41,122 nt of DNA from Gammaproteobacteria bacterium (GTDB lineage Bacteria > Pseudomonadota > Gammaproteobacteria > JACCYU01). Positions 1-41,122 of this stretch are shown here, piece after piece. A program made the position numbers and the translations under genes. Location: positions 1 to 41,122 of the forward strand of contig JACCZW010000144.1 of NCBI GenBank assembly GCA_013695765.1, in the 5' to 3' direction. The notes beneath the pieces were generated by a model, which was not told where the DNA came from, searched no databases, and saw only the letters and a list, made by a program, of their open reading frames with translations. Position 1 is the stretch's first letter. Each line of letters begins with the position of its first letter.

Positions 1-83
1 TATGCTTGATGCTTAAGCCTATAACTCTAACCAAAACCGCTGTTTAGGTACTTGCAGGCACAATCGGGAAACAGTGCCGCAAA

Positions 84-130
84 GACTCATAATCCCTTGG
101 TCCCAGGTTCGAGTCCTGGCGGGCCCACCA
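84..130 (+). other. 3' half of a tRNA(CAU), candidate attachment site
   Basis: The bases fold as the 3' half of a tRNA: anticodon loop CTCATAA (86-92, anticodon CAT at 88-90), the 3' anticodon strand TCCCT, a T arm CCAGG-TTCGAGT-CCTGG, the 3' acceptor strand CGGGCCC, then A and CCA. No D arm or 5' acceptor strand lies upstream, and bases 81-83 no longer pair with the anticodon stem, so the gene is only half present. The GACTCATAATC...CTTGGTC pattern looks more like tRNA-Ile2 than elongator Met. Tyrosine-recombinase elements that integrate into a tRNA 3' end leave such a copy at their far edge, so this is probably an att site of an element lying to the left. No integrase is visible here. Confidence 0.6.
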
Positions 131-331
131 AAAATCAACGACTCAGCGGACGTAGCTTCCCGCTAATATTTGGCCGGCCAAGCGTTGGCGGTCACCACCA
201 AAAGAGAGCTTATGCGCCAGGCAACTGGCAGCGCGCGCGAGTTCATTCAAGGAACTCGATCGGCGATCGAGTCCAGGCCGCGACGAGGCCGGCCCTTGCC
301 ATCTCCCCGCCCTGCCGGTTGCATATCCCGC

Positions 332-835
332 TTACTTATTTTCGGGTAACGCGATCTCGATTACTTCAAGTTTCACGTCGCCCACCGGACGCCGCCATGT
401 GACTTCATCCGCCTCGCGCGCACCAAGCAAGGCGTTTCCCAAAGGCGAAACCCAGCTGATGAGACCTTGCGCCACATCGGCTTCATCTTCACCCACCAAC
501 GTGTAAGCGATCTCCTCGCCATCCGGCGTCGCTACGGTGACGCGGGCACCAAAAGTCACCTGTTCTGGCGCCTGCGCGGGCACAGGCACGCGTCTGGCCG
601 ACTCGATACGCGCAGCGTAGTAAACCAGATCACGCTCGACCTCAGCCAGCCGATCTCGCGCGGTTATCTCGTTGTGCGCCTTGAGCACGGATCGCTCCGC
701 CGCCAGCTCCGCAAGGCGCGTTTCCAGCATCTTGAACCCGCGCGGCGTAACATAGTTTGTATCGGTACTGATCGGGCGCTCGGGCGGCGCAGCGTTGTCG
801 GCGACAAGATCTTCATTGACAAAGGCCCGGCTCAT
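332..835 (-). CDS. GreA/GreB-like elongation factor without acidic tip
   Basis: A 167-residue protein related to transcript-cleavage factors GreA/GreB, which enter the RNA polymerase secondary channel. An N-terminal coiled coil (about residues 30-85) is followed by a C-terminal FKBP-like domain (about 90-167) with the typical VGEDEAD, ISWVSPLGNALLGA and DEVTW segments. The coiled coil is short, and where true Gre factors carry the D..EN.EY tip that coordinates the catalytic magnesium, this one has an HNEITARDRLAEVE stretch, so cleavage stimulation is not expected. A strong AGGAGGT site just upstream supports the ATG at 835. It lies downstream of bioF on the same strand. I infer a polymerase-binding modulator rather than a cleavage factor. 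Confidence 0.85.
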   Translation of the reverse strand: MSRAFVNEDLVADNAAPPERPISTDTNYVTPRGFKMLETRLAELAAERSVLKAHNEITARDRLAEVERDLVYYAARIESARRVPVPAQAPEQVTFGARVTVATPDGEEIAYTLVGEDEADVAQGLISWVSPLGNALLGAREADEVTWRRPVGDVKLEVIEIALPENK

Positions 836-921
836 ATCAACCTCCTGTTGATTGGTGAAACAAACATTGCGCTTGATAGCGGCGTGATTCGACGCTTCAA
901 CAGATACCCCACACTTCCAGT

Positions 922-2103
<1,182 letters not shown>

Positions 2104-2128
2104 GCAAATTTTTTGCGCTATTGACAAA

Positions 2129-2144
2129 AGACGTCTGGACGTCC
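2129..2144. promoter_or_regulatory. Twin 8-bp palindromes before the methyltransferase
   Basis: Two adjacent 8-bp perfect palindromes, AGACGTCT (2129-2136) and GGACGTCC (2137-2144), share the core GACGTC and abut with no spacer. They lie in the 52-base gap between the bioF and methyltransferase starts, directly after a TTGACA (2121-2126) and directly before the AGGA ribosome site. The position suggests an operator, or target sites of the R-M system itself used for self-control; neither is proven. Confidence 0.4.
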
Positions 2145-2155
2145 AGGATTCCTGC

Positions 2156-3337
2156 ATGGCAAAAAGTCACGCAAGATGTTCACCGGGGCAGGTTCGCGAT
2201 GCCATTTTTCATGTATTGGCCGATGCTACGAAGGCATTGTCCGTAAAAGAAGTCGAGCAACAGGTTCAGCAAATCATCGGCCCCACGCCAAGTTCCTCTA
2301 TCAGATCATATCTCAGACTGAACACGCCCGATCTTTTCGTGCGTGAGGATAGAGGGGTGTACCGCTTGCAAAAAAGCGCCGCGACGCGCATTCAGAACGA
2401 CCTACCTTCATTTGAGCCAGAGGAGCCGCCCTGCACGCTTGGCGATGTCACCCTGTTCCACGCCGATTGCTTTCAATGGCTTGAACAGCAGCCCGCGAAT
2501 TCTTTTCACGCGGTTATCACCGATCCGCCTTACGGCTTGCACGAATATACCCCGGAACAACAAGCGAAACTGCGGGTGGGTAAAGGCGGCGTATGGAGGA
2601 TTCCGCCCGCCTTTGATGGCCACAAGCGCTCCCCATTACCTCGATTTACGACTTTAACCGTAAACCAGATCGAGGAATTGCGTGATTTTTTTCTACTGTG
2701 GACGCGGTCGCTGTTACCGAAGCTTGTGCCGGGCGCCCATGTGATCGTTGCGTCCAATCCGTTGCTTTCGCACGTTGTGGCTTGGGCGCTGGCTGCGGGC
2801 GGTCTTGAACGGCGTGGCGAAATCATTCGCCTGACCATGACCATGCGCGGCGGCGATCGTCCGAAAGCCGCACACGACGAATTTCCAGAAGTAAGCGTAC
2901 TTCCACGGTCAATGTGGGAGCCTTGGCTTACATTCCGCAAGCCAATAGAAGGACGGGTTCAGGACAATTTGAGGAAATGGAAAACCGGCGGCTTTCGGCG
3001 GCCATCGCACGCCAAGCCGTTTGGCGACGTTATTCCCTCCGCACCGACTCGAAGCCTGGAGCGGGGACTTGCGCCGCATCCAAGCCTCAAGCCTCAGGCG
3101 TTTCTGCGCGAAGTAGTCCGCGCGTCCCTGCCGCTGGGAGAAGGAGTCGTACTGGATCCCTTTGCTGGCGCGGGGTCCACCCTCGCCGCATGCCTGGCAG
3201 TCGGCTACTCTGGGGTAGGTGTAGAAAAAGACGCTCACTACTTCAAAATGGCGTGTGAGTCCATTCCAAAGCTTGCCGCTTACAACGGAAACGGCTCTGT
3301 TAACGCTTGTATAGCCAGGTCTCTCGAAGTTTTCTAA
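2156..3337 (+). CDS. Type II DNA methyltransferase, beta class (DPPY)
   Basis: A 393-residue SAM-dependent DNA methyltransferase. Catalytic motif IV, TDPPYGL, comes before the SAM-binding [14 protein letters not shown] motif near the C-terminus; this order defines the beta class, with the target recognition region in between. DPPY points to adenine N6 as the usual product, although cytosine N4 enzymes share the fold. The first ~80 residues (about 10-75) resemble a winged-helix domain of the HARE-HTH kind (SVKEVEQQV ... VYRLQ). The ATG at 2156 has AGGA eight bases upstream. Its 3' end overlaps the convergent nuclease gene by 38 bases. The pair interrupts the biotin genes, which suggests horizontal gain. 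Recognition sequence unknown. Confidence 0.9.
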
Positions 3338-3901
3338 TTCCTTCTTTGTGTAGTGTTGCGGTTCTGGTGCCGAGTTCGCTGCGAGCGTTCTTGCGAAAAT
3401 CCTCCGTAGTCACCCGCCCCAAATAAACTTCTGTAAACGCCATTGGCAGTCGGGCGGACGCCGGTTCGGTTTCCAGGTCCAGCTGATACACGAAGACGCA
3501 CATCCATTGGTTGCGCGCGCCGTGCGTGTCGACCGCACCGCCACGCTTCCTCGTCGTCTTGATTTCGATGCCTTCCACGCCTGCTTTCGCGGCATTGCTA
3601 GGATAAATGCCTTGCACAACCAGATCAGGATGTCCATTGAAGTAAGTATTCTCCGTCAGTGCTCGCGCATGTTTGGCTAAGCTTGCGGTAAGCATGTCGG
3701 ATAGCACTCCAGACATAATGGCGGGGCGCAACATATCGTCCAGACGCTGCAAGCCCTTCCCAGTCAGATGGCTATTTACATCAAAAAGAAGTCATAAACG
3801 TCCTGAAGTGCTAGCTGGAAATCCTCCAGTCGCAGTTCATACGGCATCGCCAAAGCGTGGTTGAAAGCCCGATGGTTGACCGTGTTCTTTACAATCGGCA
3901 T
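3300..3901 (-). pseudogene. PD-(D/E)XK restriction endonuclease, frameshifted
   Basis: Likely the nuclease partner of the convergent methyltransferase. The catalytic core is visible as GHPDLVVQG followed about 20 residues later by GIEIKTTRKR, a PD...EXK arrangement. The reading frame is broken: an ATG at 3901 opens MPIVKNTVNHRAF..., reaches LEDFQLALQDVYDFF, then hits TAA at 3776-3778. The sequence resumes one frame over as FDVNSHLTGKGLQRLDDM and runs to the stop at 3300. The frames join smoothly if one base is restored in the A5 run at 3783-3787 (T5 in the mRNA), giving about 200 residues. This could be a disabling deletion, a sequencing error, or slippage. A TTG at 3752 could start only the distal part. 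Confidence 0.75.
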
Positions 3902-3919
3902 TGTGATGGGCCGTATGGG

Positions 3920-4711
3920 TCAGCGAGCAAGATCAACTCGCTCGTATGCGGCTTTCACCAGGTCACCACCGTATTTCCGCTCCAGGCGCCGAATTACGAA
4001 ATGTCCGCGCGCGATGTCCTGGTAGTGGTCGATAAACAGCACGTTGACGAACGCGCCGCCCGCGGCGCCGATGACGGGGATGGCCTGCGCGGCGACTTTT
4101 TCCGACACGACGATGCCGAAACGCGAAGCGATCTGTGCGATCACCCTTACCAGCGCGGGCGCGCCCTGGTGGGCGACGCCTTTTTGCGCGATGTGCTGGG
4201 CCGCCTCCGCCAGCACCTGCTGCAACGCGGCGCGCACCGCGAAATAGCCGGTCTCGGTGGCGTCGTCAGAAGTCGCGCGGCCGCCCAGGGCGAAAACTTC
4301 CACGCACGCGAGCTTCGCTGCCGGCGTCGCGATCAGTTCGCCTTCGCTGCGCGCGACATCCGCGATCGAGCGCAGCATCACCATCGTCGAAATCGGCAGT
4401 TCCACCGGCAGGCCCGCGAGTCCAAACGCGCCGCCTCCCGCGCCGGTGCCCGCCACGACGAGCTTGTGAAACAGGTTGGACGGCGGGCGCAACGCGCGCC
4501 GATCCAGGCTCGTGACCGCCAGCTGTAACGCTTTTTCAAGCGCCACGCGCGTCGAATGGTTAATTATCTCCGAGGCCGACGCGGGCAATAATTTAAGCCC
4601 CCTTTCGATCGGCGTGCCCAATGCGTTCGCGATTCTGGCGGCGAGACTCGGGTTCTCCAGCAACGCTCTGGCATCCCTTAAATTTTCCAGATCTTCGTTG
4701 GACAGGTTCAT
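3920..4711 (-). CDS. EcsC family protein
   Basis: A 263-residue member of the EcsC family, named after a Bacillus protein encoded beside an ABC transporter; the biochemical role is not established. The middle (about 90-130) is glycine- and alanine-rich with two hydrophobic stretches ([26 protein letters not shown] region), and a second hydrophobic segment lies near [22 protein letters not shown], as in the family. The ATG at 4711 overlaps the bioB stop as ATGA, so it is very likely translated by coupling to bioB; an in-frame TTG at 4747 is less likely. It ends 18 bases before the start of the nuclease gene, so the three may share a transcript. Confidence 0.88.
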
Positions 4712-5751
4712 CGTGGCAAACGCTTTAGACCCCTTATCGTGTAGCAATCGGGGGCGCTCGCGGGTCCGGCGCTCAACCGCTTAAGGCCTAAACGTTCGAA
4801 CAAACGTGCATCGCTGTCGGTTTGCGGATTCGGGGTGGTAAGTAGTTTTTCGCCGTAAAAAATCGAATTGGCGCCCGCGAAGAAACATAGCGCCTGCTGC
4901 TCGTCGCTCATGCTCGTGCGCCCGGCTGAGAGCCGCACGATGGATTTCGGCATTAAAATCCGTGCTGCCGCAATAGTGCGCACGAATTCGAGCGGATCGA
5001 AGCTGGCGGCATCAAAAAGCGGTGTGCCTTCAACCCGCACCAGCAGGTTGATAGGCACCGACTCGGGATGTTGCGGCAGATTGGCGAGTTGTTGCAGCAG
5101 GCGTGCGCGATCGCGGCGCGATTCGCCCATGCCCAGGATGCCTCCACTGCACACGCTCAGACCTGCGTCACGGACGTGCGCCAGAGTGTCCAGCCGATCC
5201 TGGTATACCCGCGTGGTAATGATATTGCCGTAGAATTCCGGCGATGTATCGAGGTTGTGATTATAGAATTCGAGCCCGGCCGCTTGCAGGCGCCGTGCCT
5301 GGGCCGCGGTCAGCATGCCTAAGGTGACGCAGGTTTCCAGTCCCAGCGCCTTGACCGCGCGGACCATCTCGATCACCTTGTCGAGTTGCTTGTCGGTTGG
5401 ATTGCGCCAGGCCGCTCCCATGCAGAAGCGTGTCGCGCCGCCAGCCCTGGCCGCTTTCGCGCTCGCCACAACATCGTTCAGCGGCAGCAAAGGTTCGCGT
5501 TTAAGCGCGGTGTCGAAGCGTGCGCTTTGCGGACAGTAGCCGCAGTCTTCCGGACAGGCGCCGGTCTTGATCGATAGCAAGGTGCTGATTTGTATGGCAT
5601 TGGGGTCGTGATGCTCGCGATGAATCGCGTGCGCTGTGAACACTAGATCGTTGAAGGGGCGCGCTAGCCACGCCTCGATTTCATCAACACGCCAGTCGTG
5701 GCGGACAGCAGGTCGATCGGGCGCCATCTGAATGGATATTTGCTGGCTCAT
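4708..5751 (-). CDS. bioB: Biotin synthase
   Basis: Radical-SAM enzyme that inserts sulfur into dethiobiotin to make biotin, using a 4Fe-4S cluster for SAM cleavage and a second FeS cluster as sulfur donor. The radical SAM cysteines are C66, C70 and C73 ([10 protein letters not shown]). Downstream are the [12 protein letters not shown] and GGILGMGES segments, and [22 protein letters not shown] near the C-terminus. At 347 residues it matches the usual length (346 in E. coli). The ATG at 5751 follows a GAGG ribosome site. It is divergent from comF, and I found no clear BirA operator in the 117 bases between them. Confidence 0.97.
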
Positions 5752-5868
5752 CGGAACCTCTGGAATCGAATTTAAAAGCGCTGTCTCGCGCTAGATTTGC
5801 GCGTAAAGATCGCGGCACGCTAGGCCAGTCTAGCCGGCGCGGTCATGCTGTCAACCGAAGGAGCTTTG

Positions 5869-6570
5869 ATGCCATCTGGATGGATGCACGATTTGCGCGC
5901 ATTCGTGTACCCGCCGACCTGCGTGTTGTGCGAGGCGCGGGGGCATGACGACCTCGATCTGTGCGCGGCCTGCACGGACGAGTTGCCACGGCTGGGTTTA
6001 GCTTGCGCGCGCTGCGCATTTCCGTTTACATCATCGGATGTATCGGTTTGTGGGGTGTGCCAGAATAAGCCGCCGGCGTTCGACGCGGCGACCGCCCTGT
6101 TTTACTACCAGCCGCCGGTAAATCATCTGATCCTCCAGCTCAAGTTCCACGGTCGTCTCACGCATGCGCGGTTGCTGGGGCAGCTGCTTGCGAAGCACCT
6201 GTTTGCGAGCTCAGGCGTGCCGCCGGAATGCATCGTGCCGGTGCCGCTGCATCCGCGCCGCATCCGGGAGCGCGGGTTCAATCAGGCGCTGGAACTCGCG
6301 CGCCACGTGGGGCAGCGCTTGCACGTGCCCGTAGACCTCAAATGCGCGCGGCGGATCAGACACACCGAGCCGCAAATGGAACTGCCGGCGAAGGCGCGGC
6401 ACAGAAACATCCGCGGCGCCTTTGAGATCGCGACGGGTTTCAGGGCGCGTCACGTGGCTATTCTGGACGATGTGGTCACCACCGGCGCGACCGTCGATGA
6501 ACTGGCGCGAAGCCTGCGCCGCGCGGGGGCGCAACGCATAGAGGTCTGGAGTATCGCGCGCGTGGATTAG
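5869..6570 (+). CDS. comF: ComF family phosphoribosyltransferase-like protein
   Basis: A 233-residue ComF-type protein, associated with late steps of DNA uptake in transformable bacteria. The N-terminus carries CxxC pairs (C18/C21, C32/C35, C46/C49, C61/C64), a zinc-ribbon pattern. The C-terminal half is a type I phosphoribosyltransferase fold with the PRPP-loop motif [11 protein letters not shown] and [17 protein letters not shown] chose the ATG at 5869 over one eight codons upstream because GAAGGAG (5857-5863) sits five bases before it. With dprA in the same window, it suggests competence potential. It converges with ubiA, the two stop codons overlapping by four bases. Confidence 0.93.
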
Positions 6571-7457
6571 CGGAACTGATAGTTCGCTACAATGCCGGCG
6601 AACACTGCCAGACCGAACCAGTTGTTGTTGAGGAAGGCGCGAAAACAGCGTGCACGCTGGCGACCCGCAATCAACACCTGCTGATAGAGCGCGAAACCCG
6701 TCGCCACGCACAGGCCCAGAGAATAATAAAAGCCCAGCCCGGCCTGGCGACCGATCAGGATCAGATCCAGCATCAACAGGAGTTGAATTATCCCGATGAT
6801 CGCGCGGTCCGCGTCGCCGAACAGAATCGCGGTGGATTTTACCCCGACCTTGAGATCGTCGTCGCGATCGGCCATTGCGTACATCGTGTCGTAAACGCTG
6901 GCCCACAGCACCGCGGCAATGAAGACCAGCCATGCGACCGGAGGCGGCGGCGCGCCGGTCTGCGCGGTGAAAGCCATCGGCACAGCCCAGCCGAACGCCG
7001 CGCCCAGATGCACTTGCGGCAGATAATGGATACGCTTCATAAATGGATAGCTGGCGGCCAATGCCGCACCCGGCACGGACAACAGCACGGTGAGCGGGTT
7101 GGTGAGACAAACCAGCAAGAACGCGGCGAGGATCAACGTGATGAACACGCCCAGCGCCTCGCGCGGTGCAATAGCACCGCGTGCAAGCGGACGGTCTCGC
7201 GTGCGCTCGACGTGGGGATCGAGGTCACGGTCGGCGAAGTCGTTGATCGCGCATCCTGCAGAGCGCATGAGAATCACACCCGCGATCATGATGCATAGCA
7301 CCCGCGCATCAGGCACGCCATCGGCGGCGATCCACAATGCCCACAGCATCGGCCACAGCAGCAGCAACATTCCGATCGGCCGGTTCAGGCGTATCAGCAG
7401 CGCGTACTGCCAGAGTTTGTTCAGCTTCCAGGCTGGACTAACGGCGTGCTTATCCAT
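6567..7457 (-). CDS. ubiA: 4-hydroxybenzoate octaprenyltransferase
   Basis: Integral membrane prenyltransferase that attaches the polyprenyl tail to 4-hydroxybenzoate in ubiquinone synthesis. The first aspartate-rich motif is visible in [19 protein letters not shown] and the second in [17 protein letters not shown]; both bind the magnesium-diphosphate. Several hydrophobic helices run through the 296 residues (E. coli UbiA has 290). The ATG at 7457 is preferred over an in-frame TTG at 7487 by length. No chorismate lyase (ubiC) is next to it here. It is divergent from gor. Confidence 0.95.
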
Positions 7458-7598
7458 TGTAGTTTCAGCGTGACGTACCGGAATCAAGTTTAGTCTTGAT
7501 GAACAGACTGGCCAGGACTTAACAATCGCTTCCGCAACAGACGAGATCGAACCTTGAATGCGTTAAGGTAACTAAACTGATTATTGCTTCGGTGAATT

Positions 7599-8948
7599 AT
7601 GCCAAAACACTACGATCTTATCGTCATCGGCGGCGGCAGCGGCGGTCTGTCGGTGGCGCAACGCGCAGCAAGTTATGGCGCGCGTTGCGCGTTGCTAGAA
7701 CCGGATCGCCTTGGCGGCACCTGCGTGAACCGCGGCTGTGTACCGAAAAAAGTCATGTGGTACGCCTCGGCGCTCGCCCACGTCCTGGACGACTTCGCCA
7801 ATTACGGCTTCGATGTCACGCGCAACGGTTTCGACTGGGCGACGCTGGCCGCGAGGCGTGAGGCCTTCATCCGCAAACTAAACGACTGGTATGGCACCTA
7901 TCTCGCCAACAGCGAGGTCGAGTGGATACAGGCGCGTGCGCGTTTCGTTGACGCGCATACCGTGGAAACCGCGGGTGTACGTTACCGTGCCGATCATATC
8001 GTCATCGCCACCGGCGGCTCGCCCGTTGTGCCGGATATACCGGGCGCGCAATTCGGCATCACTTCCGACGGTTTTTTCGAGCTCACGCAGCCACCCGCGC
8101 GCGTGGCCGTGGTCGGCGCCGGTTACATCGCGGTGGAACTGGCCTGCATGCTCAACGCGCTCGGCAGCGAAGTCTGCCTTTATCTGCGTAAGGAACATTT
8201 GTTGCGGCGGTTCGACAGCATGCTGCGCGAGGCCCTGATAGAGACGATGCGGGACGACGGCATCAATATCTTTCCGCACTCGCAGATTGAGGCTGTTGAA
8301 AAGCAGTGCGATGGAAAGCTCAGGCTGGTTTGCGACCAATGCCAGTCGACGCAGGATTTCGATACCGTGCTATGGGCGATTGGGCGCGCGCCGAACACCG
8401 CGGAACTGGATCTCGCCGCCGCGGGCGTACGGACCGACGACGAGGGGTTTGTGCCCACGGACGGTTATCAAAATACCAGTGCGTCCGGTGTTTACGCGAT
8501 TGGCGACATCACCGGCCGCGCGCCGCTTACGCCAGTGGCAGTGGCCGCGGGCCGGCGGCTGGCGGATCGCCTGTTCGGGGGGCAGACCGAGCGCCGGCTC
8601 GACTATGAAAACATCCCCTCGGTGATCTTCAGCCATCCGCCGATCGGCGCGGTGGGGCTCACCGAAGAAGAGGCGCGCGCCAAGCACGGCGAGGCAGTCA
8701 AGGTTTATCAGACGCGCTTCACGTCCATGTACGAGGCGCTGACCGAGCACAGGCTGAAGACTTTGATGAAGCTGGTGACCGTCGGCGCGAGTGAGAAAAT
8801 TGTCGGCTGCCACGTCATTGGTCCGGGCGCGGACGAGATGCTGCAAGGCTTCGCGGTAGCCATCCGCATGGGCGCCACCAAGCGCGACTTCGACGACACG
8901 GTGGCAATCCATCCCACCAGTGCGGAGGAACTGGTGACGATGCAGTGA
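7599..8948 (+). CDS. gor: Glutathione-disulfide reductase
   Basis: FAD flavoenzyme that reduces glutathione disulfide with NADPH in the cytoplasm. The N-terminal FAD motif VIGGGSGG is followed by the redox-active disulfide C42/C47 in [14 protein letters not shown] second GxGxxA dinucleotide motif ([12 protein letters not shown]) binds NADPH, with downstream arginines ([11 protein letters not shown]) typical of NADPH preference. The C-terminal [11 protein letters not shown] carries the catalytic His-Glu pair. Its 449 residues match the family. It stands alone between divergent ubiA and convergent aroE (gap of 3 bases to the aroE stop). Confidence 0.95.
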
Positions 8949-8951
8949 ATG

Positions 8952-10867
<1,916 letters not shown>

Positions 10868-10925
10868 TCACAAACAGGCCGCGCGTTGGACTGCCTGGAT
10901 TATAAATCGCTTGAGATAAATGTTG

Positions 10926-12409
<1,484 letters not shown>

Positions 12410-12455
12410 CGGGTTGTTCGTCACGCAAGCGCTTCGCCCGGGTAACGGTGACGCT

Positions 12456-14777
12456 TCAGCCGCTCGCGCTGCGCTTGGGCGGCGCACGGCGGCGCGCCTT
12501 CTTGGCGGGGGCCTGCTCGATAAGCTGTTCGCATTCCTGCAGGCTCAGCTTGGCAGGTTCCTTGTCCTTGGGGATCTTCGCGTTCTTGCTGCCATCGGTC
12601 ACGTAAGGGCCGTAACGACCGTTCAGCACTCGAATTTCGGTGTTGCTGAACTCCTGAATGACGCGATTGGCGTCAAGCTCTCTCTTTTCCGCGACCAGCA
12701 CCAGCGCCCGATCGAGGTCGATCGTATAGGGATCATCCTCTTTCAGGGAAACGAACTTGTTGCCGTATTTCACGTAAGGCCCGAAGCGTCCGATGCTAGC
12801 CTGCACGGGTTGTCCGTCGGCGGTCTCGCCTAGATTGCGCGGCAGCTTGAACAACGGCAACGCCTCATCCAGGGTTACACTATCCATTTTCTGTCCGGGG
12901 CGCAGGCCCGCGAAGCGCGGTTTTTCCTCGTCATCCTTGGTGCCGATCTGGACAAATGGCCCATAGCGACCCATACGCACGGTCATGGGGCGGCCGCTTT
13001 CAGGATCTTTGCCAAGCTCGCGAGCCTGCACAGCCTGCTCGCGCGACACGTTCGTTTCCTTGTCGTCGACCAGCGCCTTGAACGGCCCCCAGAACTCGCG
13101 CATGACGGGCACCCACTCCTTTTCGCCGCGCGAGATCTCGTCCAGCTCATCCTCCAGCCGGGCGGTAAAGTCATAGTCAACGTATTGGGTGAAATGCAGG
13201 GTCAGGAATTTGTTGACCACCCGCCCGATATCGCTCGGGTGAAAGCGCCGTTCTAAAAGCTCCGCGTACTCGCGATTCTGCAAGGTCGAGATGATGCTGG
13301 CGTACGTCGACGGGCGCCCGATGCCGTATTCTTCCAGTGTTTTCACCAGGGTTGCCTCCGTGTAGCGAGGTGGCGGTTCGGTGAAATGCTGTTCCGGGCG
13401 GACACCAAGCAGATCGATAATTTCGCCTTCGTCAAGCTCCGGCAATAAGCGTTCGTCGCTCTCCGCTTTTACGTCGTCGGTACCCTCGCGATAGACGAGC
13501 ATGAAGCCCGGATCTTTCACTGACGAGCCAGTGGCACGAAAGCTGTGGTCCTCCCCGCAGGCCAGATCCACGGCGACGGTATCGAGCAGCGCGAGAATCA
13601 TCTGACAGGCAACCGTGCGCTTCCAGATCAGATCGTAAAGTTTGCGCTGATCGGGCTTTAGATAAGACTTCAGTTCATCCGGAATGCGCCATGCTGACGT
13701 AGGCCTGATCGCCTCATGCGCTTCCTGCGCATTTTTCGACTTGGTTTTGTACTGGCGCGGCGCATCGGGCAATTTGGCCTGACCGTAGCGTTTGGCGATC
13801 AGGTCGCGCAATTCCCCTAAAGCATCGTTGGCCAGTGTGACGGAGTCGGTGCGCATATAAGAGATAAGACCAACGGGCCCGGAGCCGAGATCGATGCCCT
13901 CGTAAAGCTGCTGGGCCACTCGCATGGTGCGCTGCGCCGTGAAACCAAGCTTGCGCACCGCTTCCTGCTGTAACGTCGAGGTGGTAAACGGCGCGGCCGG
14001 GTTACGGCGACGCTGCTTCTTGTCGACCTTTACGACGCGCAGCTTGCCCTTGCCGGCATCCAGCAACGTCTGCTGTGCGGCGGTTGCGTCCGGCTCGTTG
14101 GTTATATCGAACTGTTCGAATTTTTTGCCGTGATACACGCTAAGTCTCGAACTGAAAGGCTCGCCCTTCTTGCTGGCATCCGCCTCCAGAGTCCAGTACT
14201 CGCGGACATCGAACTTTTCGATTTCCTCTTCGCGCTCGCAGATCATGCGCAACGCCGGACTTTGAACCCGTCCCGCCGACAGGCCACGCTTGATCTTCTT
14301 CCACAACAGCGGCGACAGGTTAAACCCGACCAGATAATCCAGCGCGCGCCGTGCCTGCTGCGCGTTGATCAGATCGATGGAAAGTTCGCGCGGGCGCGCG
14401 ATGGCCTCTTTAATCGCGCGCTGCGTAATCTCGTGGAAGATGACTCTGTGAACCGGCTTTTTCTTAAGCGCACGGCGCTCGCGCAACAGCTCGTAAAGGT
14501 GCCAGGAGATGGCCTCCCCCTCGCGATCCGGATCGGTGGCGAGGTAAAGTGCGTCGGCGCCGCTTAATGCTTTGGCGATTGCCTTGACATGCCGCTCGTT
14601 CTTTTCGATCAGGTCGTACTTCATGGCAAAATCGTGGTCGGGATCGACCGCGCCCTCTTTGGGTACGAGATCGCGCACATGCCCGTAGGACGCCAGGACC
14701 GTAAAGTCGGCGCCTAAGTATTTCATGATGGTTTTCGCCTTTGCGGGCGATTCCACGATAACCAGATTTTTGCTCAT
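12456..14777 (-). CDS. topA: DNA topoisomerase I
   Basis: Type IA topoisomerase that relaxes negative supercoils through a 5'-phosphotyrosine intermediate. The Toprim domain starts at VIVESPAKAK (E9) and carries DPDREGEA (D82, D84, E87). The active tyrosine is Y307 in SYMRTDSV. The C-terminal third holds about three GRYGPFVQ-like repeats (GRYGPFVQ, GRFGPYVKYG, GRYGPYVTDG) and a lysine/arginine-rich tail. The C4 zinc ribbons of the E. coli enzyme are absent, in line with 773 rather than 865 residues. The ATG at 14777 gives the family-typical MSKNLVIVESP start. A 159-base gap separates it from smg. Confidence 0.97.
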   Translation of the reverse strand: MSKNLVIVESPAKAKTIMKYLGADFTVLASYGHVRDLVPKEGAVDPDHDFAMKYDLIEKNERHVKAIAKALSGADALYLATDPDREGEAISWHLYELLRERRALKKKPVHRVIFHEITQRAIKEAIARPRELSIDLINAQQARRALDYLVGFNLSPLLWKKIKRGLSAGRVQSPALRMICEREEEIEKFDVREYWTLEADASKKGEPFSSRLSVYHGKKFEQFDITNEPDATAAQQTLLDAGKGKLRVVKVDKKQRRRNPAAPFTTSTLQQEAVRKLGFTAQRTMRVAQQLYEGIDLGSGPVGLISYMRTDSVTLANDALGELRDLIAKRYGQAKLPDAPRQYKTKSKNAQEAHEAIRPTSAWRIPDELKSYLKPDQRKLYDLIWKRTVACQMILALLDTVAVDLACGEDHSFRATGSSVKDPGFMLVYREGTDDVKAESDERLLPELDEGEIIDLLGVRPEQHFTEPPPRYTEATLVKTLEEYGIGRPSTYASIISTLQNREYAELLERRFHPSDIGRVVNKFLTLHFTQYVDYDFTARLEDELDEISRGEKEWVPVMREFWGPFKALVDDKETNVSREQAVQARELGKDPESGRPMTVRMGRYGPFVQIGTKDDEEKPRFAGLRPGQKMDSVTLDEALPLFKLPRNLGETADGQPVQASIGRFGPYVKYGNKFVSLKEDDPYTIDLDRALVLVAEKRELDANRVIQEFSNTEIRVLNGRYGPYVTDGSKNAKIPKDKEPAKLSLQECEQLIEQAPAKKARRRAPPKRSASG

Positions 14778-14936
14778 TTCGCCAACGACGGAAAATAGCG
14801 GGACTTATGCGACACTCAAGCTCAAGCGATCAAGAACCCTGCTCAACGCCAACCTGAGAATTATATTTGAGGACCTCGGACATTGCGCGGTGACCACGAT
14901 CCCCGCCTCGTGGATCAGGACAGCTGCTAGGCGAAC

Positions 14937-15413
14937 TTAGTGCAAATAACTGGAGGTGTCCTCCATCACCATGCCCTCCAGCCAGGTGTAGGCTGCTTCC
15001 TCGCCCGGCAGATTGAACAACACCATCAAAATGATCCACTTGAGTTGTTCGAGGTCGAGGTGTTCGTCATCCAGCGCCATTACGCGATCGATTACCAGTT
15101 CGCGACTGGTGGTCGTCAGTACGCCGGTCTGCTCGAGAAACATAAGGAATCCGCGGCACTCGCGATCGAGTTTTTGCGCCTCGCTGGTGTGATAGACGCG
15201 CATGGTACGCGACGCGGGCAGATCCTCCTGCGGCAGATCTTTCCAGCCCGCAAGCCCTTCGAGCCAGTCGAAGGCTTTCTCTATTTCGCGATGATGGAAG
15301 CCGGCCTCCAGAAGTTTGGACTGCAACGCCTCCCGGTCCAGCTCTACCTCGTTATCATCATCGATATAGCTCTCAAAGAGATACATGAGTACGTCGAGCA
15401 CCGATTCTTTCAT
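14937..15413 (-). CDS. smg: Smg family protein (DUF494)
   Basis: A 158-residue Smg protein, conserved next to dprA in many beta- and gammaproteobacteria. The biochemical role is not established. It is acidic and helical, with the family start MKESVLDVLMYLFESYID and a C-terminal LKWIILMVLFNLPGEE...WLEGMV block. The start ATG overlaps the dprA stop as ATGA, so the two are probably translationally coupled. Confidence 0.95.
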   Translation of the reverse strand: MKESVLDVLMYLFESYIDDDNEVELDREALQSKLLEAGFHHREIEKAFDWLEGLAGWKDLPQEDLPASRTMRVYHTSEAQKLDRECRGFLMFLEQTGVLTTTSRELVIDRVMALDDEHLDLEQLKWIILMVLFNLPGEEAAYTWLEGMVMEDTSSYLH

Positions 15414-16513
15414 TGCATGGTTCCCGGGTTGAGGCGCATGTAGAGGCCGCGCTCGGCGGCAATTAATCCCTTCAGCTCCAGGGCGATCAGCATGGATGAA
15501 ACCTTGTCCGCGGTCAATCCGCTGCGTTCTATGAGTTCGTCCATGGATATAGGGTCATATCCCAGGCTGTCAAGCAAGGCGAGATCTTCTTTGTCAAGTT
15601 TGACAGGCGCCGGTTCAGTATGCGGATTCGGCCGCGAATACGGCTCGATCTGGCTTGCGATCTCTTCGAGTATGTCGTACGCGGACTCGACCAATGTCGC
15701 GCCCTGGCGTATTAATTGATGGCAGCCTCGCGCGACAGGATTGTGTATCGAACCCGGTATTGCGAAAACCTCGCGGCTTTGTTCAGCGGCGTAGCCGGCG
15801 GTTATCAGTGAACCACTGCGGCGCGCTGCCTCCACGACAAGCACCCCCAGACTCAGTCCGCTTATCAATCGATTTCGACGCGGAAAGTGTTCGGCTCTAG
15901 GCGCCACACCAGTTGGAAATTCCGACACCAGCGCGCCCTGCGCCGCGATGCGTGTCGCCAGCTCGCGATGCCTGGCGGGGTAAACGCGATCCAGACCGGT
16001 GGCGGCAACCGCAATGGTCAACCCGCCGGCGTCGAGCGCGCCTTCGTGACTGGCGCCATCAATGCCAATCGCCAGCCCACTGGTGACAATCAACCCGGCA
16101 TTCGCCATATGTGCGGCGAATGCATGGGCATTATTGCGACCAGTAGGGGTTGGCCGCCGGCTCCCAACGATAGCAATCTGCGGGTCTGAAAGGCAACGTG
16201 GGTCACCATCGACGAACAGCTCTGGCGGCGGACTGTGGATTTCGCGTAAGCGCCCAGGATATTCCGTATCCGCGATAAGCAGAACGTGATGGCCCGGTTG
16301 CGCGGACCACGCCAGATCCTGGTCGATATCATGCAGGTTCGGTTTGTTGAGATGGGCGATAATTTCTTCCGTGAGGCCGAACCGCTTTAACTCACAGCGA
16401 TCCGCTCGCAGCGCCTTACCGGGCGACCCAAACGCCCCAACCAATGCGTTATAGGTCACAGGCCCAACGCCGGGCACGCGTAACAGCGTAAGCCATTCGG
16501 CAAGCTCGGGCAT
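15410..16513 (-). CDS. dprA: DNA-processing protein DprA
   Basis: DprA (Smf) loads RecA on incoming single-stranded DNA during transformation. The Rossmann-like core is visible: IVGSRRPTPTGR, SGLAIGIDGASHEGAL, GLDRVYPARHREL, SEFPTGVAPRAEHFPRRNR and AARRSGSLITA. The N-terminus (about 1-70) carries a helix-hairpin-helix-like LLRVPGVGPVTYNALV. The C-terminus (about 300-367) is a DprA winged helix (SMDELIERSGL...LIALELKGLI). The length is 367 residues. It lies 65 bases downstream of the LysM gene and overlaps smg. Together with comF it hints at natural competence. Confidence 0.96.
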   Translation of the reverse strand: MPELAEWLTLLRVPGVGPVTYNALVGAFGSPGKALRADRCELKRFGLTEEIIAHLNKPNLHDIDQDLAWSAQPGHHVLLIADTEYPGRLREIHSPPPELFVDGDPRCLSDPQIAIVGSRRPTPTGRNNAHAFAAHMANAGLIVTSGLAIGIDGASHEGALDAGGLTIAVAATGLDRVYPARHRELATRIAAQGALVSEFPTGVAPRAEHFPRRNRLISGLSLGVLVVEAARRSGSLITAGYAAEQSREVFAIPGSIHNPVARGCHQLIRQGATLVESAYDILEEIASQIEPYSRPNPHTEPAPVKLDKEDLALLDSLGYDPISMDELIERSGLTADKVSSMLIALELKGLIAAERGLYMRLNPGTMQ

Positions 16514-16578
16514 CGCTTTTAGCGCACGTTGGCGGGACGGGCGTTTAACGGAACCACCGGCACCTGCCTGGGCCGTCT

Positions 16579-17763
16579 CTATTCCGGCGGCTGCACCATG
16601 TCGCCCACTTCTATGGGGCGTGTGGCGTCCATAACCAGCGCGTAACTGACTCTCTCGAACGTGCGGAAAACCATCATCACGCCCGCTTTCTCCGCCGGCA
16701 ACACGACCGAGTTGCTTTGCTCCACGGTTGCATACGGATCGTGTATCGCGCGACCCGCCTGATAAACCGCCAGTACGTGACCCTTCTCGATGCCGTCGCG
16801 CACGCCTACATTCAGCGCCGCGACCTGATGCTGCCCGATCTGGCTTATCGCGTCGGACACTGAGATGATTACGCCATTGACTTCGCTCTCGGGCGTCCTC
16901 GGCAAGAACACACGGTCCTGTTCTTCATTGAGGGGCAGTAAACGATCGCCCTTTAGCGCCTCCCGCTGACTGTTTTCAAGTATTACGGTCGCCGGATCGC
17001 CGCCTTTTATCACGGTCGCGTCGGCGATGAGTATTGCTTCGTGCCCCAGCAATTCGCGTGTGCCAGGATCGCGCAAGGCCTGCCCCGCGCGAAATAGACT
17101 GTAGCGTTCGTTTTTCGTAAGAATCTGCGTGCCGCGGACGTAAACGCGATCGCCGCTACCGTAAATCAGGCGATCATCCTGCGCGCTCAGTATGTAGGGT
17201 GCTGTGTCAAGCTGCTCCTTGCTCACGACGCGGGGCCGGGTGATAAACTGTTGAATCGATTGCACCGGCACACGATCATGGTCATCCGCTAACGCTTCCA
17301 CTCGAACGCGCGGCGAAAGTCTAATGGTGGTGAAACTGCCGCCGACGCGCGGCCCATCGCCGACCTGAATGTACGGCCGTCCATCAATGTAAACGATCGT
17401 CAGCACATCACCCGGATAAATAAGGTCCGGGTTGTCGATCTGCGGGTTGTCGCGCCAGATCTCCGGCCAGAACCAGGGACGTTCAAGAAATTTCGAAGCA
17501 ATGCCCCAGAGCGTGTCGCCTTTTACGACAACATATTCTTCGGGAGCCGTGGATTTCAGCGCCACTGGAGGCGCTAAATACCGTGCCGGTGTGGTCTCCG
17601 CGGGCGCCGGACCGGCGCTGTCTGGCTCGGCAACGGTCGACTCGTTAGCCGCACGCTCCGGCCGGGGCGCGGGATTGCTTGCACATCCCGCCACTGTCGA
17701 GGCCAGTGCGAGCGCGGTAATCAATAACCTGGAACTGCGATAAGCTAAAAAGCGTGTCAACAT
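16579..17763 (-). CDS. LysM-domain lipoprotein
   Basis: A 394-residue lipoprotein. The N-terminus has a signal sequence ending in a lipobox, VAGC at residue 27. A proline- and alanine-rich linker leads to one LysM domain at about 77-124 (VVKGDTLWGIASKFL ... PDLIYPGDVLTIVY), which binds peptidoglycan glycan strands. The remaining ~270 residues are a beta-rich region typical of the LysM proteins found beside dprA in Gammaproteobacteria, with no catalytic motif that I recognise. It probably sits in the outer membrane and holds on to the wall. It is divergent from def with a 131-base gap. Confidence 0.92.
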   Translation of the reverse strand: MLTRFLAYRSSRLLITALALASTVAGCASNPAPRPERAANESTVAEPDSAGPAPAETTPARYLAPPVALKSTAPEEYVVVKGDTLWGIASKFLERPWFWPEIWRDNPQIDNPDLIYPGDVLTIVYIDGRPYIQVGDGPRVGGSFTTIRLSPRVRVEALADDHDRVPVQSIQQFITRPRVVSKEQLDTAPYILSAQDDRLIYGSGDRVYVRGTQILTKNERYSLFRAGQALRDPGTRELLGHEAILIADATVIKGGDPATVILENSQREALKGDRLLPLNEEQDRVFLPRTPESEVNGVIISVSDAISQIGQHQVAALNVGVRDGIEKGHVLAVYQAGRAIHDPYATVEQSNSVVLPAEKAGVMMVFRTFERVSYALVMDATRPIEVGDMVQPPE

Positions 17764-17894
17764 CGGTGTTCCCTGATGGTGTCGGGTGGATCATTGACGT
17801 TTGTATGCAGACGTGCTGGTAGTTGCAATTTCTGCTATGTTGATAATTACATACAGATACTTGTGGGTATTTCTGACAATGTGTAGTGATCGCC

Positions 17895-18428
17895 ATGGCC
17901 TTGCTTGACATATTACAGTTCCCCGATCTGCGATTACGTCACACGGCGACGCCGGTGGGACGGGTGGACGAAAAAGTGCGACAGACGGTCAGCGACATGT
18001 TTGAAACCATGTACAACGCACCGGGCGTCGGGCTCGCGGCCATCCAGGTCAATATCCGGCAGCAAATCATCGTCATTGATGTATCGGCGGACAAAAGTCA
18101 GCCTATGTGTCTGATCAATCCGGAGATTCTCGCCAGAGAAGGCGAGGAAGAGATGGAAGAGGGCTGTCTGTCGATACCCGGAGTTTACGAGACGGTCAGG
18201 CGCGCGGAAAGCGTGGTGGTACGTGCGCTGAACCAGGACGGCGAACCGTTTGAAATCGCAGCCGACGGTTTACTGGCGGTTTGTATGCAGCACGAAATCG
18301 ACCACCTGAACGGCAAGCTGTTTATAGACTATCTGTCGCCACTGAAGCGCCAGCGCTTGCAGAAAAGATTCGAAAAGGCAAAACGCCTCGGGCTCGACAT
18401 TCCCGAAGGTAAGCGAAACGCCATTTAA
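17895..18428 (+). CDS. def: Peptide deformylase
   Basis: Removes the formyl group from the N-terminal methionine of new proteins. The three motifs are GVGLAAIQV (44-52), EGCLSIPG with metal ligand C91, and QHEIDHLNG with H133, catalytic E134 and H137. The ATG at 17895 gives 177 residues and the common [11 protein letters not shown] start; a GTG three codons upstream is possible. It is first in a plus-strand run with fmt, which adds the formyl group to initiator tRNA. Confidence 0.97.
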
Positions 18429-18530
18429 AGCAACTCGATGCGGGGTAACAGCGAATCATCGCCCGCCGTCATCGGACTCAAGCTCGTTTTGAAATTCATC
18501 CCAATTTTACCCTGCGGCACTGACCTGCGC

Positions 18531-19460
18531 ATGCGCCTGATTTTCGCGGGCACGCCGGAATTCGCACTGCCCGCGCTACGTGCTCTGGTCGATTCTGCTC
18601 ACGAGATCATCACCATATTTACGCAACCCGATCGCCCGGCAGGACGCGGCCGTAAGCTCCGTTTGAGCCCCGTCAAACGCTTCGCGGAGCAACACGGACT
18701 GCCGGTTTATCAGCCGGCCAGCCTTCGTACGCGTGAGGTCGAGCAGGCCATCGCGGCATTGCACGCCGATGTCATGGTGGTTGCGGCATATGGCCTGATA
18801 TTGCCGACGGCAATATTGAGTCAGCCGCGGTTCGGCTGCATCAATATTCACGCTTCGCTGCTACCACGCTGGCGCGGGGCGGCGCCGGTGCAACGCGCGA
18901 TTCTGGCCGGCGATAACCGATCGGGTGTGACCATCATGCAGATGGCGCTGGGTCTTGATACGGGTGACATTCTCATGCAGCGGCCGACACTCATCACTGC
19001 TGAAGACACTGCCCGGACCCTGCACGACCGCCTGGCGGAACTCGGAGCAGAAGCGCTGCTCGCCACGCTGGACAAGATCCAGAACGATGCGCTCTCGCCC
19101 CAGGCGCAAAACGATCGCGATGCCATCTATGCTGCCAAGCTTGAAAAATCCGAAGCGGAAATCGACTGGCGCGGCGACGCCGCGGCGTTGTCGCGACAGG
19201 TACGCGCGCTGGCGCCGTGGCCGGTGGCCCAGACGCATTATCACGGCAGGCCGCTACGAGTCTGGCAGGCGTTTGCGTTGCCTGGCGGATCAGTCGCTCG
19301 CCCCGGTCATGTAATTGCGGCATCCAGGCAGGGTATCGATGTCGTCACTGGCAACGGCGTTCTGCGTATGCTGAAAGTACAACTGCCGGGAAGACGGCCG
19401 ATCGGCGCCGCCGACTTTGTCAATACGCATACAATCAAGGGAACGGACCTTCCCTGCTGA
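18531..19460 (+). CDS. fmt: Methionyl-tRNA formyltransferase
   Basis: Transfers a formyl group from 10-formyltetrahydrofolate to Met-tRNA(fMet). The start [16 protein letters not shown] is diagnostic; the catalytic [16 protein letters not shown] segment and the GLDTGDIL motif follow. The C-terminal OB-like domain (about 210-309) binds the tRNA. I chose the ATG at 18531 (309 residues; 315 in E. coli) over an in-frame extension of 31 codons that has no family counterpart. About 100 bases separate it from def. Confidence 0.97.
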
Positions 19461-19501
19461 ATCCGCGCCAGTTGACGACGTCCCTCAAAACGCAGCATGC
19501 G

Positions 19502-20770
19502 ATGCAGCCGCGCGCGGTAGCGGCGCGGGTATTGCGCCGCGTCGCCGGAAACCGTGAGTCATTATCCCGTGCGATTGCGGCCGAACTCCGGCAGGTCGCT
19601 CACGACAGACAGGCATTGTTCAAAGAGCTGTGTTTCGGCGTGGCGCGCTGGCACGTGCGGCTTGGCGCGATCCGCGATCGGTTGCTGAGCAGGCCGCTCA
19701 AGACCAGAGACCTGGACATCGCCTGTCTGTTAGAGATCGGTTTGTACCAGCTCATTTATATGCGCCTGCCCACGCATGCCAGTGTAGACGAGACCGTGCG
19801 TGCCGCGGACGCGCTGAACAAGCCCTGGGCAAAGGGTGTGGTCAACGCGGTGTTGCGTAACTTCGAGCGCGAGCGCGGGCAATTGCTGACGACTCTGGAT
19901 CGGCAAGCGGAAATCCGTTTGTCGCATCCCGCGTGGCTGCTAATGCGTATCCGCAGCGCTTATCCGGAACATTGGGAGCAGATCTGCAGCGCGGCCAACG
20001 AGCATCCGCCGATGACGCTGCGCGTCAACAGCGCCGTCGTCAGCCGCAAAGAATACCTTCTGAAGCTGGAAGCCGCGAGACTGCCGGCGCGCGCGCATGC
20101 CCGCGTAGCCAGCGCGTGCATGCTCGATCATCCGGTCGACGTGCATCGCCTGCCGGATTTTGCGGCCGGCGCCGTGAGCGTGCAGGATGCGGCGGCGCAA
20201 CTCGCAGCGCCGCTGTTGCGGTGCGAAAACGGAATGCGCGTACTGGATGCCTGCACAGCGCCGGGCGGGAAGGCGGCCCATCTGCTGGAGTTGTCGCGGG
20301 GAGATATCGACCTTACCCTGGTTGAAATCGACACGGATCGCGCGCGATTGATGCAATCTACGCTGACCCGCGGTGGCTGGCGTGCGACATGCTTTGTTGC
20401 CGATGCGGCGCGCCCGGAAGACTGGTGGAACGGTAAACCGTTCGACCGCATCCTGCTGGATGTTCCGTGCTCCGGCACCGGGGTAATCCGGCGTCATCCG
20501 GACATCAAGCTGCTACGGCAACCCGGCGATATCGTTTCACTACGATCACGCCAGATTGCGCTGCTGGAGGCCCTATGGCCGTTGCTGAGCGACGAGGGTA
20601 TGCTGTTGTATGCAACCTGCTCCATCTTGCCCGAGGAAAATGAGCAAGTTATTGATAAATTTATGGCATACAACGCGGCTTGGCTGATCGAGTCGCGGGC
20701 GACCTTGCCCGGTGACGACGATATGGACGGCTTTTACTTTGCATCGCTGGAAAAACGATTGGCCAATTAG
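19502..20770 (+). CDS. rsmB: 16S rRNA m5C967 methyltransferase
   Basis: RsmB methylates C967 of 16S rRNA. An N-terminal NusB-like RNA-binding domain (about 1-140) precedes the Rossmann methyltransferase domain. Visible are the SAM loop DACTAPGGKAAHLLEL, motif IV LLDVPCSGTGVIRRHPDIK and motif VI YATCSILPEENE, the two motif cysteines serving release and catalysis. I chose the ATG at 19502 (422 residues; 429 in E. coli). The open frame continues upstream into fmt, but that part is antiparallel in sense to nothing known and has no family match. Confidence 0.96.
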   Translation: MQPRAVAARVLRRVAGNRESLSRAIAAELRQVAHDRQALFKELCFGVARWHVRLGAIRDRLLSRPLKTRDLDIACLLEIGLYQLIYMRLPTHASVDETVRAADALNKPWAKGVVNAVLRNFERERGQLLTTLDRQAEIRLSHPAWLLMRIRSAYPEHWEQICSAANEHPPMTLRVNSAVVSRKEYLLKLEAARLPARAHARVASACMLDHPVDVHRLPDFAAGAVSVQDAAAQLAAPLLRCENGMRVLDACTAPGGKAAHLLELSRGDIDLTLVEIDTDRARLMQSTLTRGGWRATCFVADAARPEDWWNGKPFDRILLDVPCSGTGVIRRHPDIKLLRQPGDIVSLRSRQIALLEALWPLLSDEGMLLYATCSILPEENEQVIDKFMAYNAAWLIESRATLPGDDDMDGFYFASLEKRLAN

Positions 20771-20847
20771 GGCGAGCGTGGCCGTGGCGATTACAACGCA
20801 AATTCGGGTTTGCATAGCGCGCATGAGCATTCGGTGCGGACACAGAC

Positions 20848-21444
20848 ATGTTGATCACTGGCCGACTGGCTGACTCGCGGCTTCGATTCATCAATCCGTC
20901 GCTGTTACTACTGTTGGTGGTCGTCGCGTTTGGATTTTCCGGCACTAACGCGCAAGCAGCCGAATTTCGAATAATTAATGCTGACACACGTCTTCTGGAT
21001 GGTGTTTACCGGTTAAACGCCGAGATCCATTACGACCTTACCGCCCCCGTGCGAGAGGCGCTGCTCAATGGCATCGCGCTCGTTTTCGAGGTGCAGATAG
21101 AAGTACTGCGTGGTCGCTCGTACTGGTGGGACTCGAGCGTGGCCGAGCTCAACCAGAGTCACCGGCTCACTTACCATGCCTTAAGCCGCCAATTCGTCAT
21201 CGAGAACCTCAATACCGGTTTGCAGCAAACGTTTCCCGACCTGCCTTCCGCGCTACGGCAGCAAGGTATCTTGAGGCAATTGCCGCTGATCGACGCGGCG
21301 CTGCTCAATGAAAACCAGACCTACACGGCAACCATGCAGGCGCGGCTTGCGCTCAACGAACTCCCATTGCCCATACGCGTCAGTGCCTACCTCTCGCGCG
21401 CCTGGCAGCTTGGCACCCGATGGCACACCTGGGTGCTGTCGTGA
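20848..21444 (+). CDS. DUF4390 domain protein
   Basis: A 198-residue exported or membrane-anchored protein of the DUF4390 family. A hydrophobic segment at about 16-38 ends near NAQAAEF and reads as a signal peptide. The rest is a beta-rich periplasmic domain (HYDLTAPVREALLNGIALVFEVQIEV, SRQFVIENLNTG, PLPIRVSAYLSRAW). Function unknown. Its stop overlaps the GTG start of the sensor kinase as GTGA, and DUF4390 genes commonly precede NtrYX-like pairs in Gammaproteobacteria, so it may act with that kinase. Confidence 0.88.
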   Translation: MLITGRLADSRLRFINPSLLLLLVVVAFGFSGTNAQAAEFRIINADTRLLDGVYRLNAEIHYDLTAPVREALLNGIALVFEVQIEVLRGRSYWWDSSVAELNQSHRLTYHALSRQFVIENLNTGLQQTFPDLPSALRQQGILRQLPLIDAALLNENQTYTATMQARLALNELPLPIRVSAYLSRAWQLGTRWHTWVLS

Positions 21445-23630
21445 AACGCGCTTCCATAAGCTTGATCCCGGTGCTGGGTCTATTCGCCATCCTGCTTGTA
21501 TCGTTGTATCTGATGGGCGACGCCACCGAAAATGCGGCGCGCTTCGGACGCTCCTACACGTGGCTGGTGCTGCTCAATACGCTGGTGCTGATCGTGCTGG
21601 TTTACCTTATTGGCACAAATCTGATCCGGCTGACGCGGCAGGTTCTTGCCCACCAGCCCGGGGCTCGGCTTACAGCGCGCCTGATGCTGATTTCAATCGT
21701 GCTGGCGATGGTGCCGGTCACGATTGTTTACACGTTTTCCATGAGGATGCTGGATCGAGGCATCGACAGCTGGTTTGACGTGAGAGTGGATAACGCCTTG
21801 CAGGACGCGCTCGAACTGAGTCGGTCATCACTGGACCTGGTGATGCGCCAGCTAAAGCACCAGACGGAACCGATGGCGAAATTCTTAGCTGGTGTTCCCG
21901 ATGCGCTCGCGCCGCTGAATCTGCACGATTTGCTGCGCGACAGCGGCGCGATGGAGCTGACATTGTTTGGCGCCGACAGCCGCATCATCGCCACCAGCAA
22001 CGAAGTATCGAACGCGATTGTGCCGCAACTGCCCAGCGATACGATACTCAGGCTGGTGAGTCAGGGGCAAAGTTACGTCGGTCTGGACCCGGAAAAGAAA
22101 TCCATGCGCATCCGTCTGGTGGTGCCGGTGCCAAATTCCCCAGATGGGTCGCAAGCGAGGTTTTTACAGGCGCTGTACCCGTTGACCGACCGCATCGGCG
22201 AGCTGGCGGGGAGTGTTGAGAGTGCTTTCGGCCAGTATAACGAACTGGTTTACCTGCGCGAACCGCTGAAGAAAAGCTTCATGCTCACCTTGTCGCTGGT
22301 GTTGCTGCTGGGCTTGCTGTTCGCGGTGTGGGCGGCGTTTTATTCGTCGCGGCGGCTGATGGCCCCGATCAGCGAACTGGCGGAAGGCACCAGGGCCGTC
22401 GCGGCAGGCCAGTATCACAAGCGATTACCGGTCGCAAGCCGGGACGATCTGGGTCTGCTGGTGCAGTCATTCAACCAGATGACTGAAAACCTTTCGGCGG
22501 CGCGGGACGCGGCGGACCGCAGTCAGCGGCAGGTGGAGAACCAGCGCGCCTACCTGCAGACCCTGCTGGAGCATCTTTCTTCCGGCGTCATGAGCCTCGA
22601 CGAAGATCACATACTGCGCACCGTGAACGCCGCGGCCAGCCAGATTCTGGGATTGAGTCTGGACGAGTATCAGGGGCGTCGACTCGCTGATCTGGGCCGT
22701 GAGCATCCGATTCTCGCGCGCTTTTGCGAGATTCTGGAGCCGCTCATCAGCACAGCGGGCAGCGAATGGCAGGAGCAGCTGGTTCTGTTCAGCGCCAATG
22801 GCCGCAAAATACTGATCTGCCGTGGCGCGCCTCTGCCGGTCGAGGGTAACCTGTCCGGCGGGCACGTAGTGGTATTTGACGATATCACCGCGCTGGTGCA
22901 GGCTCAGCGCGATGCGGCATGGGGCGACGTTGCGCGCCGGCTCGCGCACGAGATCAAAAACCCGTTAACGCCCATCCAGTTGTCCGCGGAGCGGCTGCGC
23001 CGCAAGCTCCTCCCGCAGCTCAATCGCGAGGACGCCGAGGTGGTCGATCGCGCCACGCATACCATCGTGCAGCAGGTCGAATCCATGAAAACCATGGTCA
23101 ATGCCTTTCGCGACTACGCGCGACCACCGGCGATGCAGATCGTGCCGCTGGATTTTAACAAGCTGATACTCGAAGTGGTCGAGCTGTATCGGACCAATCC
23201 GGTGGGCGCCCGGCTGGAGCTCGATCTTGAGCAGGGCGCGCCGCGGATCAAAGGCGATTCGGTGAGCATCCGGCAGTTGCTGCATAATCTCATCAAGAAT
23301 TCGCTGGAAGCGCTGGAGGGGTACAAGCAGGGCACGTTGCGTATTTCCACCCATTGCATTGAGGATGGCGGCAGCCAGTTTCTGGATTTGCGGGTCGCCG
23401 ACGATGGTCCCGGCTTCCCGGCCACCTTGCTGGATCGGCTATTCGAACCGTACGTAACGAGCAAGATCAAGGGCAACGGGCTGGGGCTCGCGATCGTTAA
23501 AAAAATTGTTGAGGAGCATGGTGGCATGGTATGGGCGCAGAACACCCGCAAGGGCGGGGCGTGCGTACTGATCCGGCTGTTACCGCTGGCCGCCGATCAA
23601 CATCCTAAACTGGAGGGAGACGCAGCATGA
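21441..23630 (+). CDS. ntrY: NtrY-like sensor histidine kinase
   Basis: A 729-residue membrane sensor kinase. Three hydrophobic segments lie in the first ~105 residues and another near 270-300 (SFMLTLSLVLLLGLLFAVWAAFY), enclosing a periplasmic sensing region. HAMP, then PAS (about 360-480), HisKA with the phosphorylated histidine in RRLAHEIKNPLTPIQL (about residue 500) and HATPase boxes NLIKNSLEAL, DDGPGFP and GNGLGLAIV complete it. I take the GTG at 21441, overlapping the DUF4390 stop; an ATG at 21420 in the same frame is also possible. Its stop overlaps the ntrX start as ATGA. The NtrYX type is linked to nitrogen, redox or envelope responses; the signal here is unknown. Confidence 0.93.
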   Translation: MKRASISLIPVLGLFAILLVSLYLMGDATENAARFGRSYTWLVLLNTLVLIVLVYLIGTNLIRLTRQVLAHQPGARLTARLMLISIVLAMVPVTIVYTFSMRMLDRGIDSWFDVRVDNALQDALELSRSSLDLVMRQLKHQTEPMAKFLAGVPDALAPLNLHDLLRDSGAMELTLFGADSRIIATSNEVSNAIVPQLPSDTILRLVSQGQSYVGLDPEKKSMRIRLVVPVPNSPDGSQARFLQALYPLTDRIGELAGSVESAFGQYNELVYLREPLKKSFMLTLSLVLLLGLLFAVWAAFYSSRRLMAPISELAEGTRAVAAGQYHKRLPVASRDDLGLLVQSFNQMTENLSAARDAADRSQRQVENQRAYLQTLLEHLSSGVMSLDEDHILRTVNAAASQILGLSLDEYQGRRLADLGREHPILARFCEILEPLISTAGSEWQEQLVLFSANGRKILICRGAPLPVEGNLSGGHVVVFDDITALVQAQRDAAWGDVARRLAHEIKNPLTPIQLSAERLRRKLLPQLNREDAEVVDRATHTIVQQVESMKTMVNAFRDYARPPAMQIVPLDFNKLILEVVELYRTNPVGARLELDLEQGAPRIKGDSVSIRQLLHNLIKNSLEALEGYKQGTLRISTHCIEDGGSQFLDLRVADDGPGFPATLLDRLFEPYVTSKIKGNGLGLAIVKKIVEEHGGMVWAQNTRKGGACVLIRLLPLAADQHPKLEGDAA

Positions 23631-24985
23631 GCGCATCGCATATTCTGGTCGTGGACGACGAGCCGGACATCCGCAATCTGGTGCAGGAGATCCTGTCGGA
23701 CGAAGGCTACGAGGTCGACGTCGCCGCCGACGCGTCCAGCGCACGTGAGAGTCGCCGGCTGCGCAGACCCGACCTGGTGCTGCTGGACATCTGGATGCCC
23801 GGCGAGGACGGCATCACGTTGCTTAAAGAGTGGCAGGACGGCGGCGTGCTGTCGTGCCCGGTCATCATCATGTCGGGGCATGGCACGGTCGAGACAGCGG
23901 TGGAAGCGACCCGGCTCGGCGCCTATGATTTTATCGAGAAGCCGCTGACCCTGGCCAAACTGCTGCTCTCCGTACGCCGCGCACTGGAAAGCGATCAGCA
24001 GCAGCGTGACCACGCGCAACTCGGCGATCAGTCGTACCTGAGCGAGCCGATAGGCTCCAGCATCATGATGCAGCAACTGCGCGCGCAGAGCCGGCGCATC
24101 GCACAGCATGACTCCTGGGTATTGATCGCCGGCGAGCCGGGTGTTGGCAAGGAAACCATCGCGCGCTACATCCATTCGCTGAGTCCGCGCAGCGACCAGC
24201 CGTTTATCGCCTCGGCCGCCGCCGCGCTCGAATCGGCCACGGATCTGCTGGGCGCTGAAACCGAGGGTGTCATTCATCCCGGTCTGCTGGAACAGGCCGG
24301 TGGTGGCGTGTTCTTTCTCGATGAAGTCGGCGACCTGGAGCTTGAGGTTCAGGGTCGTCTTTTGAATGTCCTGGAGGGACAAAGCTTTACGCGACCGGGC
24401 GGGAGTCAACCTGTGAGCGTCGATGTGCGCGTGATGGCCGCCAGCCAGCGCGATCTGCAGGCGGAGGTACGGGCCGAGCGAATGCGTGAAGACCTTTATT
24501 ACCGGCTCAACGTGGTGCCGCTACGGGTGCCGGCGCTACGCGAGCACGCCGAGGACATCCCGGAGTTGCTGAATTACTACGTCGATTTCTATTGCGGGCG
24601 CGAGGGCCTGCCGTATCGCCGTTTCGCCATTGCCGCGCAGAACCGGCTGCGCCATTACTCCTGGCCGGGCAATACGCGCGAGTTGCGTAACCTGGTGCAG
24701 CGGCTGCTTATCATGGGCACGTCCGAACAGATAATCGCCAGCGAGGTCGAGCTGGCTCTGGGCCAGCAGACGGAGAAAAACCAGGACGAACCGCAATGGC
24801 AGCAAAACGTGTTCGAGTTGCCCTTGCGCGAGGCGCGCGAGGAGTTCGAGCGCAGTTATTTACTACATCAGCTCAAACAGTGCCGCGGCAGCGTCAGCCG
24901 CCTGTCGCAGCGCGTGGGCATGGAACGCACACATCTCTATCGCAAGCTGCGCGCGCTGGGCATCAATCCCAAGGAAGTTGACTGA
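23627..24985 (+). CDS. ntrX: NtrX-like response regulator lacking GAFTGA
   Basis: A 452-residue response regulator. The receiver domain (1-120) has the phosphoacceptor D54 and K105 (EKPL). The AAA+ domain has Walker A GEPGVGKE (169-176) and Walker B VFFLDEVGDL (228-237), plus REDLYYRLNVVPLRVPALREH. Around 208-219, where sigma-54 activators carry GAFTGA, this protein reads LGAETEGVIHPG, so contact with sigma-54 is not expected. The C-terminus (about 405-452) is a Fis-type helix-turn-helix (SVSRLSQRVGMERTHLYRKLRALGI). It is probably a DNA-binding regulator acting with sigma-70. It is coupled to ntrY by an ATGA overlap. Confidence 0.92.
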   Translation: MSASHILVVDDEPDIRNLVQEILSDEGYEVDVAADASSARESRRLRRPDLVLLDIWMPGEDGITLLKEWQDGGVLSCPVIIMSGHGTVETAVEATRLGAYDFIEKPLTLAKLLLSVRRALESDQQQRDHAQLGDQSYLSEPIGSSIMMQQLRAQSRRIAQHDSWVLIAGEPGVGKETIARYIHSLSPRSDQPFIASAAAALESATDLLGAETEGVIHPGLLEQAGGGVFFLDEVGDLELEVQGRLLNVLEGQSFTRPGGSQPVSVDVRVMAASQRDLQAEVRAERMREDLYYRLNVVPLRVPALREHAEDIPELLNYYVDFYCGREGLPYRRFAIAAQNRLRHYSWPGNTRELRNLVQRLLIMGTSEQIIASEVELALGQQTEKNQDEPQWQQNVFELPLREAREEFERSYLLHQLKQCRGSVSRLSQRVGMERTHLYRKLRALGINPKEVD

Positions 24986-25063
24986 CCTGCGTCCCGGCGC
25001 CCTGCGCGCGCAGCGACTAGGGCGAGCCGCATGCGCGGTTGAAGCCCTCAACAAAACGTCATT

Positions 25064-25654
25064 ATGGACGCCGCTGACAAATGGAACGCGCGTTACCGTG
25101 CGCGAAAAATCGATGCGCCACAGCCCGCGCGCGTCTTGTATAAAATGGCGCATCTGCTGCCATCAACGGGCGATGCGCTGGATGTAGCTTGCGGGTTTGG
25201 CGGAAACGGTCTGTTGCTCGCGCGGCTTAAGTTTTCGGTAACGGCGTACGATGTCTCGGCGGTCGCGGTGGACAAGCTCAACCGTCTGGCGCGGCGCGAC
25301 AAGCTGCCTTTGCTGGCATATTGCCGCGATGTTGAGCGGGAGCCGCCGGCGCGCGACAGCTTCGACGTGGTGGCAATCTCGCATTTTCTGTCGCGTCCGC
25401 TTATGTCTGCGTTGATCCAAACGCTGCGGCCGCGCGGTCTGCTGTTCTATCAAACCTTCATTCAGGACCGCGTCGATAATTCCGGACCCGAGAATCCGGC
25501 TTACCGGCTCGAAACCAATGAGCTGTTACATTCCTTTAAGCAATTGCGAATCCTCTTTTACCGCGAGGAAGGTGATGTCGGCGACCTTGCGCGCGGATTC
25601 CGTAACGAAGCCATGCTGGTAGCACAAAAACCGGACGTGGCGTGCGAGCTATAA
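25064..25654 (+). CDS. Class I SAM-dependent methyltransferase
   Basis: A 196-residue methyltransferase with the SAM motif I in ALDVACGFGGNGLLLA, an acidic end of strand 2 (VTAYDVSAVAV), and motif IV-like FDVVAISHFLSRPL. The layout resembles TehB-like small-molecule methyltransferases; the substrate cannot be told from sequence. It follows ntrX by 78 bases on the same strand and could be read on the same transcript. It converges with the acyltransferase. Confidence 0.85.
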   Translation: MDAADKWNARYRARKIDAPQPARVLYKMAHLLPSTGDALDVACGFGGNGLLLARLKFSVTAYDVSAVAVDKLNRLARRDKLPLLAYCRDVEREPPARDSFDVVAISHFLSRPLMSALIQTLRPRGLLFYQTFIQDRVDNSGPENPAYRLETNELLHSFKQLRILFYREEGDVGDLARGFRNEAMLVAQKPDVACEL

Positions 25655-25721
25655 AGGTGCTTTGGCGGCACGTCGATGCTAAGCCTGATTATTTTTATCA
25701 CGAGTCGCCGTTGATGATGCT

Positions 25722-26600
25722 TCAGTAAAACTGCGCGGCGCCGGGCGGCCGATCCTTGAAGCGCTTGTAACTCCAGCCGTACTGCGTCGGACACTCCCGC
25801 ACCATCTGTTCAACGCTCGCGTTGAGTGCTGTGGCCGCAATCACGGGATCGGGGTCGTAAATGTCGTCGCCGGCGCGCCGGTAGTGGATGACAAAGCCTC
25901 TCGCCTTTCCAAGCCGCTCGGCGTACATGAAAATAACCGGCACGCGCCGTTTGCGCGCCAGGCGCGAAACCAGCCCCATGGTGTACGAGTCGATGCCAAA
26001 GAACGGCGCGTACACGCCATTGCCGGGATGCGGCACCTGGTCGGGCAGGATGCCCACCATTTGCCGCTCGTTGAGCGCTCTGACCAGCGCCTTGATGCCG
26101 TGCGTCTCGGTCGGCACCAGCCGCGCGCCGGTGTGTTCCCTGCCGGCGCGCATCAAGGGTTCCAGCGCCGCGAGCCGGGGCGGACGATACAGACTGGTTA
26201 TTGTGCCCAGGGTCGTGCTGTACAAACCACACAGCTCCCAGCTGCCCAGGTGCGGGGCCGCCAGAATAACGCCGCGATGCTGCGCTATCGCCGCGTCCAT
26301 GACCGCCTGACCGGTCGAGGACCTGACCAGCGTCGTGATTCGAGGCGCGCTCGCGCGCCACAGATAAGCGGCTTCGGCGACGGATTTACCCGTCTCGATT
26401 AGGCTCGCGCGCGCGGTGCGCGTCCGCCAGTCTTGTGTGCGTTCCGGGAAACTCAAGTTCAGATTGATATCGGTAACGCGCCGCACGGGCGTAGGCAGGG
26501 TATGTATGCACCGACCGATCATCGCGCCAAGCCCGTGCGCCACGCTTAACGGCAACAGCGCCAATACTCTGACCAGTGCCGAGATTAACAGTGGGCGCAT
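25722..26600 (-). CDS. LpxL/HtrB-type lipid A acyltransferase
   Basis: A 292-residue inner-membrane acyltransferase of the late lipid A family, which adds a secondary acyl chain (lauroyl or myristoyl) to the Kdo2-lipid A precursor. The N-terminus is a hydrophobic anchor (about 4-28). The catalytic HxxxxE motif is H117...E122 in PHLGSWEL, followed by the substrate segments YRPPRLAALEPLM and GILPDQVPHPGNGVYAPFFG. LpxL versus LpxM cannot be decided from the sequence alone. It is on the strand opposite to the flanking methyltransferase and next to ttcA. Confidence 0.92.
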   Translation of the reverse strand: MRPLLISALVRVLALLPLSVAHGLGAMIGRCIHTLPTPVRRVTDINLNLSFPERTQDWRTRTARASLIETGKSVAEAAYLWRASAPRITTLVRSSTGQAVMDAAIAQHRGVILAAPHLGSWELCGLYSTTLGTITSLYRPPRLAALEPLMRAGREHTGARLVPTETHGIKALVRALNERQMVGILPDQVPHPGNGVYAPFFGIDSYTMGLVSRLARKRRVPVIFMYAERLGKARGFVIHYRRAGDDIYDPDPVIAATALNASVEQMVRECPTQYGWSYKRFKDRPPGAAQFY

Positions 26601-26654
26601 CGAAATGCAGGCGCGGGCGCGCCATAGATGCCGATGATTCCAGTCCGCCGATGC

Positions 26655-27449
26655 TCAGCCGACGTCGGCCAGACGGGGCTGCAAGCGGCTGTCTTCCCTG
26701 GTATTTTCAAGCCCCGCGGCCATCAGCGGCTTAAGCGTAGAGCGCAGACTCTTGAACACGCGCGGATCGGCCTGCTCCTGAGTAGCAAGCAGCGACTTCA
26801 TGTGCATGCGCTGCATGGGCATGCCGAAGCACGCCGGACAGTTTTCCGGTATGACCGGCAGAGCGAGTTCGCGGGCGCACGCGGCCGTCTGCCGCTCGCG
26901 CGCGTACACGAGCGGGCGGATCACGCGCAAATTGCCGGCGTCGATGCGGTAATGCGCCTTCATGGTCTTGAGGCGGCCACCGTAAAACGCGGCGAGCATA
27001 AAGCTTTCCGCCAGATCGTCGAGATGCTGGCCCAGCGCCAGCACGTTATAGCGTTGCTCGCGCGCCGCGCCGTACATCTCGCCGCGCTTCATGCGCGAGC
27101 AAAAAGCGCAGTAGGACTCGTTGTCCATGTGCTCGGTGGCAATCTTCAGGATCGGTTTGCGCCTGTAAAAATATGGCACGCCCAGCTTTTCCATGTAAGG
27201 AATAAGCGGGGACGGATCGTATACTTCCGACTGCGGGTCGATGGTCACCGCGCCAAGCTCGAAACGAATCGGTGCGCACTTTTGGAAATGCAACAGCAGA
27301 TGCAGCAGGCTCAGCGAATCCTTGCCACCCGACAATCCCAGCAGGATGCGGTCGCCCGAACGGATCATCTCGTAGTCCGCGATGGCCTTGCCGGCGAGCC
27401 GCAACAGTGACTTGGGTGGTTTTACCGGCATACTGACGGTGATTGACAT
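26655..27449 (-). CDS. ttcA: TtcA family tRNA 2-thiocytidine enzyme
   Basis: An ATP-pyrophosphatase of the TtcA type, which thiolates C32 in a set of tRNAs. The PP-loop SGGKDS spans residues 40-45. Cysteines C114 and C117 in SYCAFC and C204/C207 in PENCPACFG fit the FeS-binding pattern of the family. The segment GQHLDDLAESFMLAAFYGG is characteristic. The 264 residues are shorter than E. coli TtcA (311), so a close relative with another tRNA target cannot be excluded. It is divergent from pip with 173 bases between. Confidence 0.88.
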   Translation of the reverse strand: MSITVSMPVKPPKSLLRLAGKAIADYEMIRSGDRILLGLSGGKDSLSLLHLLLHFQKCAPIRFELGAVTIDPQSEVYDPSPLIPYMEKLGVPYFYRRKPILKIATEHMDNESYCAFCSRMKRGEMYGAAREQRYNVLALGQHLDDLAESFMLAAFYGGRLKTMKAHYRIDAGNLRVIRPLVYARERQTAACARELALPVIPENCPACFGMPMQRMHMKSLLATQEQADPRVFKSLRSTLKPLMAAGLENTREDSRLQPRLADVG

Positions 27450-27622
27450 CGCGGGCCTTGAACTGGATTTCTATGGCAGCTTATCCCAGATCGAGCCAGG
27501 TTTGTAAACCACAAACAGCGGTTATCATGCCTTTACGATTATCGTCGCTGGAACGCAGCAATGATTAGGAACCTGCGTTCAGCCGCAGGTACGCGCCCGC
27601 ACAAACAAGGATCGAAAAAAGC

Positions 27623-28573
27623 GTGTTATCTCTTTACCCGAACGTTACGCCTTATCGTAAATTCCGGCTGCCGGTCGAAGACCCTCACGAACTTTACGTT
27701 GAGGAGTGTGGCCGCGCAGATGGCCTGCCGGCCCTATTTCTGCACGGCGGCCCCGGCGCCTGTTGCGAGCCATATCATCGGGGATTTTTCAACCCCCAGC
27801 GCTATCGCGTAGTGCTGTTCGATCAGCGTGGCAGCGGGCGCTCCAGCCCGCATGCCGAACTGACAGGCAACAGCACGCCACAGCTGGTCGCGGACGTCGA
27901 ACGCCTGCGAGAGCATCTGGGCATCGACCGCTGGGTCGTGTTCGGCGGTTCCTGGGGTTCGACTTTGGGTCTGGCCTACGCGCAGGCGCATCCCGACCGG
28001 GTGCTGGGGTTGATACTGCGCGGCATATTCCTGTGCCGTAAACGCGATATCGACTGGTTTTATCAGGATGGCGCCAGCCGCATTTTCCCCGATTACTGGC
28101 AGGATTTCTTAGAGCCTATTCCGCCCGCGGAACGGGTAAGCCTGATGCAAGCGTACTATCAGCGCCTGACCGGCGACGACGAGGTGCAGCGCATGGCTGC
28201 GGCCAAGGCATGGTCCATCTGGGAGGGACGCGCGGCAACGCTGCGCGTTAATGCGGACGTAGTGAGTCACTTTGCCGATCCGCATATAGCCCTCAGTCTC
28301 GCGCGCATCGAGTGTCACTACTTTGTCAACGATTGCTTTATGACGCCGGATCAACTTCTGCGCAACGCGCGCCGGCTGCGAAACGTGCCAGGCATTATCG
28401 TCCATGGGCGCTACGACATCGTGTGTCCGGTCGAACAGGCGCTGGCGTTGCATCAGGTGTGGCCGGAGGCATCGCTGGAAATCGTGTCCGACGCCGGGCA
28501 TTCCGCCACCGAGCCGGGAACGGTCGATGCGCTGATGCGTGCAACCGATGCGATGGCCGATCGCTTCACGTGA
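27623..28573 (+). CDS. pip: Proline iminopeptidase
   Basis: Alpha/beta hydrolase that removes N-terminal proline from peptides. The oxyanion motif LHGGPGACCEPYHRGFFNP and FDQRGSGRS are followed by the nucleophile S110 in GGSWGSTLGL; the late aspartate (VHGRYDIVCPV) and histidine (DAGHSATEPG) complete the triad. The length of 316 residues is usual. The start is a GTG at 27623 with AAGG about 13 bases upstream. The stop overlaps the dtd GTG start as GTGA. Confidence 0.94.
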   Translation: MLSLYPNVTPYRKFRLPVEDPHELYVEECGRADGLPALFLHGGPGACCEPYHRGFFNPQRYRVVLFDQRGSGRSSPHAELTGNSTPQLVADVERLREHLGIDRWVVFGGSWGSTLGLAYAQAHPDRVLGLILRGIFLCRKRDIDWFYQDGASRIFPDYWQDFLEPIPPAERVSLMQAYYQRLTGDDEVQRMAAAKAWSIWEGRAATLRVNADVVSHFADPHIALSLARIECHYFVNDCFMTPDQLLRNARRLRNVPGIIVHGRYDIVCPVEQALALHQVWPEASLEIVSDAGHSATEPGTVDALMRATDAMADRFT

Positions 28574-29022
28574 TCGGCCTGCTGCAAAGAGTGACGTGTG
28601 CTCGGGTTGAAGTCGACGAAGTAACCGTCGTGGCGATCGGACGGGGTTTGCTGGTGATGGTGGCGGTCGAACATGGCGATGACGCGGCGCGCGCGGATCG
28701 TCTTCTGGAGCGCATTCTGGGCTACCGCGTTTTCGCGGATAAAGAGGGCCGCATGAATCTGAGCCTGGCTGATACGCACGGTGGACTGCTGCTGGTTCCG
28801 CAGTTCACCCTGGCCGCGGATACGCGCAAGGGCGCGCGGCCGAGTTTCGCCCCTGCCGCGCCGGCGGACTTAAGCGCCGCGCTGTACGATCATCTCACCG
28901 CCCGCGCGCGCGAACGCCACGCATTTGTCCAAACGGGGCAGTTCGGAGCGAACATGCAGATTCATCTGGTCAACGACGGGCCGGTCACTTTCTGGTTACG
29001 GGTAGCGCCGGGCGAGCAGTGA
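28570..29022 (+). CDS. dtd: D-aminoacyl-tRNA deacylase
   Basis: Hydrolyses D-amino acids wrongly attached to tRNA. The start MIGLLQRVTCARVEVD, the PQFTLAADTRKGARPSF segment (SQFTL motif, here with Pro for Ser) and the C-terminal NDGPVTFWL (Gly-cisPro motif) identify it. The GTG start at 28570 overlaps the pip stop, giving 150 residues (145 in E. coli). A longer upstream frame exists but lies inside pip. Confidence 0.95.
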   Translation: MIGLLQRVTCARVEVDEVTVVAIGRGLLVMVAVEHGDDAARADRLLERILGYRVFADKEGRMNLSLADTHGGLLLVPQFTLAADTRKGARPSFAPAAPADLSAALYDHLTARARERHAFVQTGQFGANMQIHLVNDGPVTFWLRVAPGEQ

Positions 29023-29088
29023 CGAGTCCTGTGTAAAAATCGCGCGCCGCGATGTATTCTTTACGTTTGGCGGCTCACTCACACCAGC

Positions 29089-29682
29089 ATGACCCAGCGC
29101 ACCGCGTCGGTTGAACGCAACACTAACGAAACCCGGATCAGTATTAATCTGAATTTGCACGGCAGCGGCCACGCGAAGCTGCGTACAGGCGTGCCTTTTT
29201 TCGAGCACATGCTCGATCAGGTCGCACGCCACGGTCTGTTCGATCTCGACATCGAGGCTGAGGGTGATTTGCACATCGACGCGCACCACAGCGTGGAAGA
29301 TACAGGCATCGCACTTGGCCAGGCTTTCCGCCAGGCGCTGGGCGACAACAAGGGCATTTATCGCTATGGTCAAGCTTATGTGCCACTGGACGAAGCGTTA
29401 TCGCGCGTCGTCGTCGACTTTTCGGGGCGTCCGGGGCTGACATACAACGTCGTGTATCCACGCGCCCGCATCGGTGATTTCGATGTCGATCTGGTGCAGG
29501 AATTTTTTCACGGTTTCGTGAACCACGCGTATGCGACCCTGCATATCGATAACTTGCGCGGCGTCAACGCGCACCACGTCTGCGAAACCATCTTCAAGGC
29601 GTTCGGGCGCGCGTTGCGCATGGCCGTGGCCCTGGACCCGCGCATGGCGGACATCATTCCTTCCACCAAAGGCAGCCTTTAG
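29089..29682 (+). CDS. hisB: Imidazoleglycerol-phosphate dehydratase
   Basis: Dehydrates imidazole glycerol phosphate to imidazole acetol phosphate, sixth step of histidine synthesis. Metal-binding histidine motifs [16 protein letters not shown] and [18 protein letters not shown] are present, as is [12 protein letters not shown]. At 197 residues it is the single-function form, unlike the fused enzyme of E. coli, so histidinol-phosphate phosphatase must lie elsewhere. It begins the local his run hisB-hisH-hisA-hisF-hisI-hisE; hisG, hisD and hisC are not in the window. Confidence 0.97.
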
Positions 29683-29725
29683 CACACTCGCACATAGCGC
29701 AGTTTCAAGGTTTGGCATTCCATCC

Positions 29726-30376
29726 ATGAGCTTCATCGCGGTCATCGACTACGGCATGGGCAACCTGCGTTCGGTAGTCAAGGCGCTGGAATACGTGTCA
29801 GAAGGGCGCGCTCAGGTTACGGTGACAGGCGATCCCGACGCTGTGCAGGCGTCGGAGCGCATCGTTTTTCCAGGACAGGGTGCGGCCGGCAACTGCATGC
29901 ATTTTCTCAGACAAAATGGTCTGGACGAGGCGCTGCGCGAGGCCGCCGCTTCAAAGCCGTTTCTGGGACTGTGCATGGGCATGCAGGCGCTGGTCGATTT
30001 CAGCGAGGAAAATGGCGGCACCGAATGCATGGGGCTACTACCGGGGCGGGTCTCGTACTTCGTCGATACCTTCGCTTCGAGCGAACCCACGCCACGGCTG
30101 AAAGTCCCGCACATGGGCTGGAATCAGGTCGCGCAGACGCGAGCGCATCCGCTGTGGCGCGGCATCGCGGATAACAGTCGCTTCTATTTTGTGCACAGCT
30201 ACTATGTCGTGCCGGAAGATGCCGAACTGACCGCCGGCGTGACCGAATACGGCATACCGTTCGCATCGGTCATCGCCCGCGACAACATCTTCGCCATGCA
30301 GTGCCATCCAGAAAAAAGCGCTTCGGCGGGCCTGGCGCTGCTTGGTAATTTCGTGCGCTGGAACGGCACGGCGTGA
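29726..30376 (+). CDS. hisH: Imidazole glycerol phosphate synthase, glutaminase subunit
   Basis: Class I glutamine amidotransferase that supplies ammonia to HisF. The nucleophile is C83 in LGLCMGMQ, and the His-Glu pair is in MQCHPEKS near the C-terminus. The start MSFIAVIDYGMGNLRSV is standard and gives 216 residues. The oxyanion region reads FPGQGAAGNCM rather than the more common PGVGAF, a small variation. It lies 43 bases after hisB. Confidence 0.96.
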   Translation: MSFIAVIDYGMGNLRSVVKALEYVSEGRAQVTVTGDPDAVQASERIVFPGQGAAGNCMHFLRQNGLDEALREAAASKPFLGLCMGMQALVDFSEENGGTECMGLLPGRVSYFVDTFASSEPTPRLKVPHMGWNQVAQTRAHPLWRGIADNSRFYFVHSYYVVPEDAELTAGVTEYGIPFASVIARDNIFAMQCHPEKSASAGLALLGNFVRWNGTA

Positions 30377-30420
30377 ATGATCGGCGTCGGGATTTGGCCC
30401 GTTTCACCGCAAAGGTTCCT

Positions 30421-30462
30421 AGGGTAATGTCACTAAGACTCAGGGTAATGTCGCTAAGACAT
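30421..30462. repeat. 21-bp tandem duplicate between hisH and hisA
   Basis: Two direct copies of a 21-bp unit stand side by side: AGGGTAATGTCACTAAGACTC (30421-30441, first 20 bases AGGGTAATGTCACTAAGACT) and the matching unit at 30442-30462 with three differences (A to G at position 12, last two bases AT). They fill the centre of the 109-base hisH-hisA gap, where the other his genes are nearly contiguous. Motifs of this kind look like transposon ends to me, but I cannot assign a family. Confidence 0.75.
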
Positions 30463-30485
30463 GGTGCTATTAACTGGGGCCTCAG

Positions 30486-31229
30486 ATGCTTTTGATCCCG
30501 GCCATAGATGTTAAGAATGGTAAGTGCGTACGGCTGCGACAAGGCCGCATGGACGACGTTACCGAATTTTCCGATGACCCGCTGGCGATGGCGACGCGCT
30601 GGGTCGAGGCCGGCGCACGACGCCTGCACATCGTAGATCTGGACGGCGCCGCGACGGGCGCCCCGGTAAACGCGAGCCTGGTGCGGCGCATCGCGGCGCA
30701 ATATCCCGATGTGCCGATTCAGATCGGCGGCGGCATCCGCGACGAGGATACGGTGCAGGCGTATCTGGATGCCGGGGTGCAATACGTCATTATTGGCACC
30801 AGGGCGGTCAGCGCGCCGCATTTTGTCAACGATTTATGTCTGGAGTTTCCCGGTCACATCATCGTGGGACTGGACGCCAAGGATGGCAAGGTCGCGATCG
30901 ACGGCTGGTCCAAGCTCTCCCACCATGACGTCGTGGACATTGCCCAGCATTTCGAGCAGGACGGCGTCGCCGCCATAGTCTATACCGATATCAGCCGCGA
31001 TGGCATGATGTCCGGCGTCAATCTCGAGGCCACGGTCAAGCTCGCGAGTTCCGTGCACATTCCGATCATCGCGTCCGGTGGCGTCACCAGTCTGGAAGAC
31101 GTGCGGGCGATTTGCGAAGTCGCCGACGAGGGCATCACGGCGATCATAATTGGGCGCGCGCTGTACGAGGGCGCCATTGAATTCGCCTCGGCGCAGTCGC
31201 TGGCCGACTCGCTTTGTGCCGAACCGTAG
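30486..31229 (+). CDS. hisA: ProFAR isomerase
   Basis: TIM-barrel isomerase that opens the ribose ring of ProFAR in histidine synthesis. The catalytic aspartates are in [14 protein letters not shown] and [12 protein letters not shown]. Phosphate-binding GGGIRDEDT and [11 protein letters not shown] are in place. The length is 247 residues, as usual. It is separated from hisH by a repeat-bearing gap and from hisF by six bases. Confidence 0.97.
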
Positions 31230-31235
31230 CGGCGC

Positions 31236-32009
31236 ATGGCGTTAGCCAAACGCATCATCCCGTGTCTTGACGTGGATCAGGGCCGCGTCGTGAAAGGCGT
31301 GCGCTTCGTCGATATACGCGGTGCAGGAGATCCGGTCGAAATCGCGCAGCGCTATGATGCGGCCGGTGCGGATGAGCTGGCCTTTCTCGATATCACCGCC
31401 AGTTCCGATCAGCGGGACACCATGGCGCATGTGGTCGAAAGAGTGGCGTCGCGCGTGTTTATTCCGCTGACCGTGGGCGGCGGCGTGCGCAGCGTTGACG
31501 ACATCCGGCGGCTGCTCAACGCCGGAGCCGACAAGGTCAGCATCAACACCGCCGCGGTAGCCAATGAAATGATGGTGAAACAGGCGGCCGATACAGTGGG
31601 ATCGCAATGTATTGTGGTTGCGATCGACGCCAAACGCGCGAACCTCGACGGCGAGCCTGACCTCTGGGAAGTGTTCACCCACGGCGGTCGCAGGGCGACC
31701 GGTCTGGATGCGGTCGCATGGGCGCGGCGCATGGAAACAATGGGCGCCGGCGAGATTTTACTGACCAGCATGGATCGCGATGGCACCCGTAAGGGTTTTG
31801 ATCTTGCGCTTACGCGGGCCGTCGCGGACGCCGTGCGGGTGCCGGTCATCGCGTCGGGCGGGGTGGGCAATCTGGATCATCTCGTTGACGGCGTGTTGCT
31901 CGGCGGCGCCGACGCCGTGCTGGCGGCCAGCATCTTTCACTTCGGCGAATACACGATTGGAGAAGCCAAACAGCGCATGGCTGCGCGCGGCATAGAAATC
32001 CGGCAATGA
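31236..32009 (+). CDS. hisF: Imidazole glycerol phosphate synthase, cyclase subunit
   Basis: TIM-barrel cyclase partner of HisH; makes imidazole glycerol phosphate and AICAR from PRFAR. The family start [20 protein letters not shown] holds the catalytic aspartate, the second is in [14 protein letters not shown]. Phosphate loops [11 protein letters not shown] and [10 protein letters not shown] are clear. 257 residues, standard. Confidence 0.97.
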
Positions 32010-32091
32010 ACGCTTGGCGGGCATCGTCCCCTTAATCGGTTGCCGATCCAGGCGCCAGCCGTCATTTTTGGCCTGTGATAAGCTAGTGCGC

Positions 32092-32496
32092 ATGGCGAAT
32101 GATGAACGTGTGGGCGACAACTGGCTCGACAAGATCCGCTGGAACGCCGACGGCCTGGTGCCCGTTATCGCGCAGTCGGAGACCGATGGACAGGTGTTGA
32201 TGCTGGCCTGGATGAATCGCGAGGCGCTCGCGCGAACCGTAGAGTGCGGTCAGGCCGTGTACTGGTCGCGCTCGCGCCAGCGTCTGTGGCAAAAAGGAGA
32301 AAGTTCCGGTCATGTACAGCGCGTGAAGGACATCCGCCTGGACTGTGACGGCGACGCGCTGTTGCTACGGGTCGAACAACACGGAGGTGTTGCTTGTCAT
32401 ACCGGCAGGCAAGCCTGCTTTTATCATCAGTTGCGCGAGCATGACTGGGTTTGCGCCGATCCTGTAGTTAAAGACCCGCGGTCAATTTATGCGTGA
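32092..32496 (+). CDS. hisI: Phosphoribosyl-AMP cyclohydrolase
   Basis: Opens the adenine ring of phosphoribosyl-AMP, third step of histidine synthesis. Motifs [18 protein letters not shown], the metal-binding [13 protein letters not shown] and the zinc cysteines in [14 protein letters not shown] are visible. The ATG at 32092 gives 134 residues. HisI and HisE are separate proteins here, overlapping by eight bases, whereas in E. coli they are fused. Confidence 0.96.
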
Positions 32497-32824
32497 CTCT
32501 GACATTCTGATGCGGCTTGGCGAAGTGCTGGAGAAACGAAAAAAAGCGGATACTGAAGAGTCGTATGTCGCCGGTCTTTACGCGCGAGGTCTCGACGCGA
32601 TTCTCAAAAAACTCGGCGAGGAAGCGACCGAAACCGTGCTGGCGGCCAAAAACGGAGATTCGCAAGAGATTATTCACGAGACCGCCGATTTGTGGTTTCA
32701 CTGCTTGGTCATGCTGTCGCACCACGGGATACGCGCGGACGCAGTGCTGGCGGAGCTGGACCGGCGGTTCGGACTTTCAGGCATCGAGGAAAAAGCGCGC
32801 CGGGAAAACGTCGCGTTGGAGTAA
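32489..32824 (+). CDS. hisE: Phosphoribosyl-ATP pyrophosphatase
   Basis: Hydrolyses phosphoribosyl-ATP to phosphoribosyl-AMP, second step of histidine synthesis. The MazG-like helical fold shows [16 protein letters not shown] and [14 protein letters not shown], with the glutamates that bind magnesium. 111 residues. The start lies within the hisI end, and tatA follows 41 bases later, a his-tat junction found in many proteobacteria. Confidence 0.96.
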
Positions 32825-32865
32825 AGCGTGCATTGCCGACGATCACATTTAACGGAGTCCACCTT

Positions 32866-33120
32866 ATGGGTATTAGTATCTGGCAGCTTCTGATTGTTCT
32901 GCTCATCGTCGCCCTCTTGTTCGGCACCAAAAAACTGCGCAATGTCGGCGGTGATCTGGGCGGTGCGATAAAGAGCTTCAAAAACGCCATGGGCAGCGGC
33001 GAGGACGATTCGAAAAATCCTGAGAAAAGTAAGATTGGTGACCACACCACCGGCGAACAGACCACGGATCAAGGTGGTCGCGTCTACGACGCCAAGTATG
33101 AGCAAAAAGACAAGGTTTAG
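32866..33120 (+). CDS. tatA: Twin-arginine translocase subunit TatA
   Basis: An 84-residue Tat pore subunit. One N-terminal membrane helix (about 4-20, [15 protein letters not shown]) is followed by the hinge and amphipathic helix [20 protein letters not shown], then a charged, disordered tail. GGAG at 32854-32857 sits eight bases before the ATG, supporting this start. Together with TatB and TatC it forms the complex that exports folded proteins. Confidence 0.96.
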
Positions 33121-33169
33121 CCGGCAGCGGCCGGTTCGACGCGCTTAACAAGCCTGCTGTTGCCTCGCG

Positions 33170-33595
33170 ATGTTCGATATTGGCTTCTGGGAGCTGGTTT
33201 TAATTGGTGTTGTGGCGCTGCTGGTGGTGGGGCCGGAACGCCTGCCGGCACTCGCGCGCCAAGCCGGCGAATGGGTCGGCAAGGCCAAACGCTTCGTCAG
33301 CAATGTGCAGGCGGACATTGAGCGTGAATTCGAGGCGGACGAACTGAAACGCATGCTGAACGATCAGCAGCATGAAATCAGCCAGTTAAAAGGTATGATC
33401 TCGGACACCCAGGCCGAAGTGCACGCCGAGCTGCACGGCGCAGAGGATACGCTTAAGTCAATGCAGTCGCTGGCACACGAGGACAAGCGCTCCGGTTCAG
33501 CGTCTCCTGCACCGGCCGCAGATAAACGCGGCGTGCAAACCGGTCCGCCGCAACCCGATCAGGCGACTCTGGAGAATGGCGCAGAACGACGCTAG
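33170..33595 (+). CDS. tatB: Twin-arginine translocase subunit TatB
   Basis: A 141-residue TatB. The start MFDIGFWELVLIGVVALLVVGPERLP is the family signature: a membrane helix, then the GPERLP turn and an amphipathic helix with ARQAGEWVGKAKRF. The C-terminal half is a charged coiled coil and a Pro/Ala/Ser tail. TatB joins TatC to recognise the twin-arginine signal. It overlaps tatC by 20 bases. Confidence 0.96.
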   Translation: MFDIGFWELVLIGVVALLVVGPERLPALARQAGEWVGKAKRFVSNVQADIEREFEADELKRMLNDQQHEISQLKGMISDTQAEVHAELHGAEDTLKSMQSLAHEDKRSGSASPAPAADKRGVQTGPPQPDQATLENGAERR

Positions 33596-34343
33596 CGGGC
33601 CCGAGTCGCAAAAAGAAGACTCCTTCATTTCCCACCTCGTCGAGTTGCGCGACCGGCTGATACGGATCGTGCTCGGCGTGCTGGCGATCTTTCTGTGTCT
33701 GTTCCCGTTCGCCAACCCGATATACAGCTTTCTTGCGGGGCCACTTACCCGCAATCTGCCGGTCGGCAGCTCGATGATCGCGATCGACGTCGCGTCCCCG
33801 TTCTTGATTCCCTTCAAGCTTGTGTTGTTGCTCTCGATCGTCCTCGCGGTGCCCTGGATCCTTTACCAGGTCTGGGCGTTTATCGCGCCCGGACTCTATC
33901 AGCAGGAGCGCCAAATGGCATTCCCGGTGGTGATCGCCGGTACCTGTCTGTTCTATCTTGGGATGGCGTTTGCTTATTATGTGATGTTCCCGCTTGCGTT
34001 CGGGTTTTTGACGGGGCACGCGCCGCAGGGCGTGGAGGTCATGACGGACATCGCGCGTTACCTCGATTTTGTCATTGTCATTTTTCTGGCGTTCGGCATC
34101 GCCTTTCAGGTGCCTGTAGTCACGATCGTGCTGGTCATGCTGGAGATAGTCACACCACAGGACCTGGCCGCCAAGCGGTCGTATGTAATCGTCGGCGCCT
34201 TTGTTATCGGGATGGTGTTAACGCCACCCGATGTGATCTCACAAACCCTGCTGGCGGTGCCGATGTGTATCCTTTTCGAAGGGGGGCTGATTCTTTCCAG
34301 AGTGATGCTCCGGCGCAAGCATCAACATCAGGAGGCGGATTGA
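33576..34343 (+). CDS. tatC: Twin-arginine translocase subunit TatC
   Basis: A 255-residue protein with six predicted membrane helices. The N-terminal SFISHLVELRDRLIR holds the conserved glutamate-arginine patch for signal peptide binding, and FLIPFKLVLLLSIVLAVPWILYQVWAFIAPGLY and GIAFQVPVVTIVL are typical. It ends the tatABC set and probably the his-tat transcript. It converges with the next gene across a 92-base gap. Confidence 0.97.
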   Translation: MAQNDASGPESQKEDSFISHLVELRDRLIRIVLGVLAIFLCLFPFANPIYSFLAGPLTRNLPVGSSMIAIDVASPFLIPFKLVLLLSIVLAVPWILYQVWAFIAPGLYQQERQMAFPVVIAGTCLFYLGMAFAYYVMFPLAFGFLTGHAPQGVEVMTDIARYLDFVIVIFLAFGIAFQVPVVTIVLVMLEIVTPQDLAAKRSYVIVGAFVIGMVLTPPDVISQTLLAVPMCILFEGGLILSRVMLRRKHQHQEAD

Positions 34344-34389
34344 CCGGGCGCGACTGACGTCCCACCCACGGGTAGTTCGTGTTTTGATA

Positions 34390-34401
34390 GGCGCCGGCGC
34401 C
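34390..34401. other. 12-bp perfect GC palindrome between convergent genes
   Basis: GGCGCCGGCGCC, a perfect palindrome, lies in the gap between tatC and the convergent membrane protein gene. There is no run of T on either side, so it is not a standard intrinsic terminator. Role unknown. Confidence 0.3.
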
Positions 34402-34435
34402 GGACAAACGTGATCAAGACCGCTTCGAAATCAGG

Positions 34436-35191
34436 TCATGCCGAAATGACCTCGGAGCCCGTGATCTCCGCAGGGTAAATATCACGATAGCTGGCATAAA
34501 GCGCCGCCACCGTGACAGGCGCCAGCACCAGAAAGCCGAGCAACATGGGAATGGCGGCGATGACTGCCAGCACGAAATAAATCACCAGAAAAACCGCCAG
34601 CGGAACGGTGTTTTTGATCGACGCGCCGATGCTGCTTTTGACCGCGGCGACAGGCGAGACGCCATTGAACAGCACCATCGGCACCGCGAACGCCAGCGCC
34701 GCGAACGTGACCAGCCCATAAGCCAGGGCCAGCACCAGCATCAGCGCCATGCCGATCCCCATCGCACCAATCGCTACCATCGTATGGTTTGCGTCGTTGG
34801 CATTTCCGCCAAAAATGCCGATTCCGGCCGAACCGCCTATTATGAGGGCGGCGGCGATAAACAGCAGAATCGAAAAACCCAGCAGAACGGCGCCCAGCAC
34901 GACCATCGGAACACGGCTGTGTTCATCGGTTAAAGGCTTAAAAAGATGAGAAATTTTTATGATGCGGCCATGTTCCGCCTGTTTGACGCCATACATCAGG
35001 CCGCCGGTCAGTGCCGGAAGAATCAGTGCTAAAACAACCGGTCCCACCAACGGAATAATCTGCAGGATCAGCGTCATGACGAAGATGATCAGCATCATCA
35101 CCACCCACACGACCGGATTGGCCATAAACGTGCGCCAGCCAAAGCTGTACCAGACGACTGCCCTGCCCGCATCTATGCTTTGCGACTCCAT
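34436..35191 (-). CDS. BPSS1780-like membrane protein
   Basis: A 251-residue polytopic membrane protein resembling the BPSS1780 family of proteobacterial proteins of unknown role. About six hydrophobic segments are seen, starting at VVWVVMMLIIFVMTLILQI and including VPMVVLGAVLLGFSILLFIAAALI and AIGMALMLVLALAYGLVTFAALAF. Between the second and third is a polar stretch (HLFKPLTDEHSR). The ATG at 35191 follows GGGAG nine bases upstream and is preferred over an ATG 15 codons earlier. It stands alone, convergent with tatC and divergent from gpmI. Confidence 0.8.
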   Translation of the reverse strand: MESQSIDAGRAVVWYSFGWRTFMANPVVWVVMMLIIFVMTLILQIIPLVGPVVLALILPALTGGLMYGVKQAEHGRIIKISHLFKPLTDEHSRVPMVVLGAVLLGFSILLFIAAALIIGGSAGIGIFGGNANDANHTMVAIGAMGIGMALMLVLALAYGLVTFAALAFAVPMVLFNGVSPVAAVKSSIGASIKNTVPLAVFLVIYFVLAVIAAIPMLLGFLVLAPVTVAALYASYRDIYPAEITGSEVISA

Positions 35192-35290
35192 CAGGTTAAC
35201 TCCCCCGCGCCGTGAAGGTGATTCGAGCCGGAACATACCAATGAGCCAACCCGCTTAAGGCAGGTGCACAGCGACTTGTCAATGGCTGCT

Positions 35291-35299
35291 TGCTAAAAT
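35291..35299 (+). promoter_or_regulatory. Extended -10 promoter before gpmI
   Basis: TGCTAAAAT matches an extended -10 element (TGN plus TAAAAT), 43 bases before the gpmI ATG. No good -35 stands at 17 bases; a TTGTCA at 35276-35281 is too close. It would start transcription near 35306. Confidence 0.35.
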
Positions 35300-35341
35300 C
35301 CGGGCGCAATTTCATACACAAGCCACTATAAGAGCCGAACT

Positions 35342-36898
35342 ATGTCAGGACAACAAGGATTCCCGCCGCGCCGCCGTACGATGCTGCTCATTCTGGACGG
35401 GTTCGGTGTCAATCCCAGCAAGCGTAATAACGCGGTGCTGGAAGCCCATACACCGCGGCTCGACGATTACTTCGAGTCTTATCCGCACACCGTGCTGGAC
35501 GCGTCCGGGCCCGCGGTCGGACTGCCGCCGGGTCAAATGGGCAATTCTGAAGTCGGACACGTCGCCATCGGATGCGGGACCATTCTGCGCCAGGATCTGG
35601 TCCGCATCGATCACTCAATAGAGGAAGGCAATTTTTTCGATAATCACGCGTTCATCAACGCGATCCGAAAGACTCGAGAAAGCGAACGACCGCTGCACCT
35701 GCTGGGGATGGTCTCCGATGGCGGCGTGCATTCGCACATTCAGCATTTGCTGGCTTTGATCGAGCTCTGCCGGCGCCGGCATGTACGGCCGATCGTGCAC
35801 ATGATTACCGACGGGCGGGACACGGCGCCGCGCTGCGCAAAGAATTATCTGGCTCCACTCGAAAAAAAGCTGAAGGAGGCAGACGGCGCGCTGGCGACCA
35901 TTTCGGGCCGCTATTACGCGATGGATCGCGACAAGCGCTGGGAGCGCACTGAGAAGGCCTGGCGGGCCCTGGTCGAGTTGGAGGGCGAGAAAGCAGACAG
36001 CGCGACGCGTGCGATCGACGACGCCTACGGTCAAGGCAAAGGCGACGAATTCATTTTGCCGACAATCCTTAGAGATGCGGAACCTATCGAGCCCGGCGAC
36101 AGCGTTATCTTTTTTAATTTCCGCAACGACCGGCCGCGACAGCTTACAAAGGCATTAACCGCGCGAAATTTTGAAGAATTCGATCGCGGCGAATTCCGTC
36201 CGGTCAATGTCACGACCCTGGCCGAGTACGACACGGATTATCCCTGCCCCGTGGCGTTCCTGCCGGAACGCCCGGCGGTGACGCTTGGACAAATTGTAAG
36301 CGAGGTCGGCTTAAAGCAGTTGCATTGCGCGGAAACCGAGAAATATCCGCATGTTACCTTTTTCATCAACGGCGGTCGCGAGACGCCCTTCGATGGCGAA
36401 AAACGCATCATGGTGCCCTCACCCAAGGTGGCGACGTATGACTTGCAGCCGGAAATGAGCGCTGAGCGCATCGCCGATGAATTGATCGACGCGCTTAGCG
36501 ATACGAGTTACGCGCTTTACATCGTAAATTTCGCGAATGGCGATATGGTCGGCCACACAGCGATTCGCGAGGCGATTATCACCGCCGTCCAGGTGCTTGA
36601 CGAGCAGGTCGGCCGCGTCCTCGATGCGGCGGTGACCAACGAAGTTTCGGTCCTCCTGACGGCCGATCACGGCAATTGTGACGAAATGGTCGATCCGGTA
36701 TCGCGTCAGCCGCATACCCAGCACAGCCTTTATCCGGTGCCATGCCTAATTATCGACAAATCGAACTGGCGGCTGACGACCGGTGCTGGCCTGAGCAGCG
36801 TTGCGCCGACTGTGCTTCAGCTTCTCGGGCTGCCGCAGCCTTTGGCGATGAAAGGCCAATCACTGTTGCTGGAGGAAATTGAAGGAAAGGTTTCGTGA
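35342..36898 (+). CDS. gpmI: Phosphoglycerate mutase, cofactor-independent
   Basis: Interconverts 3- and 2-phosphoglycerate in glycolysis and gluconeogenesis with two manganese ions and a phosphoserine. S69 in MGNSEVGH is the nucleophile; the metal ligands are in LILDGFG, TADHGNCD and HTQHSLYPVP. DGRDTAP and the FFNFRNDRPRQL segment bind substrate. 518 residues, normal for the family. The ATG at 35342 follows AAGAG and an extended -10 element. Confidence 0.97.
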   Translation: MSGQQGFPPRRRTMLLILDGFGVNPSKRNNAVLEAHTPRLDDYFESYPHTVLDASGPAVGLPPGQMGNSEVGHVAIGCGTILRQDLVRIDHSIEEGNFFDNHAFINAIRKTRESERPLHLLGMVSDGGVHSHIQHLLALIELCRRRHVRPIVHMITDGRDTAPRCAKNYLAPLEKKLKEADGALATISGRYYAMDRDKRWERTEKAWRALVELEGEKADSATRAIDDAYGQGKGDEFILPTILRDAEPIEPGDSVIFFNFRNDRPRQLTKALTARNFEEFDRGEFRPVNVTTLAEYDTDYPCPVAFLPERPAVTLGQIVSEVGLKQLHCAETEKYPHVTFFINGGRETPFDGEKRIMVPSPKVATYDLQPEMSAERIADELIDALSDTSYALYIVNFANGDMVGHTAIREAIITAVQVLDEQVGRVLDAAVTNEVSVLLTADHGNCDEMVDPVSRQPHTQHSLYPVPCLIIDKSNWRLTTGAGLSSVAPTVLQLLGLPQPLAMKGQSLLLEEIEGKVS

Positions 36899-36944
36899 GA
36901 TGTGGTTTTAATGTGGAACTTTGTCGCGGTTTAAACATCAATAT

Positions 36945-36953
36945 TGTTATTAT
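36945..36953 (+). promoter_or_regulatory. Extended -10 element before a small ORF
   Basis: TGTTATTAT fits an extended -10 (TGN plus TATTAT) in an AT-rich stretch between gpmI and the small ORF, about 59 bases before its ATG. No matching -35 is seen. GTGGAAC and GTTCCAC flank the region as a 7-bp inverted pair. Confidence 0.3.
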
Positions 36954-37011
36954 CCAGGTTCCACGCGGACCAGAGCAAACCAATTCTCCAACAAATTCAG
37001 GACGATGAGCT

Positions 37012-37191
37012 ATGGAAAAGCCCACACAATCCGAATCCGAAAAACGCATTTATTTCATTATGAACAATACCAGCGGAGCATGGTTGAAGGTTAGCGACGA
37101 ATACTCGCGACTGACCGACGCCATGCGCGCGCTGGAACGTCTGATTTCAAGATACCCGTTTGCGCGGTTGGGCGGCATGACGCTTCGTTGA
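37012..37191 (+). CDS. Small orphan protein, 59 residues
   Basis: A short reading frame that starts MEKPTQSESEKRIYFIMNN and ends in ARLGGMTLR, 59 residues, soluble and slightly basic. AGGA (36999-37002) lies about nine bases before the ATG and an extended -10 element stands further upstream, so it looks like a real unit. I do not recognise the family. Its middle (LKVSDEYSRLTDAMRALERLIS) is predicted helical. It stands alone between gpmI and the TerC-family gene. Confidence 0.5.
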   Translation: MEKPTQSESEKRIYFIMNNTSGAWLKVSDEYSRLTDAMRALERLISRYPFARLGGMTLR

Positions 37192-37532
37192 AAAAAGGCG
37201 CGCCTGAATAGTCTTGTACCAGCCGCTCTTGCGCGATGATAGCGTTTTGGCCTTAGCGAACCGTTAGATATTCAGTGCCGACCGAGCGCTACCGGCACCA
37301 GTAAACCGGCCCAACGAGCCATTACGAGTCATTAACCCGGTGGCGTCATCTCGGTCCCGCCGCGGCATTTCATTTAGATGATCCAATTTCAGCTAGGCTG
37401 TAAGATGCGCCCTCACATGGGTGTCGCGCGCCGTGCACGCCGGCCCGTTTGCGCGTGATTGCGCTGACCTGAGCCGTCATCGGCCGTGCGTTTTCTTGAT
37501 GACAATTTCTTAATTAACAAGAGGAATAACCG
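37192..37532 (+). other. 341-base non-coding stretch before the TerC gene
   Basis: No gene found. It contains a hairpin GTGCCG (37275-37280) / CGGCAC (37293-37298) with a 12-base loop but no T run. I searched for the manganese riboswitch (yybP-ykoY) that often precedes TerC-family genes and did not find its GGGGAGTAG core. An AGAGGA ribosome site lies at the right end. Confidence 0.4.
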
Positions 37533-38282
37533 ATGGAGTTGCTGACAAGCCCGGACGCGTGGATCGCTTTTTTAACGCTGTCAGGGCTGGAACTGGTACT
37601 CGGCATCGACAACATCGTCTTCATCTCCATCCTCGCGGACAAGCTTCCGGAAAATCAGCGCGACCTCGCGCGCCGCATTGGTCTGGGGCTCGCCATGTTC
37701 ATGCGCATCGCGCTGTTGTTTTTGCTGTCCTGGATGGTCGGGCTCACGGCTCCGCTGTTCGAAATAGTCGGGCAGGAAATTTCCGGCCGCGATCTAATCC
37801 TGTTATGCGGAGGTCTGTTTCTGCTTTACAAGAGCACGCACGAGGTGCACCAGTTGCTGGAGGGCGAGGAAGGCGAAGGTTCGGCCAAAGTCTCCGCCAC
37901 ATTCGCGTCGGTGATCGTGCAGATCATCATCATCGACTCGGTTTTTTCCATCGACTCGATCATCACCGCGGTCGGCATGGTTGACGAAATCGCGATCATG
38001 ATCGCCGCGGTCATCGTTTCCGTAAGCATTATGATGATCGCTGCGGGGCCGATCGGGCGCTTCGTGTCGGCGCATCCCACCATCAAGATGCTGGCCTTGT
38101 CATTCCTGTTCATGATCGGCGCGGTACTGGTCGCCGACGGTCTGGGTCACCATGTGCCCAAGGGCTATATTTACTTTGCGATGGCGTTCTCGATAGCGGT
38201 CGAGATGTTGAACTTGCGCCTGCGCAAGCGCAAAGCCGAGCCGGTACATCTGCATCAGCGCTACAGACGAGACAACGCGTAA
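37533..38282 (+). CDS. TerC family integral membrane protein
   Basis: A 249-residue TerC/YoaE-like protein with seven likely membrane helices. The acidic membrane motif LELVLGIDNIVFISIL near the N-terminus and the paired DSVFSIDSIITAVGM in the middle are the family's metal-site signature. Members have been linked to manganese export and to tellurite resistance, but most are uncharacterised; that role is inference here. AGAGGA before the ATG supports the start. It stands alone after a 341-base gap. Confidence 0.92.
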   Translation: MELLTSPDAWIAFLTLSGLELVLGIDNIVFISILADKLPENQRDLARRIGLGLAMFMRIALLFLLSWMVGLTAPLFEIVGQEISGRDLILLCGGLFLLYKSTHEVHQLLEGEEGEGSAKVSATFASVIVQIIIIDSVFSIDSIITAVGMVDEIAIMIAAVIVSVSIMMIAAGPIGRFVSAHPTIKMLALSFLFMIGAVLVADGLGHHVPKGYIYFAMAFSIAVEMLNLRLRKRKAEPVHLHQRYRRDNA

Positions 38283-38439
38283 GGGAACGCCGCGTCGGCG
38301 GCACCTTAAGCCGGGCTTGCTCGCCGATCCCTCGCTTGCGTTAACATAATGTTGCTTTGACCGTGCAATAATTGGGTCGTTTTGGTGGTCACATGGATGC
38401 TGTTCACAGATTTGTGAGTAGACCGAGAGGGATAACGCT

Positions 38440-39222
38440 ATGCAAATTCGCAAACGACGTACAGGCCGCGCTTCACGATCTTTGACCGACCATATTGCGA
38501 TCGGCGCGATGGCCTTGTCCGCTTTTTTGATTGCGCTCAGCGTGATAGCCACGGACCGGTCCGCGAGCCCCGGGCCGGCATCCCAAGCGCAAGCCGAGGA
38601 GCCGGGCCAACAACTTGCAAAAAACCCTGCCGATCAACGCGGTGCCCCCGCGGGCGGTGGCGCTGCCTCACGACACGCGGATGCCAATGACACGGCGGTG
38701 CGCGACGGTCCAGCCGGGGCTGGGTTCGATTCGGCAAACTCAAATGCCGATGCGCGTTCGCCGACCGCCAGCGAATCCGCCGGGGCGGAACCTGTCGACA
38801 CTGCCGGGTCGGAGATGCCAGCGACCGACATCGCGGCAATGGAATCAGTGCCAGATAACTCCTCCTCAGCCAGCGTGGTGCGCGCGCAGTTCACCACCGG
38901 CATCGATAACAGTCAGCCGGTCAATAGCATCAATTCGGTGTTTTCCACCCAGGGCCAGGTTTTCTCCCTGGACGGAAGACCGCTGTCAAAGCTTTATTAT
39001 TTCACGGAGATAAGCGCCGAGCGAGGCGAAAAAATCGTTCACCGTTGGGAGCACGAGGGCGAGGTTGTGGCGCAGGCATCGTTCGATGTAGGCGGCGACA
39101 GCTCACCCATTTACTCCAGCGAGGAACTCCCGCCGGCCACACCAGGCAACTGGCGGGTAGTGGTTACCGATGCCCAAGGCAACGTGATCCGCGCTGACCG
39201 CTTTTCCTACCAGGCGTACTAA
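38440..39222 (+). CDS. DUF2914 protein, first of a tandem pair
   Basis: A 260-residue membrane-anchored protein. One membrane helix (about 19-37) follows a basic N-terminus, then a low-complexity Ala/Gly/Pro/Ser linker (about 40-145), then a DUF2914 domain (146-258) with VVRAQFTTGI, LYYFTEIS, HRWEHEGEVVAQASFDVG, IYSSEEL and NWRVVVTDAQGNVI. The topology suggests a periplasmic domain on a flexible tether. Function of DUF2914 is unknown. An AGAGGGA ribosome site supports the ATG. The next gene is a paralogue. Confidence 0.88.
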   Translation: MQIRKRRTGRASRSLTDHIAIGAMALSAFLIALSVIATDRSASPGPASQAQAEEPGQQLAKNPADQRGAPAGGGAASRHADANDTAVRDGPAGAGFDSANSNADARSPTASESAGAEPVDTAGSEMPATDIAAMESVPDNSSSASVVRAQFTTGIDNSQPVNSINSVFSTQGQVFSLDGRPLSKLYYFTEISAERGEKIVHRWEHEGEVVAQASFDVGGDSSPIYSSEELPPATPGNWRVVVTDAQGNVIRADRFSYQAY

Positions 39223-39381
39223 CGCGCTTTCGCGAATTAGCGCCACGGAACGTAACGCAATTGTCAAGCGGTCACAGGGTGTAATTCTAATTATATTTCG
39301 TCAGGCATAAGGCGAAAATATGTGTTTTCGTTACTTCGGCACGCATTCATCGCGCGTCGCATGTCAAAGGGGAACTCTGCT

Positions 39382-40257
39382 ATGGGACGCCACAGACGCC
39401 GCTCTCGCGGCCTTGCCTATCGGCTTTCGCGGATCATAGCGGTCGTCACGCTGATTGTGTGGGGCGGTCTGCTGTTGAGCGCCATGTTCCACTGGAACAA
39501 CTCACCCCCGGGCGACAAGGAACAACTGGCGACGAGGAGCAAAACCGTTCAGGAACCGGTGCGCGTAGCGGAAGACAATCATGGCGAAAGGCGTACGCGA
39601 GACTGGTATACCAGCCGCGACCCGGTTGAGATCCGTGCGCCATTCGTACGCGCCGATAAGCGACGAATGGCCGACGATAAGGCGCCGGTTCCACCCGGGT
39701 CCGCGCGAGACAAACTGAATTTCGATGAGCCGGCGGATAAAGCCGGAGGTCCTGCGGTGTCGCCCCCCACGGCTCGATCGGACACCGATGCCGAATCCCA
39801 CATGACCGAGGCGCAGGCCGCGCGGCAATCGGCGGCAGCGGAGGCGGATGCGACTACCGAGTCCGACATGGCACGTTTCGAAACGGCGCCCGAGGAGCCG
39901 AAGGCATTCACCAGCGCGTCGTCAAATCACGTCGCGCGGGCGCAATTCACCACCCGCATCGAGGCGCGCGAACCCGTCGATCACATAGGAGCGGTGTTCC
40001 CCAGCAACGGCACGCCGGTCCGCACCTTGCTTTATTTCACCGAGATTACCGGTCTGAACGGCGAGACGGTCACGCATCGCTGGGAACATGAAGGTCAGGT
40101 CATTGCTGAAGTGTCGTTCGACATCGGCAGCGATCGCTGGCGCATCTATTCCAGCAAGAATCTCAGTCAGGCGATGCAGGGCGACTGGCGCGTCGTAGTC
40201 ACCGATTCGAATGGAGAAATCATCAAAATCGATTCATTCGTATACGACGATTCCTGA
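39382..40257 (+). CDS. DUF2914 protein, second of a tandem pair
   Basis: A 291-residue paralogue of the preceding gene: basic N-terminus (RHRRRSRG), one membrane helix (about 17-36), a charged and disordered linker (about 40-180) and a DUF2914 domain (183-290) with VARAQFTTRI, LLYFTEIT, HRWEHEGQVIAEVSFDIG, IYSSKNL and WRVVVTDSNGEI. The linkers share little while the end domains match closely. I chose the ATG at 39382 with AAGGGGA upstream over GTG and ATG starts 20 and 7 codons earlier. Role unknown. Confidence 0.88.
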   Translation: MGRHRRRSRGLAYRLSRIIAVVTLIVWGGLLLSAMFHWNNSPPGDKEQLATRSKTVQEPVRVAEDNHGERRTRDWYTSRDPVEIRAPFVRADKRRMADDKAPVPPGSARDKLNFDEPADKAGGPAVSPPTARSDTDAESHMTEAQAARQSAAAEADATTESDMARFETAPEEPKAFTSASSNHVARAQFTTRIEAREPVDHIGAVFPSNGTPVRTLLYFTEITGLNGETVTHRWEHEGQVIAEVSFDIGSDRWRIYSSKNLSQAMQGDWRVVVTDSNGEIIKIDSFVYDDS

Positions 40258-40390
40258 ATTGGCGTTACCGGGCGCGGGTCTGCCCACGCTGCATCCGCGT
40301 GCGGGCGCAATATGCAGCGCGCGACGGGAACCCGTCCGTCCATCCGCCCCACTAAGCCGCAATACAAAATCGCCGGTTGTTGTATAACCG

Positions 40391-40921
40391 ATGTCACACA
40401 TCCCGTATGGTCGTGAATTACGTGTCGTTGTAGTTCTCGCGGCAGGCATCGGCGCCGTCGGCGCGCTCGCTCAGGAGGCCGCACCGGTCAAGGTCATCCA
40501 GTTGGCGACCACTAAAATCGTCGACGAAGTTTAGTTAACCGGCACGGTGACCTCAAAACACCGCGCCACGCCCTCGCCTCGCGAGAGCGGGCTCGTATTG
40601 TCGATGTATGTCGATGCGGATGACCGGGTAGAAAAAGGCGCCTGGACCACTTCGAAATCCGCGACAAGTCTTATCTCAACGGCAGGCCCACATCGGTCTG
40701 TCGGTGCGGCGCGAGACAGGATCGGGCTGGCGCCGCTGGTATTCCTGCCCGGCGCGGGCCGCGAGCTCTATCGTGGCGTGGGTGCGATCGTTTTGTTCGG
40801 CCTGCAATTCGCGACCACGGTCACGCTGGTGTTCCTGTCCGCCTTGCTCATCGAAGTGCTTAACCTGCGGATACGGCGGCAAGCCGCCAGCCAGGGAGGC
40901 TATGCGCGGACGCAAAGCTAG
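40391..40921 (+). pseudogene. Fused remnant of an RND efflux adaptor and pump
   Basis: A decayed tripartite efflux locus. From the ATG at 40391 the frame reads like the start of a membrane-fusion (HlyD-like) adaptor, with a hydrophobic signal (VVVVLAAGIGAVGALA). It has an in-frame amber TAG at 40532, then LTGTV...SGLVLSMYVDADDRVEKG, the lipoyl-like start of the adaptor. At about 40640 the match stops. After an unrecognised ~70 bases it reads as the C-terminus of an RND permease (GLAPLVFLPGAGRELYRGVGAIV... LIEVLNL). The adaptor end and nearly all of the pump are missing, an internal deletion of several kb if the original pair was typical. Confidence 0.8.
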
Positions 40922-40961
40922 ACGCTTGGCGAGTAACGAGCGCGGGTCGCAAACGGGGGAT

Positions 40962-41122
40962 TTACAGCAATCCCCGCTCGGCGAAGGACACGATGTCGTC
41001 GCCGACCACAATATGATCGAGCACGCGCACGTCAATCAGCGCCAGCGCATCTTTCAGGCGCTGCGTGATGTGGCGATCGGCCGCACTCGGTTCGGCCACA
41101 CCGGACGGATGATTGTGCGCAA
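40962..41122 (-). CDS. radC: RadC-like JAB domain protein, C-terminal part
   Basis: The last 53 codons of a RadC/UPF0758 protein, cut by the window edge. The metal motif HNHPSG is visible at the start, followed by [29 protein letters not shown], which matches the end of the JAB/MPN domain. The family's function is disputed, despite the DNA repair name. The stop is at 40962-40964. Confidence 0.92.

Follow-up and report, generated by a model that had tools for sequence, protein, structure and literature searches.

A mobile, Type II-like restriction-modification islet between ecsC and bioF, with a probably self-controlled amino-methyltransferase and a broken nuclease reading frame

The EcoRII, SsoII/Ecl18kI, ScrFI and MspI methyltransferases (MTases) are C5-cytosine enzymes, and the C proteins carry an Xre-type helix-turn-helix (HTH). 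For EcoRII, SsoII/Ecl18kI, ScrFI and MspI it is established that the MTase represses its own gene by means of an N-terminal HTH (PMC3874152, PMC12707154), Ecl18kI being encoded by a divergent locus (PMC3874152). CfrBI and LlaDII are controlled via methylation of sites of their own that lie within the promoter of the MTase gene (PMC3874152), and C proteins typically activate their own gene and that of the nuclease (PMC12707154). The restriction-modification (R-M) islet described here is similar to the EcoRII, SsoII/Ecl18kI, ScrFI and MspI systems in that an N-terminal HTH is found on the MTase and an operator overlaps the MTase promoter, but it differs from them in having a beta-class amino-MTase, convergent genes, a winged-helix/HARE-like domain and a nuclease gene that lacks the operator. 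With the C protein-dependent systems the islet family shares an operator in the promoter and a small HTH regulator, a stand-alone protein of 71-74 residues in loci L133-L135; the domain of the islet family is, however, of a different type, adjoins the MTase only and is mostly fused to it. The islet is set apart from known R-M control by its enzyme class, domain type and convergent layout, by a nuclease that is in no catalogue, and by an operator of extreme constancy.

The window, namely the whole stretch of 41,122 nucleotides that was analysed, is contig C144 of a draft genome of 3.13 Mb (164 contigs, 99% complete). On its minus strand are found bioF (922-2105/2157, TIGR00858), ecsC (3920-4747, PF12787) and bioB (4708-5751, TIGR00433). 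Between ecsC and bioF lie the gene of a DNA MTase (2156-3337, plus strand) and, convergent to it, that of a nuclease (3901-3300, minus strand), which overlap tail to tail by 38 nt at 3300-3337, a length that recurs identically in 12 of 79 relatives, with a median of 13 nt. The bioF gene probably starts near 2104 rather than at 2157, because this is where sequence homology to the same-genus genome sets in; with such a start, the MTase and bioF genes are divergent and approximately 50 nt apart. At the other side, only 18 nt separate the ecsC stop from the start of the nuclease gene on the same strand, so that the latter may be read together with the bio genes, judging from its position.

Neither the same-genus genome (G001) nor one of the same family (G002) contains the MTase. 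In the former (locus L003) 87 nt without an islet separate bioF, which is 89% identical to that of the window, from ecsC, and in the latter bioF, ecsC and bioB are consecutive. Homology to the 87-nt empty site ends near 2102 and restarts near 3940, from which it follows that the whole inserted islet spans approximately 1.84 kb (2103-3940) and that the final codons of ecsC have been altered. At 3920-3941 the end of ecsC is indeed replaced by the insertion, its last residues being unlike those of the same-genus copy. No terminal repeats or target duplications were found at the islet borders. The preliminary description of this DNA had proposed that a convergent MTase-nuclease pair with 38 bases of tail overlap splits biotin genes lying on one strand, that the MTase is intact, and that the locus should be compared in relatives that have or lack the islet; gene order and strands agree with it, the MTase reading frame is uninterrupted, and the nearest genomes do have empty sites, with an unbroken bio run in both. 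Elsewhere in the window, a 49-nt stretch (84-132) is 100% identical to positions 739-787 of L003 and resembles the 3' half of a tRNA, from the anticodon-loop CTCATAA through CCA, with no whole tRNA being called there.

The MTase consists of 393 residues and exhibits the beta-class motif order, TDPPY then DPFAGAGST. The DPPY and DPFAGAGST motifs, with core residues invariant in 69 members, are those expected of a Type II MTase. Profile matches were obtained with PF01555 (1.3e-13) and PADLOC MTase_II (6.6e-104), and the catalytic part of the structural model (pLDDT 76) matches CcrM (2.9e-13), M.BceJIV, M.MboIIA and M.RsrI. The protein is, therefore, a beta-class N6/N4 amino-MTase, an assignment within which N6-methyladenine and N4-methylcytosine formation are not separable, and does not belong to the C5-cytosine class of the known dual-function MTase repressors. 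What it has in common with the latter is an N-terminal HTH domain, which corresponds to residues about 10-71 (2183-2368, plus strand), is modelled as a winged helix made of three helices and a beta hairpin, yields weak HARE-HTH matches in 8 of the 69 members (best value, 0.012) and is the proposed operator-binding repressor domain.

The MTase promoter (2121-2149, plus strand), as aligned with 84 related loci, is formed by TTGACA (2121-2126), a 17-nt spacer and a -10-like box, CAGGAT (2144-2149). The latter is weak with respect to the family consensus TATANT, which explains why a generic promoter scan made no call here. The operator, GACGTC-TG-GACGTC (2130-2143), lies in the spacer between the -35 and -10 elements, and thus overlaps the promoter as in dual-function repressor systems; it is found only once in the 3.13-Mb genome. 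The same arrangement of TTGAC, a spacer with GACGTC-NN-GACGTC and a -10-like box is common upstream of the MTase throughout the family. Sought as an exact pattern, which excluded nothing, the operator was present in 85 of 85 loci with the N-terminal domain, fused or separate, with all 12 hexamer positions invariant and the promoter boxes carrying approximately 1 bit per position or less. The domain was not detected in 16 loci, none of which has the operator; in six of them a contig end truncates the locus, so that 10 complete and informative loci remain (0 of 10). For the association between operator and domain, Fisher's test gives 1e-13 when the loci are treated as independent, a value that is overstated because they are related. 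On three plasmids of actinobacteria (L133-L135) a separate open reading frame (ORF) of 71-74 residues, located just after the same operator, encodes the domain; the operator is kept although these stand-alone proteins are only 40-46% identical. The MTase start codon is mostly 12-16 nt past the operator, so that the transcript should be nearly leaderless. No shared operator precedes the nuclease gene across the loci.

The operator goes with the N-terminal domain, be it fused or separate, and loci that lack the domain also lack the operator. The simplest reading of this co-occurrence is that the winged helix acts as the operator ligand, which is very probable, and that the MTase represses its own gene. 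The domain would bind the operator when the MTase is abundant, so that in a cell newly entered by the islet the MTase would be made at full rate at first and then be throttled, the nuclease coming up without dedicated control for want of the operator.

When 84,980 genomes were scanned with the C-terminal part of the nuclease, at least 140 matches were obtained, and the best 80 of 140 were retrieved. In these loci the C-terminal part is 73-80% identical and the pair is far beyond chance. A convergent MTase adjoins the nuclease in 79 of the 80, as expected of Type II R-M genes that travel together, the remaining locus (L092) ending with its contig. Most nucleases of the family contain 199-202 residues, and the per-column identity of the aligned members is 78% for the nuclease and 70% for the MTase. 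The hosts come from some 14 phyla, and the phylum label switches no fewer than 32 times on the nuclease tree; among 3,081 locus pairs, flanking DNA is common to just 27 flank pairs, and mobilizable plasmids also carry copies, among them 4.9-kb plasmids of Klebsiella and Citrobacter. No relatives of the nuclease were found in phage records; a few were found in IMG/VR contigs. The family is a widespread, mobile Type II-like islet in which no mobility genes are seen: the R-M pair of approximately 1.8 kb is self-contained and crosses phyla with a putative switch built in as a domain of the MTase. A frame break taken by itself is ordinary, and it is the family that is of wider use.

All annotated plasmid records examined that carry the nuclease label it 'hypothetical protein', and it matches no Pfam, NCBIfam or PADLOC model above chance, nor any solved chain of the PDB by sequence. 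Its structural model (pLDDT 89.5) finds its best matches in NaeI, EcoRV, BglI and SfiI, with modest scores (E from 5.6e-3 to 0.06, TM below 0.45), and the residues of the PD...ExK motif are invariant in 73 aligned relatives. Thus, in spite of the lack of sequence similarity to these PD-(D/E)XK enzymes, the protein is predicted to be an EcoRV/NaeI-like member of the group, with the fold and active-site motif expected of a Type II nuclease.

In the window copy, 39 family-like residues are encoded from the ATG at 3901 (N-terminal part, 3783-3901, minus strand) and a stop follows two codons on; the family sequence resumes at about 3788 in the next frame and runs to 3300 (C-terminal part, 3300-3788, minus strand). 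An earlier claim that the gene is readable over approximately 200 residues only with a frame correction at the A5 run is, therefore, correct. The break (3781-3788) is in this homopolymer run (3783-3787), at family residue 39-40 or so of 200, in the helix formed by residues 25-48 of the AlphaFold model of a relative and exactly within the conserved stretch QDVYDFF-x-DVNS of the aligned relatives. All the catalytic residues, namely P-D (Asp codon at 3624-3626) and E-x-K (3564-3566 and 3558-3560), lie past the break, in the C-terminal part, the first in-frame start codon of which is the TTG at 3752, so that a truncated product would miss the first quarter of the protein. The nuclease is in one frame across this position in 80 of the 80 closest relatives, which makes the break private to the window copy; one of them (L063) has an in-frame stop in an N-terminal extension, upstream of the break position, and a later start is possible there. 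As read, the window copy lacks the intact nuclease of a Type II R-M system, a consensus error at 3781-3788 being possible.

Taken together, these data are best accounted for, with a probability of about 0.75, by a horizontally acquired two-gene Type II-like R-M islet whose MTase is self-controlled via the operator and whose nuclease frame was lost early in the gene, the loss being very recent or else confined to the consensus sequence. The window copy would then have lost the nuclease frame ahead of the catalytic residues and be left with a self-controlled and probably active MTase. The 'decaying system' of the preliminary description is retained as far as the islet, the intact MTase and the broken nuclease frame are concerned, and not with respect to decay: 114 of the 115 conserved columns are unaltered in the window nuclease, while intact relatives differ at 0 to 6 of them, and the gene has no further stop beyond the break and has diverged to an ordinary extent (median nonsynonymous difference, 0.189; rank 46 of 64). 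Given that nothing besides the break is decayed, the loss is very recent or only apparent. The same features, along with an end branch that is long (0.46) yet within the family range, make it unlikely that the system has been relaxed and orphaned for a long time, with a dead nuclease and an MTase kept for a host role, even if an intact MTase with its operator beside a broken nuclease gene is what such a history would leave. Programmed -1 slippage yielding a low level of nuclease, which had also been considered in the form of slippage at the T5 run, is very improbable: the break does fall in a T-run of the coding strand, but there is no canonical heptamer, and none of the 80 relatives, all single-frame, carries it.

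An error in the consensus of the draft metagenome-assembled genome (MAG) as the origin of the break, with the nuclease intact and the system fully active, has to be taken seriously, although the odds are somewhat against it. From the sequence, a very recent loss and a one-base consensus error fit the nuclease equally well, and the latter agrees with a break that falls within a homopolymer run of a gene otherwise free of decay. A5 is, however, a short run, and approximately 32 kb of other coding sequence of the window contain no clear second broken gene when compared with the same-genus genome, there being only small indels near gene ends, so that the local error rate appears to be low; the frame-change matches initially returned by this comparison turned out, on inspection, to be shadow or antisense frames or gene ends. 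A mirror case is offered by a planctomycete MAG (L048, 4492-5633), in which the MTase is frame-broken and the nuclease intact. If literal, and with an active nuclease, such a break would be lethal; it is probably an assembly error, which points to errors in MAG consensus sequences within this R-M family and is the reason why single frame breaks in such loci are not taken at face value.

With respect to the operator, binding by a host factor, or a sole role as methylation target with no part for the HTH, would be in keeping with the invariance of both hexamers and with GACGTC being a palindrome of the restriction-site type. It is nevertheless improbable in view of the fact that the operator follows the HTH domain, fused or separate, across about 14 host phyla and is absent without it. 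A more tentative extension of the self-controlled islet is that GACGTC is both its own recognition site and the operator half-site, and that MTase output is set by whether the operator is methylated; although doubtful, such a dual role would explain why 12 of 12 hexamer positions are invariant when the HTH diverges to 40% identity. The winged helix would read, and the MTase mark, two own sites within its promoter. A GACGTC specificity exists in AatII/ZraI, and M.AatII and M.ZraI are approximately 331 residues long, as is the matching PADLOC MTase profile. A literature search on GACGTC R-M control or AatII/ZraI homologues returned nothing useful. Avoidance of GACGTC was considered as proof of a recognition site and rejected, since the host flanks (observed/expected, 0.82; rank 24 of 64), the window (0.81) and the islets all showed none. 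A likeness to CfrBI/LlaDII-type control is possible if GACGTC is the recognition site of the islet, to which the lack of avoidance also applies. The operator is in any case constant enough to serve in locating and annotating more copies, and may itself represent the recognition sequence.

Related MTases are found beside different and longer same-strand ORFs in L134 (4006-4929; 307 residues) and L136 (4182-5252; 356 residues); the 34% match of the 307-residue ORF of L134 to the nuclease suggests that longer nuclease variants may exist. The Acidiphilium plasmid pACMV5 (L124, 742-1628) carries a distant pair, with 34% identity in the nuclease and no GACGTC operator, in which a separate annotated HTH regulator is encoded upstream of the nuclease, and is a different control solution within the same wider family.
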